From Bacteroidota bacterium (GTDB lineage: Bacteria > Bacteroidota > Bacteroidia > Chitinophagales > Chitinophagaceae): 64,000 bases of DNA. The translations under genes were made by a program, and so were the position numbers. This document shows positions 1-64,000 of this stretch, piece after piece. Positions within the stretch are counted from its first letter, which is position 1. The number at the start of each line of letters is the position of its first letter. The notes beneath the pieces are model-generated. The model saw only the letters and a program-made list of their open reading frames with translations, did not search any database and was not told where the DNA came from. The stretch lies in NCBI GenBank assembly GCA_018268055.1, contig JAFDXF010000089.1, forward strand, positions 62,001 to 126,000, read 5' to 3'.

Positions 1-20
1 ACTGCTAAATATTAAAAATT

Positions 21-2021
21 ATGAAATCCTCAATTAACAAACCCTTTTTACTAACGCTTTTATCGGTATTCAGCCTTGTATTGATACAAAGTTGTAAACC
101 AAAAGGCACGAGCTCAGCTGCTGAAGGTGATGCATCAAAAACTTATGTTGCCCCCGGCAAGTATGATGAATTTTACAACTTCGTATCCGGAGGTTTTAGC
201 GGACAAATGTCTGTTTATGGTATTCCCTCAGGCCGTTTATTCAGAGTAATTCCCGTTTTCTCAGTTGACCCTGAGAAAGGTTGGGGATATAGTGAAGAAA
301 CTAAACCAATGTTGAACACATCACATGGTTTTGTACCTTGGGATGACCTTCATCACATTGCACTTTCCAGAACAAACGGAAATCATGATGGTCGTTGGGC
401 ATTTGGTAATGCGAACAACACGCCAAGGATTGCACGTATTGATTTGAAAACATTTAAAACAGCTGAAATTCTTGAAATACCCAACAGCGGCGGTAACCAC
501 TCCTCGCCTTTCATTACAGAAAACTCTGAGTATGTAGTTGCCGGTACTCGTTTCAGTATCCCAATGGATAATGTAAATGGCGATGTTCCTATCAATACTT
601 ACAAACAAAATTTCCGTGGTACAGTAAGTTTCATCAGTATCAATAAAGATAATGGCGGAATGAACCTTGCCTTTCAGATTCAAACTCCGGGTGTAAACTA
701 TGACCTAGCTCGTGCAGGTAAAGGTGTATCTCACGATTGGATGTTCTTCAGTTGCTATAACACTGAAAGAGCTAATACACTATTGGAAGTAAATGCTTCA
801 AAGTTTGATAAAGATTTCATTATGTGTGTTAATTGGAAAAAAGCAGAAGAATATGCTGCTGCAGGCAAAGGTGAAAAAAGATCTGTAAAGTATGCTCATA
901 ATACTTATGATGAAGCAACACACTCTGCTACTTCTAAAATGGAAAACGAAGTAATCGTATTAGACCCTAAGAATTGTCCTGATATGGTTTACTACATGCC
1001 TTGCCCTAAATCACCACATGGTTGCGATACAGATCCTACAGGTGAATATATCGTTGGTAGTGGTAAATTGGCAGCAGTGATTCCTGTATTCTCTTTCACA
1101 AAGATTCAAAAAGCAATTGCAGACAAAAATTTTGATGGCGACTATGAAGGTATTCCTGTATTGAAATATGAAGCAGTATTACATGGCGAAGTTCAAAAGC
1201 CGGGCTTAGGACCTTTGCACACAGAGTTTGATGATAAAGGAAACGCTTATACTTCATTCTTCGTTTCTTCTGAAATCGTAAAATGGAGTGTGAAAGACTT
1301 GAAAGTATTGGATAGAGTTCCTACTTACTATTCAGTAGGCCACTTGAGTGTACCGGGCGGCCCAACTAACAAGCCTTGGGGTAAATATGTAATTGCTTAT
1401 AATAAAATTACAAAAGACCGTTATCTACCAACAGGCCCTGAATTGACTCAAAGTGCACAGTTGTATTCCATTGATGGCGATAAAATGAAATTGCTTTTAG
1501 ATTTCCCAACTATTGGAGAACCTCACTACGCTGAAGCAATTCCTGCAAATCTTATTATGAAAAACTCTACTAAGATTTATAAGATTGAGGAAAACAAACA
1601 CCCTTATGCTGCACTGGGTGAGCCTAAGACAAAAGTAGAAAGAAAAGGCAACGAAGTGCACGTTTACATGACTGCTATTCGCTCTCACCTGACTCCTGAT
1701 AATATTGAAGGTGTAAAAGTTGGAGATGTTGTTTACTTCCACGTAACCAACTTAGAGCAAGATTGGGATGTGCCACATGGTTTTGCAGTAAAAGGAGCAA
1801 ATAATGGAGAGTTATTAATTATGCCTGGCGAAACACAAACCTTAATGTGGAAGCCTGAACGTACCGGAATATTTCCATTCTATTGTACTGACTTCTGCTC
1901 CGCATTACACCAGGAAATGCAAGGATATATCAGAATAAGCCCTGCCGGTTCTAATGTACCGCTGACTTTCAGCACAGGAACTAACCTTCCTGCAGATGAG
2001 AAAAAACCTGAAACTAAATAA
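21..2021 (+). CDS. nosZ: Nitrous-oxide reductase, clade II, predicted lipoprotein
   Basis: Reduces N2O to N2 outside the inner membrane, the last step of denitrification. The 666-residue protein has the seven-bladed propeller with the CuZ site (His111-His112 in DDLHHIAL are the first ligand pair) and a C-terminal cupredoxin domain with the CuA motif C622-x3-C626-x3-H630-x2-M633, plus an upstream CuA histidine in VPHGF. The N terminus is a hydrophobic Sec-type signal without a twin-arginine motif, which marks clade II. It ends in LIQSC, so Cys25 is a probable lipidation site and the enzyme may be membrane-anchored (inference). It is the first gene of the nos cluster; only 20 bases of upstream sequence are present, so promoter and any upstream partner are not visible. 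Identification is firm. Confidence 0.97.
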   Translation: MKSSINKPFLLTLLSVFSLVLIQSCKPKGTSSAAEGDASKTYVAPGKYDEFYNFVSGGFSGQMSVYGIPSGRLFRVIPVFSVDPEKGWGYSEETKPMLNTSHGFVPWDDLHHIALSRTNGNHDGRWAFGNANNTPRIARIDLKTFKTAEILEIPNSGGNHSSPFITENSEYVVAGTRFSIPMDNVNGDVPINTYKQNFRGTVSFISINKDNGGMNLAFQIQTPGVNYDLARAGKGVSHDWMFFSCYNTERANTLLEVNASKFDKDFIMCVNWKKAEEYAAAGKGEKRSVKYAHNTYDEATHSATSKMENEVIVLDPKNCPDMVYYMPCPKSPHGCDTDPTGEYIVGSGKLAAVIPVFSFTKIQKAIADKNFDGDYEGIPVLKYEAVLHGEVQKPGLGPLHTEFDDKGNAYTSFFVSSEIVKWSVKDLKVLDRVPTYYSVGHLSVPGGPTNKPWGKYVIAYNKITKDRYLPTGPELTQSAQLYSIDGDKMKLLLDFPTIGEPHYAEAIPANLIMKNSTKIYKIEENKHPYAALGEPKTKVERKGNEVHVYMTAIRSHLTPDNIEGVKVGDVVYFHVTNLEQDWDVPHGFAVKGANNGELLIMPGETQTLMWKPERTGIFPFYCTDFCSALHQEMQGYIRISPAGSNVPLTFSTGTNLPADEKKPETK

Positions 2022-2033
2022 CACACCAAACTT

Positions 2034-2096
2034 GGATAAGCATAAAAACTATCAAACCGGCATTAAACTGAGTAGCAATAGTTTTTATGTTTATCC
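2034..2096 (+). repeat. Long inverted repeat after nosZ
   Basis: Two 19-base arms (2034-2052 and 2078-2096) can pair along their whole length with one G-U pair, around a 25-base loop. The stem is AT-rich and is not followed by a clear T run, so it may act as an mRNA 3'-end stabiliser or processing site between nosZ and the fasciclin gene rather than as a simple terminator. Function is inferred; the symmetry is read directly. Confidence 0.7.
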
Positions 2097-2127
2097 TCAA
2101 TACCGCCAAAACTAAAAACAATAAAAT

Positions 2128-2694
2128 ATGAAACAGTTACTTAATCTTTCTTTAGCCTTTATGTTGTTAGCCGCTGTTGCTTGTAACAGCTCTAAACAGG
2201 ATTCCGGAGGTGGCAACACAAACACTTCATCAGTGCCTGCAGGCGGACAAGAAAATGTACAAGATGATGTTTCACAAAAAGACGTAGTAAAGATTGCCGT
2301 AGGTTCAAAAGACCACACTACACTCGTAGCTGCTTTGAAGCAAGCAGGACTTGTATCTTCATTATCAAATGCAGGACCATTTACCGTATTTGCTCCAACA
2401 AACGAAGCTTTTAATAAACTTCCTGCAGGAACAGTTGATGGCTTGATGAAGGATGATAAAAAAGCTGATCTTGAGAACATACTACAATACCACGTTACTA
2501 CTTCATCATTGAAGCCTGAATATTTTACAGATGGCATGGATCTTAGTATGGTGAATGGAGATAAAATAAAAGTTAGTGTGAAAGATGGCAAAATCGTGTT
2601 GAACGGAACGGCTAACGTTACTGCAACTATACCTGCTGCAAACGGCATGGTGTATGTAATTGACGCAGTGCTTTTACCTCCGGCTAAAAAATAG
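2128..2694 (+). CDS. Fasciclin (FAS1) domain lipoprotein
   Basis: A 188-residue exported protein with one FAS1 domain at about residues 55-186. The family's two conserved segments are visible: GPFTVFAPTNEAF and NGMVYVIDAVLLP. The N terminus is a signal peptide ending in the lipobox LLAAVAC, followed by a Ser/Gly/Asn-rich linker, so it is predicted to be tethered in the periplasm or outer membrane. FAS1 domains are generally adhesion or protein-interaction modules. Its place between nosZ and nosL, on the same strand, suggests a link with the N2O reductase, perhaps in docking or assembly, but this is inference. A terminator follows it. Confidence 0.9.
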   Translation: MKQLLNLSLAFMLLAAVACNSSKQDSGGGNTNTSSVPAGGQENVQDDVSQKDVVKIAVGSKDHTTLVAALKQAGLVSSLSNAGPFTVFAPTNEAFNKLPAGTVDGLMKDDKKADLENILQYHVTTSSLKPEYFTDGMDLSMVNGDKIKVSVKDGKIVLNGTANVTATIPAANGMVYVIDAVLLPPAKK

Positions 2695-2725
2695 TTCATT
2701 CGTTGAGGTTTGTTATAATACACAG

Positions 2726-2758
2726 CTTCCGGAGCCGTGTTGCTCCGGAAGTCTTTTT
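2726..2758 (+). terminator. Rho-independent terminator after the fasciclin gene
   Basis: A perfect 10-base GC-rich stem (CTTCCGGAGC / GCTCCGGAAG) with a 6-base loop is followed by TCTTTTT. It separates nosZ plus the fasciclin gene from nosL-nosD-nosF-nosY, either fully or as a partial stop. Confidence 0.85.
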
Positions 2759-2774
2759 AAAATAGAAACAAAAT

Positions 2775-3812
2775 ATGAAACATCAACTAACAGTAGCATC
2801 CAGAATATTGGTAGCCTTTGCCTCAGGAGCATTAATCGCTGTATTTTTTCTTCCTGCATGGCGGATAGACTTATTTGCACCTCAATATCCCGAAGGTCTT
2901 ACAATGAATATTTGGATTAATGGTTTATCCGGTCAGGTAGATGTTATCAACGGATTAAATCACTATATCGGAATGAGACCTATCACCGTAAGCATGTTCC
3001 CTGAGTTTAAATTTTTGCCTTACGTAGTAGGTTTCTTTATGTTACTCGGCATGATTGTAGCCGTTACCGGTAACAGAAAATTTCTTTTTGCATACTTGGT
3101 ACTTACCGGTATTGGTGGCCTTATGGCAATGATTGACTTTTTTCTTTGGGGCAAAAAATATGGAAGCAATCTGAATCCGGATGCACCCATACAAGTACCA
3201 GGGCTAACCTATCAACCTCCACTTTTGGGACATAAACGTATTTTGAATTTCGATGCATATTCTTTTCCTGACGTAGGCGGTTGGGTAGTAATCGCAGCCG
3301 GCGCACTTGCATTCACTGTGTGGTTTGTAGAATGGTATAAAAATCGTAAGAGAAAGAATTCTTCTAATAAAAATACACTTGCAGCCGCATCAGTTATCCT
3401 TTTCACTTTCTTACTTTCATCTTGCAGTGCAAAGCCTGAACCATTTGTTGCAGGTAAAGACAATTGTCATTTTTGCAAAATGGGCCTTACCGATACTCGC
3501 TTCGGAGCTGAAATCTTAACTAAAAAAGGTAAAGTATTTAAGTTTGATGACCTTCATTGTTTAATCGCTTTTAATAAAGCAGGCAGTGAAAAAGAAGATA
3601 ATATTTCACGCACTTTAGCAATAGACTTTAATAAGCCAAATACATTTGTAGATGTAAAAGAGGCATTCTTTGTTACAAGCCCTGAATTAAAAAGTCCAAT
3701 GGGCAGCAATACTGCCGCTTACAGTACAAAAGCAGAAGCAGAAGCAGCAGTAAAAAATCAAGATGCAGAACAATCTAACTGGAATCAGTTAATCGGAAAA
3801 CTTAGCGAATAA
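2775..3812 (+). CDS. nosL: Membrane protein fused to a NosL copper-chaperone domain
   Basis: A 345-residue fusion. Residues 1-190 form a membrane protein with about four hydrophobic segments (near 10-28, 81-98, 103-124, 168-185) and an exported loop. After a basic linker (190-200, RKRK) comes a new hydrophobic segment ending in the lipobox-like LLSSC (Cys217), then a NosL domain with the copper motif C231HFC234KM236 and FDDLHCLI. NosL delivers copper for NosZ maturation and is usually a separate lipoprotein of about 150-190 residues. Here it looks like a NosL lipoprotein precursor joined to the end of a membrane protein. The reading frame is intact. It is 39 bases before nosD. Confidence 0.9.
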   Translation: MKHQLTVASRILVAFASGALIAVFFLPAWRIDLFAPQYPEGLTMNIWINGLSGQVDVINGLNHYIGMRPITVSMFPEFKFLPYVVGFFMLLGMIVAVTGNRKFLFAYLVLTGIGGLMAMIDFFLWGKKYGSNLNPDAPIQVPGLTYQPPLLGHKRILNFDAYSFPDVGGWVVIAAGALAFTVWFVEWYKNRKRKNSSNKNTLAAASVILFTFLLSSCSAKPEPFVAGKDNCHFCKMGLTDTRFGAEILTKKGKVFKFDDLHCLIAFNKAGSEKEDNISRTLAIDFNKPNTFVDVKEAFFVTSPELKSPMGSNTAAYSTKAEAEAAVKNQDAEQSNWNQLIGKLSE

Positions 3813-3851
3813 GTTTTTCGTTGAATTAAAAGAAACAAAAACAACAATCTA

Positions 3852-5084
3852 ATGAGGCTACTCCTCCTCATATTACTCTCAACCTTTTGGTTGCAGAGTT
3901 TGAGTCGCAATATTACAGTTGCACCAAACTCTTCTGTCAATACGCTGACTAAAGGATTGTCTATTGCTTCAAATGGAGATACAATAACAGTCAAATCCGG
4001 AACTTACAAAGATGGAAATACAGTTGTAACTAAATCTGTTACCATTATCGGTGAGGGCAATGTTATTTTTGATGGAGAAGACAAATACGAAATTCTGACA
4101 ATCAGCGCATCCGGTGTAGTAATTAAAAATATTACTTTCAATAGTGCAGGCTACTCTGCTTTAAAAGACTTTGCAGCAATTAAAATTATAGATGCCTCTA
4201 AAGTAATCATTGAAAGCAATCGCATCAACAATGCTTATTTTGCCATACACGTTTCCAATTCAAGTTCGGTTACCATTAGAAATAATACTTTATTCGGCAC
4301 ACCAAAATCAGAACAATTAACCGGCAATGGAATACATCTTTGGAAATGCAATAATGCTCTTATAGAAAACAATCGTTGCACCGGTTATAGAGATGGAATT
4401 TATTTTGAGTTTGTAGGGAACTCTGTAATCCGAAATAACTGGAGCGAAAAAAATTTACGTTATGGCCTTCATTTTATGTTCTCGAACGATGACAGCTATT
4501 TTGGCAACACGTTTAAAAACAATGGTGCCGGAGTGGCTGTTATGTATTCCAAAAGAGTAAAAATGGAAAACAACCATTTTCAAGAAAACTGGGGACCTTC
4601 TGCTTATGGTTTGCTTTTAAAAGATATAGCCGATAGTCATATCAATGGAAATACATTTTTGAAAAACACAGTAGGTATTCACATGGAAGGAAGTAGCCGG
4701 ATTGATATTCAAAAAAACATTTTTAAATCAAACGGATGGGCTGTTAAAATTCAAGCAAGTTGTGATGATAATAATTTTCATCAAAACAATTTTATCGGAA
4801 ATAGTTTTGATGTGGGAACCAATGGTACGATGGTACTGAACAAGTTTGATAATAATTATTGGGATAAATATGAAGGCTACGACTTGAATAAAGATGGCAT
4901 TGGTGATGTTCCGTATCATCCGGTAAGTTTATACTCAATGATTATTGAACAGAACCCAAGTACTTTAATGCTATTCAGGAGCTTTACAGTTCAACTGTTG
5001 GATAAAGCAGAAAAAATGATTCCTGGAGCAACACCTGAAAACCTGATTGATAACAAACCTTTAATGAAATCATTAAAATTATGA
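3852..5084 (+). CDS. nosD: NosD, periplasmic copper-site assembly protein
   Basis: A 410-residue protein with a signal peptide (hydrophobic residues 2-17) and a right-handed parallel beta-helix of the carbohydrate-binding/sugar-hydrolase (CASH) type. Repeating turns rich in N-N-x and I-x-x-N are visible throughout residues 60-330. NosD works with the NosFY ABC transporter in building the CuZ sulfide-bridged cluster of NosZ. It overlaps the start of nosF by 4 bases, which indicates translational coupling. Confidence 0.95.
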   Translation: MRLLLLILLSTFWLQSLSRNITVAPNSSVNTLTKGLSIASNGDTITVKSGTYKDGNTVVTKSVTIIGEGNVIFDGEDKYEILTISASGVVIKNITFNSAGYSALKDFAAIKIIDASKVIIESNRINNAYFAIHVSNSSSVTIRNNTLFGTPKSEQLTGNGIHLWKCNNALIENNRCTGYRDGIYFEFVGNSVIRNNWSEKNLRYGLHFMFSNDDSYFGNTFKNNGAGVAVMYSKRVKMENNHFQENWGPSAYGLLLKDIADSHINGNTFLKNTVGIHMEGSSRIDIQKNIFKSNGWAVKIQASCDDNNFHQNNFIGNSFDVGTNGTMVLNKFDNNYWDKYEGYDLNKDGIGDVPYHPVSLYSMIIEQNPSTLMLFRSFTVQLLDKAEKMIPGATPENLIDNKPLMKSLKL

Positions 5085-5848
5085 TTCAGATTGAAAGAAT
5101 CAGTAAGCGATTTAAGAAACTACAAGTGTTAGACAACATCAATGTTCTTTTCGAAAAAGGACAAGTAGTATCATTGATTGGGCCAAATGGCTCCGGAAAA
5201 ACTACATTGATCAAATCTATACTTGGCTTGGTGAAGCCGGATAGCGGAACAATCTTGGTCAATAATATATTGGCAGGAAAAAGTCCGGACTATAGAAGCC
5301 AGATTGGGTATATGCCTCAAATAGGCAGATATCCCGACAATATGAAAGTTGGGCACCTATTCAGTATGTTGGAAAATTTAAGAGCAGAAAAAAAACATTC
5401 ACTTGATAAAGACCTTATCCAAAGTTTTAAATTGGAAGATATTTATCAAAAACCAATGCGAACATTAAGTGGTGGCACAAGACAAAAAGTAAGCGCCGCA
5501 GTTGCCTTCATGTTTAGCCCCGATATATTAATTCTGGATGAGCCAACTGCAGGCTTAGATCCTTTATCATCTGAAATATTAAAAGAAAAAATTCGCAAAG
5601 AAAAAACCAAAGAGAAACTCATCCTTATTACTTCACATATTCTTAGCGACTTGGACGAGTTGACCACACACGTTACATATTTACAAGAAGGCAAACTTTT
5701 ATTTATGAAAGATATTGCCACACTGCAAGAAGATACCGGCGAAATAAAATTAGGCAAAGCTATTGCCCGAGTGATGAGAGGTGAGCACACAGATGGTAGC
5801 TGGATAGATAAAATATTTAACACTTCATCAAATGAAGAAAAAAGATAA
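5081..5848 (+). CDS. nosF: NosF, ABC transporter ATPase for NosZ maturation
   Basis: A 255-residue cytoplasmic ATP-binding subunit. Walker A is GPNGSGKTT (34-42), the ABC signature LSGGTRQKV lies near residue 128, and Walker B with D-loop is LILDEPTAGLD near residue 150. It pairs with NosY and NosD to supply a sulfur species for the CuZ site. It overlaps nosD by 4 bases and lies 5 bases before nosY. Confidence 0.96.
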   Translation: MIQIERISKRFKKLQVLDNINVLFEKGQVVSLIGPNGSGKTTLIKSILGLVKPDSGTILVNNILAGKSPDYRSQIGYMPQIGRYPDNMKVGHLFSMLENLRAEKKHSLDKDLIQSFKLEDIYQKPMRTLSGGTRQKVSAAVAFMFSPDILILDEPTAGLDPLSSEILKEKIRKEKTKEKLILITSHILSDLDELTTHVTYLQEGKLLFMKDIATLQEDTGEIKLGKAIARVMRGEHTDGSWIDKIFNTSSNEEKR

Positions 5849-5853
5849 TTGCC

Positions 5854-6621
5854 ATGCTTAAATTATCCCGATACGTATTATATGATATTGTAAGAAGTAA
5901 AATTATTATTGCTTACACACTCTTTTTATTCCTCGTTTCTTTCAGCCTATTTCAATTAGAAGAGAATGAAAGTAAAGCGATACTTAGTTTACTCAATATT
6001 ATCCTGATTGTGTTACCGTTGGTAAGTATTGTTTTCTCTACCATTCATTATTACAATTCGTATGAGTTTATTGAGCTAATGCTTTCACAGCCTTTGAGTC
6101 GAAAAAGAATATTGCTCAGTGAATTTTTTGGTGTGGCCATGTCTTTAAGCGGAGCGTTTTTTGTAGGAGTGGGTATTCCTGTTCTTATTTTTTCCTTCAA
6201 TAGCGTTGGCCTTTCATTACTTTTTACCGGAGTGATGCTGACCATCATCTTTGCATCATTAGCTTTTTTAGCTTCAGTACTTTCCAGAGATAAGGCAAAA
6301 GGTATTGGCGTTACATTATTACTTTGGTTCTATTTCACATTAATCTATGATGGATTAGTATTGATGATTCTATTTAGCTTTAGCGATTATCCACTTGAGA
6401 AAATAATCCCTGTATTGTCTGCATTAAACCCGGTTGACTTGGGCAGAATATTTATCATGTTAAAAATGGATGTTAGTGCATTAATGGGTGTTACCAGTGC
6501 AATGTATCAGGACTTTTTTGGCAGTTTTATAGGTGTACTTTTTACCGTTGGAGTAATGGCTCTATGGGCGATTATTCCATTGAGGTTTGCCCTACTGGTT
6601 TTCAATAAAAAAGACATCTAA
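5854..6621 (+). CDS. nosY: NosY, ABC transporter permease for NosZ maturation
   Basis: A 255-residue protein with six hydrophobic spans, of the ABC-2 permease type. Segments such as LSQPLSRKRILLSEF, the usual cytosolic coupling region of NosY, are present near residue 75. Position right after nosF supports the call. It is the last gene of the nos cluster; 121 bases containing a separate promoter follow. Confidence 0.93.
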   Translation: MLKLSRYVLYDIVRSKIIIAYTLFLFLVSFSLFQLEENESKAILSLLNIILIVLPLVSIVFSTIHYYNSYEFIELMLSQPLSRKRILLSEFFGVAMSLSGAFFVGVGIPVLIFSFNSVGLSLLFTGVMLTIIFASLAFLASVLSRDKAKGIGVTLLLWFYFTLIYDGLVLMILFSFSDYPLEKIIPVLSALNPVDLGRIFIMLKMDVSALMGVTSAMYQDFFGSFIGVLFTVGVMALWAIIPLRFALLVFNKKDI

Positions 6622-6636
6622 CAGCAGCGTTTTTTA

Positions 6637-6702
6637 TTGATATTTATCAGCCTGACTTATGAGGCATCTCAATTCAATATTGGCTTTCTTGTAACTATTT
6701 TG
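6637..6702 (+). promoter_or_regulatory. FNR/CRP-like box and -7 element before ric-norCB
   Basis: TTGATATTTATCAG at 6637-6650 matches the FNR-type consensus TTGAT-N4-ATCAA at 9 of 10 positions. A TATTTTG element (6696-6702) resembles the Bacteroidota -7 box TAnnTTTG with one base missing and has no well-placed -33 TTG, as expected for an activator-dependent promoter. From the first base of the box to the last base of the -7 element there are 65 bases, the same as in the promoters at 9319 and 10282. The regulator's identity is inferred from the box alone. Confidence 0.65.
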
Positions 6703-6742
6703 CCGAGCATATTATTTCATAAACTGAATCTATATAGCTGGC

Positions 6743-7474
6743 ATGAGAGAATTAGACAAACTTACATTAGCAGAAATTGTGATCAACGATCAACGTACTG
6801 CTGCATTATTCGATAAACATCGGTTAGATTTCAGCTGTAATGGCAAGCGCACTTTAGAACAAGCCTGCACAGAAAGTAATATCGATACGGCAATACTTAT
6901 CGGCGAATTAAAAAACTTAGATAATTTTTCAACAGTACCTGAAAATAATTATTCCAAACTTTCATTAACCGAATTAATTCAGCATATCGTAAGTAAGCAC
7001 CATACATTTATAAAACTTGAAATTCCGATACTGTCAGCATATCTGAAAAAAATTACTGATGCGCATAAAGACAAACATCCTGAACTTTTAAAAATCACCT
7101 CATTATTTAATGCATTCAAAGAAGAAATGCTCATGCACTTACAAAAAGAAGAGTTGATCTTATTTCCTCGTATAAAAGAAATTGAAAAAAATTGCAAAGA
7201 CCGCACAGCAAAAACAAAACATAGTCTTACTTACTTACTTGCACCCATTGATATTATGAAGCAAGAACACGATCATGCTGATAAATTATTGATAGAAATA
7301 AGAAAGATAGCAAACAACTACGAATGGCCTGCAGATGCGTGTACCACTTATAAGTTAGCCTTTGCAGCATTCGACACTTTTGAAAAAGACTTGCATCAAC
7401 ACGTTCACTTGGAAAATAATATCCTTTTTCCGAAAGCCATAGCATTATTTAAAAATTGTTTGGAAAAGATTTAA
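6743..7474 (+). CDS. ric: Ric/ScdA/YtfE-type di-iron protein, repair of iron-sulfur clusters
   Basis: A 243-residue cytoplasmic protein. An N-terminal DUF542 domain (about residues 1-60, with LDFSCNGKRTLEQAC) precedes a hemerythrin-like four-helix bundle whose iron ligands lie in SKHHTF, HLQKEE, KQEHDH and HQHVHLE. Ric proteins repair iron-sulfur clusters damaged by nitric oxide or oxidants. It is 9 bases before norC and shares the FNR-like promoter, so Ric and NO reductase form a nitrosative-stress operon. The first cysteine pair of the usual DUF542 motif is Ser-Cys here rather than Cys-Cys. Confidence 0.93.
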   Translation: MRELDKLTLAEIVINDQRTAALFDKHRLDFSCNGKRTLEQACTESNIDTAILIGELKNLDNFSTVPENNYSKLSLTELIQHIVSKHHTFIKLEIPILSAYLKKITDAHKDKHPELLKITSLFNAFKEEMLMHLQKEELILFPRIKEIEKNCKDRTAKTKHSLTYLLAPIDIMKQEHDHADKLLIEIRKIANNYEWPADACTTYKLAFAAFDTFEKDLHQHVHLENNILFPKAIALFKNCLEKI

Positions 7475-7483
7475 TTAAATAAT

Positions 7484-7870
7484 ATGGCAAAAGTACTTGT
7501 GTTTATCACGTTGATTATTTGTTTTATTCTTTATAGTATTGTTATTTATACAACCGGAACAATTGATCATAGCAAAGTAAGTACTACAGAATATGTATCA
7601 ATTCAAAAAGGCAAAATGCTTTTTCAAAAAAACAATTGTACTGCTTGCCATCAGATATATGGCCTCGGTGGCTACTTAGGCCCTGAATTGACTACTGCAT
7701 TTAGTGATTCGCTGAGAGGCGAGCAATACATGAGAGCTTTCCTAAAATCAGGCGGTGCACGAATGCCCAACTTCCATTTTACATCTGAAGAAATAGATAA
7801 TATAATTGCTTATCTAAAATACATTGACGGAACAGCTACTACCTATAAAAATGATATAAAGCAACCATAA
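7484..7870 (+). CDS. norC: NorC-like monoheme cytochrome c
   Basis: A 128-residue protein with one N-terminal membrane helix (residues 3-23) and a periplasmic cytochrome c domain: C52TAC55H56 binds heme and Met94 in GARMPNF is the likely sixth ligand. It is expected to pass electrons to the adjoining NorB-like subunit. Its stop codon overlaps the norB start by one base (TAATG), so the two are translationally coupled. Confidence 0.9.
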   Translation: MAKVLVFITLIICFILYSIVIYTTGTIDHSKVSTTEYVSIQKGKMLFQKNNCTACHQIYGLGGYLGPELTTAFSDSLRGEQYMRAFLKSGGARMPNFHFTSEEIDNIIAYLKYIDGTATTYKNDIKQP

Positions 7871-9231
7871 TGCCTGAAAATAAAGTTTCATACAATACCG
7901 ATAAAACAGCAAAAGCATTTTTACTCTTGGCAATTTCCTATCTGCTCTTTGCACTTTTGATGGGTGTAACTGGTGGTTTTCAATATATACTTCCGGATTT
8001 TTTAAAAGACAAATTATCCTTTCAGCAAACAAGGCCACTACATGTTTACCTGGCAATTAGCTGGATTTTCACTGCTGCTCAAGGAAGCATTTATTATTAT
8101 TTACCTCGCATAGCGAACAGGCCTATTGCATGGAAGAACGGAGTTCAAGTTCATTTATTATTACAAATAACTATTTCAATTACGATTATCATCTGTTTCT
8201 TTTTAGGATACTTTGGCGGTAGAGAATATTTGGAGTTTCCGCCATTTTTGGGGTTATTCATATTCGCATCATGGATTCCATTTACAATAAACTTTTTTCG
8301 CACACTAAAACCAAATTATAAAACGGCGCCTGTTTATATCTGGAACTGGACAACCGGAATCATTTTCTTTTTCATCACATTATCAGAATCTTATTTATGG
8401 CTTATTGATTACTTTGGAGGAAACATTATTCGCGACGTTACAGTGCAATGGAAAGCACTCGGTTCAATGGTAGGAAGCTGGAACATGTTGGTATATGGCA
8501 TTTCGTTTTATGTAATGGAAAAAGTAAGTGGTAATACAAAAATTGCCAAATCGCCGATTGCTTTCTTCTTCTACTTTTTAGGTTTTACAAACCTGATGTT
8601 CAATTGGGGACATCACACCTACATCGTACCGGCTGCTCCATGGGTAAAAATGGTAGCTTATATAGTAACGATGACAGAACTTTTAATTCTGGGAAATATA
8701 ATTTGGCAATGGCGTAAAACACTGAACGCTGCACTAAAAAATTATTCAAATATTCCTTATCGATTTATGATGTATGCCGAAGTTTGGATTTTTCTGAATC
8801 TTACACTTGCACTTATCATGTCGGTTCCTGCCTGGAACTATTACACACACGGCACGCATATTACCGTAGCGCATGCAATGGGTACAACGATTGGTATCAA
8901 TACCATGTTACTCTTTGCATCTATTTTCTTTATCATACAAGAAGAGCTTGCATCTGCTTTTGGGAAAATAAAAAAATGGATTACTGCCGGTGGTCGTATT
9001 ACCAATACGGCGCTCATAGTATTTTGGGCTTCGCTATTAGGTAGTGGCATTGCCAAAATATCTGCTAAAATGGAACATAACAGCTTTACAGAAATAATGA
9101 AAAAATGTGCACCATGGTTTCAAGCGTTCACCTATAGCGGCATTATCGTTTATATAGGTATTTTAATTCTTTCTATCGCAGGCGTCAAAACACTAAGAGC
9201 AAATTCAATTAAAAGAACAAATAACAGTTAA
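7870..9231 (+). CDS. norB: NorB-like heme-copper oxidoreductase, divergent active site
   Basis: A 453-residue protein with 12 predicted membrane helices, of the size and layout of cNOR NorB (NO to N2O). Conserved: His58 in RPLHVYL (low-spin heme), His248-His249 in WGHHTY (FeB), Glu270 in MTELLIL and His335 in TVAHAMG (high-spin heme). By hand alignment through the G-x-W and K-V-S-G positions of helix VI, the third FeB histidine is Leu197, the adjoining Glu is Val201, and the second low-spin heme histidine is Met337. So it is NorB-like in sequence and context (after norC and ric) but lacks ligands canonical enzymes need. It may be a variant NO reductase or have another role. No frameshift is seen. 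Confidence 0.8.
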   Translation: MPENKVSYNTDKTAKAFLLLAISYLLFALLMGVTGGFQYILPDFLKDKLSFQQTRPLHVYLAISWIFTAAQGSIYYYLPRIANRPIAWKNGVQVHLLLQITISITIIICFFLGYFGGREYLEFPPFLGLFIFASWIPFTINFFRTLKPNYKTAPVYIWNWTTGIIFFFITLSESYLWLIDYFGGNIIRDVTVQWKALGSMVGSWNMLVYGISFYVMEKVSGNTKIAKSPIAFFFYFLGFTNLMFNWGHHTYIVPAAPWVKMVAYIVTMTELLILGNIIWQWRKTLNAALKNYSNIPYRFMMYAEVWIFLNLTLALIMSVPAWNYYTHGTHITVAHAMGTTIGINTMLLFASIFFIIQEELASAFGKIKKWITAGGRITNTALIVFWASLLGSGIAKISAKMEHNSFTEIMKKCAPWFQAFTYSGIIVYIGILILSIAGVKTLRANSIKRTNNS

Positions 9232-9318
9232 CAGTTTTTGATTCTTGTTTATTTCCTTTTTTACTAAAATTTGAAACCTTTTAATTTTAAAAGATTTGAG
9301 GCTGGCTTATTTATCAGG

Positions 9319-9384
9319 TTGACGAATATCATCTCAATTTATGATGGCAATTCCGGCTTCACATTAAGTTAAATTTTACTTTTG
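9319..9384 (+). promoter_or_regulatory. FNR/CRP-like box and -7 element before the 9448 gene
   Basis: TTGACGAATATCAT (9319-9332) matches TTGAT-N4-ATCAA at 8 of 10 positions. TACTTTTG (9377-9384) is a perfect TAnnTTTG -7 element with no TTG at the -33 distance. Box start to -7 end is 65 bases. The surrounding 40 bases share the words TTATCAG, TGAC, CATCTCAATT and TGGC, in this order, with the ric promoter. The leader to the start codon is about 60 bases. Confidence 0.65.
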
Positions 9385-9447
9385 TTACAAACTTAAATAA
9401 GTTCTTATCTTATTATCTAAAATCAATCACCACACAAAACAAAGATT

Positions 9448-9822
9448 ATGAAAAAGTTTATTTTATTCGCATTACTTGCATTTTCCATCGGTACGCTTCA
9501 CGCTCAAAAAGCTGAGTGGAAAGAAATGCAGGATTTTCATGCTGTAATGAGTGCTTCCTTTCATCCTTCTGAAGAAAACAATCTGAAGCCGCTAAAAGAC
9601 AGTGCTTCAGCATTATTGACCAAAGCAAAAATTTGGCAAAAGGCAAAAGTGCCACAAGGGTATAATGCTAATGCAACGAAAGAAGTATTGAAACGTCTTG
9701 TAGCTAACTGCAAAAGCATTAAAACAGCAGTGAATAAAAACGAAACAGATGAAAAATTAAAATCAATGATTGCAACTGCACACGATACATTTCATGAAAT
9801 AATGGAAAAGTGTAAAGAATAA
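9448..9822 (+). CDS. Small exported helical protein, unknown function
   Basis: A 124-residue protein with a clear signal peptide ending LHAQ (about residue 19). The mature part is almost wholly helical and ends in HDTFHEIMEKC; an N-terminal helix holds MQDFHAVM. This Met/His layout at both ends of a small helical bundle resembles cytochrome b562-like folds, so metal or heme binding is possible, but no CxxCH is present and the family was not recognised. It has its own FNR-like promoter and lies 30 bases before the YHS protein. Confidence 0.85.
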   Translation: MKKFILFALLAFSIGTLHAQKAEWKEMQDFHAVMSASFHPSEENNLKPLKDSASALLTKAKIWQKAKVPQGYNANATKEVLKRLVANCKSIKTAVNKNETDEKLKSMIATAHDTFHEIMEKCKE

Positions 9823-9852
9823 TCTTTTTATTAAACATAAAATAATCAATTT

Positions 9853-10230
9853 ATGAAATTCATTAAATTTTTATCATTGGCAGCATTAGCCTTTGCTTTT
9901 ATTCGTGTGGGCACTGCCGCCGCATCGCAGCAAGAACAAAGAACTGTACTCTTATCAAACAATTTAAGTATTGCAAAGCAATATCAAGTTGCTGACACAG
10001 GTCGCCCAACTAAAGTATCTAAAATGCAAAAAGCGAAAAAATTAGAACCTTCAAAAGCAGATACAGCCATCGTAAGCACTTTGCAAGAAGACGGCATAGA
10101 TCCTGTTTGTCACATGAAAGTTAAAAAAGGTGCGACTCTAACTAGTACTTACAAAGGCAAGCAATATGGATTTTGCAATCCAAGTTGCAAAGAGAGATTT
10201 GATAAAAAGCCTGAAGAGTACATAAAATAA
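9853..10230 (+). CDS. Exported YHS-domain protein, possible copper binding
   Basis: A 125-residue protein with an N-terminal signal peptide (to about residue 25), a Lys/Ser-rich linker, and a C-terminal YHS domain (about 82-125): D-P-V-C86-H-M-K, then YGFCNPSC (Cys108, Cys112) and ERF. YHS domains are small metal-binding modules common in copper ATPases. Its place between norB and the copper ATPase ccoI suggests a periplasmic copper-handling role for the oxidase or N2O reductase (inference). Followed by a terminator. Confidence 0.88.
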   Translation: MKFIKFLSLAALAFAFIRVGTAAASQQEQRTVLLSNNLSIAKQYQVADTGRPTKVSKMQKAKKLEPSKADTAIVSTLQEDGIDPVCHMKVKKGATLTSTYKGKQYGFCNPSCKERFDKKPEEYIK

Positions 10231-10255
10231 CTGTATCCATATCCAATCAGACTAG

Positions 10256-10277
10256 AAATGCCCCGCATGGGGCATTT
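10256..10277 (+). terminator. Terminator after the YHS gene
   Basis: A perfect 9-base stem AAATGCCCC / GGGGCATTT with a GCAT loop, followed by ATTATT. The 3' tail is T-rich but not a pure T run. Confidence 0.75.
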
Positions 10278-10281
10278 ATTA

Positions 10282-10347
10282 TTGATAAAAATCATAAAAA
10301 TATTTGAAGCTACTCAGCTCATTAAGTCTGAGTGCCTTCTATTTTAG
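10282..10347 (+). promoter_or_regulatory. FNR/CRP-like box and -7 element before ccoI
   Basis: TTGATAAAAATCAT (10282-10295) matches TTGAT-N4-ATCAA at 9 of 10 positions. TATTTTAG (10340-10347) is a one-mismatch TAnnTTTG element. Box start to -7 end is 65 bases. Control of cbb3 oxidase genes by FNR-family proteins at low oxygen is well known in other phyla, which fits. Confidence 0.65.
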
Positions 10348-10365
10348 CACCTTAGTAGCAACAGT

Positions 10366-12783
10366 ATGCCTGTTATCAAAGAAACAACCAACAAGACACA
10401 ATGTTTTCATTGTGGAGAGCCTTGCCTTACCGAACAAATTCGTTTGGAAGAAAAAGCGTTTTGTTGCGAGGGATGCAAAATGGTATTTCAAATACTTAAT
10501 GAAAGTAATCTATGCGAATACTACAACCTCAATGAGAACCCCGGAATCAGTCAGCGTATTAAAATAAGAAAGGACAAATTTGCATATCTCGACGATGAAA
10601 AAACTCAGTTAAAACTCATTTCTTTTAGAGATGAGAAGCAAGTGCACGTTACTTTTTACCTACCGCAAATGCATTGCAGTTCTTGTTTGTATTTATTAGA
10701 AAATCTACACCGGCTGAATGAAGGAGTAATTTCCAGCAAAGTAAATTTTACGCGTAAAGAAGTGGATATCGTCTTTTTCTCAACATCCACTACGCTTAGA
10801 AAAGTTGTAGAAACGCTTACCGAAATTGGTTATGAGCCTTACATCAGTCTGAATGATTTGAAAGAGAAAAGACCGGGCTTGGATAAAAGCATGGTATATC
10901 AATTAGGGATTGCCGGTTTTTGTTTTGGCAATATTATGTTGATGAGCTTCCCTGAGTATTTAGGCATTGATGCCAGCGAAACGGCTTTGCGTGGCGCCTT
11001 CCGATGGATGAATTTTGCATTAGCTATTCCTGTTTTTCTCTATTCGGCATTGCCATTTTACAGATCATCATGGAAAGGTTTTAAACACCGATTTTTAAAT
11101 ATTGATGCACCGATTGCATTGGCGATCATCATCACATTTGTGCGTAGTGCGTGGGAAGTGATATCCGGTACCGGCGGTGGCTATTTTGATTCCATGACCG
11201 GCATAGTTTTCTTTATGCTCGCAGGAAGAATAGTGCAAGATAAAACATATCGGCAATTATCTTTTGAAAGAGATTATACTTCCTATTTTCCAATTGCCAT
11301 TTCGGTATTAAAAGAAAATGTAGAAACACCTACACAGTTGCCCGATATAAAACCGGGCGACACTATGCTCATTCACAATGAAGAATTAATTCCTGCTGAT
11401 GGTATTCTCACAAAAGGTAGAGCATTTATTGACTACAGTTTTGTCACCGGAGAATCATTACCGGTATTGAAAGAAGTAGGCGAATTAGTGTATGCCGGTG
11501 GAAAACAAACCAGTGGGAATATAGAAATACTTGTAGTGAAGGAAGTAGCACAAAGCTATCTTACCAAACTTTGGAATAAAGAGGAAATGAAAGATGAAGC
11601 AACGGAAAAAAATGTTTCATTCGTTCATTTGCTCAGCCGCTATTTTACTTATATCGTGTTTACTATTGCTAGTGCAACAGCTATTTATTGGGCCATTAAT
11701 GACAGCACAAGAATTTGGCCTGCCGTTACTTCTATTTTTATCATTGCTTGCCCTTGTGCGCTTTTACTTTCCAATACATTTACCAATGGAAATGTGCTGC
11801 GCATATTGAGTCGAAACCGTTTTTATTTGCGCAATGCACAAACAATAGAAACATTGGCACAAGCTACTCATATTGTATTTGACAAAACGGGCACGTTAAC
11901 CACACCGAATGAACAGGAAATTGAATACGATGGTAGTCCATTATCAGCTTTTGAAAAAAATCAAGTTGCTGCGTTAGCTTCTTCCTCTTCACATCCTTTG
12001 AGTAGAGCACTTGCTCAACAATTAAAATATGACGGTAATTGTAGCATTTCAAATTTTGAAGAAATACCGGGAAAAGGGATTAAAGCACTCATAGATAATA
12101 AAATTTTTAAAATGGGTTCTTATTCCTATATCACCAATAGTCATGATAAAAAATCGGGTACCAGTGTTTTTTTAAGTATAGATAATGAACTAATCGGACA
12201 CTTCACGTTCAGTAATCAATATCGTAAAGAAGTACCTGAGCTGGTACAAAAATTAAAAAACAAATATGCATTGTCGGTAATATCGGGTGATACAGAAAGT
12301 GAACGACAAAGACTTCAAGATATATTTGGCGAAAGAACTACACTTCTTTTTCATCAAAAACCTGAAGACAAACTGAACTACATAAAATATTTACAACAAA
12401 AAGGAGAAATCGTATTAATGATTGGCGACGGATTAAATGATGCCGGGGCATTAAAGCAAAGTAATATTGGCCTTGCCGTAGCAGAACAAATCAACAATTT
12501 CACACCGGGTAGTGATGCTATCATTGAAGCAAAAAAACTGGGCTTTCTTCCAAGATTTTTTCAATTGTGCAATGCTAACAGAAATATTGTACTTGCCAGT
12601 TTTGTATTATCCATTGCCTATAATATTATCGGTTTGTTTTTTGCTGTGCAAGGCAATTTATCTCCATTAATTGCTGCTATATTGATGCCAAGCAGTTCTT
12701 TAAGCATTTTATTACTCACGTTTGGTGCGAGCACACTCTTTGCAAGCAGAATTGGATTATTATCTTTTAAAAAACCTGATTAA
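10366..12783 (+). CDS. ccoI: CcoI/FixI-type copper-transporting P1B ATPase
   Basis: An 805-residue ATPase that exports copper for cbb3 oxidase assembly. In order: a cysteine-rich N-terminal domain (C13FHC16, FCCEGC), a heavy-metal-associated domain with MHCSSC near residue 102, eight membrane helices, TGES near 361, the transport motif C462PC464, the phosphorylation site D506KTGTLT, and GDGLND at 687-692. The double N-terminal metal domains and the position before ccoS-ccoNO are typical of the CcoI/CtpA branch. Its stop codon lies in the loop of a hairpin; ccoS follows 92 bases later. Confidence 0.95.
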   Translation: MPVIKETTNKTQCFHCGEPCLTEQIRLEEKAFCCEGCKMVFQILNESNLCEYYNLNENPGISQRIKIRKDKFAYLDDEKTQLKLISFRDEKQVHVTFYLPQMHCSSCLYLLENLHRLNEGVISSKVNFTRKEVDIVFFSTSTTLRKVVETLTEIGYEPYISLNDLKEKRPGLDKSMVYQLGIAGFCFGNIMLMSFPEYLGIDASETALRGAFRWMNFALAIPVFLYSALPFYRSSWKGFKHRFLNIDAPIALAIIITFVRSAWEVISGTGGGYFDSMTGIVFFMLAGRIVQDKTYRQLSFERDYTSYFPIAISVLKENVETPTQLPDIKPGDTMLIHNEELIPADGILTKGRAFIDYSFVTGESLPVLKEVGELVYAGGKQTSGNIEILVVKEVAQSYLTKLWNKEEMKDEATEKNVSFVHLLSRYFTYIVFTIASATAIYWAINDSTRIWPAVTSIFIIACPCALLLSNTFTNGNVLRILSRNRFYLRNAQTIETLAQATHIVFDKTGTLTTPNEQEIEYDGSPLSAFEKNQVAALASSSSHPLSRALAQQLKYDGNCSISNFEEIPGKGIKALIDNKIFKMGSYSYITNSHDKKSGTSVFLSIDNELIGHFTFSNQYRKEVPELVQKLKNKYALSVISGDTESERQRLQDIFGERTTLLFHQKPEDKLNYIKYLQQKGEIVLMIGDGLNDAGALKQSNIGLAVAEQINNFTPGSDAIIEAKKLGFLPRFFQLCNANRNIVLASFVLSIAYNIIGLFFAVQGNLSPLIAAILMPSSSLSILLLTFGASTLFASRIGLLSFKKPD

Positions 12784-12796
12784 AATCAGGTTTTTT
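12769..12796 (+). terminator. Terminator-like hairpin over the ccoI stop codon
   Basis: A perfect 12-base stem (AAAAAACCTGAT / ATCAGGTTTTTT) with a TAAA loop that contains the ccoI stop codon, ending in a run of six T. It may partly stop transcription between ccoI and ccoS-ccoNOQP and so set their ratio (inference). Confidence 0.75.
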
Positions 12797-12875
12797 ATTG
12801 ATGGCACTTAGTTGAATAATAATAGAGCAAAAATACTTTTACACCCTCAGAAATCAACGAGAAACAAAACCTGTT

Positions 12876-13037
12876 ATGAGTGTAATTATCATATTATTAG
12901 CTGTGAGCATTACAGTTGCCGGTGTTTTTCTTTTCGCCTTTTTATGGGGTGTTAAGAGCGGTCAGTTTGAGGACGACATTTCCCCTGCGTCCCGTATTCT
13001 CTTTGATGATAAACCTTCTTCAACCAAAACAAAATAA
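12876..13037 (+). CDS. ccoS: CcoS, cbb3 oxidase maturation protein
   Basis: A 53-residue protein: one membrane helix (residues 3-25), then the family's signature WGVKSGQFEDD and SRILFDD. CcoS is needed for correct assembly of the redox centres of cbb3 oxidase. It starts at ATG 12876 and ends 14 bases before ccoNO. Easy to miss because it is so short. Confidence 0.93.
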   Translation: MSVIIILLAVSITVAGVFLFAFLWGVKSGQFEDDISPASRILFDDKPSSTKTK

Positions 13038-13051
13038 AAAAAGATCCCTTT

Positions 13052-15193
13052 ATGCAACTTGAGAAATTTTATTATGACAACAAAATCGTAAAAGCATTTG
13101 GAATTGCTACGATTGTTTTTGGGGTAGTAGGTATGATAGTCGGCCTATGGGTAGCTGTGCAGATTTATTTTCCTGCATCCAGTTTAAATCTACCATGGAC
13201 CACTTTTGGTCGTCTCAGACCATTACATACCAATGCCATCATTTTTGCTTTCGTAGGCAATGCTTCTTTTGCAGGCATTTACTATTCACTGCAAAGGCTT
13301 TGCAAAGCCAGAATGTGGAGCGACAAACTAAGCTGGATCAACTTCTGGGGATGGCAATTAATTATTGTAGCAGCAGCCATCTCATTGCCACTTGGTCTTA
13401 CCAATGGTGCAGAATATGCTGAGTTGATTTGGCCGATAGATGTAGCCATTACTATTGTATGGGTAATCTTTGGTATTAATATGTTTGCTACTATATTAAA
13501 AAGAAGAGAAAGGCATCTTTATGTTGCTATTTGGTTTTACATAGGTACATGGGTTACTGTGGCTCTATTGCATATTGTTCGCTCTTTTGAATTACCTTAT
13601 TCCTTCACCGGAAGCTACAGCATTTTTGCAGGTGTGCAAGATGCATTGGTGCAATGGTGGTACGGTCATAATGCTGTTGCATTCTTCTTGACTACGCCGG
13701 TACTTGGCTTGATGTATTATTTTCTGCCCAAAGCAGCTAACAGACCGGTTTATTCTTATCGTCTTTCTATTATTCACTTTTGGTCATTAATATTTATTTA
13801 TATCTGGGCAGGTCCGCACCATCTATTATATTCTGCATTGCCTGATTGGGCACAATCTTTAGGTGTAGTATTCTCGATTATGTTGATTGCTCCAAGTTGG
13901 GGAGGTATGTTGAATGGACTACTTACTCTTCGCGGTGCTTGGGATAAAGTAAGAGAAGATCCTGTTCTTAAATTTTTTGTAGTGGCAATTACTTGCTATG
14001 GTATGGCCACTTTTGAAGGGCCGTTAATGAGTTTAAAAAGTGTAAATGCAATTTCTCACTTCAGCGACTGGACCATTGCACACGTACATATCGGCGGTCT
14101 TGGATGGAATGGTTTTATTGCCTTTGCCATTTTATACTATATGATTCCAAAAATGTGGGGTACGCAACTTTATTCTAAAAAATTGGCGACAAATCACTTC
14201 TGGTTAGGTACTATTGGAATTATTATTTATGCAGTTCCTTTATACTGGGCAGGCTTTGAGCAAAGTATAATGTGGAAGCAATTTACTCCCGAAGGTCAGT
14301 TGAAGTTTGATTTTATGCAAACACTGACTAATATAAAACCGATGTATTGGGCAAGAAGTATTGGTGGTACATTATACCTTACAGGTGCATTGATTATGAC
14401 CTACAACCTTTGGAAAACAATGAAGCAAGGAAGTTTCATTGCCAATGAAGCTGCAGAAGCTGCGCCATTGCTAAAAGAAGTAACGCCTAAAAAAGAATAC
14501 TGGCATAGAGTAATAGAGAGAAAACCTGTTACTATGTTGGTACTCGCATTGATCCTTGTTGCGATTGGAGGTATTGTACAGATGTTGCCTACATTTTTAA
14601 TCAAATCAAATATTCCTACAATTAGCAGTGTAAAACCATATACACCACTTGAATTGCAAGGAAGGGATATTTATGTTCGTGAAGGATGCTATACCTGTCA
14701 CTCACAAATGGTGCGTCCATTCCGTGATGAAGTAGCCAGATATGGCGAATACTCAAAAGCAGGTGAGTTTGTATATGACCATCCATTTCAGTGGGGAAGT
14801 AAGCGTACCGGGCCTGACTTAGCACGCGAAGGTGCAGACAAAAATAAACGTCCTGACTCTTGGCATTATACACACTTATTTGATCCAACCAGTACTTCAC
14901 CGGGTTCTATAATGCCACGATATGTATGGCTTCTTGATAATAAATTGGATACGAATAGTACGCCGGCAAAAATCAGAGCGATGCAAACATTGGGCGTACC
15001 TTATCCAAGTGGGTATGATAAAATTGCTAATCAAGATTTGATGAAACAAGCACAGCAAATAGCAGACAATCTTAAAAAAGAAAAAATTGAAACAATTCCC
15101 AATGCAGAAATCATCGCATTAATTGCCTATCTGCAGCGATTAGGAAAAGATATTCAATACGAACCAAAAGCTATTGCTGAAAACAATAAATAA
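13052..15193 (+). CDS. ccoNO: Fused CcoN-CcoO subunit of cbb3 cytochrome c oxidase
   Basis: A 713-residue fusion of the catalytic subunit and the monoheme cytochrome subunit. Residues 1 to about 475 are CcoN with 12 helices and all metal ligands: H59 in RPLHTN, GHNAVAF, GPHHLLYS and IAHVHIGG. A further helix near 490-510 leads into CcoO with the heme motif C546YTC549H550 and SQMVRPF. The complex reduces O2 to water with high affinity and pumps protons. Fused CcoNO is common in Bacteroidota. It is 7 bases before ccoQ. Confidence 0.96.
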   Translation: MQLEKFYYDNKIVKAFGIATIVFGVVGMIVGLWVAVQIYFPASSLNLPWTTFGRLRPLHTNAIIFAFVGNASFAGIYYSLQRLCKARMWSDKLSWINFWGWQLIIVAAAISLPLGLTNGAEYAELIWPIDVAITIVWVIFGINMFATILKRRERHLYVAIWFYIGTWVTVALLHIVRSFELPYSFTGSYSIFAGVQDALVQWWYGHNAVAFFLTTPVLGLMYYFLPKAANRPVYSYRLSIIHFWSLIFIYIWAGPHHLLYSALPDWAQSLGVVFSIMLIAPSWGGMLNGLLTLRGAWDKVREDPVLKFFVVAITCYGMATFEGPLMSLKSVNAISHFSDWTIAHVHIGGLGWNGFIAFAILYYMIPKMWGTQLYSKKLATNHFWLGTIGIIIYAVPLYWAGFEQSIMWKQFTPEGQLKFDFMQTLTNIKPMYWARSIGGTLYLTGALIMTYNLWKTMKQGSFIANEAAEAAPLLKEVTPKKEYWHRVIERKPVTMLVLALILVAIGGIVQMLPTFLIKSNIPTISSVKPYTPLELQGRDIYVREGCYTCHSQMVRPFRDEVARYGEYSKAGEFVYDHPFQWGSKRTGPDLAREGADKNKRPDSWHYTHLFDPTSTSPGSIMPRYVWLLDNKLDTNSTPAKIRAMQTLGVPYPSGYDKIANQDLMKQAQQIADNLKKEKIETIPNAEIIALIAYLQRLGKDIQYEPKAIAENNK

Positions 15194-15200
15194 TCTAAAG

Positions 15201-15368
15201 ATGAAATTTATCAACTACATAGAAAAAATAAGTGGCATAGATATTATCGGTTTGTCTTCGTTACTCGTTTTCTTTTTATTTTTTACAATTATGTTTATCT
15301 GGGTGTATAAAACCAAAAAAGAAAATTTTAATGAAGTAAGTCGCTTACCGCTTGACAACCAAGATTAA
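15201..15368 (+). CDS. ccoQ: CcoQ-like small cbb3 oxidase subunit
   Basis: A 55-residue protein with one membrane helix (about residues 17-36) and a charged C-terminal tail, in the ccoQ position. I chose ATG 15201 (MKFINYIEK), 7 bases after ccoNO; an earlier in-frame start at 15174 would overlap ccoNO. CcoQ stabilises the oxidase complex. Sequence conservation in this family is low, so the call rests on size and place. Confidence 0.8.
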   Translation: MKFINYIEKISGIDIIGLSSLLVFFLFFTIMFIWVYKTKKENFNEVSRLPLDNQD

Positions 15369-15380
15369 CTAACCAATAGA

Positions 15381-16547
15381 ATGTTTTTTTATATGAGAAA
15401 TAAAATAAAATATATAATCGGTCTGTTTACCGCAATGATTTTATTCCTTGCACAGCCCGTATATGCAGCAGGTCCACCGGCGCCTTCAATTTTTAATAAT
15501 GGAACTGCCTTAGCACTTATAGGAATAATGATTCTTTTGCTCATCGTGATTGGTGTGCTGGGAACTATTCTTATAGGAGCAGCTGATTTTAAAAACAGCC
15601 GAAATAAAAAAGGAGTAGCCGAAAAAGCTATTGCCTTTATCGGAATGATATTCATATCATCTTCACTCTTTGCTCAAGATGTTGCAGCGAAAACTAATGT
15701 AGCAAAAGATAGCGGCATTGGAGGCCTTGATACAACAACTTTTTATTTAATGGTTGGCGTTATCGCATTAGAGTTATTGATAATATTAGGAATGTTGCTC
15801 AACCTTCAGCGTTTATTAAAACGCAAAAAAGAACAAGCCGCAGTTATTTCTGAAAAGACAGTAGTTGCAAAAGAAAATAAACTTGGCTGGTGGGCACGTA
15901 TTAACAAACTCAAACCACAAAGTGAAGAAGCAGATATCGATCTAGGTCACGATTATGATGGAATACGTGAGTTGGATAACCGTCTTCCACCATGGTGGCT
16001 TTACGGATTTTATATCAGTATCATTTTTGCAGTTATTTATTTATGGCGTTTCCACGTTTCTCATACCGGCCCTTCTAGTCAAGAAGAATATGAAACATCT
16101 GTAGCAAAAGCGAAAGCAAAAACAGATGCTTATCTAATGAAAAAAGGAGAAGCTATTGATGAAAATACAGTAACACTGCTTACAAACCCTGATGAAATTG
16201 CAGCGGGCAAAGCAATATTTACGGACCCCACAAAATGCGTTGCGTGCCACAATGCAGATGGTGGTGGAAATGCAATTGGTCCAAACTTAACAGATGATTA
16301 TTGGTTGTATGGCGGCAGTATAAAAGATATTTTTAAAACAATAAAGTACGGTACCAGCAAAGGGATGAGAGCATGGAAAGATGATTTGTCTGCTAAGCAA
16401 ATTGCAGAAGTAGCCAGTTATATTAAAACAGTGCTACATGGCACAAAGCCTAAAGATGGCAAAGCACCTCAAGGAGAATTGTATAAAGAAGATGCTCCTA
16501 AAGCTGCGGCAACTGCTGATACTGCAAAAAGTGTCAAGCAACCATAG
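15381..16547 (+). CDS. ccoP: CcoP, cbb3 oxidase cytochrome subunit with one heme site
   Basis: A 388-residue protein. It begins with extra membrane segments (about residues 9-30, 45-68, 85-100 and 115-140) absent from proteobacterial CcoP, then the CcoP hallmark LGHDYDGIREL with LPPWW and a membrane helix near 210-228, then a cytochrome c domain with C286VAC289H290. Only one CxxCH is present, whereas classical CcoP has two. The tail is Lys/Ala-rich. ATG 15393 is an alternative start four codons later. CcoP carries electrons to CcoNO. Confidence 0.92.
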   Translation: MFFYMRNKIKYIIGLFTAMILFLAQPVYAAGPPAPSIFNNGTALALIGIMILLLIVIGVLGTILIGAADFKNSRNKKGVAEKAIAFIGMIFISSSLFAQDVAAKTNVAKDSGIGGLDTTTFYLMVGVIALELLIILGMLLNLQRLLKRKKEQAAVISEKTVVAKENKLGWWARINKLKPQSEEADIDLGHDYDGIRELDNRLPPWWLYGFYISIIFAVIYLWRFHVSHTGPSSQEEYETSVAKAKAKTDAYLMKKGEAIDENTVTLLTNPDEIAAGKAIFTDPTKCVACHNADGGGNAIGPNLTDDYWLYGGSIKDIFKTIKYGTSKGMRAWKDDLSAKQIAEVASYIKTVLHGTKPKDGKAPQGELYKEDAPKAAATADTAKSVKQP

Positions 16548-16589
16548 CAAGTGTGAAATAGAGCAAGTAAACTTGTAAAGAAAAATAAG

Positions 16590-18023
16590 ATGAATACAGA
16601 AACAAACGAGTCCAAAGGGCAATCAGAATCATTTCGAGATCGTATTGCCACCATGGATGCCAAAGGGAAACGGAAATGGATCTTTGCACAAAAGCCAAAG
16701 GGAAAGTTTTATAATATCCGAACCTGGGTAAGTTGGTTGTTCTTTGCATTATTCTTTGCATTGCCATTTATAAAAGTAAATGGAAGGCCTTTGTTTCTAT
16801 TTGATATTCCCAATGCAAAGTTTATCATCTTCGGAAAAATATTTTGGCCACAGGATTTTGTCATATTTGGTTTAGGCATGGTGCTCTTTATTGTATTCAT
16901 TGTACTCTTTACTTCAGCGTTTGGACGTATTTTTTGTGGGTGGGTTTGTCCTCAAACCATATTCATGGAAATGCTTTTCCGTAAAGTAGAGTATCTGATA
17001 GAGGGCGATGCAGGTAAGCAACGGATGCTTAGAAATATGCCTTGGAATGCAAAGAAAATCAGAATCAAACTCACCAAGCATATTGCTTTCTTTTTAATAG
17101 CATTCATCATAGCTAATTTTTTTCTTGCATATATAATTGGCATGGATGAACTATTAGAAATTATCCGTGAGCCATTAAGTGAAAATGTTGGAGGCTTTCT
17201 TTCTATTGTATTATTCGCCGGTATTTTTTATGGCGTATATGCCTTTTTCAGAGAGCAGGTATGTACGGTAGTTTGTCCTTATGGTAGATTGCAGGGCGTA
17301 TTGCTCGATCGCAATTCATTGGTAGTAGCTTACGATTATAAACGTGGTGAGCCAAGAGGAAAGTTCACCAAAAATGAAGAAGCAAAATTAGACTTAGGCG
17401 ATTGTATTGATTGTTTTCAATGTGTAAAAGTATGCCCTACAGGCATCGACATCAGAAATGGTACACAGATGGAATGTGTTGCTTGCACTGCATGTATTGA
17501 TGCATGCGATACGATGATGGATGCTACAAATCGACCAAGAGGATTGATTCGTTATGCCTCTGAAAATGGTATTGCAGAAAAGAAAAAACTCAGATTTACA
17601 GGAAGAATGAAATTTTATTCTGTTCTTCTGATAGTCCTTAGTATCATTCTTACGCTTCTATTGGTTAGCCGAAAAGATATTGATGGCACGATCATGCGAA
17701 CAAAAGGACTTACATTTCAAGAAAGAGGCACCGATAGTCTTTCTAATTTATTTAATATAAATATTATCAATAAGACATTGGATAGTATGCCCATCACTTT
17801 AAAACTTGAAGGAAAAGAAGCAGATAAAGGCAAAATTGAATTAGTGGGCACTTCTGCTATTCGGCTTCATCCTGAAGATCAGGCAACAGGTTCATTCTTT
17901 GTTGTTTTACCGAATAGTACGGTTATGAGCAGAGATATGAAATTAAAAATCGGGCTGTATAATGGTGACAGGAAGATTACCACATTAAGTACCAATTTTA
18001 CAGGGCCTTTTAAAAGATATTAA
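16590..18023 (+). CDS. ccoG: CcoG, cbb3 oxidase accessory iron-sulfur protein
   Basis: A 477-residue membrane ferredoxin-like protein implicated in copper(II) reduction during cbb3 assembly. It has about five membrane helices, the cysteine motifs CGWVCPQT and CTVVCPYGR, a double 4Fe-4S set (CIDCFQCVKVCP and CVACTACIDACD, about residues 271-310) and a C-terminal immunoglobulin-like FixG domain. It lies 11 bases before ccoH. Confidence 0.95.
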   Translation: MNTETNESKGQSESFRDRIATMDAKGKRKWIFAQKPKGKFYNIRTWVSWLFFALFFALPFIKVNGRPLFLFDIPNAKFIIFGKIFWPQDFVIFGLGMVLFIVFIVLFTSAFGRIFCGWVCPQTIFMEMLFRKVEYLIEGDAGKQRMLRNMPWNAKKIRIKLTKHIAFFLIAFIIANFFLAYIIGMDELLEIIREPLSENVGGFLSIVLFAGIFYGVYAFFREQVCTVVCPYGRLQGVLLDRNSLVVAYDYKRGEPRGKFTKNEEAKLDLGDCIDCFQCVKVCPTGIDIRNGTQMECVACTACIDACDTMMDATNRPRGLIRYASENGIAEKKKLRFTGRMKFYSVLLIVLSIILTLLLVSRKDIDGTIMRTKGLTFQERGTDSLSNLFNINIINKTLDSMPITLKLEGKEADKGKIELVGTSAIRLHPEDQATGSFFVVLPNSTVMSRDMKLKIGLYNGDRKITTLSTNFTGPFKRY

Positions 18024-18034
18024 AAATTAATGCT

Positions 18035-18472
18035 ATGAATTGGGGAAAAAGTCTAATCATCGTGTTTATCATGTTTATGTCGGGTATCGGTTATCTGGCA
18101 TATCGAACTACACAAACAAATTTTGATTTGGTAGAAAACGATTATTATAAACAAGAATTAAGCTATCAGCAGAAAATTGATAAAGCCACTGAAGCCAATA
18201 ATCTTTCAGAGCAAATCTCTATTGTACAAACAAAAGACGGAATTAAAATGCAACTGCCTGTTGATATGAAAGATAAAAAAATTTCAGGCGAGGTTTGGTT
18301 TTATTGTGCGTATGATAAGAATAGAGATAAAAAATTTAATATCGAAACAGACACTGCTTTAACCCAATTTTTTTCAAACGAACAAATTACACCCGGCAAT
18401 TATACTGTGAAAATAAATTGGAATGGTGATCAAAAGAGCTATTATTCCGAAAAGCATTTAACGATTTTATAA
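18035..18472 (+). CDS. ccoH: CcoH/FixH family protein
   Basis: A 145-residue protein with one N-terminal membrane helix (residues 5-23) followed by the family's conserved NDYYKQELSYQQKID segment and a beta-rich periplasmic domain. CcoH takes part in cbb3 assembly and stability. It overlaps the next gene by one base (TAATG). Confidence 0.9.
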   Translation: MNWGKSLIIVFIMFMSGIGYLAYRTTQTNFDLVENDYYKQELSYQQKIDKATEANNLSEQISIVQTKDGIKMQLPVDMKDKKISGEVWFYCAYDKNRDKKFNIETDTALTQFFSNEQITPGNYTVKINWNGDQKSYYSEKHLTIL

Positions 18473-19185
18473 TGCTTTGGAGTGTATTGATAACCGGATT
18501 TACTTTGGGCGCAGTCGGCAGCCTTCACTGTGTGGGTATGTGTGGCCCGCTTAGCCTTGCCTTGCCTATTCATCATTTATCAAAACCGTTAAAGCTATTA
18601 GCACTCCTTCTTTATCAAATTGGAAGAGTAATTACTTATGCGATTATCGGATTAATATTTGGCATAGCAGGTAATAGAATTTACATCGCCGGTTATCAGC
18701 AATGGTTTTCTATTGGCATGGGTGTTATGGTGCTCTTACTTGCACTACTTTATTTTTTATACAAAAAAAATGTTCGTGTTCCTTTGCTTAATGCATTTTA
18801 TAAATCGGTGCAGCAACTCATTATTAAAATTTTAAAATCATCTAAAAGAACATACCACTTTTTGTTATTGGGTATGGCAAACGGTTTACTGCCTTGTGGT
18901 ATGGTTTATATTGCGCTTGCATCTACTTTTACACTTGCTTCTGTCAGTGAAAGTGTAGCTTTCATGGCAATGTTTGGTGCAGGCACACTACCGGCTATGA
19001 TGCTTGTAGGCTTCGCCGGCACAATGATAAAACCGGAAATTAGAATTGCATTCAAAAAATTAACGCCCATAATCATTTCAGTGATGGGCGTTATTCTTAT
19101 TCTGCGTGGACTAAATCTTGGTATTCCATTCATTAGCCCGTTAATGCCACAGGTTTCTGGCGAGGTAGTGAATTGCCATCCTTAA
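18472..19185 (+). CDS. SafE/UreH-type membrane protein of the cbb3 cluster
   Basis: A 237-residue protein with six membrane helices and the motif HCVGMCGPL in the first helix, matched by NGLLPCGMVY in the fourth, a CcdA-like arrangement of two membrane cysteines. Annotated in families as sulfite exporter TauE/SafE or UreH-like; its steady place at the end of cco operons suggests copper or thiol handling in oxidase biogenesis (inference). It ends the operon. Confidence 0.88.
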   Translation: MLWSVLITGFTLGAVGSLHCVGMCGPLSLALPIHHLSKPLKLLALLLYQIGRVITYAIIGLIFGIAGNRIYIAGYQQWFSIGMGVMVLLLALLYFLYKKNVRVPLLNAFYKSVQQLIIKILKSSKRTYHFLLLGMANGLLPCGMVYIALASTFTLASVSESVAFMAMFGAGTLPAMMLVGFAGTMIKPEIRIAFKKLTPIIISVMGVILILRGLNLGIPFISPLMPQVSGEVVNCHP

Positions 19186-19196
19186 AAAAATACGAA

Positions 19197-19263
19197 ATGA
19201 TACTTATCAGTAAAAAATCTGACTAAAATCAAGTTTACTAACACTATTACACACTTACTTTTA
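19197..19263 (+). promoter_or_regulatory. FNR/CRP-like box and -7 element in a gene-free region
   Basis: ATGATACTTATCAG (19197-19210) matches TTGAT-N4-ATCAA at 8 of 10 positions and TACTTTTA (19256-19263) is one mismatch from TAnnTTTG. Box start to -7 end is 66 bases, against 65 in the three other boxes of this window. A second, weaker box CTGACTAAAATCAA lies at 19219-19232. No protein gene follows on this strand. Confidence 0.5.
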
Positions 19264-19268
19264 CCACT

Positions 19269-19358
19269 TCAAAATACATCATAGATACTCATGCAAATGA
19301 GTTATTGTTGGTTTTTGTTTCTGTACGACCCCCGGTTCCCCGGGGGTTTATATTTTTT
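19269..19358 (+). ncRNA. Candidate small RNA under FNR-like control
   Basis: The 445-base stretch 19186-19630 between the SafE-like gene and ffh has no convincing protein gene on either strand. A promoter (above) predicts a start near 19269 and a strong terminator ends at about 19358, giving an RNA of roughly 90 bases. The rest of the stretch (19370-19630) shows nothing I recognise. No known RNA family was recognised and no secondary structure besides the terminator stands out, so this is a prediction from promoter plus terminator only. Confidence 0.4.
19328..19358 (+). terminator. Strong GC-rich terminator in the region before ffh
   Basis: A perfect 8-base stem ACCCCCGG / CCGGGGGT with a TTCC loop is followed by TTATATTTTTT. 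It is much more GC-rich than the surrounding DNA. Because it lies 143 bases after the last cco gene it could end either the cco operon or the candidate small RNA. Confidence 0.85.
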
Positions 19359-19630
19359 AGCGTTTTAGCAATGACACAATAAGAAATTTGGACTTGCAGC
19401 ATGGCTCGTTAAGCCTTACGAAGAGCATATTGTTTACCCACCAATAAATATACAGGCGGTTCTATTTTAAAGCTTAACTATAATAACCATGTAATACGAT
19501 GAGAAATAATAATTTTTACAAACAAATTAAAAACGTTTAGGACACTATTGATACGAAACTAAAGCCTTTTCGGAATGCAAATTATAGTGAAAAATACAGG
19601 CAACATTGAAAAGAAAATTATCATTTATAG

Positions 19631-20956
19631 CTATCGCTTCATCCCCGGCATCATTTTACCAAATGCACCCATTTTGTTCATATTCTTCATCATGCCACGC
19701 ATTTGTTCAAACTGCTTCATAAAATTATTTACTTCTTGAATGTCTTTACCGCTTCCTTTGGCAATTCTTTTTTTGCGATTGCCATCTATCAAGTCGGGGT
19801 CGGCTCTTTCGGCAGGTGTCATAGAGTTGATCATCGCTTCTATGCCTTTGAAAGAATCATCATTGATATCTAAGTCTTTTATTTTGTTACCCATTCCCGG
19901 GATCATACCCAGCATATCTTTCATATTGCCCATTTTTTTTATTGTTTCCAACTGGGCTTTGAAATCTGCAAAATCAAATTTGTTCTTACGAATTTTGGCT
20001 TCAATTTTTTTAGCCTGCTCTTCATCAAAGTTTTCTTGTGCCTTCTCTACTAATGAGGTAATGTCGCCCATACCGAGAATACGTTGCGCCATTCTTTCGG
20101 GATAGAATACATCGAGTGTATCCATTTTTTCACCACTGCTGGTAAACTTGATGGGTTTGTTTACTGTGTATTGAATTGAAATTGCAGCACCACCTCTTGT
20201 ATCACCATCTAATTTGGTAAGTACCACACCGGTAAAATCCAATCGGTCGTTAAATGTCTTTGCAGTATTCACTGCATCTTGTCCGGTCATGCTATCCACC
20301 ACAAAAAGTATTTCCTGTGGATTTACTGCATTTTTAATATTGGCTACTTCGGTCATCATCACTTCATCCACAGCCAAACGGCCTGCAGTATCTATGATGA
20401 GCACATTTTTGTTTTTACTTCTTGCTTCTTTCACTGCATTATGGGCAATGGATACAGCATCTTTATTTTCTGCTTCAATATGTACGTCCACACCAATTTG
20501 TTCGCCCAACACACGCAATTGCTCCATCGCTGCAGGGCGATAAATATCGGCTGCAACAAGTAATGGAGATAAACCTTTTTTATTTTTTAAATAATTGGCA
20601 AGCTTGCCGCTGAATGTTGTTTTACCCGAACCTTGTAAGCCGGCGATTAAAATAATTGCAGGATTTCCTTTTGCATTAAAAGTCGCTTCTTGCCCGCCCA
20701 TCAATTCAGCCAATTCGTCTTTTACTATCTTGGTCATCAACTGACCGGGAGAAATAGCATTGATTACTTTTTCGCCAATAGCTTTGTCTTTTACTCTGTC
20801 GGTAAATTCTTTAGCTATTTTAAAATTCACATCGGCATCTACCAATGCACGACGAATTTCTTTTACAGTAGAAGCAATATTCAGTTCAGTAATTCTGGAC
20901 TGACCTTTCAGACTTTTAAATGCCGATTCTAATTTTTCCTGAAGTGAGTTAAACAT
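19631..20956 (-). CDS. ffh: Signal recognition particle protein Ffh
   Basis: A 441-residue GTPase that binds signal peptides of nascent membrane proteins. N domain (1 to about 85), G domain with GLQGSGKTT (106-114), DTAGR and TKLDGD, then the methionine-rich M domain ending in MMPGMKR. Length is normal for the family. It is a single-gene unit with its own promoter. Confidence 0.97.
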   Translation of the reverse strand: MFNSLQEKLESAFKSLKGQSRITELNIASTVKEIRRALVDADVNFKIAKEFTDRVKDKAIGEKVINAISPGQLMTKIVKDELAELMGGQEATFNAKGNPAIILIAGLQGSGKTTFSGKLANYLKNKKGLSPLLVAADIYRPAAMEQLRVLGEQIGVDVHIEAENKDAVSIAHNAVKEARSKNKNVLIIDTAGRLAVDEVMMTEVANIKNAVNPQEILFVVDSMTGQDAVNTAKTFNDRLDFTGVVLTKLDGDTRGGAAISIQYTVNKPIKFTSSGEKMDTLDVFYPERMAQRILGMGDITSLVEKAQENFDEEQAKKIEAKIRKNKFDFADFKAQLETIKKMGNMKDMLGMIPGMGNKIKDLDINDDSFKGIEAMINSMTPAERADPDLIDGNRKKRIAKGSGKDIQEVNNFMKQFEQMRGMMKNMNKMGAFGKMMPGMKR

Positions 20957-21091
20957 AATGATTCTATTATTTCAATGATGCATAAAAAAAGAGGAGAGAT
21001 ATAAGCCCAATAAAAGGCATTAGAACAAAGAGGTAATAAACTTTTTGTTTACGACCAATCATTCCATTGCACCACTCTTTTTTACGAGGCG

Positions 21092-21099
21092 CAAAGATA
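21092..21099 (-). promoter_or_regulatory. Probable -7 element for ffh
   Basis: Read on the minus strand, TATCTTTG is a perfect TAnnTTTG -7 element. No good TTG lies at the -33 distance. It implies a leader of about 130 bases before the ffh start. Confidence 0.4.
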
Positions 21100-21145
21100 A
21101 AAAACTACTCGGAAGGATTGCAGTAAATTCTGTGAAGAATTTGTG

Positions 21146-22015
21146 CTAAGCAGTAAGATAAGTTTTCAACATTTTGCAGCTATTGGCTGCTTTAAGTTTT
21201 GTGATTGCCTTATCTTTTATTTGACGTACTCTTTCTCTGGTAAGTAAAAACCTTTCACCGATATCTTCTAAACTAAGTGGATGATCTACTCCTATACCGA
21301 AAAAATAACAAATCACTTCTTTTTGCCTTTCAGTTAACACTCTAAGGCTTCTTTCAATTTCAATTTTTAAAGATTTATCGTGCATCAGCTTAGCATCCGA
21401 CTCTTCTGCATTTGGGTTTCCCAATACATCAATCAGCGTATTGTCTTCTCCATCGGATAATGGCGAATCCATGCTTACATGCTTTGCATTGATGCCTAAT
21501 GTGGCGGTTACTTCTTCCAATTCCATATTCAATACTTCGGCCAATTCTTCCGCAGACGGTTCTCTTTCAAACTGTTGCTCCAGATTTGAGTAAGCTCTTT
21601 GAATCTTATTGGTCATTCCCACTTTATTCAACGGCAGACGTATTATTCTACCTTGCTCGGCCAAAGCCTGTAAAATACTCTGGCGAATCCACCAAACGGC
21701 ATAAGAAATAAACTTAAAACCACGAGTTTCATCAAAACGATGAGCTGCTTTAATCAATCCAACATTTCCCTCATTAATCAAATCGGGTAAAGACATACCT
21801 TGATTTTGATATTGTTTCGCTACAGAAACTACAAAACGTAAATTGGCTCTTGTAAGTTTGTCCAAAGCTTTCTGATCTCCTTGCTTAATAAGGGTAGCAA
21901 GTCTTGCTTCTTCTTCTGCAGAAATCAAATCTACTTTTGCAATCTCTTGCAAATATTTTTCAAGGCTTTGAGATTCTCGATTGGTAATAGACTTCGAGAT
22001 CTTGAGTTGACGCAT
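21146..22015 (-). CDS. rpoD: Primary sigma factor, RpoD/SigA type
   Basis: A 289-residue sigma-70 factor, the short form typical of Bacteroidota. Region 1.2 starts at [16 protein letters not shown], region 2 holds [16 protein letters not shown] and the core/-10 recognition segment [12 protein letters not shown], region 3 follows, and region 4 has the helix-turn-helix [21 protein letters not shown] start at the second methionine because the family begins [14 protein letters not shown]; an in-frame ATG two codons earlier (22021) is possible. It directs most transcription in the cell. Confidence 0.95.
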
Positions 22016-22322
22016 ACTCATAGGCGGTGTTTTTTAAATGGTGTTATTTAAAGGGTTTAAGAAATCTGATAAAATCGCTTAATGACACTGAAAATACCCA
22101 CCAACGATGTTCTCCTTTGTTTAAAAGGAGTTTAATTACCAAGCAATTTATAGGGATTGCACCAATTTGCCAAAATTTTTTACGTATTCTTAACAAATTT
22201 TCTATCGTTTCCTTCTTTTTTGACCATTTTTTTATAAAATAGCAAGGAAATTATTGAGAAAATTATTTTGCTGCTATCTTTTTTTATCTATTATTGCACA
22301 TATTGTATTGATTTGGAATAAA

Positions 22323-22700
22323 ATGAGTAAACAATTATACACTTTAGAGTTTCCTGTCCGCTGTTCGCCGACAATTTTATACGGATTTTTAGCATCACCT
22401 GCAGGGTTAGGTGAGTGGTTTGCTGATAAAGTAGATGAGCACGAAGATATTTTTTATTTTTCGTGGAGTGGTACTGTTGAAAAAGCAGAACGTTTAGAAT
22501 TCGAACAGGATAAATTTATTCGCTTCCGTTGGCTTACTTCGGCAAAGAATGAATATTTCGAATTTCGAATTGACAGATCAGAAATTACCAATCAAACTAT
22601 TTTGGTGATTAAAGATTTTGCAGAAAAAAAGGAAATCAAAGATCAAAGTCAATTGTGGGACTATCAGGTAAAAGAATTATTCCATCGTTTAGGCAGCTAA
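22323..22700 (+). CDS. START-like (SRPBCC fold) protein
   Basis: A 125-residue cytoplasmic protein of the AHSA1/START-like class widespread in Bacteroidota: LYTLEFPVRCSP at the start, then GLGEWFADKV, FSWSG and a C-terminal helix. The fold forms a hydrophobic cavity; ligand and role are unknown. I start at ATG 22323 (MSKQLYTLEF), since the in-frame upstream extension from 22254 is a hydrophobic stretch not expected in this family. The 307-base region before it (22016-22322) is a divergent spacer shared with rpoD; I see a small hairpin at 22112-22130 but no convincing promoter. Confidence 0.85.
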   Translation: MSKQLYTLEFPVRCSPTILYGFLASPAGLGEWFADKVDEHEDIFYFSWSGTVEKAERLEFEQDKFIRFRWLTSAKNEYFEFRIDRSEITNQTILVIKDFAEKKEIKDQSQLWDYQVKELFHRLGS

Positions 22701-22725
22701 CCTTTTTAAAGGAGTTATTCAAAAT

Positions 22726-23355
22726 TTAATAATTGCTCTTAGGTGCATTTGATATTTGCATCATTAGTAATATTGATTCGTATTGCCGCATCAATAATTC
22801 AGTAGCATTATCCCAATCGCTTAAATTCGTTTTTGCGGAAAGTTTTAAAAACGATTTTTCCATTACCAATTGTTCGAAGTGCTTTTTATCCACTTGTGAT
22901 GTTTTTACATAGTTTAGGTCATCAAAATGATGATCCCATGGGTGCTCATTCGTGCAGATATAAAAATGCTTTTGATTGAGCATTTCATAAGATTGACAAA
23001 TCGTTTTTTCATACATCTTTTTATAAACACCGGATAGCAAAAGAGTAGTGCTGAAATAGTTTCCCCACCAAAACATAGTGCGTATGGCAAGTGTATTTTC
23101 TTTGTGAAATAATCTCGGATAATCCAACATGAGCCAAGGCAGTCCTTTATAGTTTTCGCCTCTTGCAATTTTTGGTGCAAGAACTTTTGCTTCAGCGGGA
23201 ATCAAAGTTTTATCTGATGCTAAACGTTGCAAACTTGAAAGTGCGCCTAATAGTTGATAAACCTTGTTAATTATTTCATTCTTTGTTAAAATAATTGCTG
23301 CATTCTTAATCAGTGCTGCCTCCTCTATCGAAAGCCTTATTTTTGCTTCATTCAT
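22726..23355 (-). CDS. Conserved hypothetical protein
   Basis: A 209-residue protein with no signal peptide or clear membrane helix. It is mostly helical and rich in aromatic residues in the middle (MFWWGNYFSTTLLL; HPWDHHFDDLNY). I do not recognise the family. It is convergent with the START-like gene and divergent from lptF, with which it shares only 12 bases. Confidence 0.7.
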   Translation of the reverse strand: MNEAKIRLSIEEAALIKNAAIILTKNEIINKVYQLLGALSSLQRLASDKTLIPAEAKVLAPKIARGENYKGLPWLMLDYPRLFHKENTLAIRTMFWWGNYFSTTLLLSGVYKKMYEKTICQSYEMLNQKHFYICTNEHPWDHHFDDLNYVKTSQVDKKHFEQLVMEKSFLKLSAKTNLSDWDNATELLMRQYESILLMMQISNAPKSNY

Positions 23356-23367
23356 ACTTAAAGATAC

Positions 23368-24789
23368 GTGTTCAAAAAATTAGATAAACTGATTGTCAAA
23401 GCTTTTGTCGGCCCTTTTGTGGCTACTTTTTTCATTACTCTTTTTGTATTAGTGCTTCAGTTTTTTTGGCTTTATATAGATGATTTTGTGGGCAAAGGGC
23501 TTGGTGTGGATGTAATTTTTCGTTTCATTCTTTATCAAAGTGCAGTATTGGTGCCCTTAGCATTGCCGTTGGCTATCCTGCTTTCTTCATTAATGACTTT
23601 TGGAAATCTTGGCGAAAGCTTTGAATTGGTGGCAATAAAATCTGCGGGAATTTCTTTGCTTCGGTTTATGCGGCCATTGTTTATTATTTGCGTATTTATC
23701 AGCGGCATTGCTTTTTTATTTACCAATTATATTATTCCGGTTGCTACATTAAAATCTAGAACATTATTATCCGACATTGTATATGCCAAACCGGCTTTTG
23801 ATTTAAAGGAAGGTGTTTTTTACGATCGGATCAACGGGTTCTCAATCAAAATAGGAAAGAAAGAAGCCGATAGTATTATAAAAGATGTGATTGTATATGA
23901 ACAAGGCAATCCATTGCAAGATAATTTTATCATTGCAGATAGCGGCGTGATGCGGGTAACAGGCAGTAAGCGTTTTTTAGAGTTTAATTTAATAAATGGG
24001 TGGCGCTATCAAGAGCGTGGAAGCGAATATGGCGCAGGCGCCGGAACCGAATTTGTTCGCTTAGGATTTAAAGAATACAAAAAGCAATTTGATTTAAGTT
24101 CATTCCAAATTAACTGGACGGCTGATAGTGTAAATAAGAATAATGAAAAGATGTACAGTATGCGCCAGCTAAATCGTTCCATAGATTCTTTGCAACACGA
24201 AAATGATAGTTTATCGATTCGAGGATTTAAAGATTTGTTTCTGGCATACCAGTTCGCTTCATTGATAGATTCCAATTGGAAGGAAACAACAGCATCCATA
24301 CAGGGCAAAAAAAGTTTTGACGATATTTTGCCTGACTCCGTCCGTTATACAATTAATGATCGAGTACAGGAAAATGCAAATGCATTAAAAAGCTCAGTTG
24401 AATCTTTAATCACTGTCAATAATGATCGTGAGAAAACATTGCGAAGGCATAAAATAGAATGGCATCGTAAAATAACGTTATCACTAGCCTGCCTCGTTTT
24501 GTTTATGATTGGCGCTCCACTCGGTTCTATCATTCGTAAAGGCGGATTAGGAACGCCCTTGATTTTTGCGATCGTATTCTTTATGATATTTTATTTTTCC
24601 AGTACCACCGGCGAAAAATTTGCAAAAGAAAATTCTATGTCGGTATTCAATGGTATGTGGATGGCGACAATTATCTTGGTGCCGGTAGGGTTATTTCTTA
24701 CCTATAAGGCAATGCACGACTCACAGCTTTTTAATAAAGAACGATATCAGCGAATTACACGATTTTTTAAAAAGAAAAAAACTGTGTAA
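23368..24789 (+). CDS. LptF/LptG-family lipopolysaccharide export permease
   Basis: A 473-residue YjgP/YjgQ family membrane protein with six helices, three at each end (about 12-35, 55-80, 100-122 and 370-390, 398-418, 425-450), around a periplasmic beta-jellyroll domain. With LptB and a second permease it extracts LPS for transport to the outer membrane. It is longer than the usual 360-390 residues because of a helical insertion around residues 255-360. The start codon is GTG. LptF and LptG cannot be told apart here. Confidence 0.92.
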   Translation: MFKKLDKLIVKAFVGPFVATFFITLFVLVLQFFWLYIDDFVGKGLGVDVIFRFILYQSAVLVPLALPLAILLSSLMTFGNLGESFELVAIKSAGISLLRFMRPLFIICVFISGIAFLFTNYIIPVATLKSRTLLSDIVYAKPAFDLKEGVFYDRINGFSIKIGKKEADSIIKDVIVYEQGNPLQDNFIIADSGVMRVTGSKRFLEFNLINGWRYQERGSEYGAGAGTEFVRLGFKEYKKQFDLSSFQINWTADSVNKNNEKMYSMRQLNRSIDSLQHENDSLSIRGFKDLFLAYQFASLIDSNWKETTASIQGKKSFDDILPDSVRYTINDRVQENANALKSSVESLITVNNDREKTLRRHKIEWHRKITLSLACLVLFMIGAPLGSIIRKGGLGTPLIFAIVFFMIFYFSSTTGEKFAKENSMSVFNGMWMATIILVPVGLFLTYKAMHDSQLFNKERYQRITRFFKKKKTV

Positions 24790-24877
24790 AACTTTTTGAA
24801 ACCTTACTATTTATTTTTGCGCTCTCTCACAAAATGATTGCTTAGTTTTATAAAATCAAAAGCTAAATATTAATCAA

Positions 24878-25873
24878 TTGGAACAGGTAAAGCAAAATCT
24901 CAGGGTTCAGAAATGGGTAGCCGCTGTATCTATCATATTGCTGGTCGTGAAATTTATTGCATATTATTCAACACAATCTGTTTCTATTTTGACCGATGCT
25001 TTGGAAAGCATTGTCAACGTGGTGGCCGGACTTATTGGTCTGTACAGCTTGTATGTAGCAGCAAAGCCCAAAGATTTTGATCATCCTTACGGACATGGAA
25101 AAGCAGAATTTCTTTCTTCTGCAGTAGAAGGTACATTGATAGCGAGTGCTGGAGCAATTGTTTTATATAAAGCAGGAAAAAATATATTTTATCCTACCGA
25201 AATTAAAAAATTGGATTTTGGTATCTGGTTAATTGCTGTAACTGCAATGATTAATTTTCTTGTAGGAACTTATTGTCTTCGCATTGGTAAAAGAAATAAC
25301 TCCATCGCATTGGTGGCAAGTGGAAAGCATTTGCAAAGCGACACTTGGTCCACATTTGGTATCATCATTGGCCTTGTATTGATGTTATTAACAGGGTATA
25401 AATGGATAGATAGTGCAGTAGCAATTTTGTTTGGCTTCATTATTATGATTACCGGCTATAAAATTCTCCGACATTCTATTGCAGGAATCATGGATGAAGC
25501 AGATATTAAGTTACTCAGCAAAATGGTAGAAGTGCTGAATGAAAACAGAAGAGAAAATTGGGTGGATTTGCATAATCTGCGAGTTATCAAATATGGAAGT
25601 ATTCTTCACTTAGACTGTCATCTCACTGTGCCCTGGTATTTTAATGTACATGATGCTCATAGGGAAGTAGATGCATTGGATGAATTAGTGAAAAAGAATT
25701 TCGGTGAAACAGTGGAACTATTTGTTCATTTAGATGGTTGCTTGCCTTTTTCTTGTAAAATTTGCAATAAAGAAAACTGTTCCGAAAGAAAGTTTAAATT
25801 TGAAAAACAAATTCCTTGGACACTTGAAAACATATCTCAGAATAAAAAACATCAATTAGAAAACAATGGCTAA
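24878..25873 (+). CDS. Cation diffusion facilitator family metal transporter
   Basis: A 331-residue CDF transporter with six membrane helices and the metal-site signatures SILTDALESIVNV and HPYGHGKAE, followed by SGKHLQSDTWS; the C-terminal cytosolic domain ends with a cysteine cluster (CKICNKENC). It probably exports a divalent metal such as zinc, iron or manganese in exchange for protons. The most likely start is TTG 24878, since no in-frame ATG precedes the first helix. It overlaps the OsmC gene by 8 bases. Confidence 0.92.
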   Translation: MEQVKQNLRVQKWVAAVSIILLVVKFIAYYSTQSVSILTDALESIVNVVAGLIGLYSLYVAAKPKDFDHPYGHGKAEFLSSAVEGTLIASAGAIVLYKAGKNIFYPTEIKKLDFGIWLIAVTAMINFLVGTYCLRIGKRNNSIALVASGKHLQSDTWSTFGIIIGLVLMLLTGYKWIDSAVAILFGFIIMITGYKILRHSIAGIMDEADIKLLSKMVEVLNENRRENWVDLHNLRVIKYGSILHLDCHLTVPWYFNVHDAHREVDALDELVKKNFGETVELFVHLDGCLPFSCKICNKENCSERKFKFEKQIPWTLENISQNKKHQLENNG

Positions 25874-26261
25874 AACGATAACTACTTGGATCAAAAACCA
25901 TGAGTTTGAAGCATCGCACGAAGGCAATACTATTAAAATTGATGGTGCAGCCAAGAATGGGCATGGGCCTAAAGCATTAATGCTATCTGCACTTGCCGGC
26001 TGCTCAGGAATTGATATGGTGGATTTGCTTATTAAAATGCGGGTGCCTTTTTTTGCACTTTCTATTGAAGTAGAAGCAGAACAAACAGAAGAGCATCCAA
26101 AAGTTTTTAAAGAAATTCATATACTGTATAAAGTTCAAACAGATATGGAATATGAAAAAAAAGTTCGCAAAGCTGTTAATCTATCTTTAGAACAATATTG
26201 TGGTGTGGCTGCCATGCTTCGAAAAAATTCACCCATTATTCATAAAATAGAAATATATTAG
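25866..26261 (+). CDS. OsmC family protein
   Basis: A 131-residue OsmC/Ohr-fold protein. The glycine-rich start of the central helix, GPKALMLSALAGCSGIDMV, carries the first conserved cysteine, and the second lies in LEQYCGVAAML. These paired cysteines reduce organic hydroperoxides in the family. It overlaps the CDF gene and lies 6 bases before the Rrf2 regulator, forming a three-gene operon. Confidence 0.92.
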   Translation: MAKTITTWIKNHEFEASHEGNTIKIDGAAKNGHGPKALMLSALAGCSGIDMVDLLIKMRVPFFALSIEVEAEQTEEHPKVFKEIHILYKVQTDMEYEKKVRKAVNLSLEQYCGVAAMLRKNSPIIHKIEIY

Positions 26262-26267
26262 GAATAT

Positions 26268-26675
26268 ATGCTTTCAAAAAAATCTCAATATGCCTTTCGG
26301 GCGCTGACTTATTTGGCAGAGCATTTTGAAGAAGGCCCAGTAGCTATTTCTGAAATAGCTAAAAAAAAGAAAATCCCCATTAAATTTTTAGAAAGTATTT
26401 TATTGCAATTAAAGAAAGAAAATATTCTTGAAAGTAAGAAAGGAAAGGGCGGCGGATATTTTCTAAAATTGAAACCTAATCAAATTAAAGTAGCAGCAGT
26501 AGTGCGTATCGTAAACGGCCCTATTTCTATGCTCCCTTGTGTGAGTTTATATTTTTATAAACGATGCAAAGATTGTGATAGAAAAAAATGCGGTTTGAAG
26601 GATGTGATGACTGAAGTGCGGGATGCAACTTTAAATATTTTGGAAAACAGAACGTTGAGCGACTTGCTGGTTTAA
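26268..26675 (+). CDS. Rrf2 family transcriptional regulator
   Basis: A 135-residue winged-helix regulator: MLSKKSQYAFRAL start, recognition region PIKFLESILLQLKKENILESKKG, wing GGGYFL. Four cysteines lie in a C-terminal cluster (LPCVSLY, RCKDCDRKKCGL), so it may hold an iron-sulfur cluster as IscR or NsrR do. Targets are unknown; the OsmC gene and the adjoining peroxiredoxin are reasonable candidates. Confidence 0.9.
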   Translation: MLSKKSQYAFRALTYLAEHFEEGPVAISEIAKKKKIPIKFLESILLQLKKENILESKKGKGGGYFLKLKPNQIKVAAVVRIVNGPISMLPCVSLYFYKRCKDCDRKKCGLKDVMTEVRDATLNILENRTLSDLLV

Positions 26676-26697
26676 CATTTGATTATTCCCCTACTTG

Positions 26698-26729
26698 TTT
26701 GGTAGGATAATAGGAGATACCTATTTTTG
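26698..26729 (+). promoter_or_regulatory. Promoter of the peroxiredoxin gene
   Basis: TTTG (26698-26701), 20 bases, then TATTTTTG (26722-26729): an exact match to the Bacteroidota promoter TTTG-N20-TAnnTTTG, 16 bases before the start codon. Confidence 0.75.
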
Positions 26730-26745
26730 CAAAAAAAATTAATTT

Positions 26746-27381
26746 ATGAGTTTACGTCTCGGAGATACTGCTCCAAATTTTACCGCCAAAACAACTGAAG
26801 GAGAAATAGATTTTTATGAATACTTGGGTGATAGCTGGGGTATTCTTTTTTCACATCCTGCCGATTTTACACCGGTATGTACTACTGAGTTAGGTAGAAC
26901 AGCTTTATTGCAAGGCGAGTTTGCAAAAAGAAATGTAAAAGTATTAGCCGTAAGTATTGATCCATTAGACCAACACTTAGAATGGCGCAAAGACATCAAT
27001 GAAACTCAAAATTGCCACGTTGGTTTCCCTATCATTGCGGACGAAAATAAAAACGTTGCTACTTTATATGATATGATTCATCCGAATGCTTCTGCAACTG
27101 CTACAGTTCGTTCACTATTCGTAATAGGGCCTGATAAAAAAATAAAGTTGACGATTACTTATCCTGCTTCTACCGGGCGTAACTTTTATGAAGTACTTCG
27201 AGTGGTAGATTCTTTACAGTTATCATCACAATATAGCGTAGCTACACCGGCCGATTGGAAAGTAGGTGAAGAAGTAATTGTTGGTCTATCTCTTTCTACA
27301 GAGGAAGCAAAACAAAAATTTCCAAAAGGAGTGAAAGAGGTAAAACCTTACCTACGCTACACACCACAGCCGAATCTGTAA
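26746..27381 (+). CDS. 1-Cys peroxiredoxin (Prx6 type)
   Basis: A 211-residue AhpC/TSA-fold peroxidase with the active-site motif HPADFTPVCTTELG (Cys near residue 45) and no C-terminal resolving cysteine. The length and the C-terminal dimer domain (VVDSLQLSSQ, ATPADWKVGEEV) fit the Prx6 branch. It removes peroxides in the cytoplasm. It has its own strong promoter and terminator. Confidence 0.95.
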   Translation: MSLRLGDTAPNFTAKTTEGEIDFYEYLGDSWGILFSHPADFTPVCTTELGRTALLQGEFAKRNVKVLAVSIDPLDQHLEWRKDINETQNCHVGFPIIADENKNVATLYDMIHPNASATATVRSLFVIGPDKKIKLTITYPASTGRNFYEVLRVVDSLQLSSQYSVATPADWKVGEEVIVGLSLSTEEAKQKFPKGVKEVKPYLRYTPQPNL

Positions 27382-27414
27382 TTTAATTTTTACTTAATAA
27401 ATTGTTTTATATTG

Positions 27415-27448
27415 ACCACTTTGAATTTTCAGAGTGGTTATTTTTTTT
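27415..27448 (+). terminator. Terminator after the peroxiredoxin gene
   Basis: ACCACT at 27415-27420 pairs with AGTGGT at 27433-27438, with a partly paired loop, followed by TA and eight T. Confidence 0.75.
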
Positions 27449-27528
27449 GTACAATACTTAATGAATCTTCGGGCATACCAAATGTTCGGATTAAATTTCG
27501 TGACAAATAAATTTAAAAACAAAGGCAT

Positions 27529-28251
27529 TTACTTATTCGCAAATTTTGTCAATTGTTGTAATGTTGCCTTTATGTCTTTAGGTATTGATGCTTCCAATGT
27601 TACAGTTTCTCCTTTGAAGTCTGTAAAAGAAAGGAGATAGGCGTGTAGTGCTAATCTGTTTAAAATCGGCCGCTCATTCTCTTCGTTTTTGGACAAGTTG
27701 AATTTTTTCTTGAGTGCAGAAACAAATATAGGCTTTGCATCGCCGTACAATGGGTCGCAGGCGATGGAATGGCCAATCTCTTTTAAGTGCACACGTATCT
27801 GATGTGTGCGGCCGGTATGAATCCTGAATTGCATCCATGAATAAATGCCAAAGTTTTCCAATACCTCATAATCAGTCAGCGCTTCCTTACCTTTCCGATG
27901 CACCATCATTGTTCCATTTTGTGCAGGATGCTCTGTAATGGAAGCGTTGATACTGCCTTTTGGTTCATCTGTCGCTCCTACGATTAAACCTCTGTATAAT
28001 TTTATTGTTTTTCTTTCTTCAAACTGTTGTGAAAGATGTTTATGTGCTATTTCATTTTTTGCAAAAATGATTAAGCCACTGGTGTCTTTATCTAAGCGAT
28101 GCACTGTGAAGATGTTTCCGTATTTTTCTTTCAATAAATTTTTTAAAGAGATTTCTTTTCCTTCACGATCAGGTATGGATAGTAATCCCGATGGTTTGTT
28201 GAGTGCAATCCAATCTTCCGTTTCCTGTATAATATAATCTGTAATCTTCAT
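27529..28251 (-). CDS. RluA-family pseudouridine synthase
   Basis: A 240-residue enzyme that converts uridine to pseudouridine in RNA. The catalytic motif HRLDKDTSGL holds the active aspartate near residue 55, and the motif GRTHQIRVHLKEIGHSI follows. It lacks the N-terminal S4 domain of RluC/RluD, like the shorter RluA or TruC types. It is the last of three co-directional RNA-modification genes on the minus strand. Confidence 0.92.
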   Translation of the reverse strand: MKITDYIIQETEDWIALNKPSGLLSIPDREGKEISLKNLLKEKYGNIFTVHRLDKDTSGLIIFAKNEIAHKHLSQQFEERKTIKLYRGLIVGATDEPKGSINASITEHPAQNGTMMVHRKGKEALTDYEVLENFGIYSWMQFRIHTGRTHQIRVHLKEIGHSIACDPLYGDAKPIFVSALKKKFNLSKNEENERPILNRLALHAYLLSFTDFKGETVTLEASIPKDIKATLQQLTKFANK

Positions 28252-28274
28252 TTTTTGTAATAATGGTTACGAGT

Positions 28275-29225
28275 TTAGCGTTTGCCTTTTCCGAAATATT
28301 TAAGGTCTCGTACTTCTTTCTCCGTTAGGAAACGCCATTTACCGCGATCCACATTTTTCTTAGTCAATCCGGCAAATGTAACGCGGTCTAAGTTTTTTAC
28401 ATCATATCCTAAATGTTCAAAAATGCGGCGTACAATTCTGTTTCTTCCGCTGTGTATTTCAATGCCCACTTGCGTTTTATCTTTTAAATCAGAATAAGCC
28501 AATACATCCACAGGAGCCGGCCCATCTTCAAGTATCAGGCCTTTCAATATTGCATCAAAATCATTTTTTTCAAGCGGTTTATTGAGTGTTGCTTGATAAA
28601 CTTTTTTTATTTCATTGCGAGGATGTGTAAGTTTTTGGGCTAATTCGCCATCATTGGTAAATAATAAAACACCGGATGTATTTCTGTCCAACCTTCCTAT
28701 TGGATAGACTCTGTCACTGGTTGCATTTCGGATTAAATCCAACACGGTTTTTCTTCCTTGCGGATCATCGGTAGTAGTAATATAATCTTTCGGCTTATTC
28801 AATAAAATATAAACAAGATCTTTTTGAATGGATATTTTTTTGCCCTTTACACGTATATCATCTTTTGAAGAAACTTTGTGCCCGGGCTCTGTAATCACGT
28901 TACCATTTACTTTTACCAATCCTTGTTTTACCATTTCTGCCGCTTCACGTCTTGCTGCTACGCCTGAGTGTGCAATAAATTTATTCAGCGGCATTAACTC
29001 CTGATTTATGTTGCGTGGTTCATACTTTGGAGCTTTCGGGTTTGTTGTAGTAGCATTTTGCGCTGCACTTTTTCTGCGCTCATCAAAAAAATCTTCTCTT
29101 TCCTTTTTCCACTGTCTTTTTTCTTGCTTAAACTGCTCTTTTATTGCAGCGTTGCTTTTTTTTGTGTGAAATTTAGAGAAACTACCGGATGGGTTACTCT
29201 TCTTTTTGGGTATTCCTTTTTTCAT
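28275..29225 (-). CDS. RsuA/RluB-family rRNA pseudouridine synthase
   Basis: A 316-residue enzyme. A lysine-rich, probably disordered extension (1 to about 75) precedes an S4 RNA-binding domain (about 76-135, LNKFIAHSGVAARREAAEMV) and the catalytic domain with GRLDRNTSGVLLFT and GRNRIVRRIFEHLGY. It modifies ribosomal RNA; RluB of 23S rRNA is the likeliest match, but the exact site cannot be read from sequence. Confidence 0.92.
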   Translation of the reverse strand: MKKGIPKKKSNPSGSFSKFHTKKSNAAIKEQFKQEKRQWKKEREDFFDERRKSAAQNATTTNPKAPKYEPRNINQELMPLNKFIAHSGVAARREAAEMVKQGLVKVNGNVITEPGHKVSSKDDIRVKGKKISIQKDLVYILLNKPKDYITTTDDPQGRKTVLDLIRNATSDRVYPIGRLDRNTSGVLLFTNDGELAQKLTHPRNEIKKVYQATLNKPLEKNDFDAILKGLILEDGPAPVDVLAYSDLKDKTQVGIEIHSGRNRIVRRIFEHLGYDVKNLDRVTFAGLTKKNVDRGKWRFLTEKEVRDLKYFGKGKR

Positions 29226-29278
29226 GGTGTAGTATTTCTGTTTTGCAACAGTAATCGTTCAAAAATATTTTATGCAAT

Positions 29279-30325
29279 CTAATTTTTATTTGCCAATTGA
29301 CCACAGGCTGCATCAATGTCTTTTCCTCTGCTCCGTCTGAGGCGGGCATTCACTCTGTTTTTTTCTAAATGATGCATAAAGGCCATTACTTTTTCTTCTG
29401 TTGGTTTTTCAAACTTGGCAAACTCAATAGGATTATATTCAATGATGTTAATTAAGTCTGCCGGAACTTGACGATATATTTTTATTAATTCGTCTGCATC
29501 CTCTATTGAATCGTTGAGGTTTCTGAATAAAATGTATTCAAACGTGATTTCGTTTTTTGTTTGTTTGTAAAAATAATTTAAAGCATCAATCAGCGATTTT
29601 ATATCATTTGTATCATTGATCGGCATTATCTGATGCCTTTTATCATCATTGGCAGCGTGCAGCGATAAGGCTAATTTGAATTTCACTTTATCATCGCCCA
29701 ATTGTTTGATTTGTTTGGCCACACCGGCAGTAGAAACAGTGATTCTTCGCGGACTCATGGCTAATCCGTCCGGTGCTGTAATTCGTTCTATTGATTTCAA
29801 AACATTTTTATAGTTCAGCATCGGCTCACCCATGCCCATATAAACGATGTTGGTGAGCTTGTGCCCATAGATACGTTCACATTGCTGATTGATAAGCACT
29901 ACTTCATCATAGATTTCATCAAAACTTAGATTACGTTTTCTGTCAATATATCCCGTAGCACAAAATTTACAACTGAGCGAACAACCGATTTGTGATGAAA
30001 CACAAGCTGTATATCGCTTTTCAGTTGGAATTAAAACTCCTTCTACCAAGTGTCCGTCATGAGTTTTGAAAGAGGATTTTACTGTTCCATCGGCGGAGTA
30101 TTGCGTTGCATTGATAGTCAATGAAGGCAAAGTGAAATTTTCCCCCAATTTTTGGCGAAGCTCTTTGCTTAGATTGGTCATATCTGCAAAACTCATCGCA
30201 TGCTTTTGCCAAAGCCATTCCCAAACTTGTTTTGCCCTGAATTTTTTTTCACCCATTTCCTCAAAATACTGTTCAATATCCGGGAGAGATAAAGTGCGAA
30301 TATTGACAATGCCTGCTTGTTTCAT
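29279..30325 (-). CDS. rlmN: Dual-specificity RNA methyltransferase RlmN
   Basis: A 348-residue radical SAM enzyme that methylates carbon 2 of adenine in 23S rRNA and some tRNAs. The cluster motif C-x3-C-x2-C is in GCSLSCKFCATGYID, and NIVYMGMGEPMLNY and the C-terminal catalytic cysteine in AACGQL are present. It is divergent from the thiolase gene with 69 bases between. Confidence 0.96.
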   Translation of the reverse strand: MKQAGIVNIRTLSLPDIEQYFEEMGEKKFRAKQVWEWLWQKHAMSFADMTNLSKELRQKLGENFTLPSLTINATQYSADGTVKSSFKTHDGHLVEGVLIPTEKRYTACVSSQIGCSLSCKFCATGYIDRKRNLSFDEIYDEVVLINQQCERIYGHKLTNIVYMGMGEPMLNYKNVLKSIERITAPDGLAMSPRRITVSTAGVAKQIKQLGDDKVKFKLALSLHAANDDKRHQIMPINDTNDIKSLIDALNYFYKQTKNEITFEYILFRNLNDSIEDADELIKIYRQVPADLINIIEYNPIEFAKFEKPTEEKVMAFMHHLEKNRVNARLRRSRGKDIDAACGQLANKN

Positions 30326-30340
30326 CTTGCAAAGTTAATT

Positions 30341-30371
30341 AACCTGCATTGCAGCAGGTTGTTTATTTTTG
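30341..30371 (+). promoter_or_regulatory. Palindrome next to the thiolase -7 element
   Basis: AACCTGC (30341-30347) and GCAGGTT (30354-30360) form a perfect inverted repeat around ATTGCA, and TATTTTTG, a perfect -7 element, follows at 30364-30371 with no TTG at the usual -33 distance. The palindrome covers the region where a -33 element should be, so it is a candidate operator for the thiolase gene or for the divergent rlmN. Confidence 0.45.
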
Positions 30372-30394
30372 ATGTTTAACAAAATACGAAGTTT

Positions 30395-31588
30395 ATGCAA
30401 GAGGTTTTTGTTGTGGATGCAGTTCGTACGGCAATTGGCAAATATGGCGGTGTCTTATCATCTGTACGCCCCGATGATTTGCTGGCACAGGTTATTAAAG
30501 CCATTGTAAACAGAAACCCTTCAATAGATATGCATGACATTGAAGAGGTGATAGCAGGTGCTGCTAATCAGGCGGGAGAAGATAACCGCAATGTGGCTCG
30601 TATGGCTGCACTGCTTGCCGGATTGCCGGTAAGTGTAGCCGGAAATACAGTAAATCGGTTATGCGCATCAGGTTTGCAAGCTATAATGGATGGTGCAAGG
30701 CAAATTATGTGTGGTGATGCTGCATTCATTATTGCGGGTGGTGTAGAAAGTATGACAAGAGCGCCTTACGTTATTGCAAAGAGTGATGAAGCTTATGGAC
30801 GAAAACAAGAATTGTTTGATACTACGATGGGTTGGCGATTTGTCAACAAACAATTAGCAGCTATGTACCATCCATTTGCAATGGGCGAAACGGCTGAGAA
30901 TGTAGCAAAGCAATGGAATATTTCAAGAGATGAGCAAGATGCTTTTGCATTGTCATCACAACAAAAATATTTCGCTGCAAAAGAATCCGGTAAGTGGAAT
31001 GATGAAATTGTTCCTTATGAAATAACAATAAAAGGGAATACAACTGTTGTAGATACTGATGAGCATCCGAGAGCAACATCAATGGAAAAATTATCAACAT
31101 TAAAGCCTGCATTTGTTAAAGATGGAACAGTAACAGCAGGAAATTCTTCAGGTATCAATGATGGTGCAGCCGTATTGTTGTTAACCAATGCAGATGGCGT
31201 AAAAAAATATGGATTGAAACCTTTGGCAAAAATAAAATCAATGGCAGTAGCAGGTGTAGATCCTTCTATAATGGGAATAGGGCCTGTACCTGCCACGCAG
31301 AAAGCACTGCATCGTGCCGGATTGAACGTGAAGGATATTGATTTGATAGAACTCAATGAGGCGTTTGCTTCGCAAAGTATAGCCTGCATACGTGATTTAA
31401 AATTGAACAAAGAAATTATTAATGTAAATGGCGGTGCTATTGCTTTAGGTCATCCGTTGGGCTGTAGTGGTGCAAGAATCTCTACTACATTGCTTTATGA
31501 AATGAAAAGAAGAAAATCACGCTATGGTCTTGCCACGATGTGTGTAGGTGTAGGACAGGGTGCCGCATTGATATTTGAGGGGGTGTAG
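30395..31588 (+). CDS. Acetyl-CoA acetyltransferase / thiolase
   Basis: A 397-residue thiolase. The nucleophile is in TVNRLCASGLQA (Cys near 90), with GGVESMTRAPYV, and the C-terminal pair is in NGGAIALGHPLGCSGARI (His and Cys). It either joins two acetyl-CoA or cleaves 3-ketoacyl-CoA; the sequence is of the PcaF/3-oxoadipyl-CoA-thiolase-like kind, but substrate cannot be fixed. It is convergent with hisS with only 4 bases between. Confidence 0.93.
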   Translation: MQEVFVVDAVRTAIGKYGGVLSSVRPDDLLAQVIKAIVNRNPSIDMHDIEEVIAGAANQAGEDNRNVARMAALLAGLPVSVAGNTVNRLCASGLQAIMDGARQIMCGDAAFIIAGGVESMTRAPYVIAKSDEAYGRKQELFDTTMGWRFVNKQLAAMYHPFAMGETAENVAKQWNISRDEQDAFALSSQQKYFAAKESGKWNDEIVPYEITIKGNTTVVDTDEHPRATSMEKLSTLKPAFVKDGTVTAGNSSGINDGAAVLLLTNADGVKKYGLKPLAKIKSMAVAGVDPSIMGIGPVPATQKALHRAGLNVKDIDLIELNEAFASQSIACIRDLKLNKEIINVNGGAIALGHPLGCSGARISTTLLYEMKRRKSRYGLATMCVGVGQGAALIFEGV

Positions 31589-31592
31589 AGGA

Positions 31593-32963
31593 TTAAAATT
31601 TATACCCCAACAACTCACTCAACCCCAATCTTTCCTGCTCACCGGTTGCCAGTTTTTTAAGATTGCATTTTTGTTCGTTCAGTTCTTTCTCACCGATGAT
31701 GATGATATATGGAATATTTTTTTTCTCTGCGTATTTAAACTGCTTGTCAAACTTTGTTGACTCGTGATAAAGTTCGCATCGGATATTTTTATGACGCAGT
31801 TGTTGCATCCAGTCAAAAGATTGTTTGCTTTCATTTTCACCCAAATTAAAAAAGAGCACTTGTGTACTGATATTGATGTTTTCCGGAAACAAGTTTAGTT
31901 CTTCCAACACATCATAAATTCTGTCCACACCAAATGAAATACCAACGCCCGGAATATTGGGTACACCAAACAATCCGGTAAGATCATCATATCGACCTCC
32001 GCCGCCAATGCTTCCCATCTTAACAGATGCAGGAGCTTTCGCTTCATAAATAATTCCTGTGTAATAGTTGAGCCCACGAGCTAGTGTAGGATCTATTTGC
32101 ACATTTGTACTTTTCAAAGCAGTGTTGTTCAAAAGTTCTTTTAATTGTGCTATACCAATTTTGCCTTGTTCGCTATTGCTTAATAAAGTTTCGAGTTGAT
32201 TGATTATTACATCATTGTTGCCGCTGATGCTTAGATATTTTTCAATGGTTTGGATTGCAGCATCTGTCAATCCACGCTGACTTAGTTCTACTTTTACTTT
32301 TTCCAAACCTATTTTATCTAATTTGTCAATAGCGATAGCAATGTCTGTTGTTTTATCTGCACCGCCACATAGTTCAGCAAGTGCAGTCAATATTTTTCGG
32401 TGATTGATTTTTAATTCGTAACCGCTTAATTGTAATGCAGTAAATACTTCGTGATAAATAAGTGTTAACTCCACTTCATTGAGTAATGCATTGCTGCCTA
32501 CTACATCGGCATCGCATTGATAAAATTCACGGTAACGTCCTTTTTGTGGACGATCTGCACGCCACACAGGCTGCACTTGATAGCGTTTGAACGGAAAAGC
32601 AAGTACTGCATGATTCATGGCTACGTAACGAGCAAATGGAATCGTGAGATCATATTTTAATGCTCTTTCCGTAATGCCTTTTATGTTTTTGCCTTCCAAT
32701 ATTTTTTCAAAATCTTCTCTAATCTGTTTTTCTTTTTCTTTATTATCAAGACCGTTGTTTAGAATTTTAAAAATCAGTTTATCACCTTCTTCGCCATACT
32801 TACCCATCAATGTTTCCATATTTTCCATTGCGGGTGTTTCCAAAGGTTGAAATCCATAACGTTCAAATACATTTTTAATGGTATTCAAAATGTAATTTCG
32901 CTTGCGAACAACGTCCGGACCAAAATCTCTAGTGCCCTGCGGAAGTGATGGTTTCTGACTCAT
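31593..32963 (-). CDS. hisS: Histidyl-tRNA synthetase
   Basis: A 456-residue class II synthetase. Motif 2 is in PVWRADRPQKGRYREFYQCD, the histidine-specific motif is LARGLNYYTGIIYEA, and motif 3 is around GGRYDDL and GVGISFGVDR. A C-terminal anticodon-binding domain (about residues 360-456) follows. It is 26 bases after the phosphatase gene on the same strand. Confidence 0.97.
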   Translation of the reverse strand: MSQKPSLPQGTRDFGPDVVRKRNYILNTIKNVFERYGFQPLETPAMENMETLMGKYGEEGDKLIFKILNNGLDNKEKEKQIREDFEKILEGKNIKGITERALKYDLTIPFARYVAMNHAVLAFPFKRYQVQPVWRADRPQKGRYREFYQCDADVVGSNALLNEVELTLIYHEVFTALQLSGYELKINHRKILTALAELCGGADKTTDIAIAIDKLDKIGLEKVKVELSQRGLTDAAIQTIEKYLSISGNNDVIINQLETLLSNSEQGKIGIAQLKELLNNTALKSTNVQIDPTLARGLNYYTGIIYEAKAPASVKMGSIGGGGRYDDLTGLFGVPNIPGVGISFGVDRIYDVLEELNLFPENINISTQVLFFNLGENESKQSFDWMQQLRHKNIRCELYHESTKFDKQFKYAEKKNIPYIIIIGEKELNEQKCNLKKLATGEQERLGLSELLGYKF

Positions 32964-32989
32964 GTTAAAATTTATTGGTAGATTTTTTT

Positions 32990-33460
32990 TTAAATATCAG
33001 TTGTAATAACATGCTTTGTAATGATTGCATCACAAGCCTGTTCAATTAATGAAAATGCATGGTGATATCCTGGTTCAGTACCATACCAAGGATCGGGTAC
33101 ATCCATATTTTTATTCGGGTACAATTCATTCATCAGCAACATCGCTTTTGTAGCATCAAACTTTTCGTTGCTCATTTTTTTTATATCGTCCAATACATCG
33201 GCAGCTAATGCATAAATTTTATCATAACACTTAAAATCATCCGCTGTAAATCGTCTGGCTCTTTGATTGCTGATGTCAATACCATTTAGCTTCGCTACTT
33301 TTTGTGAAAGATGATGTGGTGGTTCGCCTATGTGATAGCTGTTTGTGCCGGCACTATCCACTTGCCAGTTTAGCCCTGCTTTTTGAACCTTATCTTGCAT
33401 TATTCCCTCCGCCAATGGGCTACGACAAATATTTCCCAAACAAACCATTAAAATCTTCAT
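32990..33460 (-). CDS. Low-molecular-weight protein-tyrosine phosphatase
   Basis: A 156-residue cytoplasmic phosphatase. The P-loop CLGNICRSP lies at residues 7-15 with the nucleophilic cysteine first, and the general acid is in VPDPWYG near residue 120. Probable substrates are phosphotyrosine proteins, but none is indicated by context. Confidence 0.93.
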   Translation of the reverse strand: MKILMVCLGNICRSPLAEGIMQDKVQKAGLNWQVDSAGTNSYHIGEPPHHLSQKVAKLNGIDISNQRARRFTADDFKCYDKIYALAADVLDDIKKMSNEKFDATKAMLLMNELYPNKNMDVPDPWYGTEPGYHHAFSLIEQACDAIITKHVITTDI

Positions 33461-33557
33461 TGCACAAAGATAATCAGACTTTGCTTTTTTGATTTAAAAG
33501 AGATGTGGAATTGTGTAATAAGCGCATCTTAAGTAATGAAATATAAAATTGAAGATA

Positions 33558-33848
33558 ATGAAACAAAATTTTCCTATTTTTCCGTTTTTGAAATTTGAAA
33601 ATATGCTGGAAGATTATGAAAATAAAAGGAAGAAGCAAGTTTCCTTAATGCGTTCTATGATGGATTACACAATGGGTACTTTATTCTTAGTGATCGGGAT
33701 TTTCTTTTTCTTTTTAAGAACCAAGGATATTGCTATCAATGAATATTTTGGTAAACCCGATACATTAGATAAGCTATTGGGTGGCATGTGTTTGTTTTAC
33801 GGTGTGTGGCGTATTTATCGCGGATATCAGAAAAAATATTTTAAATGA
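33558..33848 (+). CDS. Small membrane protein of the PstS-TPR operon
   Basis: A 96-residue protein with two membrane helices (about residues 39-57 and 76-90) and a basic, Met-rich cytosolic start. I chose ATG 33558 over the TTG at 33549. It overlaps the following lipoprotein gene by 4 bases. In related genomes I expect this gene next to a PstS-like and a TPR gene; no function is known. Confidence 0.75.
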   Translation: MKQNFPIFPFLKFENMLEDYENKRKKQVSLMRSMMDYTMGTLFLVIGIFFFFLRTKDIAINEYFGKPDTLDKLLGGMCLFYGVWRIYRGYQKKYFK

Positions 33849-34780
33849 GAAAAAGAATAGCTCTTTATAATATAAAAGTGTTTGCTGTTTTGATTGCTAT
33901 TACTACTTTATTGAATGCGTGTAATACAAAAAACGATAATAAAAAGCCGGACGATTATTGGTATGGTAGTATTAATGTAAGTGCAGATGAATCATTTAAG
34001 CCAATCGTGGATGAATTGGCAAAAGTATATGAATCCAATCGGCCTAAAACAAAAATCAATGTAACGTATAAGCCGGAAGCAGAATGTTTCAAAGATTTTT
34101 ATGTGGATAGTGTACGGATGATTATTGCTACGAGACCATATACACCTGAAGAAAGAGAAATAATGGTGGATTCATTTTCTGTTTCACCAAATTATATGGC
34201 AGTAGCGAGAGATGCAATTGCAGTAATAGTCAACCCATCATCGCCGGACTCTGTATTTACTATGCCCGAGTTGAAAGCCATCCTCACCGGAAAATTTAGC
34301 AAAAAATTAATTCCGGTATTTGATGGTGTAAAAGCAACCAGTACGGTACGTTTTATCATCGATTCAGTATTGCGTGGAGATACACTTACAAAAGATGCAG
34401 TAGCAGCGAGGAGCAGTAATGGCGTTCTTGATTATATTGCTAAAACACCGAATGCAATAGGTTTTGTAGGTGTGAGCTGGATTGGGAATAAAGAAGATCC
34501 TGAGCAAGTAAGTTATTTGAAAGAAGTCAAAATAGCTAGATTAGAAAGCAAGTATATGCCAGGTCATTTTGTAAAACCTTATCAAGATGATATTTACACA
34601 AAGAATTATCCTTTGGTACGGGATTTGGTTTATATATTGAAAGAGAATTATAAAGGATTAGGATATGGATTTGCCGGATTTATGAGCAGCGAAATAGGAC
34701 AATTGATATTCAGAAGAGCATATTTAGCACCGCTTATCATTAAAAACTTCGGAATAAGAGAAGCAAACGTAAAAGAGTAA
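33845..34780 (+). CDS. PstS-like substrate-binding lipoprotein
   Basis: A 311-residue protein with a lipoprotein signal (TLLNAC, Cys near residue 28) and a periplasmic phosphate-binding-protein fold: GSINVSADESFKPIVDELAKVYE and VARDAIAVIVNP are typical. No pstCAB genes are nearby, so it may serve a sensing or TonB-linked role instead of classical phosphate uptake (inference). Translationally coupled to the small membrane protein before it. Confidence 0.88.
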   Translation: MRKRIALYNIKVFAVLIAITTLLNACNTKNDNKKPDDYWYGSINVSADESFKPIVDELAKVYESNRPKTKINVTYKPEAECFKDFYVDSVRMIIATRPYTPEEREIMVDSFSVSPNYMAVARDAIAVIVNPSSPDSVFTMPELKAILTGKFSKKLIPVFDGVKATSTVRFIIDSVLRGDTLTKDAVAARSSNGVLDYIAKTPNAIGFVGVSWIGNKEDPEQVSYLKEVKIARLESKYMPGHFVKPYQDDIYTKNYPLVRDLVYILKENYKGLGYGFAGFMSSEIGQLIFRRAYLAPLIIKNFGIREANVKE

Positions 34781-34821
34781 ACAAAAAAGTTATATTTACA
34801 ACCCTAAAAGTGAAAAGTAAA

Positions 34822-36579
34822 ATGAAGAAGACCACCTTAACAATCGTAGCAAGTGTTTTGTTTGCGGGTTTATTAAACGCCCAAACAATTCAGGAAGGAA
34901 TGAATCACTTGTATGCAGGACATGCAAAAACAGCACAATCAGTATTTGAAAAAATATTATCTACAAGTTCCAATAATGTAGATGCCACTTACTGGTTAGG
35001 TCAAGCATATTTGGGTGACGAAGAAGATGAAGTGTCTAATCGATTGGCAGATGCAAGACAATTGTATGAAAAAGCTCTTGCAAGTATGAATAATGCTCCA
35101 TTGATTCAAGTTGGTTTAGGTCAAGTTGAATTATTGGAAGGAAAAAATGCTGAAGCACGTCAACACTTTGATGCAGCATTAGCCGCAACCAGTAATAAAA
35201 AGGGTAATGATCCAAAAATTGAAACTGCGATCGGCCGTGCCATTGTTAGTGTGAAGAATGGCGACTATAACTATGCCGTAACACTTTTAGAAGATGCTGC
35301 TAAAAAAGATGCAAAAAATACAGAGACATTATTACAATTGGGTAACGCCTATCGTAAGGCAGGTGAAGGAAAAGGTGGCGGACAGGCTTATACCGCTTAC
35401 AATCAGGCATTAGCTGTAAACTCGAACTTTGCAGTAGCAAGCTACCGATTGGCAAAATTGTTTGAGTCTCAAAAGAATTGGGATTTAGTAGTACAGTATC
35501 TTAATGATGCGGTAACAAAAGACCCTAATTTCAGTCATGCTTATTACGATTTGTTTTACTACTATTTCTTCCGTCAAAAATTTACTGAGGCTGAATCTTA
35601 TTTGACAAAATACATTTCTTCGAAAGGAATAGATGCAGATGCACAAGACCAGTTTCTATATGCACAACTTTGCTGGGCTCAAAAGAATTTTGATTGTGCA
35701 ACTGCAAAAGGAGAATCTGTAGTGGCGGCAATGGGTAATAAAACAAAGCCTAAAGTTTATCGCTTATTGGCAGATGCTTATCTTCAAAAAGGTGATTATG
35801 TAAATTCAAAAAAATACAGCGATTTATTCTTTCAGTATAAAAAAATGGATGACTATATAGCTTATGACCATGCTCTGAGAGCTAAAATACTTTCAAAAAC
35901 AGGGGGCACACCTGATGAAATCTTGAAAAATTATTTGGAAGGAGCATTGATAGATACTGTTCTTTCTTCCAAAATTGATTTCTTGAAAGAAGCAGCAACT
36001 TATTTTAGAGAAAATAAATTACGTGATAAGGAAGCTGCTGTAATTCAAAAAATAATTGAGTTAAAGCCTTCGCCTACCATTAATGACTATTTTGATTTAA
36101 CTACTGCATATTATTTTGGTCAGAATTATGCTAAATCAAGAGATGCAGCATTAGTGATGGAAACTAAATGGCCGGATCAGGTTTATGGATATGAATGGGC
36201 ATTGAATAACAGTAGGAATGTGGATACTGTAAAAAAGGATAGTATAGCTGTACCCGATGCTTTGAAACTATACAATTTTGCAATTGCCGATTCTGTAAAA
36301 TATAAAAAGCAGATAATCAGTTCTGCCAGTTTCTTAGCTATTTACTATGCAAATGATGCCAAAAATCCCGCATCTGCTATAGAGTATCTTAAAAAATGGC
36401 AGTCTGCCGATCCTGATAATGCTGATAATATTCAAAAGAATATTGATGTACTTCAAAAAGCATTATTGGCGCCTACAAAGCCTACACCCGCTACAAAGCC
36501 GCCTGCAAAAACGGGAGGGTCTAAGACAAGTGCAGTAACAAAGCCAAAACCCGGCGCAAACAGAGTAGCAAAAAAATAG
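34822..36579 (+). CDS. Exported tetratricopeptide-repeat protein
   Basis: A 585-residue protein with a signal peptide ending LLNAQ (about residue 17), many TPR repeats across residues 20-540 (for example AKTAQSVFEKIL, YWLGQAYLG, ASYRLAKLFE) and a Pro/Thr/Lys-rich tail from about 550. I start at ATG 34822; a GTG four codons earlier is possible. TPR proteins scaffold complexes; this one probably works in the periplasm with the PstS-like lipoprotein, 41 bases upstream. Confidence 0.88.
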   Translation: MKKTTLTIVASVLFAGLLNAQTIQEGMNHLYAGHAKTAQSVFEKILSTSSNNVDATYWLGQAYLGDEEDEVSNRLADARQLYEKALASMNNAPLIQVGLGQVELLEGKNAEARQHFDAALAATSNKKGNDPKIETAIGRAIVSVKNGDYNYAVTLLEDAAKKDAKNTETLLQLGNAYRKAGEGKGGGQAYTAYNQALAVNSNFAVASYRLAKLFESQKNWDLVVQYLNDAVTKDPNFSHAYYDLFYYYFFRQKFTEAESYLTKYISSKGIDADAQDQFLYAQLCWAQKNFDCATAKGESVVAAMGNKTKPKVYRLLADAYLQKGDYVNSKKYSDLFFQYKKMDDYIAYDHALRAKILSKTGGTPDEILKNYLEGALIDTVLSSKIDFLKEAATYFRENKLRDKEAAVIQKIIELKPSPTINDYFDLTTAYYFGQNYAKSRDAALVMETKWPDQVYGYEWALNNSRNVDTVKKDSIAVPDALKLYNFAIADSVKYKKQIISSASFLAIYYANDAKNPASAIEYLKKWQSADPDNADNIQKNIDVLQKALLAPTKPTPATKPPAKTGGSKTSAVTKPKPGANRVAKK

Positions 36580-36602
36580 TTTAAATAATTTTTTATAAAA
36601 AT

Positions 36603-36632
36603 AAACCCCTTACAGTACAACGTAAGGGGTTT
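36603..36632 (+). terminator. Terminator after the TPR gene
   Basis: A perfect 11-base stem (AAACCCCTTAC / GTAAGGGGTTT) with an 8-base loop, followed by ACCTTTTA. It separates the TPR operon from the nuo operon. Confidence 0.75.
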
Positions 36633-36667
36633 ACCTTTTACGTAATTATTTTATGGCTTGAATTTCT

Positions 36668-36703
36668 TTGTTAAGGTAATATCACGTTGCTGCCTTATTT
36701 TTG
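36668..36703 (+). promoter_or_regulatory. Promoter of the nuo operon
   Basis: TATTTTTG (36696-36703) is a perfect TAnnTTTG -7 element, 15 bases before the nuoA start. The nearest suitable upstream TTG (36668-36670) is 25 bases away, a little far. Confidence 0.5.
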
Positions 36704-36718
36704 CCATAAGTTGAAATT

Positions 36719-37114
36719 ATGTTTCAGTTACTACAAATCGATCCGGAAAACGTGACAGCAGGTTCATACTTACCTATTGGCTTACAGATTTTTATTGCAA
36801 TAGGCTTGGTGGTATTACTCACTGTTGTAACGCACATGCTTGGCCCCAAAAGAAAAACTTCAGAAAAACTTCAAAACTTTACCAGTGGTATTGAAAGTCA
36901 TGGTGATGCCCGTCAACCAATGGCGGTTAAATACTTTTTGACTGCAATTTTATTTGTACTGTTTGATGTGGAAGTAATCTTCTTTTATCCTTATGCAGTA
37001 AATTTTAAAGAACTGGGTTGGGCCGGTTTTTGGGCAGTTGTAATGTTTATTACTTTTTTCCTATGTGGATTTGTATATATTATAAAAAAAGGTGCGTTGA
37101 ATTGGGAAGATTAA
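36719..37114 (+). CDS. nuoA: NADH dehydrogenase subunit A
   Basis: A 131-residue membrane subunit of complex I with three helices and the conserved YFLTAILFVLFDVEVIFFYP segment, whose acidic residues line the quinone/proton path. First gene of the 14-subunit operon. Confidence 0.96.
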   Translation: MFQLLQIDPENVTAGSYLPIGLQIFIAIGLVVLLTVVTHMLGPKRKTSEKLQNFTSGIESHGDARQPMAVKYFLTAILFVLFDVEVIFFYPYAVNFKELGWAGFWAVVMFITFFLCGFVYIIKKGALNWED

Positions 37115-37126
37115 AAATTGTAAGAA

Positions 37127-37711
37127 ATGCCAAGACAAGTATCATATAATCTCATCAAAAAAATACCTGAAACGGATATCAGTATTGCTGATATGCCTGA
37201 GGGACATATTGGAGAAGGATTTTTCGCTACCTCATTGAATAAGGTAATAGGGTTGGCAAGAAAGAATTCAATATGGCCGCTTCCTTTTGCTACTTCATGT
37301 TGCGGAATTGAATTTATGGCTACTATGGGCGCACATTATGATTTGGGTAGATTTGGCTCAGAAAGAGTTGGTTTCAGCCCACGTCAGTGCGATTTGTTGA
37401 TGGTAATGGGAACTATTGCTAAAAAAATGGGCCCGGTACTCAAGCAAGTATATATTCAAATGGCCGAACCTCGTTGGGTAATGGCAGTAGGTGCATGTGC
37501 GAGTAGTGGTGGTATATTTGATACATACAGTGTATTGCAAGGTATAGATCAAATAGTGCCCGTAGATGTTTATGTGCCGGGTTGTGCACCAAGACCTGAA
37601 GCTATTTTAGATGGTGTAATGCGAGTACAAGATTTGGTTGGTAAAGAAAGTTTAAGAAGAAGAAATAGCCAATTTTATAAAGATTTGCTGGCTAGTTATG
37701 GTATTCAATAA
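37127..37711 (+). CDS. nuoB: NADH dehydrogenase subunit B
   Basis: A 194-residue subunit holding iron-sulfur cluster N2, the electron donor to quinone. Ligands are visible in ATSCCGIEFMA (two adjacent cysteines), GACASSGG and VPGCAPRPEA. It sits at the junction of the hydrophilic and membrane arms. Confidence 0.97.
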   Translation: MPRQVSYNLIKKIPETDISIADMPEGHIGEGFFATSLNKVIGLARKNSIWPLPFATSCCGIEFMATMGAHYDLGRFGSERVGFSPRQCDLLMVMGTIAKKMGPVLKQVYIQMAEPRWVMAVGACASSGGIFDTYSVLQGIDQIVPVDVYVPGCAPRPEAILDGVMRVQDLVGKESLRRRNSQFYKDLLASYGIQ

Positions 37712-37749
37712 ATAGTATTTTGGTGAATGACCAATAAAGCGTTTAAAAA

Positions 37750-38253
37750 ATGTTGACGAACGAAAAAGTACAAACAAGATTAGTAGAAAAATTTGGCGAG
37801 CAGGTTTCCAATTTTCAGGAACCCTACGGAATGCTTACGTTTGAATCGCCGAAAGAACTAAATCTTAAAGTACTAAACTTTCTGTATGATGATGAAGAGT
37901 TGAAATTCCGTTTTCTTACAGATGTTACAGCGGTTCATTACCCTGAAAATAAAGGAAAAGAATTGGCAATAGTGTATCATTTGCACAATTTGTCCGATAA
38001 TCTACGCATTCGTTTCAAAGTGTTTACAGACATAAATACTCCGGATGTTTACACCGCTACCGGATTATATTCATCTGCAAACTGGCAGGAGCGAGAAGCT
38101 TATGATTTTTTCGGAGTTAATTTTGTAGGGCATCCCAATCTGAAACGAATAATGAACGTAGAAGAGATGGATTATTTTCCACTGAGAAAAGAATTTCCAT
38201 TGGAAGATCAAACAAGAGTGGATAAAGATGATGAAATGTTTGGAAGAGGATAA
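37750..38253 (+). CDS. nuoC: NADH dehydrogenase subunit C
   Basis: A 167-residue 30-kDa-type subunit; the C-terminal motif ANWQEREAYDFFGVNFVGHPNLKRI is characteristic. Separate from NuoD here, not fused as in some proteobacteria. It supports the quinone module. Confidence 0.96.
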   Translation: MLTNEKVQTRLVEKFGEQVSNFQEPYGMLTFESPKELNLKVLNFLYDDEELKFRFLTDVTAVHYPENKGKELAIVYHLHNLSDNLRIRFKVFTDINTPDVYTATGLYSSANWQEREAYDFFGVNFVGHPNLKRIMNVEEMDYFPLRKEFPLEDQTRVDKDDEMFGRG

Positions 38254-38324
38254 TATGATTAATATTCTTTTACCTATTTGAAACACAAATAGAATAGGTA
38301 AATTGAAAAAATAGAAAATAGATA

Positions 38325-39548
38325 ATGTCAGAGCATCACATAAAATTGCCGGAAGGCTCAATAGAAAAAACGACCACCACGCTGAACCTGGGGCCTACGC
38401 ATCCTGCTACGCATGGTGTGTTTCAAAATATTCTGGAGTTGGATGGGGAACGTATTGTGTCTGCCGAACAAACAGTTGGTTACATACACAGAGCATTTGA
38501 GAAATTGGCTGAGCGAAGACCATTGGGCCAAATCACTGTACTTACTGATCGACTGAACTATTGCTCTCCTCCCATCAATAACATGGGCTGGCATCTTACT
38601 TGCGAAAAATTATTAGGCCTTAAAATCCCTAAGCGTGTAGATTATTTGCGTATTATTATTATGGAGTTGGCAAGAATTTCTGACCATCTTATTTGCAATT
38701 CCATTGTTGGCGTGGATGCAGGTGCTTATACCGGCTTTCTGTATGTAATGCAATACAGAGAACTGATTTATGAAATTTATGAAGAAGTATGTGGTGCAAG
38801 ACTTACCACTAATATTGGTCGTATTGGTGGCTTTGAAAGAAACTTTAATGACATTGCATTTCAAAAGTTAGAAAAATTTTTAAGAGAATATCCCAAAGTG
38901 TTGAAAGAGTTTGAAACGCTCTTTATGCGCAATAGAATTTTTATGGATCGCACAATGGGAACGGGAGCAATCAGTGCTGAACGTGCATTGAATTATGGCT
39001 TTACAGGCCCCAACCTGCGTGCTACAGGTGTAGATTATGATGTACGTGTGCATACGCCATATAGTTCTTACGAAGATTTTCAATTCAAAGTTCCTGTTGG
39101 TACTACCGGCGATAATTATGATCGATGGTTGGTAAGAGAACAAGAAATGTGGGAGAGCATCAGCATTATAGAGCAAGCCTATCAGAAAGTGCAGGAATTC
39201 AAAGGCACAGAAGCAGATGTTTTCCATGCAGATGCTCCGGAATATTATCTACCACCAAAAGAGGCTGTTTATACAGAGATGGAAGCATTGATCTGGCATT
39301 TTAAAATAATAATGGGTGAAACCAATATACCTTCAGGTGAAGTTTACAATTCGGTAGAAGGTGCAAATGGAGAGTTGGGATTTTATTTGATTAGTGATGG
39401 AGGCAGAACACCGTATCGCTTGCATTTCAGAAGACCAAGTTTTATTTATTATCAAGCATTTGAAGAATTGATTAAAGGTTCAATGTTGAGTGATACAATT
39501 ATAACAATGAGTAGTTTGAACCTGATAGCAGGAGAATTAGACGCATAA
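38325..39548 (+). CDS. nuoD: NADH dehydrogenase subunit D
   Basis: A 407-residue 49-kDa-type subunit forming the quinone cavity with NuoB. LGPTHPATHGVFQ at the start, RIGGFERNFND and the C-terminal GELDA, which replace the hydrogenase ligands of related enzymes, are all present. Confidence 0.97.
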   Translation: MSEHHIKLPEGSIEKTTTTLNLGPTHPATHGVFQNILELDGERIVSAEQTVGYIHRAFEKLAERRPLGQITVLTDRLNYCSPPINNMGWHLTCEKLLGLKIPKRVDYLRIIIMELARISDHLICNSIVGVDAGAYTGFLYVMQYRELIYEIYEEVCGARLTTNIGRIGGFERNFNDIAFQKLEKFLREYPKVLKEFETLFMRNRIFMDRTMGTGAISAERALNYGFTGPNLRATGVDYDVRVHTPYSSYEDFQFKVPVGTTGDNYDRWLVREQEMWESISIIEQAYQKVQEFKGTEADVFHADAPEYYLPPKEAVYTEMEALIWHFKIIMGETNIPSGEVYNSVEGANGELGFYLISDGGRTPYRLHFRRPSFIYYQAFEELIKGSMLSDTIITMSSLNLIAGELDA

Positions 39549-39571
39549 AAAATTATTTTGAATTAAGCATT

Positions 39572-40066
39572 ATGAATGTTGAGTTTTCAAAAGAGAAATT
39601 AGCTGAAGTGAAGCAAATCATTGAACGCTACCCTGAGGGCAAGCAAAAAAGTGCTTTGCTGCCTGTATTGCATCTGGCACAACACGAATTTGGCGGTTGG
39701 TTGAGTGAAGAAACGATGAACTATGTTGCATCTCTTTTAAACATTACAGATATTGAAGTGTATGAAGTTGCTACGTTTTACAGTATGTTCAATTTAAAAC
39801 CTGTTGGTAAATATCTTTTTGAAGTTTGTCAGACAGGGCCTTGCATGTTGAACGGCAGTGATGATATAATAAACTATGTCCATGAAAAATTAGGGATCAA
39901 GCCGGGAGAAACAACGGAAGACGGAATGTTTACCTTGAAAACGGTAGAATGTTTAGGTGCTTGTGGATACGCACCGATGATGCAACTGGGAGAAAATTAT
40001 AAAGAACATTTGACCAAAGAAAAAATAGATAAAATTATTTCAGAAAGTCGGGCTAATGCAAAATAA
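39572..40066 (+). CDS. nuoE: NADH dehydrogenase subunit E
   Basis: A 164-residue thioredoxin-like subunit binding a 2Fe-2S cluster; ligands lie in VCQTGPCML and ECLGACGYAP. Part of the NADH-oxidising module with NuoF. Only 3 bases separate it from the inserted small gene. Confidence 0.96.
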   Translation: MNVEFSKEKLAEVKQIIERYPEGKQKSALLPVLHLAQHEFGGWLSEETMNYVASLLNITDIEVYEVATFYSMFNLKPVGKYLFEVCQTGPCMLNGSDDIINYVHEKLGIKPGETTEDGMFTLKTVECLGACGYAPMMQLGENYKEHLTKEKIDKIISESRANAK

Positions 40067-40069
40067 TCA

Positions 40070-40504
40070 ATGAAAGTATATTTCACCATAGCAGCAATTT
40101 TTATAGGTGTATTCCTGAATGCACAAACAAAGATTGCATCCAAAGCAGTAGCTAAATCAAAGCTGCTGGTGAATGCTATTTTTGAATCAAAAGATAAAAG
40201 CACATTAGAGAAATTATTTGCAGCTGAAATGATTTATCAAAATAGTGACGGTAAAACAGAGGCAAGAGAGCAGGCAATAAAAGATATATCAGAGAATAAA
40301 ACTACTTATACGCAAGCCAACATGACGAAAGGCTTTGGCGTTTCTAAATCAGCGGATTCAACAGTAGTAAAATATTTTTTTAAAGGAAAAGAACATAAGC
40401 CGGATGGCGTGACATCTGTTTATACTGTGAATGTGAGTATGATTTGGTTCAAGCAAAAAAAAGATATAAAGCTGGCAAGGTTGGAAATGCTGAGAATAGA
40501 ATAA
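40070..40504 (+). CDS. Exported NTF2-like protein inside the nuo operon
   Basis: A 144-residue protein with a signal peptide ending FLNAQ (about residue 18) and a mature domain resembling the SnoaL/NTF2-like (DUF4440) fold: helical start (LVNAIFESKDKSTLEKLFA) and a C-terminal sheet (TVNVSMIWFKQKK, KLARLEMLRIE). It is not a complex I subunit. It sits 3 bases after nuoE and 44 bases before nuoF, so it should be co-transcribed. Role unknown. Confidence 0.8.
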   Translation: MKVYFTIAAIFIGVFLNAQTKIASKAVAKSKLLVNAIFESKDKSTLEKLFAAEMIYQNSDGKTEAREQAIKDISENKTTYTQANMTKGFGVSKSADSTVVKYFFKGKEHKPDGVTSVYTVNVSMIWFKQKKDIKLARLEMLRIE

Positions 40505-40548
40505 TGAGTGATTAAAAAATATAAATATACCCGTTGGGGTTATTAAAT

Positions 40549-41901
40549 ATGGGACGAAAATTATTATTAGATAAAGCACACATTGAAAACATCAGATTGT
40601 ATGATGTGTACCGTCGTGAGGGCGGCTACCGTAGTGTAGAGAAAGCACTTAAATCAATGAGTCCCGATGGCGTAACGGATGAAGTAAAGAAAAGTGGTCT
40701 TCGCGGGCGTGGTGGTGCAGGGTTCCCTACAGGAATGAAATGGAGTTTTCTTGCCAAACCAGAAGGAGTACCTCGCTATTTGGTTGTCAATGCAGATGAG
40801 TCTGAGCCGGGTACTTTCAAAGACAGATATTTGATGGAATTTATTCCACACTTACTCATTGAAGGTATGATTGTATCATCTTACGCATTAGGATCCAATC
40901 GTTCTTATATATATATACGTGGAGAGTATGCATGGATAGTAAATATTCTGGAGCAGGCAATTGCAGAAGCAAAAAATAATGGATGGCTTGGAAAAAATAT
41001 TTTGGGCAGCGGGTTTGATTGTGAAATTTATGTACAACGTGGAGCTGGCGCTTATATCTGTGGAGAAGAAACCGCTTTGTTAGAATCTTTAGAAGGAAAA
41101 AGAGGCAACCCAAGAATCAAACCTCCATTTCCTGCTGTAAAAGGATTGTGGGGTTGCCCTACAGTAGTAAATAATGTGGAAAGTATAGCAGCAGTAGTGC
41201 CAATCATAAATGAAGGAGGAGAAGAATATGCTAAAATCGGAATTGGAAAATCAACAGGCACTAAGTTGATTTCTGCCTGTGGCAATATCAATAAGCCCGG
41301 CGTTTATGAAATTGATATGACTATTTCCGTTGAAGAATTTTTGTACAGTGATGAATATTGTGGAGGTATTGCAAATGGAAAAAAATTAAAAGCTTGCATT
41401 CCCGGCGGTTCTTCTGTACCTATTTTGCCTGCCAATCTTCTATTGAAAACTGCAAAGGGCGAAACAAGAATGATGACTTACGAAAGTCTTGCAGATGGTG
41501 GATTTGCTACAGGCAGCATGATGGGCTCTGGTGGTTTTATTGTATTGGATGAAACGCAATGTGTGGTTCGCCATACATATACACTTGCAAGATTTTATCG
41601 TCATGAAAGCTGCGGTCAATGTACTCCTTGCAGAGAAGGCACACCATGGTTAGAGAATTTGTTGTATAAACTTGAATATGGTAAAGGAAAAATGAGTGAT
41701 ATAGATTTATTGTGGAATGTGCAGAAGAATATTGAAGGTAATACGATTTGCCCATTGGGTGATGCAGCAGCTTGGCCTGTTGCAGCAGCAATCAGGCATT
41801 TCAGAGACGAATTTGAATGGCATGTGAATAACCCTGAAGAATGTTTGAAAAAAAATTATGGATTGGCAGGATATGCCGATCCAATAAATGTGCCTGTGTA
41901 G
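40549..41901 (+). CDS. nuoF: NADH dehydrogenase subunit F
   Basis: A 450-residue subunit that oxidises NADH. GLRGRGGAGFPTGMKW and NADESEPGTFKD form the FMN/NADH site; the 4Fe-4S cluster N3 is bound by ESCGQCTPCREG and a later cysteine in NTICPLGDAA. I chose ATG 40549 (MGRKLLLDKA); a TTG five codons earlier is less likely. Confidence 0.97.
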   Translation: MGRKLLLDKAHIENIRLYDVYRREGGYRSVEKALKSMSPDGVTDEVKKSGLRGRGGAGFPTGMKWSFLAKPEGVPRYLVVNADESEPGTFKDRYLMEFIPHLLIEGMIVSSYALGSNRSYIYIRGEYAWIVNILEQAIAEAKNNGWLGKNILGSGFDCEIYVQRGAGAYICGEETALLESLEGKRGNPRIKPPFPAVKGLWGCPTVVNNVESIAAVVPIINEGGEEYAKIGIGKSTGTKLISACGNINKPGVYEIDMTISVEEFLYSDEYCGGIANGKKLKACIPGGSSVPILPANLLLKTAKGETRMMTYESLADGGFATGSMMGSGGFIVLDETQCVVRHTYTLARFYRHESCGQCTPCREGTPWLENLLYKLEYGKGKMSDIDLLWNVQKNIEGNTICPLGDAAAWPVAAAIRHFRDEFEWHVNNPEECLKKNYGLAGYADPINVPV

Positions 41902-41957
41902 AATTGTAAATAAACTGTAAACTTTGCGACTTAGCTACTTTGAGTGAAATAAAAATT

Positions 41958-43079
41958 ATGGCTGAAGAAATTAAAAAAGAAGCTCCGAAATTATTTAAAG
42001 TCACTATCGATAATAAAACGATCGAAGTGCCACCGGGGACTACTATATTGAATGCTGCACGAATGATTGGTGTAGAAGTTGCTCCACCTGCAATGTGCTA
42101 TTACAGCAAATTGGAAGAAAGTGGCGGAAGATGCAGATCTTGTTTGGTAGAAGTAGCTGCCGGCTCTACCGCAGACCCAAGACCAATGCCAAAGTTGGTC
42201 GCAAGTTGCCGTACTACGGTAATGGACGGAATGGTGGTTAATAATTATTCAAGTGAAAGAGTATTAGATGCGAGAAAAGGTGTGGTAGAATTTTTATTGG
42301 TCAATCACCCATTGGATTGTCCTATCTGCGACCAAGCAGGCGAATGTTACTTACAAGACTTCAGCTATGAGCACGGAAAAACTGCAGCATCCCGCTATGA
42401 ATTCAAGAAAAGAATTTTTGAATTAGAAGATATTGGCCCTTATATAAAACTACACATGACGCGTTGCATTCTATGCTATCGTTGCGTATTAGTAGCCGAT
42501 CAGTTAACCGAGAAAAGGGTTCATGGCGTTTTGAAAAGAGGCGATCATGCAGAAATTTCTACCTACATTTCAAAAGCCATAGATAATGACTTCAGTGGAA
42601 ACATGATTGATGTTTGCCCCGTTGGTGCATTAACAGATAGAACATTCCGTTTTAAAAACAGAGTGTGGTTTACTAAGCCGGTTGATGCACACAGGGACTG
42701 TGATAAATGTTGTGGTAAAGTAACACTGTGGCAAAGAGGCGAAGAAGTAATGCGAGTTACCAGCAGAAAAGATCCTTGGGCGGAAGTGCAAACAATAGAT
42801 GGTAAGCCGGCATGGATTTGTAATGATTGTCGTTTTCATAAAAAGAAAATAAATGATTGGGTGATAGAAGGGCCAACGGTAATCAGCCGTCATTCGGTTA
42901 TTGCGCAAGGTCATTATGAAGGAATGATCAAGCCTAAAGAAACATTGCCGGAAGTAATGGGCGGTCGCGACCCTAAATTATTGATGGATATTCGTAAAGT
43001 AAGCGGAGTGAATAGTGTGGATATATCACAACTGCCCGGACCGGCAACGAGTGAAACATTTAAAAAGAAAGAACAATAA
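41958..43079 (+). CDS. nuoG: NADH dehydrogenase subunit G, short form
   Basis: A 373-residue iron-sulfur subunit. A 2Fe-2S domain (MCYYSKLEESGGRCRSC) is followed by the His/Cys cluster site HPLDCPICDQAGEC, a 4Fe-4S set in CILCYRCVLV with CPVGALT, and a further cysteine set (CDKCCGKV, ICNDCRFHKKK). The large molybdopterin-oxidoreductase-like domain of the E. coli subunit (about 900 residues) is absent. Short NuoG is usual in this phylum, so it is not a broken gene. I start at ATG 41958, not the TTG at 41940. Confidence 0.93.
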   Translation: MAEEIKKEAPKLFKVTIDNKTIEVPPGTTILNAARMIGVEVAPPAMCYYSKLEESGGRCRSCLVEVAAGSTADPRPMPKLVASCRTTVMDGMVVNNYSSERVLDARKGVVEFLLVNHPLDCPICDQAGECYLQDFSYEHGKTAASRYEFKKRIFELEDIGPYIKLHMTRCILCYRCVLVADQLTEKRVHGVLKRGDHAEISTYISKAIDNDFSGNMIDVCPVGALTDRTFRFKNRVWFTKPVDAHRDCDKCCGKVTLWQRGEEVMRVTSRKDPWAEVQTIDGKPAWICNDCRFHKKKINDWVIEGPTVISRHSVIAQGHYEGMIKPKETLPEVMGGRDPKLLMDIRKVSGVNSVDISQLPGPATSETFKKKEQ

Positions 43080-43088
43080 AAACAGAAT

Positions 43089-44141
43089 ATGTATTTATTG
43101 ACTATAGACTTGTGGATGTTATTAGGAAAAGCAATTTTGATTGTTGCCATTATTGGCCTTTCATTCTTTATTGCTATGTACACCACTTATGCGGAAAGAA
43201 AAGTAGCTGCCTTTATGCAAGATAGATTAGGCCCGAACCGAGCGGGGCCTTTTGGTATTCTTCAGCCATTGGCAGATGGCGGTAAATTATTTTTCAAAGA
43301 AGAAATTATACCACTTACTTCCAACAAGTTTCTGTTTTTACTTGGACCGGCATTAGCCATGATTACGGCTTTGGTTACGAGTAGTGTTATTCCATGGGCA
43401 GCTCCTTTTCAAATGGGAAATGGAACAGTTATTCCAATGCAGGTGGCCGATGTAGATATGGGAATATTAATAGTGTTTGCAATTGTGAGTATCGGTGTTT
43501 ATGGTATTATGATAGGAGGTTGGGCTTCTAATAATAAATTTTCACTTTTGGCAGCCATTCGTGGTGCATCTCAAATGATTTCTTATGAATTGCCAATGGG
43601 ACTTGCTTTGATTGCGGTATTGCTCATGACCGGTTCTTTAAAAATGAGTGCTATCGTTGGCTATCAAATGGAGCATGGCTGGAATATTATTTATCAGCCA
43701 CTTGGCTTTATTATATTTTTTGTGTGCGCTTTAGCAGAATGTAATCGTACACCGTTTGATTTGGCAGAAGCAGAAAATGAATTGAACTTTGGTTACCATC
43801 AGGAATATTCGTCTATGAAATTAGGCTTTTATCTCTTTGCCGAGTATATCAATATGTTTATCAGCAGCGCAGTAATGGCAACCATTTATCTGGGCGGATA
43901 TGATATACCTTTTGTAAATGAAGCAAGTTGGGGATTGAGTCCATTCTGGATGTCATTCATCAGTTTTGGTGTGTTGATGGCAAAAATATCTTTCTTCTTG
44001 TTTGTGTTTTTGTGGATACGTTGGACCATTCCTCGTTTTCGCTATGACCAACTGATGAACCTTGGATGGAAAAAATTAGTACCGCTTGCATTGGTCAATA
44101 TGTTGATCACTGCAGCAGTAATATTGTATTTGAACAAATAA
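43089..44141 (+). CDS. nuoH: NADH dehydrogenase subunit H
   Basis: A 350-residue membrane subunit with eight helices that joins the two arms and forms part of the quinone tunnel. AERKVAAFMQDRLGPNRAGPFG and ALAECNRTPFDLAEAENEL are hallmark segments. Confidence 0.97.
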   Translation: MYLLTIDLWMLLGKAILIVAIIGLSFFIAMYTTYAERKVAAFMQDRLGPNRAGPFGILQPLADGGKLFFKEEIIPLTSNKFLFLLGPALAMITALVTSSVIPWAAPFQMGNGTVIPMQVADVDMGILIVFAIVSIGVYGIMIGGWASNNKFSLLAAIRGASQMISYELPMGLALIAVLLMTGSLKMSAIVGYQMEHGWNIIYQPLGFIIFFVCALAECNRTPFDLAEAENELNFGYHQEYSSMKLGFYLFAEYINMFISSAVMATIYLGGYDIPFVNEASWGLSPFWMSFISFGVLMAKISFFLFVFLWIRWTIPRFRYDQLMNLGWKKLVPLALVNMLITAAVILYLNK

Positions 44142-44181
44142 ATTGGCAGATAGAAATATATATTTGCAAACCTTTTAAAAA

Positions 44182-44742
44182 ATGAGTACACAACTTACAA
44201 ACAGAGCATTGCCGGTGGATCGGAAGCCAATGACTTTTGTGGAAAGTCTGTATCTGTGGAATATATTGAAGGGAATGGGCGTTACTTTAAGTCATTTTTT
44301 CAGAAAAAAAGTAACCTATAATTTTCCGGAACAAAAAAGACCATTTTCTAAAGTATTCAGAGGCTTACATGTATTGAATAGGGATGAAGAAGGGCGTGAA
44401 AACTGTACTGCCTGTGGCCTTTGTGCAGTGGCTTGTCCTGCCGAAGCTATTACGATGGAAGCAGCAGAAAGATTGCCCGGCGAAGAACATCTTTACAGAG
44501 AAGAAAAATATGCAGCAAAATATGAAATCAATATGTTGCGCTGTATTTTCTGCGGCTTGTGCGAAGAAGCTTGTCCGAAAGATGCTATTTATCTTTCAGA
44601 AACATTTGCTCCGGCCAATTATGGAAGAAAAGGATTTATTTATCCCAAAGAAGAACTGCTGATTCCACACCCGATTAATGAAAAAGAAGCGTACGATAAA
44701 GCAGTGGGCGACAGAAAAATAAAAAACAATAAAACGAACTAA
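44182..44742 (+). CDS. nuoI: NADH dehydrogenase subunit I
   Basis: A 186-residue ferredoxin-like subunit with two 4Fe-4S motifs, CTACGLCAVACPAEAI and CIFCGLCEEACPKDAI, carrying clusters N6a and N6b toward NuoB. Confidence 0.97.
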   Translation: MSTQLTNRALPVDRKPMTFVESLYLWNILKGMGVTLSHFFRKKVTYNFPEQKRPFSKVFRGLHVLNRDEEGRENCTACGLCAVACPAEAITMEAAERLPGEEHLYREEKYAAKYEINMLRCIFCGLCEEACPKDAIYLSETFAPANYGRKGFIYPKEELLIPHPINEKEAYDKAVGDRKIKNNKTN

Positions 44743-44753
44743 CGGCTAATAGA

Positions 44754-45254
44754 ATGAGTGTAACGCAAATACTTTTTTGGTTTCTTTCAGTGATTGCATT
44801 GTTTGGTGCACTGATGGTGGTGACTGCCAAAAACCCGGTGTATAGTGTGCTTTGGCTGATTGCTACATTCTTTGCTATATCGGGACATTATATATTATTG
44901 AATGCACAGTTTCTGGCAGTGGTGAATATTATTGTTTATGCAGGGGCTATTATGGTGTTATTTCTATTTGTGATAATGTTGATGAATTTGAGCAAAGAAT
45001 CTGAACCACAAAAAAACAGGTGGTTGAAAATTGCCGGTGCTGTTGCCGGAGGATGCTTGCTATTGGTCTTGATAGCCGCATTAAAAGATGCAGATTTAAA
45101 GCAAAGTGAAGCAATGGTGAATGTGGGAAATATTGGATTAATTAAAAACTTGGGGAAAGAATTGTTTACTACTTATGTAATACCGTTTGAAATTAGCAGT
45201 GTACTATTCTTAAGCGCAATGGTAGGGGCAATTGTAATTGGAAAAAAAGATTAA
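44754..45254 (+). CDS. nuoJ: NADH dehydrogenase subunit J
   Basis: A 166-residue membrane subunit with five helices; NIIVYAGAIMVLFLFVIML is the conserved third helix containing a pi-bulge region. Confidence 0.96.
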   Translation: MSVTQILFWFLSVIALFGALMVVTAKNPVYSVLWLIATFFAISGHYILLNAQFLAVVNIIVYAGAIMVLFLFVIMLMNLSKESEPQKNRWLKIAGAVAGGCLLLVLIAALKDADLKQSEAMVNVGNIGLIKNLGKELFTTYVIPFEISSVLFLSAMVGAIVIGKKD

Positions 45255-45280
45255 TTATTAACAACCAAAACCAACAACGA

Positions 45281-45853
45281 ATGAAGAAATTAATTATCGG
45301 ATTGTTTGTGAGTTGTATGCTTTTGATACAATCGGCACAAGCGCAGATTGAAATCCCTCAGATTGATTTAAAAAATTTTAAAATTGAAAATCTTTTAGGA
45401 AAAGTATTGCAGGTAAAAAAAGGATGGGCACCACAATTTTTTTCCGGTAAAAGCAAAATTCCAAAGTTGAATATTGTGCAGCAGTTGTTGAATACAAAAA
45501 GGAATAATGATATCACTAAATTGTTCAATACATTTAAAACCGGCCGTTTGGTTTATAGAATTACCAACTATGCAGGTTCTGCTATTGCATTATATGGAGC
45601 AATTAAAAAAATAGCGGATAATAAAGATAGCGTGGTCAACAATGCTAAAACGTATTTGATTTCAGGGCTCGCCTCAATGTCTGTAGGAACGGTAGTGAAA
45701 TTATTGACAAAAGGAGCTTCTTACAAAGCTGTGGATTTGTTTGGCGGCGTCATTAAAAAGAAACTGATGGATATAATTTCATTTGATATTGGACCGGGTG
45801 TAAATTATATTGGTAAAACAAACTTTAAAGCCGGTTTATATTTAAAATTATAA
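45281..45853 (+). CDS. Exported hypothetical protein between nuoJ and nuoK
   Basis: A 190-residue protein with a signal peptide ending AQAQ (about residue 22), a basic and aliphatic middle, a possible amphipathic or membrane segment ([14 protein letters not shown]) and a glycine-rich end ([18 protein letters not shown]) that looks like a terminal beta strand. Not recognised. It lies 26 bases after nuoJ and 1 base before nuoK, so it is surely within the operon. No role in complex I is known to me. Confidence 0.75.
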
Positions 45854-45854
45854 A

Positions 45855-46190
45855 ATGCCGATTAACTATTACATATTTCTTTCTGTTGCATTATTCGCCA
45901 TTGGCGTTGTAGGCGTATTGACACGTCGCAATGCAATTATTGTATTTATGTGTATTGAACTTATGCTGAATGCTGTCAATCTATTATTGGTAGCATTTTC
46001 AAAAATGCATCATCTGAAAGCAGCGGCTTTGAATACTGCAACCAATGCAGGTTCAGATGGGCAATTATTTGTATTCTTTATTATGGTGGTGGCTGCAGCA
46101 GAGGTAAGTGTGGGTTTGGCTATTATTGTAATGATGTATCGAAATATTCACTCAGTGGATATTAATTTTTTAAATCGTTTAAAACATTGA
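45855..46190 (+). CDS. nuoK: NADH dehydrogenase subunit K
   Basis: A 111-residue membrane subunit with three helices; [19 protein letters not shown] carries the conserved membrane glutamate of the proton path. Confidence 0.96.
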
Positions 46191-46210
46191 TTTTGCTAAG
46201 ACATTAAATT

Positions 46211-48103
46211 ATGCAAAACGCTTTACATATCGCCTATTTAATTCCCTTACTACCGCTGATTGGTTTTCTGATTACCGGCTTGGGAAGAAATTATCTTTCA
46301 AAATCAACGACCGGTATCATTGGTTCTGCTACTGTATTGGCTTCATTTGCACTAAGCGTTTGGGTTTTTATGCAAGTGAAAGGAGGAAACACCTTTACAG
46401 CAGATTATTTTAATTTTATTTCAGTTGGAAATGTTACTATTCCATTTGCTTTTAAAATAGATCAACTCTCTTCATTATTCCTTTTAGTGGTTACAGGAGT
46501 GAGTTTTATCATTCATGTTTACTCGACTGCGTACATGCATGAAGAAAATCAGGCTCAGTTTGGCAGATATTTTTCTTTTCTGAATCTGTTTGTATTCTTT
46601 ATGCTGATATTAGTGCTGGGTGCCAACTATATTATTATGTTCATTGGTTGGGAGGGCGTAGGTTTATGTTCTTATTTATTGATTGGATATTGGTTCAAGA
46701 ACAAACAGTACAACAAAGCGGCTGATAAGGCATTTATCATGAACCGTATTGGCGACTTTGCTTTTTTGATTGCATTGTTTTGGCTAATCAGTAAAATAAA
46801 TACTGTTGGGTATGATGAAACATTTGCAGCAGCAGCAGCCGGTAAGTTAAGTGCAACAGATATTACTGTTATTACATTATTACTTTTTATCGGTGCAACA
46901 GGAAAGAGCGCACAGATTCCCTTATACACATGGCTACCGGATGCAATGGCCGGTCCTACACCGGTTTCAGCATTAATCCACGCTGCTACAATGGTGACGG
47001 CAGGTATCTATATGATTGCAAGGAGCAACGTACTTTATTCGCTTTCAGAAATATCTATGAATGTAGTAGCCATTACCGGATTAGTTACGGCAATTCTTGC
47101 CGCTACCATTGCATTGAAACAAAATGATATTAAAAAAGTTCTTGCTTACTCTACAGTGAGTCAGTTGGGCTATATGTTTTTAGCTTTGGGTGTAGGCGCA
47201 TATTCTGCAGGTGTATTTCACGTGATGACACACGCATTCTTCAAGGCATTATTGTTCCTTGCCGCAGGAAGTGTTATACATGCTATGAGTGGCGAGCAAG
47301 ATATTCGTAAAATGGGCGGGCTGAGTAAAAAAATAAAAATTACCTACATCACTTTTCTGATAGGAACGTTAGCCATTTCCGGCATCCCGCCATTGAGTGG
47401 ATTCTTTTCTAAAGATGAAATTTTATTGGCGACTTTTATTAAGAGCCCGATACTTTATGGTGTTGCTTTGTTTGGTGCGTTGCTCACTGCTTTTTATATG
47501 TTCCGATTATTGTTTATTACTTTCTTCGGTTCATTCAGAGGTACGGAAGAGCAGCAACATCATATTCACGAGAGCCCTGCTGCAATGACGTTCCCATTGA
47601 TCGCATTGGCGATTCTTTCTGTAGTAGGAGGCCTTGTTGGTATTCCGGAAGCCATTTCCGAAGGTGGAAATAAAATCGGAGCATTTCTATCACCGGTTAT
47701 TACTTCAGAGCATCCTCATCATGTTGCATCATCTACTGAATTTACATTGATGACAATTTCTACAGTATTAGTTATTGGTGCAATATTGCTTGCTTGGTTT
47801 ATGTTTAAAAATTACAAAGCGAAAGAAGCAGTTGGCTTGGGTAAGGTATTGGAAAATAAATGGTATGTAGATGAGTTGTACAATACTGTTTTTGTGAAAC
47901 CAACAAAAGCGCTTGGCGTATTTCTGAAAAATGTTGTAGAAAAATCAGGTATCGATGGCGTAGTAAATGGTGTTGGCAGATTAGTGCAGTATGGTGGCAG
48001 ACAAATGCGATTGTTACAAGGTGGCCAGGTAGGCAGTTATATATTGCTGATGGTACTGAGTATGGTAATAATTTTTGTAATTCAATTCTTTTTGAGAAAA
48101 TAA
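46211..48103 (+). CDS. nuoL: NADH dehydrogenase subunit L
   Basis: A 630-residue antiporter-like proton-pumping subunit. FIGWEGVGLCSYLLIGYW, PLYTWLPDAMAGPTPVSALIHAATM and HAFFKALLFLAAGS are conserved, and the C-terminal lateral helix region is present. It is followed with no gap by nuoM. Confidence 0.97.
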   Translation: MQNALHIAYLIPLLPLIGFLITGLGRNYLSKSTTGIIGSATVLASFALSVWVFMQVKGGNTFTADYFNFISVGNVTIPFAFKIDQLSSLFLLVVTGVSFIIHVYSTAYMHEENQAQFGRYFSFLNLFVFFMLILVLGANYIIMFIGWEGVGLCSYLLIGYWFKNKQYNKAADKAFIMNRIGDFAFLIALFWLISKINTVGYDETFAAAAAGKLSATDITVITLLLFIGATGKSAQIPLYTWLPDAMAGPTPVSALIHAATMVTAGIYMIARSNVLYSLSEISMNVVAITGLVTAILAATIALKQNDIKKVLAYSTVSQLGYMFLALGVGAYSAGVFHVMTHAFFKALLFLAAGSVIHAMSGEQDIRKMGGLSKKIKITYITFLIGTLAISGIPPLSGFFSKDEILLATFIKSPILYGVALFGALLTAFYMFRLLFITFFGSFRGTEEQQHHIHESPAAMTFPLIALAILSVVGGLVGIPEAISEGGNKIGAFLSPVITSEHPHHVASSTEFTLMTISTVLVIGAILLAWFMFKNYKAKEAVGLGKVLENKWYVDELYNTVFVKPTKALGVFLKNVVEKSGIDGVVNGVGRLVQYGGRQMRLLQGGQVGSYILLMVLSMVIIFVIQFFLRK

Positions 48104-49594
48104 ATGATAGCTGTTTTATTGATAGTAATCCCTTTGGTTACCGGCATTGCTGCTTTTTTTATTCAGAATGAAAAAACGGTAAGAGCTTGGTCATTGTTTG
48201 CATCGCTGGCTGTATTAGCAGCATCATTATTTGGTTTATTTCTTTCGGGCAATAACCAATGGCTGGAATATAACCATGAGTGGCTGCAGGTAATGGGTAG
48301 CAGTTTTGCACTCAAGTTAGATGCAATGGGTCAGATATTATGTCTGCTTAATGCATTGGCTTATGTATTAATTTTTATTGCTACGTGGAATAGATCGTAT
48401 GAAAAAGCAAACAGATTTTTCGGATTGATGTTACTCACACAAGCCGGAATGATGGGGGTTTTTTTGGCAATGGATGCCATGTTATTTTATTTCTTCTGGG
48501 AATTAGCATTGATACCGATTTATTTTATTTGCTCACGATGGGGCGGAGAAAGAAGAATAGCCGCCACGTTCAAATTCTTTATTTACACATTTGTAGGTTC
48601 ACTACTGATGTTGATTGGTATTATTTATCTACAATCCAAAACGCCCGATCACAGTTTCAGTATCAGTTCCTTTTATCATCTGAATCAAACACTGAGTGGC
48701 AAAGAGCAGTCATTTTTATTTTGGCTTTTCTTTATTGCTTTTGCAGTAAAGATGCCCATATTCCCATTTCATACATGGCAGCCTGAAACCTATCAGCAAT
48801 CTACCCCTGCCGGTACGATGGTGCTGAGTGCCATTATGGTAAAAATGGGTGTACTGGGTGTAATTCGTTGGTTGATGCCGGTACTTTCAATCGGTGCCGA
48901 AACATGGAGTTATACAGTAATCCCTCTGGCGCTAATTGGAATTATATATGCATCATTAATTGCATATCGTTCGGATGATATTAAGAAGCTCATTGCCTAT
49001 TCATCTATCGCACACATAGGTTTGATGTTTGTTGCGGTGTTTGCCGTAAATCAAATTGCAATGCAAGGCGTTATTATTCAAATGTTCAATCACGGTATTA
49101 ATGTGTTGGGCCTTTGGATAGTAGTAGAGTTAATAGAACGAAAAACAGGTATATCAAAAATTTCTGAATTGGGAGGTTTGGCACAGAAAGCTCCATCAAT
49201 GACTATATTCTTTGTAATCATCGCATTGGCGAGTGTGGCATTACCACTGACGAATGGTTTTGTCGGAGAGTTTTTAATGCTTACGGGTATTATGCGCATC
49301 CATTCGCAATATTATTTGTGGTTTACAGCATTTGCAGGCGCGGGAATTATCTTGGGGGCTATTTATACTTTGCGTATGATTACAAAAATATTTTACGGCG
49401 AAGTAAAAGAGGCAGTAACTAATATTACAGACATTCGCTGGAATGAAAAATTAGTATTAGGAGTGATTGTAGTATTGATTTTCTGGTGGGGTATTTATCC
49501 GCAATCAATCTTAAATTTCACTTCAGAATTTTCAAAAGAAATAGTTGACAAAATAAATATCTTACAATTTTTACCAAGTAAGACAGGATTATGA
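48104..49594 (+). CDS. nuoM: NADH dehydrogenase subunit M
   Basis: A 496-residue antiporter-like subunit with about 14 helices. FFWELALIPIYFIC and KMPIFPFHTWQPETYQQSTP are typical. It overlaps nuoN by 4 bases. Confidence 0.96.
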   Translation: MIAVLLIVIPLVTGIAAFFIQNEKTVRAWSLFASLAVLAASLFGLFLSGNNQWLEYNHEWLQVMGSSFALKLDAMGQILCLLNALAYVLIFIATWNRSYEKANRFFGLMLLTQAGMMGVFLAMDAMLFYFFWELALIPIYFICSRWGGERRIAATFKFFIYTFVGSLLMLIGIIYLQSKTPDHSFSISSFYHLNQTLSGKEQSFLFWLFFIAFAVKMPIFPFHTWQPETYQQSTPAGTMVLSAIMVKMGVLGVIRWLMPVLSIGAETWSYTVIPLALIGIIYASLIAYRSDDIKKLIAYSSIAHIGLMFVAVFAVNQIAMQGVIIQMFNHGINVLGLWIVVELIERKTGISKISELGGLAQKAPSMTIFFVIIALASVALPLTNGFVGEFLMLTGIMRIHSQYYLWFTAFAGAGIILGAIYTLRMITKIFYGEVKEAVTNITDIRWNEKLVLGVIVVLIFWWGIYPQSILNFTSEFSKEIVDKINILQFLPSKTGL

Positions 49595-50976
49595 ATGCAT
49601 TGATATTATCGGCAATATTGGGAGTAGTAATGATGTTCAGCGGCTTATGGCTGAAACAGAAAAGCATTGTACGCAGTCTGGCAATTGCAGGAGTATTACT
49701 ACTGCTTTTGGTAAATGTTTTGGAAACAAGCGGTATCGTACTGTTTAAGTTTGATTGGAATGGAATGCTTCATTTTGATCGGTTCTCACTTTTGTTCAAC
49801 AGTATTGTATTTGCAATCACGCTTTTGTATTTTATTTTATCATCTAAGGATATGGAGAAAGTAGGCATTAACTATGCCGAATATTTTGCTTTGATATTCT
49901 TTATTCTTTGTGGTATTGTTTTAGCCGTTTCATTTAAGTCGTTGTTGATTTTATTCTTAGGTATAGAAATAATGTCTATTCCGATGTACATACTCACCGG
50001 CGCAGAAAAGCGAAACCTGAAAAGCAACGAAGCGTCATTAAAATATTTCTTACAAGGTGCATTTTCTACTGGTATAATGCTGATGGGAATTGCATTTATT
50101 TATGGCGATAAAGGAAGTTTTCAGTTAGATGCTATTGCTCCATTGAATGGTATTCCTTCTGCTTTATTAGTTTCAGGAATGTTATTAATGTTGTTTGCAA
50201 TGTCTTTCAAGTCTTCAGTTGCTCCATTCCATTTCTGGGCACCGGATGTTTATGATGGTGCACCTACCGTATTTGCATCTTTTATGGCAACGCTTGTAAA
50301 AGGCGCTGTCTTTGTTGCATTCATTCGCTTGTTTGATAATGCCTTCGGTGAAATGCAAAAAAGTAGTTGGCAATTAATCATTGGATTATTGACGGTGGTG
50401 ACACTTATTATCGGAAACATCACTGCTGTTTTTCAACAGAGTGTAAAAAGAATGTTGGCTTATTCAAGTATTGCACAGGCGGGCTTTATGCTACTGTCTA
50501 TCTATGCAATGAATACAGATGGTAAGTTGGGCTTGTTGTTGTATGTAGCAGCGTATAGCCTTGCAACAATTGGCATATTCGCTGTATTGGCCAAAATGAA
50601 AGATTATACATTTGAAGGATTTAATGGATTGGCAGAGCAGCAACCGGTTGTAGCTTTTTCCATCACGATTTTTATTTTGTCTCTTGCCGGAGTTCCACTT
50701 ACTGCTGGTTTTCTTTCTAAATTTTTAATGCTCAAGGCCGCATTATTATCCGGCAGCAATACAATGTGGTTAGTCATCATTGCCGTGCTTATGGCAGCCG
50801 TAAGTGTTTATTATTATTTCCGTGTCATTCAAGCCATGTATTTTAAAAAGGCGGAATCTGCTGCAGCTATTGTTTCTGTAAGCCCTGTATTTAAGTGGAC
50901 ATTGCTCTTAATGGCTGCACTGTTAATCGCATTAGGGTTATTCCCCAATTTGCTTTTTGGTTTTTATTATTTCTAA
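49591..50976 (+). CDS. nuoN: NADH dehydrogenase subunit N
   Basis: A 461-residue antiporter-like subunit: GIEIMSIPMYILTGAEKR, SSVAPFHFWAPDVYDGAPT and VKRMLAYSSIAQAGFML are diagnostic. Last gene of complex I. The next gene follows after 55 bases on the same strand. Confidence 0.96.
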   Translation: MNALILSAILGVVMMFSGLWLKQKSIVRSLAIAGVLLLLLVNVLETSGIVLFKFDWNGMLHFDRFSLLFNSIVFAITLLYFILSSKDMEKVGINYAEYFALIFFILCGIVLAVSFKSLLILFLGIEIMSIPMYILTGAEKRNLKSNEASLKYFLQGAFSTGIMLMGIAFIYGDKGSFQLDAIAPLNGIPSALLVSGMLLMLFAMSFKSSVAPFHFWAPDVYDGAPTVFASFMATLVKGAVFVAFIRLFDNAFGEMQKSSWQLIIGLLTVVTLIIGNITAVFQQSVKRMLAYSSIAQAGFMLLSIYAMNTDGKLGLLLYVAAYSLATIGIFAVLAKMKDYTFEGFNGLAEQQPVVAFSITIFILSLAGVPLTAGFLSKFLMLKAALLSGSNTMWLVIIAVLMAAVSVYYYFRVIQAMYFKKAESAAAIVSVSPVFKWTLLLMAALLIALGLFPNLLFGFYYF

Positions 50977-51031
50977 TCAGAAAAGGCTATTGATTACCTT
51001 TACTTGATTGAAATATTGACGTAGCAATTAA

Positions 51032-52312
51032 ATGAAATTTTCAGATAATTTATCATTGGCTTTTCGATCTGTTCGCAGTAATAAATTGAGAACAGGGCTT
51101 ACCGTTGCAATTATAGCATTCGGTATTATGGCTTTGGTTGGAATTATAACAGCCATTAAAGCTATGAATCAAAAATTTTCAGAAAGCTTTTCTACAATGG
51201 GTGCAAATGCATTCACTGTTCGTTACAAACAAAGAACTATTCGTATCGGTGGAAATAGTAACAATCAGAATATAAAACTTTCAAAGCAAGGTGCCAGAAA
51301 AGAAAAAACATCCAGCTTAGATAAAATAATAACCAAGCAAGAAGCAGAAATGTTTGTACGGAATTATAATTTCCCTTCAACCAAAAGTATATCCATTTTT
51401 GGAAACAGAAATAATATGCTTTCTTATCAAAATAGAAAGACGAATCCGAATGTAATGATGTTTGGAGGCGATGAAAATTATTTATTACTCAATGGGTATA
51501 AAATAATGTATGGAAGAGATATCAAACGCACAGATGTTCAGTCGTCTGGCAATGTTTGTATCCTAGGTTATGATATAGCAAATAGTTTATTTCAAGAAGG
51601 CATGGATAGAGCAGTAAATGCCATTGTGCGCATCAATGGAGTACCCTACAGAGTGCTTGGTGTAATGGAGAGCAGAGGGAGTTCTTTTGGATTCAGTAGA
51701 GACAATGTGGTGATTACCACTTATGAAAATGTTGAAAGAAATTTCCCTTCCGGATTTTCTTATGTCATAGCAATAATGACGAATGATGTGCGCAAGGTGA
51801 ATGTAGCAATGGGAGAGGCCGAAGGAACTTTTCGTGCCATTAGAAAATTAGCCGTTACGGAGGAAGATAATTTTGTTTTGGACAGGAGTGATAGTGTGGC
51901 AGAGAAGGCGATGAACATACTGGGCTTTTTTACGCTTTCAGTTATTTTTATTGGATTTATTACATTGATTGGATCAGCTATAGCATTGATGAATATTATG
52001 TTGGTCTCAGTATCTGAGCGCACAAGAGAAGTAGGGTTGGTAAAAGCAATTGGTGGTAAGGGAAAATCTATAAAAAGTCAATTCTTAATTGAATCGGTAA
52101 TAATCAGTCTTTTGGGTGCATTTTTTGGAATCATATTAGGAATTTTATTCGGAAATAGCGCATCTGCCTTATTCCATACTGGATTTATTGTGCCTTGGGA
52201 TTGGGTTGTTTTGGGAATAATAATATGCACAATAGTCGGCTTGCTTGCAGGCATTTATCCTGCCCTAAAAGCAGGAAGACTGAACCCTATAGAAGCACTT
52301 CGTTATGAGTAA
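51032..52312 (+). CDS. MacB/FtsX-type ABC transporter permease
   Basis: A 426-residue permease with an N-terminal helix (about 22-45), an exported MacB-like core domain (about 50-280) and three C-terminal helices ending in GIYPALKAGRLNPIEALRYE, the usual end of this family. Such mechanotransmission permeases export peptides, lipoproteins or antibiotics. No ATPase gene adjoins it, so its partner lies elsewhere. The core contains an unusually basic loop (residues 65-105). Confidence 0.9.
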   Translation: MKFSDNLSLAFRSVRSNKLRTGLTVAIIAFGIMALVGIITAIKAMNQKFSESFSTMGANAFTVRYKQRTIRIGGNSNNQNIKLSKQGARKEKTSSLDKIITKQEAEMFVRNYNFPSTKSISIFGNRNNMLSYQNRKTNPNVMMFGGDENYLLLNGYKIMYGRDIKRTDVQSSGNVCILGYDIANSLFQEGMDRAVNAIVRINGVPYRVLGVMESRGSSFGFSRDNVVITTYENVERNFPSGFSYVIAIMTNDVRKVNVAMGEAEGTFRAIRKLAVTEEDNFVLDRSDSVAEKAMNILGFFTLSVIFIGFITLIGSAIALMNIMLVSVSERTREVGLVKAIGGKGKSIKSQFLIESVIISLLGAFFGIILGILFGNSASALFHTGFIVPWDWVVLGIIICTIVGLLAGIYPALKAGRLNPIEALRYE

Positions 52313-52383
52313 GGAAATGTATAGGTGCTGATCCAAACAACCGTTTGCCTCTTAAATTATTTTTTAAAAAATATTATTTGAAA

Positions 52384-52412
52384 TTGCATCAAATTAAAAA
52401 TTCCTTATCTTG
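52384..52412 (+). promoter_or_regulatory. Probable promoter of the exbB operon
   Basis: TTG (52384-52386), 19 bases, then TATCTTG (52406-52412), close to the Bacteroidota -33/-7 pattern. It would give a leader of about 110 bases. The 217-base spacer holds nothing else I recognise. Confidence 0.35.
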
Positions 52413-52529
52413 AAGCCCCTTTCCAAAAAAATGATGAAAGGAAAAATTTATTTAAAAATTTTTTCATAGCATTGTGGCTTCGGATTAAGGAAACGAGTTA
52501 TAAAATTTTTAAAACTAAAAAACAAAAAA

Positions 52530-53390
52530 ATGGCAGAAATTAAACCAACTGCAACAGCTTCAGTGAAGGCAACATCTGTTCAACCCAAGAAGAGTGGCAA
52601 TGCAATTTCATGGCTTGCTCCAATTATTTGTCTAATCGCAGGTTACGCTATTTGGCGTTATATCTTCGGAAATCCGGATGGATTTGAAGTAAAAGGAACC
52701 GGTTGGTTCTGGCCAAAACACGATAAACCAAAAGGTGCGTTGAATGGTATTTACATGGGAGGTATCATTGTACCAATCCTTGTAGGTATGTTTTTAATGG
52801 TGGTTACTTTCTCTATTGAGCGCTATATGACTATTCGCAAGGCTTTAGGTAGCGGCTCTATTTCTGACTTTATCAGAAAAGTACAATACCAATTAGCTAA
52901 CCGTAATGTGGACGCTGCCTTGGCTGAGTGCGATAAGCAGAAAGGATCAGTGGGTAATGTAATGAAAGCTGGTCTTCGTCGCTACAAAGAAATGATTAAT
53001 GATGGTTCATTAAATACAGAACAAAAAGTTATTTCTATTCAAAAAGAAGTAGAAGAAGCAACTGCATTAGAATTACCAATGCTACAAAAGAATTTGGTAT
53101 TCTTATCTACGATTACATCAGTAGGTACTCTCGTAGCCTTGTTAGGTACGGTTATGGGTATGATTCGTTCATTCAGTGCCTTAGGTAGCGAAGGTGGTGG
53201 TGGTGCAGGAGCATCTGCTCTTGCTGTTGGTATCTCAGAAGCCTTGTATAACACGGCATTGGGTATCGGTACTTCTGCTGTAGCATTGATTATGTACAAC
53301 ATATTTACAACTAAAATTGATTCTATTACACACGGTATTGATGAATCAGGTTTTACATTAACTCAAAGTTTTGCATCTCTTTATAAATAA
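52530..53390 (+). CDS. exbB: ExbB/TolQ/MotA-type proton channel subunit
   Basis: A 286-residue membrane protein with four hydrophobic segments: one near the N terminus (28-46), then 78-100, 190-212 and 235-260, the last three being the usual ExbB core with LGTVMGMIRSFSALG. It uses the proton gradient to energise TonB for outer-membrane import. First gene of a four-gene operon with two exbD genes and tonB. Confidence 0.93.
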   Translation: MAEIKPTATASVKATSVQPKKSGNAISWLAPIICLIAGYAIWRYIFGNPDGFEVKGTGWFWPKHDKPKGALNGIYMGGIIVPILVGMFLMVVTFSIERYMTIRKALGSGSISDFIRKVQYQLANRNVDAALAECDKQKGSVGNVMKAGLRRYKEMINDGSLNTEQKVISIQKEVEEATALELPMLQKNLVFLSTITSVGTLVALLGTVMGMIRSFSALGSEGGGGAGASALAVGISEALYNTALGIGTSAVALIMYNIFTTKIDSITHGIDESGFTLTQSFASLYK

Positions 53391-53445
53391 GAGCTAAAAA
53401 CTTTATGGAAACCTGTAAACATTTTATCTAAGTAAAAAATAGACA

Positions 53446-54123
53446 ATGGCAAGTGTAAAAATTCAAAAGAAAAGTACGGATACAGATATGACGCCCTTTG
53501 TGGACATCGCATTTCTGATTCTTACTTTTTTTATCATGGCGACTAAGTTTAAGCCACAGGAGCCGGTAGAAGCACAGATCCCAAGTTCTGTATCTTCCGA
53601 AGAGCTTCCTGAGAATGATGCGGTGATGGTTTTGATAGATTCAACGAATAGAGTATTCTTTTCCGTTTTATCAGAAAAAGACAAAACAGTACCCGATCAA
53701 ATAATTACTAAGGTAAATGAGCTTCGTTCTCTTAATTTGACACCCGCTGAAATTCAAAATTTCAGAAAAACTACTGCAGTAGGTGTACCTTTTTCAAAAT
53801 TAGGCGCATTATTAGATACAGATCCTATGGAGCAAAATGCTGGAGCCGGACAGCCCGGTATTCCTGTGCTAGACTCTACGGATAATCAGCTACAAACATG
53901 GATACGTGCTGCTAAGGAAGTATATGCCGGAATGGGAAAAGGATTGAAATATCTAGTTAAAGGCGATGGTGCTGCGAAATACCCAACTATTGAAGCGGTA
54001 ATTAGTGCATTTAAGAAGAACGATCAAATGAAATTTAACTTAGTAACTTCTTTGGAAACAGCGCCTCCGGGCTCGGCACTGGATTTATTAAACAGACGTT
54101 TGCCTGTAACAGACGCAAAATAA
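53446..54123 (+). CDS. exbD: ExbD-family protein 1
   Basis: A 225-residue protein with one membrane helix (DMTPFVDIAFLILTFFIM) in which the aspartate of PFVD is the proton-relay residue, and a long periplasmic domain. Two ExbD genes in a row are typical for this phylum; this is the longer one. Confidence 0.92.
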   Translation: MASVKIQKKSTDTDMTPFVDIAFLILTFFIMATKFKPQEPVEAQIPSSVSSEELPENDAVMVLIDSTNRVFFSVLSEKDKTVPDQIITKVNELRSLNLTPAEIQNFRKTTAVGVPFSKLGALLDTDPMEQNAGAGQPGIPVLDSTDNQLQTWIRAAKEVYAGMGKGLKYLVKGDGAAKYPTIEAVISAFKKNDQMKFNLVTSLETAPPGSALDLLNRRLPVTDAK

Positions 54124-54156
54124 AATTATTATCTAACAAACTAATTAACTCAAACT

Positions 54157-54801
54157 ATGGCTAGTATAGATACCGGTGGTGGCGATAGCGGCAAAAAGGG
54201 GCCTGGAGTAAAAAAAGCAAAAAAACTATCTACGAGAGTGGATATGACACCCATGGTGGACTTGGGTTTTTTGCTGATTACTTTCTTCATCTTCACAGCT
54301 ACTATGAGTACTCCAAAGGCAATGAACCTTCTGATGCCAAAGGATGTAAACGATCCTAAAAAGCAAAATGAAGCAAAAGAGTCAGGAGCGCTTACTATAA
54401 TGTTGGGCAAAGGCGATATGATTTATTATTACTTTGGTCAGCTAAAAGTAGATGCCGGTGAAAACAATTTTAAGCAAACTACTTTTAAGGGAATCAGACA
54501 AATCATCATCGACAAAAGAAAAGATGTAATGTCACGCTATACTCCTGATGCAGACGATTCCAGATGTAAGGATATGCAAGAAACTGCCAAGAAGAAAGGT
54601 GATCCAGATTGGCAAAATGCTTGTTTGGATAAAGACTTTGTAGTGATTATAAAACCTGACCCTGACTCCAACTACAAGAACATGGTTGATATACTGGATG
54701 AGATGACCATCAATCAGGTAAAGACCTATGCAATTGTACAAATTCTACCTCAGGAATATGACTTGATTAAAGCTACAGAACAAAGTAGTGGAATAAAATA
54801 A
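54157..54801 (+). CDS. exbD: ExbD-family protein 2
   Basis: A 214-residue protein with the same plan: a short Gly/Lys-rich start, the helix VDMTPMVDLGFLLITFFIF with the relay aspartate, then a periplasmic domain containing two cysteines (Cys147 region KDMQ and ACLD) that could form a disulfide. Confidence 0.92.
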   Translation: MASIDTGGGDSGKKGPGVKKAKKLSTRVDMTPMVDLGFLLITFFIFTATMSTPKAMNLLMPKDVNDPKKQNEAKESGALTIMLGKGDMIYYYFGQLKVDAGENNFKQTTFKGIRQIIIDKRKDVMSRYTPDADDSRCKDMQETAKKKGDPDWQNACLDKDFVVIIKPDPDSNYKNMVDILDEMTINQVKTYAIVQILPQEYDLIKATEQSSGIK

Positions 54802-54859
54802 ATGCTGATTTGAGTGTGGAAATACTCAATAAATGCATCTTAAAAAAAAGCATAATTAA

Positions 54860-55696
54860 ATGGAAGCAAACAAAATTTTATCATCCGATCTTTTGGACAT
54901 TGTCTTTGAAGGAAAAAATAAAGACTACGGTGCCTATGCTTTACGTAAGACTTATAATAAGCGAATCACTAAAGCACTTATTATAACAGCTGCGATTGCA
55001 TTATTGGCATTGATTGGGTCTATTGTAGCAAGTTCAAAAAATGGCGATGGAAAGGTGAAAGTGAAAATGCAAGATGTAAATCTTCAGGATATTAAACAAC
55101 AAGAAGAAAAAAAGATAGAACCCCCACCCCCACCGCCACCCAAGCAGCCAGATCCGCCAAAAGTGGAAATGAAACAATTTACTCCTCCCATCATTAAAAA
55201 AGATGAGGAAGTACAAAAACCACCTCCACCGGTAGAAGAGTTGAAAGAAACAAAAATCGCCGATGTAGATCAGAAAGGTGTGAAGGAAACAGATGTGCCT
55301 GCACCGCCAGTGGTAATTGATGAGGGTAAAAAAATCGTAGAAGAAAAGAAAGTTGAAGACGAAAACAAGATTTTTGACAAAGTAGAAATTGAAGCTGCAT
55401 TTCCTGGCGGAGATATCGCATGGAGAAAATATCTAACCAATAACCTGAATGCCAATACACCTGTGGACAACGGCGCACCTGCCGGTAAGTACACCGTGTA
55501 TGTACAATTCGTCGTGGATAAGGAAGGAAACATCAGTGATGTAAAACCTTTGACAAATAATGGATATGGCATGGAGCAGGAAGCTGTAAGAGTTATTAAA
55601 AAAGGCCCTAACTGGACACCTGCTGTACAAAACGGACGTCAGGTAAAAGCTTATCGTAAGCAGCCGATTACCTTTGTTGTAACTGGAGACGAATAA
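54860..55696 (+). CDS. tonB: TonB energy-transducing protein
   Basis: A 278-residue protein. A cytosolic start (DIVFEGKNKDYGAYALRK, common in this phylum's TonB), one membrane helix (about 37-56), a proline-rich periplasmic span (about 80-150) and the C-terminal TonB domain (about 180-278, YTVYVQFVVDKEGNISDVK and GPNWTPAVQNGRQVKAYRKQP). It links ExbBD to outer-membrane receptors. A terminator follows. Confidence 0.95.
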   Translation: MEANKILSSDLLDIVFEGKNKDYGAYALRKTYNKRITKALIITAAIALLALIGSIVASSKNGDGKVKVKMQDVNLQDIKQQEEKKIEPPPPPPPKQPDPPKVEMKQFTPPIIKKDEEVQKPPPPVEELKETKIADVDQKGVKETDVPAPPVVIDEGKKIVEEKKVEDENKIFDKVEIEAAFPGGDIAWRKYLTNNLNANTPVDNGAPAGKYTVYVQFVVDKEGNISDVKPLTNNGYGMEQEAVRVIKKGPNWTPAVQNGRQVKAYRKQPITFVVTGDE

Positions 55697-55718
55697 AAAA
55701 AATCTTTTAAATTTTCTA

Positions 55719-55753
55719 AAATCCTTCTCAACTAATTGGGAAGGATTTTTTTG
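55719..55753 (+). terminator. Terminator after tonB
   Basis: An 11-base stem with one G-T pair (AAATCCTTCTC / GGGAAGGATTT), loop AACTAATT, then a run of T. Confidence 0.85.
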
Positions 55754-55789
55754 TTTTATATCCTCATGAATCAAAGCTATTTTTGAAGT

Positions 55790-57166
55790 GTGAATCAATT
55801 AACTACTTGGAATGATACAATTGTTGCTCTGGCCACACCACCGGGTATAGGTGCTATTGGCGTCATCAGACTAAGCGGCAAAAATGCATTATCCATAATC
55901 GACTTATTATTCCCGTCAAAAAAAATATCAAAAGCAGTAACACATACATTGCACGTAGGAATAATTGAAGATGGCGAACATAAATTAGATGAGGTTGTAG
56001 TTTCTTTATATAAATCTCCGCGCACATATACCGGAGAAGATGTGGTAGAAATAAGTTGCCATGGCTCACCATACATACAACAACAAATAATAGAAGCATG
56101 TATCAAAAAAGGTGCACGCCTTGCACTGCCCGGCGAGTTTACACAACGAGCTTTTTTAAACGGTAAATTGGATCTGGCTCAAGCCGAAGCAGTAGCCGAT
56201 TTGATTGCAGCAAACAGTAAAGCTGCACAACAAACAGCGCTCTATCAATTGCGGGGAGGCTTTTCTCAAGAGTTGAAAATGATGCGTGAAGAATTGGTAA
56301 ACTTTGCCGCATTGATAGAACTGGAATTAGACTTCAGTGATGAAGATGTAGAGTTCGCAGATAGGACTCAGTTGAAAAATTTGGTTGATAGAATTTATAA
56401 AAAAGCAGATAGCCTCAGTGAATCTTTTCGCTTAGGTAATGTGATTAAAAACGGAGTGAGTGTAGCGATTATTGGTAAACCCAATGCAGGTAAAAGTACA
56501 TTGCTCAATGCATTTTTAAATGAGGAACGAGCCATTGTAAGTGATATAGCAGGAACTACCAGAGATACGATAGAAGAAATGCTGAATATCAATGGTGTTT
56601 TATTTCGCTTGATAGATACGGCCGGAATCAGAGAACACAGTACAGATACCATTGAAAATATGGGTATAGAACGTAGCAAACAGAATGCAACCCAAGCTGA
56701 TATCATATTGCACATAATAGATTTGTTGGATGAAGACGAACACCATCAGTTTGAATGGCTGAAGCAATACGAATCTAAAATTGTAACAGTGTATAATAAG
56801 TTCAATGCTTATTCTAAAAAAAAGCAGACAGCAGGAAAAGAAATTACACCAAAGTATATTTCTGTTGATGCAAAAGATGGATTCGGTATTGATGAATTAA
56901 AAAATATAATTTACGAAAAAACTGTTGGGGAAACTGTAAATACAGAAGCCACAGTAGTAACCAATGCCCGGCACTTTGAAGCATTGCAAAATATAAAAGA
57001 CAGTTTGCTTACCGTGCAATCAGGTTTAGCTGAAAAACTCAGCGGTGATTTACTTACCATAGATATCCGACAAGCGCTACAACATTTAGGAATGATAACA
57101 GGCCAAGTGGATGTCGATCGTGATATATTAGGGACAATTTTTAATAAGTTCTGTATCGGAAAGTAA
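55790..57166 (+). CDS. mnmE: tRNA modification GTPase MnmE
   Basis: A 458-residue GTPase that with MnmG modifies uridine 34 of certain tRNAs. N-terminal folate-binding domain (ATPPGIGAIGVIRLSG), helical domain, inserted G domain with GKPNAGKST near 230 and DIAGTTRDTIEE, and the C-terminal end FCIGK with the catalytic cysteine. Start codon is GTG 55790. The gene is intact although an element lies directly after it. Confidence 0.97.
   Translation: MNQLTTWNDTIVALATPPGIGAIGVIRLSGKNALSIIDLLFPSKKISKAVTHTLHVGIIEDGEHKLDEVVVSLYKSPRTYTGEDVVEISCHGSPYIQQQIIEACIKKGARLALPGEFTQRAFLNGKLDLAQAEAVADLIAANSKAAQQTALYQLRGGFSQELKMMREELVNFAALIELELDFSDEDVEFADRTQLKNLVDRIYKKADSLSESFRLGNVIKNGVSVAIIGKPNAGKSTLLNAFLNEERAIVSDIAGTTRDTIEEMLNINGVLFRLIDTAGIREHSTDTIENMGIERSKQNATQADIILHIIDLLDEDEHHQFEWLKQYESKIVTVYNKFNAYSKKKQTAGKEITPKYISVDAKDGFGIDELKNIIYEKTVGETVNTEATVVTNARHFEALQNIKDSLLTVQSGLAEKLSGDLLTIDIRQALQHLGMITGQVDVDRDILGTIFNKFCIGK
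57149..57166 (+). other. Candidate left attachment site (attL) at the mnmE 3' end
   Basis: TTCTGTATCGGAAAGTAA spans the last codons of mnmE, including the stop. The 3' end of mnmE (trmE/thdF) is the known integration site of SGI1-type islands, and an integrase gene follows within 830 bases. No second copy of the 18-mer was seen in the window, so the right end is not proven. Confidence 0.45.
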
Positions 57167-57287
57167 CCACACAAAACAACCAATCATAAAAATATAATAA
57201 ACAAATGTAAGCTATTGAAAATAAACTATTTCAGTATTTGTAAGTATTGATTTGGTTTGTTTTATTATCTATTTATTTATTGATTAC

Positions 57288-57346
57288 TTGTACCTTATTT
57301 GTACCTTAGCACCTGAAAGCCGAAAAATGGCTTTTTTTTGTACCTC
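57288..57346 (+). repeat. TTGTACCT repeats near the element end
   Basis: TTGTACCTTA occurs at 57288-57297 and 57299-57308 (11-base spacing), and TTGTACCT again at 57338-57345. They lie between mnmE and the first element gene, where integrase arm-type binding sites are normally found. Function is inferred. The rest of the 255-base spacer holds one terminator and nothing else clear. Confidence 0.5.
57316..57339 (+). terminator. Terminator after mnmE
   Basis: AAAGCC / GGCTTT with a 7-base loop followed by a run of T (eight T in all). It probably stops mnmE transcription from entering the element. Confidence 0.65.
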
Positions 57347-57421
57347 AAAAGGACAAATAAAGCGACAAAAACGTACACATACATACTAACTATGTCTAAA
57401 ACATACAAATATTTGGGATAA

Positions 57422-57988
57422 ATGAGCGGAACAAATTTTACTATATTAAAGCAGTGCGGACATTGTGATATAATGTTTGAAGCACAAAAAAGAACAACCC
57501 GTTTTTGTTCCCCACGTTGTGCCTCACTTAACTATAAATTGAGAAAGAGGCTGGAGCTTAAAAAGGGAATTGAAGCAGAAACAAAGCAGACACTTAGAAC
57601 AAAACCAAAGGTGAACACGATAAGCCTTGAATTGATTAAGGATAAGGAATTTTTAAATGTTAAAGAATTGGCAGCATTATTTGTTTGTGGCAAGGATACT
57701 ATTTACAGAATGATAAAAAGCAATGGAATAAATGCCGTGAACCTTAATAAGAAACTTACACGGATAAGACGGAAAGACATAGAACAGCTATTTGATAATC
57801 CTAAAAAACAAAAACCTGAAACGCTAACAGTAGATAATTGCTATACAATGGAGCAGCTTATAGGAAGGTATGGCATTTCCCGAAATACTATTTACGGCTA
57901 TGTAACTAAACACAATATTGAACGAATAAAAGAAAATGGAATAACCTATTATTCTAAAACTGATATTGATAACCTGTTTAAAGCATAA
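57422..57988 (+). CDS. Zinc-finger protein with two excisionase-type HTH domains
   Basis: A 188-residue DNA-binding protein. Cys12-x2-Cys15 and Cys29-x3-Cys33 form a small zinc finger, then a basic stretch (RKRLELKK), then two HTH_17-like (excisionase/MerR-type) domains at about 76-125 (LNVKELAALFVCGKDTIYRM) and 139-187 (YTMEQLIGRYGISRNTIYGY). It lies 6 bases before the integrase, so it may act as recombination directionality factor or as regulator of the integrase (inference). Confidence 0.85.
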   Translation: MSGTNFTILKQCGHCDIMFEAQKRTTRFCSPRCASLNYKLRKRLELKKGIEAETKQTLRTKPKVNTISLELIKDKEFLNVKELAALFVCGKDTIYRMIKSNGINAVNLNKKLTRIRRKDIEQLFDNPKKQKPETLTVDNCYTMEQLIGRYGISRNTIYGYVTKHNIERIKENGITYYSKTDIDNLFKA

Positions 57989-57994
57989 AAGACA

Positions 57995-59137
57995 ATGGCA
58001 GTAAAAGTAGCATTAAGACAAAAGAAAATTTCAGGGAATAGACAAAGTTTATACCTTGATTTTTATCCGGCTATACCACACCCCGAAACAGGCGAACACA
58101 CACGAAGGGAGTTTTTAGGGCTTTACCTTTTTGATAAGGCTAAGAACCCTATTGATAAGCAGCACAATAAAGAAACCTTACAGCTTGCCGAACAGATAAG
58201 GCAGAAACGGGAAAACCATTTGAACAAACCCGAAGTTTATACCGGATATGAAAAGGAACAACTAAAGATAAAGGAACAGGGCGAAAAGAATTTTGTTGCC
58301 TATTTCAAAACCCTTGTAAGCAAACGTAAAGCATCCAATCACGATAACTGGGTTTCAGCTTACAACTACCTTGACAATTTCACAAACGGAAGTTTAAAGT
58401 TTGCCGACCTCAACGAAAAGTTTTGTAATGAGTTCAAAGAGTATTTGCTCAATACCAAAAGCAATAAGAGCAGCAAAGCAACCCTTGCCCAAAATTCAGC
58501 CGTTTCCTATTTTAATAAGTTGAAAGCAGCCCTAAAACAAGCGTACAAAGACGGGTATTTACAAAGCGACTTAAACGCAAAGATTGAACCCATTAAACAG
58601 GCAGAAACCCGAAGGAACTTTTTAACCATTGAGGAACTGAACACACTTGTAAAAACGGAATGTAATAACCCACTGTTGAAAAGTGTTGCTTTATTTTCAG
58701 CACTTACCGGATTGAGATTTTCAGATATTAAAAACCTTGTTTGGGGTGCAGTACAACACAGCGTTGAAAACGGTTATTCAATACAGTTCACACAGCAAAA
58801 AACAAAAGGAGTTGAAGTATTGCCTATTTCTGAACAGGCTTACAGCTTACTGGGTAAACGTAAAAAACCCACCGACATAGTATTTGAAGGGCTTATTTAT
58901 TCAGCATACGAAAACAAACACCTTTACCAATGGATAGGAGCAGCCGGAATAACAAAGAATATAACCTTTCATTGTTTCCGGCATACGTTCGCCACCCTGC
59001 AATTATCAAAGGGAACGGATATTTACACAGTATCAAAAATGCTGGGACATAGGGAACTAAAAACAACACAGATTTACGCAAAGATTATAGACCAAACAAA
59101 ACGTGAAGCAGCCGACAAAATTAAATTAGATATGTAA
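57995..59137 (+). CDS. int: Tyrosine site-specific integrase
   Basis: A 380-residue phage-type integrase. An N-terminal arm-binding domain (1-90), a SAM-like core-binding domain (about 100-195) and the catalytic domain with Arg241 (LTGLRFSDI), Lys269, His326-x2-Arg329 (HCFRH), His352 (LGHREL) and the nucleophile Tyr361 (TQIYAKI). All six catalytic residues are present, so it should be active. It is expected to move the element in and out of the mnmE end. Confidence 0.95.
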   Translation: MAVKVALRQKKISGNRQSLYLDFYPAIPHPETGEHTRREFLGLYLFDKAKNPIDKQHNKETLQLAEQIRQKRENHLNKPEVYTGYEKEQLKIKEQGEKNFVAYFKTLVSKRKASNHDNWVSAYNYLDNFTNGSLKFADLNEKFCNEFKEYLLNTKSNKSSKATLAQNSAVSYFNKLKAALKQAYKDGYLQSDLNAKIEPIKQAETRRNFLTIEELNTLVKTECNNPLLKSVALFSALTGLRFSDIKNLVWGAVQHSVENGYSIQFTQQKTKGVEVLPISEQAYSLLGKRKKPTDIVFEGLIYSAYENKHLYQWIGAAGITKNITFHCFRHTFATLQLSKGTDIYTVSKMLGHRELKTTQIYAKIIDQTKREAADKIKLDM

Positions 59138-59159
59138 CCACTTAAAACATAAAAGACAA

Positions 59160-60161
59160 ATGATTACACCGAAAATAAAAGCCCTGTTTCAATTCATTGA
59201 GTACCTAAACTCAAATATTGAAAACTTCAACCAGTATAACGATTTAATAAACGAACTGATAGTTATTAAAAATGAACAACGAAAATTAAATCCGAAAGGA
59301 AACTATAAAGACAAACGGCAATATGAAAAATTTCAGAAAGAAATTGAAAGTAAGTTTAAAGAATTACAGCACCAAACAGCAGACCAGATAAAAACCAAAG
59401 CAACAAAGCTGAAAGTATTCAGTTTTGAAGGTGGACACATTTATAGCTTTAACGGAATTGAGAATGATATACAAAAACTCAAAGACAATTTCAGTAAAGC
59501 GGATTTACGGGAAATACTCAAACACAAAAGGCTATACCTTGAATATAGAAACAGCACACATAAAACATTTTTGTCTTTGCATATCTTCTTTGAAGATTTG
59601 GACAAATTAACCAAAAGCCTTTTTGACTTTTTTAAAGATACAGAACAGAACGAATTTGAACAATTTGAAACAAAAGCAATACAGGTAAACAGTATTAAAG
59701 GAATAATTGAAGGGTTTAAGCAGGGGCATACAAAATTTACATTACCAACAGATGTTTTATTTAACCCTTCACATAGTGAACAACCACAAAATGAAGCCTT
59801 ACCACCTCAACAAACTGAAACGAAAACGGAGCAGGAAACACCAAAAAAAAATATTGCAAATGAATACGCCTTAGCATATATCTTTGACCTGTACGCAAAC
59901 GGTAAACAAATTCCTGTAAATAGAATAGACGGAGGATATGACAAAAAAGAACTGATAAAAAAGGGAAATGAGTTATACCAATTTGATAAAGAGAAAGACA
60001 CTTTTTACCGTGCTGTTAAACACGTTGCCAAATTTGACCTGAACAAACAGCAAGATTTAGCAAACATTTCGCAAAGTTGGATTGAGAGTGTAAAGCGTCT
60101 ATCTAATGATTGGAACTCAACTGAAAAGTATTTAAAAGAAAAAAAACTTATCGGGGAATAA
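59160..60161 (+). CDS. Hypothetical protein of the mobile element
   Basis: A 333-residue, Lys/Gln-rich, mostly helical protein without signal or membrane helices. It has a long N-terminal helical part (1-190), a low-complexity Pro/Gln/Glu linker (about 205-232) and a C-terminal helical domain (235-333). I do not recognise it. It follows the integrase by 22 bases and its last codons run into the GGGG/CCCC repeats. Confidence 0.75.
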   Translation: MITPKIKALFQFIEYLNSNIENFNQYNDLINELIVIKNEQRKLNPKGNYKDKRQYEKFQKEIESKFKELQHQTADQIKTKATKLKVFSFEGGHIYSFNGIENDIQKLKDNFSKADLREILKHKRLYLEYRNSTHKTFLSLHIFFEDLDKLTKSLFDFFKDTEQNEFEQFETKAIQVNSIKGIIEGFKQGHTKFTLPTDVLFNPSHSEQPQNEALPPQQTETKTEQETPKKNIANEYALAYIFDLYANGKQIPVNRIDGGYDKKELIKKGNELYQFDKEKDTFYRAVKHVAKFDLNKQQDLANISQSWIESVKRLSNDWNSTEKYLKEKKLIGE

Positions 60162-60200
60162 CGGGGAAAAATCCCCACAAATCCCCACGAAAATCCCCAA
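60151..60200 (+). repeat. Evenly spaced GGGG/CCCC blocks
   Basis: GGGG at 60153 and 60163 and CCCC at 60173, 60183 and 60195 are spaced 10, 10, 10 and 12 bases, that is about one helical turn. The C blocks are part of AATCCCCA repeats. Such phased short repeats fit a protein-binding array or an origin-type iteron set; it also folds into a small hairpin. Role unproven. Confidence 0.55.
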
Positions 60201-60209
60201 ACAATTTTG

Positions 60210-60240
60210 GTGCATAATTTAAAATTTAAAGATTATGCAC
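60210..60240 (+). promoter_or_regulatory. Inverted repeat covering a start codon
   Basis: GTGCATAAT (60210-60218) and ATTATGCAC (60232-60240) are perfect inverted repeats 13 bases apart. The right arm contains the ATG (60235) of the next gene. It could be an operator for that HTH protein or an mRNA hairpin that hides its start codon. Confidence 0.55.
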
Positions 60241-60591
60241 AATGTAGTATTAAGCCCTATTGACCCTGAAATACTAATAAGTAGTATTTCGGAGCGTGTA
60301 ACTGCAAACATTCTTAAGGCAGTTAGTAACGAACAACCAACCGAAACCGAACGTTGGTTTGACCTCACAGAACTTTGCCAGTACCACCCGGACAAACCAG
60401 CAAAACCGACCGTTTACGGCTGGGTGAACGCTGGTACTATTCCGGTACACAAAGGCGGTAAAAAGTTGAGGTTTCTAAAATCGGAAATTGATAGTTGGTT
60501 AAAGCAAGGCAGAAAAAAGACGTTGGCAGAAATAGCAAGCGAAGCCGACCAGTATTTAAGCCGCAAAAAAAAGGAGGTAAGCCATGAATAA
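60235..60591 (+). CDS. Excisionase-like HTH protein
   Basis: A 118-residue DNA-binding protein. Residues about 40-92 form an HTH_17 domain (WFDLTELCQYHP, TVYGWVNAGTIPVHKGGKKLRFLKSEIDSWL) as in Bacteroidota excisionases and element regulators; the ends are helical and charged. It overlaps the ATPase gene by 8 bases. An inverted repeat over its start codon suggests self-regulation. Confidence 0.88.
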   Translation: MHNVVLSPIDPEILISSISERVTANILKAVSNEQPTETERWFDLTELCQYHPDKPAKPTVYGWVNAGTIPVHKGGKKLRFLKSEIDSWLKQGRKKTLAEIASEADQYLSRKKKEVSHE

Positions 60592-61633
60592 CTTACCTCA
60601 AAATAACATAAAGGACGATACAAAGATAAGTCCAAATTTTGAATTTGAGAAATACGGTATCGGGGTTGAGGATATTAAAACCGAAGCTGAACAGCTTTTA
60701 AAGCAAGGTAAGCCCCTCAATCTTTTCAGCGAATTACAGACTGCAAACAAAGCCTTGCACGATGCCAACCAAATGCCCGACCCCGAATTTCTTTATCCGG
60801 TACTTTTAATTGAGAATGAATTTACCATACTCTTTGCAGATACCGGAATAGGAAAAACTGTTTTTGCCACGCAAATTGGAAACCACATTGCCACCAATGG
60901 CAGAAAAGTTTTGTTATTGGATTTAGAACTATCTAAGAAGCAATTTGAAAAACGCTACAAAGATGCAGACGGAAACCTTTACAATTTCTCAAACAACTTT
61001 TATCGTATAGACTTTGAACGATTAAAAGAAGCACCCAAAGAAATAAGCTACTTAGATTTTTTCATTCAGTCTTTGAGTAACAGAATAGATGAAAACGGAA
61101 TTGAAGTTGTTATCCTTGACAATCTTACTAAACTTTCAGCAGGTAGTACAGATAATGCCAAAGACACTATCCCGATTTTGGAAGCATTGAACAAATTGAA
61201 GTTTGAGAAAAACCTCACAATCCTTGCCTTAGAACACAATAAAAAAGTAAGTGCAAACCGACCGATTGAGCTTAACGACCTACAGGGTAGTAAAATGAAG
61301 TCAAACCTATGTGATAGCGTTTTTACAATCGGGCGGCATAGTATGGATAAACATTTACGCTATATAAAACAAGTGAAGGTAAGAAGTGCTGAATTGGTTT
61401 ATGATACTGAAAATGTTTTGAAGTGTGAAGTAACAAATAATAACGGCTATCTACATTTTGAAACAATCGGTTATGGAAGTGAATATGAATTTATCAAAGA
61501 AGCAACTGAAACAAATAAAGCTGAATTGATAGAGCAAGTAAAAGATTTAAGTAGTCAAGGTAAAAAGCAAAGAGAAATAGCAAACGAATTAGGTATCTCA
61601 TTAGGTGCTGTAAACAAATATTTACACAAATAG
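60584..61633 (+). CDS. RepA-like AAA ATPase with a C-terminal HTH
   Basis: A 349-residue RecA-fold ATPase (AAA_25 type). Walker A is ADTGIGKT (85-92), Walker B is VVILDNLTKL near 178, and a His/Gln sensor region follows (LALEHNKKV). Residues 325-349 form a small HTH (REIANELGISLGAVNKYL). Proteins of this kind act as replicative helicases of plasmids and phages. Repeats flank it on both sides, consistent with a replication locus. Confidence 0.88.
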   Translation: MNNLPQNNIKDDTKISPNFEFEKYGIGVEDIKTEAEQLLKQGKPLNLFSELQTANKALHDANQMPDPEFLYPVLLIENEFTILFADTGIGKTVFATQIGNHIATNGRKVLLLDLELSKKQFEKRYKDADGNLYNFSNNFYRIDFERLKEAPKEISYLDFFIQSLSNRIDENGIEVVILDNLTKLSAGSTDNAKDTIPILEALNKLKFEKNLTILALEHNKKVSANRPIELNDLQGSKMKSNLCDSVFTIGRHSMDKHLRYIKQVKVRSAELVYDTENVLKCEVTNNNGYLHFETIGYGSEYEFIKEATETNKAELIEQVKDLSSQGKKQREIANELGISLGAVNKYLHK

Positions 61634-61695
61634 TGTTCACGCTGTTCACTCTGTTCACGGTTTTCATATCGTGAACACCATGAACACCGTGAACA
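61634..61695 (+). repeat. Palindromic array of 9-base TGTTCAC repeats
   Basis: TGTTCAC occurs at 61634, 61643 and 61652, and its reverse complement GTGAACA (ATGAACA once) at 61671, 61680 and 61689. All neighbours are exactly 9 bases apart, giving a 25-26 base imperfect inverted repeat around an 11-12 base centre. It lies just after the RepA-like gene and before the convergent hicB gene. It could be an origin or binding array, or a bidirectional terminator; it has no T run. Confidence 0.8.
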
Positions 61696-61729
61696 TTTAA
61701 AAGTCAAAATGAACGAACATAAATACATA

Positions 61730-62107
61730 TTACAACAAAAAACGTATTGCAGCCAGTTCGCTACCTACTTGCTGCACACCTCTCAATATTCTTTGTGTTT
61801 GAGTGGGCGAAGGTTTTTTATTGCCTTTGATGTATTGCGCCAAAAGGCTTTGATTCATGCCTATTCTTTCAGAAAGTGCCTTTGCATTAATGACCTTGTA
61901 AAACTCAAAAAACTGGGGCAAGTCCAAAGAAATTTTCAAGTCCTTTTCAAAAATAGTTTTGCCGTCTTTTTCAAAATAAAGGTTAAGGGCTTCAATCATT
62001 TGGGTTTTCAGTTCGTCCAAAGTTTTGCCTACTGTATAAACAGGGTACTTTTCAGCATAAGCGGAATAACCCGTTTTTGTTCTTTCAATAATCATTTCAA
62101 TTTTCAT
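61730..62107 (-). CDS. hicB: HicB-type antitoxin
   Basis: A 125-residue protein: an N-terminal HicB domain (MKIEMIIERTKTGYSAYAEKYP, VGKTLDELKTQMIEALNLYF) and a C-terminal helix-turn-helix (LSERIGMNQSLLAQYIKGNKKP) that binds its own promoter. I start at ATG 62107. It neutralises HicA; it lies 12 bases after hicA. Confidence 0.92.
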   Translation of the reverse strand: MKIEMIIERTKTGYSAYAEKYPVYTVGKTLDELKTQMIEALNLYFEKDGKTIFEKDLKISLDLPQFFEFYKVINAKALSERIGMNQSLLAQYIKGNKKPSPTQTQRILRGVQQVGSELAAIRFLL

Positions 62108-62119
62108 AACACACAATTT

Positions 62120-62305
62120 TTATTTAATGCCAGCATCTTTTTTAATTTTCTTTTCCAACCCTTTACCTACTTCATGGCTGCCATGATAAGGGCAAACAAT
62201 TTGTCCTTTTTTAACAGGGTGTTCCATTATCATGTGGCTGCCAGTTTGCCTTACTACAAACCAACCGTCTTTTTTAAGCAGCCTTACCAGTTCGCTGGAC
62301 TTCAT
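62120..62305 (-). CDS. hicA: HicA-type mRNA interferase toxin
   Basis: A 61-residue toxin with the double-stranded-RNA-binding-like fold: MKSSELVRLLKKDGW and GSHMIMEHP with the catalytic histidine, then a C-terminal KGLEKKIKKDAGI helix. It cleaves mRNA when freed from HicB. The pair is transcribed against the flanking genes of the element. Confidence 0.94.
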   Translation of the reverse strand: MKSSELVRLLKKDGWFVVRQTGSHMIMEHPVKKGQIVCPYHGSHEVGKGLEKKIKKDAGIK

Positions 62306-62333
62306 TTTTCAAAGGTAATAAATTTATTACTCT

Positions 62334-63662
62334 ATGCGAAATTATAAAAACATATCTGAACCATTACCCAAACTTGAACTGGATAAGAAACGGTTTAGAG
62401 TGAAGTTTTGCCCTTGTGGTAAGAGCAATAAAGACGGCAAATTTGTTCCCTATGTTGGACACGAAAACAAAGGGTATTGTCATTCGTGCGGTGAAACATT
62501 CTTACCTGAATTGCCAAAGGCTGAACAATTGAATACACCACAGCCAACAAGGTATGTAAAACCAAAAATTCAGCCACAAATGAAAATTGATTTCATACCC
62601 GAAGCAACATTTATTAAACAGTTGAGCAATGGTAAACACCTATACAATGAAAACCATTTTATACAATGGCTGGGTAACTCTCAACGAAGTGAATTTGCAT
62701 TTGATGACAAAACTATTCAGCAGCTTATTGAAAGCTACTTTATTTTAAATTCAAGCAAATATAAAGGCTGGGTACTGTTTCCTTACATTGATATTAACGG
62801 CAAAATTCGGGATATTAAAGCAATGGATTACAACCCCACCACAGGCAAGCGTATTGCTACCAAAAACGGTGATAGTCAAAACAGATGCCACTTTATAGGT
62901 AAGGAAATTTTGAGCAACACAGATGCAAATACTGAACGCTGTTTTTATGGTGAACACCTTTTGAACGGAAATAATAAAATAGTAAGAGTATTTGAAAGCG
63001 AAGCCACAGCGACCTATACAGCCCCTTTCTATCCTGATAGTGTATGTATTGCCACAGGCGGAAATAACGGCTGTAAATGGACTGATAAAAGCAAATGCAA
63101 CGTATTGCAAGGGCGAACAGTAATACTTTACCCTGATATTGATGCACACGATAACTGGGAACAGAAAGCCGAAATATTAAGGGGTTACGGGATTTCGGTA
63201 CAGGTTTCAACTTTAATAAAAGTCAATGCCTTAAAATTCGCTGAACAAAACGGAATTGATTACAGCGTACTGGAAAAACTTAAATACGATTTACGGGATA
63301 TTTTACAGCATAAGAAATTAAGCGACTTTCTGAAACCCGAAGCCGCCGAACCACCCCCAGCCGTTCAACCATTGGTTGAGGCGAAACCATTTGAGCAGCC
63401 CGAACCCGTTTACTATTTCAGTAAGCCGGAACAACCAAAGCCCGAAAGCTGGGAACAGGATATTACCGAACTTGAAAACTACTTTGCCGGAATAGTAATA
63501 CCAACTAAACCAATAACGCTGAACCAATGCGGGACAATAACAGATTGTTCCCTATTTGTTGAAAGCCACTTTGCCACAGTGAAGACAAACAACGGAAACA
63601 GAACATTTTTACCATACCTTGAAAGGTTGCAAGATTTTAGGAACATATTGTTTAATCAATAA
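62334..63662 (+). CDS. Zinc-ribbon/toprim-like primase-family protein
   Basis: A 442-residue protein. An N-terminal zinc ribbon (FCPCG and GYCHSCGETF, about residues 28-55) leads to a DUF6371-type, toprim-like region: VFESEATATY near 222 and LYPDIDAHDNW near 265 give the acidic residues expected of such a site. The tail (about 340-400) is rich in Pro and Glu. Similar proteins occur in Bacteroidota mobile elements and probably prime or initiate DNA replication (inference). It diverges from hicA with 28 bases between. Confidence 0.8.
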   Translation: MRNYKNISEPLPKLELDKKRFRVKFCPCGKSNKDGKFVPYVGHENKGYCHSCGETFLPELPKAEQLNTPQPTRYVKPKIQPQMKIDFIPEATFIKQLSNGKHLYNENHFIQWLGNSQRSEFAFDDKTIQQLIESYFILNSSKYKGWVLFPYIDINGKIRDIKAMDYNPTTGKRIATKNGDSQNRCHFIGKEILSNTDANTERCFYGEHLLNGNNKIVRVFESEATATYTAPFYPDSVCIATGGNNGCKWTDKSKCNVLQGRTVILYPDIDAHDNWEQKAEILRGYGISVQVSTLIKVNALKFAEQNGIDYSVLEKLKYDLRDILQHKKLSDFLKPEAAEPPPAVQPLVEAKPFEQPEPVYYFSKPEQPKPESWEQDITELENYFAGIVIPTKPITLNQCGTITDCSLFVESHFATVKTNNGNRTFLPYLERLQDFRNILFNQ

Positions 63663-63671
63663 AAATCAATT

Positions 63672-63971
63672 ATGAATAGAGGCGGCAAAAGAGAAAATGC
63701 AGGTAGAAAAAGTAAAGCGGAAGAAATGAAATTACCTTTACTGATGCAGGAAGTAATAACAGAGGATGACTGGATAGAAATATTTAAAGCCATTGTCACA
63801 GATGCGAAGGCTGGGAGTTTTCAGCATCAAAAACTTTTATTTGAATATCGGTTTGGCAAGCCTACTCAAATGATTATTGGCGTTGAAGTGGAAGCAGCGA
63901 ACAAAAAACCCTCGTGGTTTGAAGATGTTGTAAGTGATGAAGATTTTGAAACCAGTCCTGATTTAGAATAA
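63672..63971 (+). CDS. Small protein resembling phage small terminase-associated proteins
   Basis: A 99-residue protein starting RGGKRENAGRKSKAEE, a basic start common in phage small-terminase and related proteins, then a helical DDWIEIFKAIVTDAKAGS and KLLFEYRFGKPTQ, and an acidic tail. It follows the primase-like gene by 9 bases. The next gene lies outside the window; a large terminase there would confirm a phage nature. Alternative: an unrelated small DNA-binding protein. Confidence 0.55.
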   Translation: MNRGGKRENAGRKSKAEEMKLPLLMQEVITEDDWIEIFKAIVTDAKAGSFQHQKLLFEYRFGKPTQMIIGVEVEAANKKPSWFEDVVSDEDFETSPDLE

Positions 63972-64000
63972 TCGTTTATTTACTTCACAATAAAAAAGGG

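Follow-up and report, generated by a model that had tools for sequence, protein, structure and literature searches.

The window analyzed here, a 64,000-nucleotide stretch of contig JAFDXF010000089.1 from a Bacteroidota bacterium (assembly GCA_018268055.1), begins with a nos gene cluster, which is followed on the same strand by ric, norC and a NorB-like gene (Table 1). The NorB-like gene is one unbroken open reading frame whose start overlaps the stop of norC (TAATG), and the first-pass annotation was correct in describing it as intact and as a neighbor of ric and norC. The predicted protein matched COX1 in Pfam (E 4e-33), no curated NCBIfam model for NO reductases (NORs) or oxidases scored above its own cut-off, and a PDB sequence search yielded two cNOR NorB chains as the sole relatives (E 1e-9 to 1e-7). 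The NosL-domain gene of the upstream nos cluster encodes a 345-aa protein with an N-terminal membrane region fused to the NosL domain, and this fusion was conserved in 13 loci.

Table 1. Genes of the nos-ric-norC region and ligand-related residues of the NorB-like protein, with positions in the window.
Feature	Position	Strand	Remarks
Clade II nosZ (Sec-dependent N2O reductase), start of nos cluster	21..2021	+	TIGR04246, 936.9 bits
NosL-domain membrane protein	2775-3812	+	nos cluster
nosD	3852-5084	+	nos cluster
ABC ATPase nosF	5081-5848	+	nos cluster
ABC permease nosY	5854-6621	+	nos cluster
ric/ScdA/YtfE iron-sulfur repair di-iron protein	6743..7474	+	TIGR03652, 217.7 bits, above cut-off
NorC-like membrane-anchored cytochrome c	7484..7870	+	Pfam cytochrome c matches; GGYLGPELT motif
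NorB-like heme-copper subunit without canonical FeB and low-spin heme ligands	7870..9231	+	453 aa
His58, retained low-spin heme ligand	8041..8043	+	Invariant in family and cNOR
Gly198, column of first FeB/CuB histidine (cNOR H207)	8461..8463	+	hhalign versus cNOR and CcoN
Asn205, replacing cNOR Glu215	8482..8484	+	Asn 51/51; Glu 12/12 in cNOR
His248-His249, two retained non-heme-metal histidines	8611..8616	+	Invariant, 51/51
Glu270, equivalent of cNOR Glu280	8677..8679	+	Invariant
His335, retained heme b3 proximal ligand	8872..8874	+	Invariant
Met337, replacing second low-spin heme histidine (cNOR H349)	8878..8880	+	Met 51/51; His 12/12 in cNOR

The AlphaFold model of the NorB-like protein (pLDDT 85, pTM 0.88) contained 12 long helices and corresponded to a full subunit I of the heme-copper superfamily. 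Fold comparison gave Z scores of 39.0 to cbb3 CcoN and of 38.9 (4xyd_A) and 37.2 to cNOR, indicating that the 12-helix fold is intact. In phylogenetic trees, the protein and its homologs formed a single deep clade (support 100/99), and both the cNOR+qNOR clade (100/100) and a monophyletic cNOR (96/90) excluded this family. When A- and B-type outgroups were included, the family joined cNOR+qNOR and not CcoN (SH-aLRT 98). An AU test did not quite reject the family as sister to cNOR alone (p 0.056), and the branches are long, so the exact placement of this deep lineage on the NOR side is unsure. Descent from a Bacteroidota cNOR was considered and found unsupported, cNOR being monophyletic without the family. 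The protein also branches outside qNOR, and at 453 aa it does not have the N-terminal cytochrome-like domain of that class (~750 aa). The same survey revealed, in Cloacibacterium, Amniculibacterium and Flavipsychrobacter (L136, L138, L148), a CcoN-like protein of ~575-640 aa that is not fused to FixO as is usual; it carries a YYMHMAIGMWF-type motif in helix VI and forms its own branch beside CcoN. CcoN-related proteins of 456-484 aa with full ligands (L112 and L113; G325 and G090) branched just outside CcoN.

Ligand positions were compared in a joint alignment of 51 family sequences covering the sites (a few of them duplicates from one genome) and 12 cNORs, and in a reference alignment of 37 family sequences. 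The heme-copper signature consists of six histidines, two for the low-spin heme, one for the high-spin heme and three for CuB/FeB (PMC3413370). Four of the six are kept in the NorB-like protein, the first FeB histidine being Gly198 and the second low-spin heme histidine Met337. His58, His248, His249, Glu270 and His335 had been listed as kept in the first-pass annotation, and they were invariant in all 37 sequences of the reference alignment and in all family sequences that reach these positions; Asn205 and Met337 were likewise confirmed as replacements, with hhalign in agreement on the latter. The earlier assignment of Leu197 to the first FeB histidine was right in that no histidine is found there, but the position had to be corrected: hhalign against cNOR and hhalign against CcoN both placed the FeB/CuB histidine on Gly198, and this column was Gly in 51/51 family sequences versus His in 12/12 cNORs. 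Residue 197 varies across the family (L/M/N/Y/S/A) and is therefore not a family-wide ligand. The proposal of Val201 in place of the nearby Glu was abandoned, since it depends on an ungapped helix VI, and the cNOR profile alignment sets a one-residue gap opposite Glu211, which is the FeB ligand in 3o0r (PMC10256718). The register of helix VI could be shifted by one residue, Leu197 and Val201 arising only from the ungapped alignment; the predicted helix 186-220 is continuous in the AlphaFold model. No histidine occurs between residues 96 and 247 and the residues are non-ligand in both registers, so the third histidine is absent either way. Compared with the three His and one Glu of FeB in cNOR, the helix VI His and Glu are both missing. 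From these residues we infer His/Met ligation of the low-spin heme and metal binding by two histidines, with Glu270 as a possible substitute metal ligand.

The genome scan identified 38 loci of the family, and further members were found among relatives. The family is mostly from Bacteroidota, with eight carriers in a sample of 395 genomes of this phylum, and isolate carriers include Cloacibacterium normanense, Amniculibacterium aquaticum, Flavisolibacter ginsengisoli and Sulfidibacter corallicola; in the phylum of the last species, two of 247 sampled genomes carried the gene. His248, His249 and Glu270 were invariant down to 41% identity. Because the altered ligands are common to about 50 genomes, they reflect neither sequencing error nor chance. 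A pseudogene or decaying gene was ruled out by the invariant motifs and by dN/dS values of 0.01-0.04 among five Cloacibacterium species, which indicate strong purifying selection. One NorB-like gene (L032:8001-9323) was split in two reading frames, by either an assembly error or a recent frameshift. Among the matches listed in a plasmid search, only ordinary NORs were seen (up to 23% identity), and a search of freely readable literature, the Murali 2024 NOR-family paper not among it, turned up no account of such a set of ligands.

A norC gene was adjacent or near in all loci extending upstream of the NorB-like gene, and the NorC partners retained the heme c motif CxxCH of cNOR together with Met94-Pro95 in 37/37, indicating that an electron donor is maintained. 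In three loci (L011, L016 and L030), norC is separated from the NorB-like gene by genes judged by eye to be tryptophanase-like. In 11 loci (L007, L019, L022, L024, L027, L029, L031-L034 and L037), a gene near norC encodes a multi-TM protein with LLHGHSHFAFGGW; this protein had no Pfam match and is possibly another heme- or metal-binding membrane protein of the NO response.

When made without NorQDEF, cNOR is a stable, fully hemylated NorCB that lacks FeB and is inactive; D220 and E222 of NorB are the proposed docking site for NorD, and qNOR requires no NorQ (PMC9976466). NorQ (PF08406) was missing from this genome and from ten other distinct carriers, none of these 11 holding a true cNOR, whereas it was found in 11 of 11 genomes tested with a true cNOR, including two that carry the variant as well. 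The positions of D220 and E222 were acidic in 9/51 and 0/51 family sequences, respectively, versus 11/12 and 11/12 cNORs. The NorQ/NorD maturation of cNOR is thus not a trait of carriers without a true cNOR; NorQ is not universal in cNOR either, as none is adjacent at a Thermus cNOR locus. The missing NorQ and the lost NorD-docking residues agree as two distinct strands of evidence.

Clade II nosZ was detected in 32 of 33 carrier genome records (E<=0.001), a few of which are the same genome twice, and 29 scored over the curated cut-off. Within the Bacteroidota sample, nosZ was present in 128/395 genomes versus 8/8 carriers, a co-occurrence with a probability of about 1 in 10,000 by chance if shared ancestry is ignored. 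NirK scored over the cut-off in only six of 30 carriers. The neighbors of the family loci included nos genes, Crp/Fnr (15 loci), ric (nine of 38 loci) and Rrf2 regulators (four). In seven carriers, CtaD and CcoNO were the only other heme-copper proteins found.

All seven Cloacibacterium species examined carried CcoNO, and no canonical cNOR or qNOR was detected among them. The variant was present in five, as their sole NorB-like gene, and missing in two, which matches the norB-bearing and norB-lacking branches published for the genus (PMC11879220). Cloacibacterium cnorB is suppressed at high oxygen (PMC11879220), and strain CB-01, annotated with "cNor" (PMC11168931; also PMC9239227), displayed "minor NO reductase activity" (PMC11168931). 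As the variant is the sole NorB-like gene in the genus, the "cNor" of CB-01 is very probably the variant. Cloacibacterium is promoted as a farmland N2O sink and seems to carry only this variant, which would explain the weak NOR activity reported and would change the scoring of terminators and of sinks for N2O.

The best reading of these data is a NorC-fed diheme protein that would act on NO, either at a reduced His-His(-Glu) metal site or at heme b3 alone. Electrons would pass from a periplasmic cytochrome to the NorC heme c and from there, through a heme b of high potential with His/Met ligation, to heme b3, where NO or a related small substrate would be handled together with a non-heme metal held by His248/His249 and maybe Glu270. 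Such a 2-His(-1-carboxylate) site would be loaded without the NorQ/NorD chaperone. In bacteria with clade II nosZ, the likely role of the protein would be to clear NO alongside the reduction of N2O, with a turnover below that of cNOR. His248, His249 and Glu270 probably still coordinate a metal, because a site out of use would be expected to drift. Taken as a whole, a NorCB-type complex of a deep lineage that handles NO beside N2O reduction may be the best explanation, and we hold it tentatively. The kinetics of CB-01, which suggest little NOR activity, count against it, as does the presence of other NOR candidates (eNOR-like, sNOR-like, qNOR or cNOR) in several carriers. The proposal in the first-pass annotation of an unusual NOR with a His/Met heme and a two-His site therefore stands in part: it fits the ligand loss, the NorC partner and the loss of NorQ and NorD docking, while the ligation itself is read from sequence. 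More doubtful, though conceivable, is the fuller claim of a third deep NorCB-type lineage, namely an FeB-depleted His/Met diheme enzyme with its own NO chemistry in N2O-respirers that is misannotated as cNOR, both in surveys of genomes and in work on N2O mitigation.

The inactivity of FeB-less cNOR (PMC9976466) implies that loss of the site may mean no NO reduction. In that case the protein could be a diheme cytochrome free of FeB, whose heme b3 would bind NO for sensing, buffering or slow scavenging, while 2NO would not be converted to N2O. The FeB His, the Glu, NorQ and the NorD-docking patch have all been lost, FeB-less NorCB is a stable protein (PMC9976466), and the minor NOR activity was measured in a Cloacibacterium whose sole NorB-like gene is probably the variant (PMC11168931). 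However, the invariance of His248, His249 and Glu270 down to such low identity would be unexpected without a metal, the electron input through NorC, kept in every partner, argues for a redox role, and no signaling domain is fused or consistently adjacent; we consider this somewhat unlikely. A cytochrome bc unit derived from NorCB, donating electrons to clade II NosZ or accepting them from it without reducing NO, would account for the tight co-occurrence with nosZ, seen even when the genes are non-adjacent, and for the many carriers without nirK, and a His/Met heme and NorC would suit electron transfer. This role is improbable, because most nosZ carriers are without the gene: it occurs in only eight of the ~128 sampled nosZ-bearing Bacteroidota and is missing from two Cloacibacterium species, so N2O respiration is independent of the variant. 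Conservation of the heme b3 site and of the His-His pair also speaks against it.

Other new chemistry, such as NO disproportionation of the dismutase type or NO oxidation, has a precedent in the NO dismutases, where the fold is kept but the catalytic Glu and one metal His are changed (PMC3413370). Those enzymes descend from qNOR and no longer receive electrons from outside (PMC3413370). The family, in contrast, keeps NorC and branches outside cNOR+qNOR, which makes this alternative very improbable. Hardly credible is an ordinary cNOR with ligands mis-aligned by hand: the one-residue ambiguity of helix VI would allow for it, but neither register supplies a ligand, the stretch from 96 to 247 is free of histidine, and the family is a separate clade with motifs invariant in 51 sequences. 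Hand-alignment error was ruled out by these sequences and the two profile-profile alignments, neither of which placed a histidine at the first FeB position.

Surveys annotate the variant as cnorB and predict N2O production from the gene. In N2O-respiring Bacteroidota, the gene usually labelled NO reductase is often a distinct and strongly conserved relative that is missing key metal-binding residues, and given the loss of these ligands, NO reduction by the family should not be assumed from annotation. The three-His metal site and the low-spin heme with two His ligands count as the signature of heme-copper oxidoreductases; a conserved natural family that departs from both puts the purpose of the non-heme metal to the test.

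With cNOR (NorCB; P. aeruginosa 3o0r and Roseobacter denitrificans 4xyd), the family shares the NorC-NorB pair, the 12-helix fold, the heme b3 His, one low-spin His, the His-His pair, Glu280 and the GRE(Y/F)LE and THGT motifs. It differs in the change of the first FeB His to Gly, the deletion of Glu211, the changes of Glu215 to Asn and of the low-spin His to Met, the missing NorQ, the loss of the NorD-docking carboxylates and its separate clade outside cNOR+qNOR. CcoN of cbb3 has a similar fold (Z 39.0) and the same VQW motif in helix VI, but it has all six histidines and sits on a different branch. Like the present family, NO dismutase (Nod, DAMO_2434/2437 type) derives from NOR and has its metal His and its catalytic Glu altered, but it resembles qNOR, the His being Asn and the Glu being Gln, and has no electron-donor site (PMC3413370); judged by description, the family differs in having Gly for His, a changed low-spin ligand, an unfused subunit and a retained NorC. 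The eNOR, sNOR, gNOR, nNOR and bNOR enzymes are heme-copper NORs with altered active sites as well and are described as B-family relatives (PMC11388526), whereas the present family groups with cNOR/qNOR; gNOR, nNOR and bNOR were set apart by their descriptions. The earlier suggestion that the protein belongs to a described family with altered ligands thus found no support, given its position on the cNOR/qNOR side of the tree and with gNOR, nNOR and NOD judged by description.

The genome of the window also contains nirK and eNOR-like and sNOR-like NOR candidates. The sNOR-like heme-copper protein (L042; G000:C31) has a GHTIAN motif, and its presence gives the organism at least two other NOR candidates. 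The eNOR-like protein (L041; G000:C73), like that of L145, has HSSQQ, with Gln at the Tyr position, and its low-spin heme His is seemingly Lys (GHFKG), which would make it the second protein of this genome with a changed low-spin ligand.
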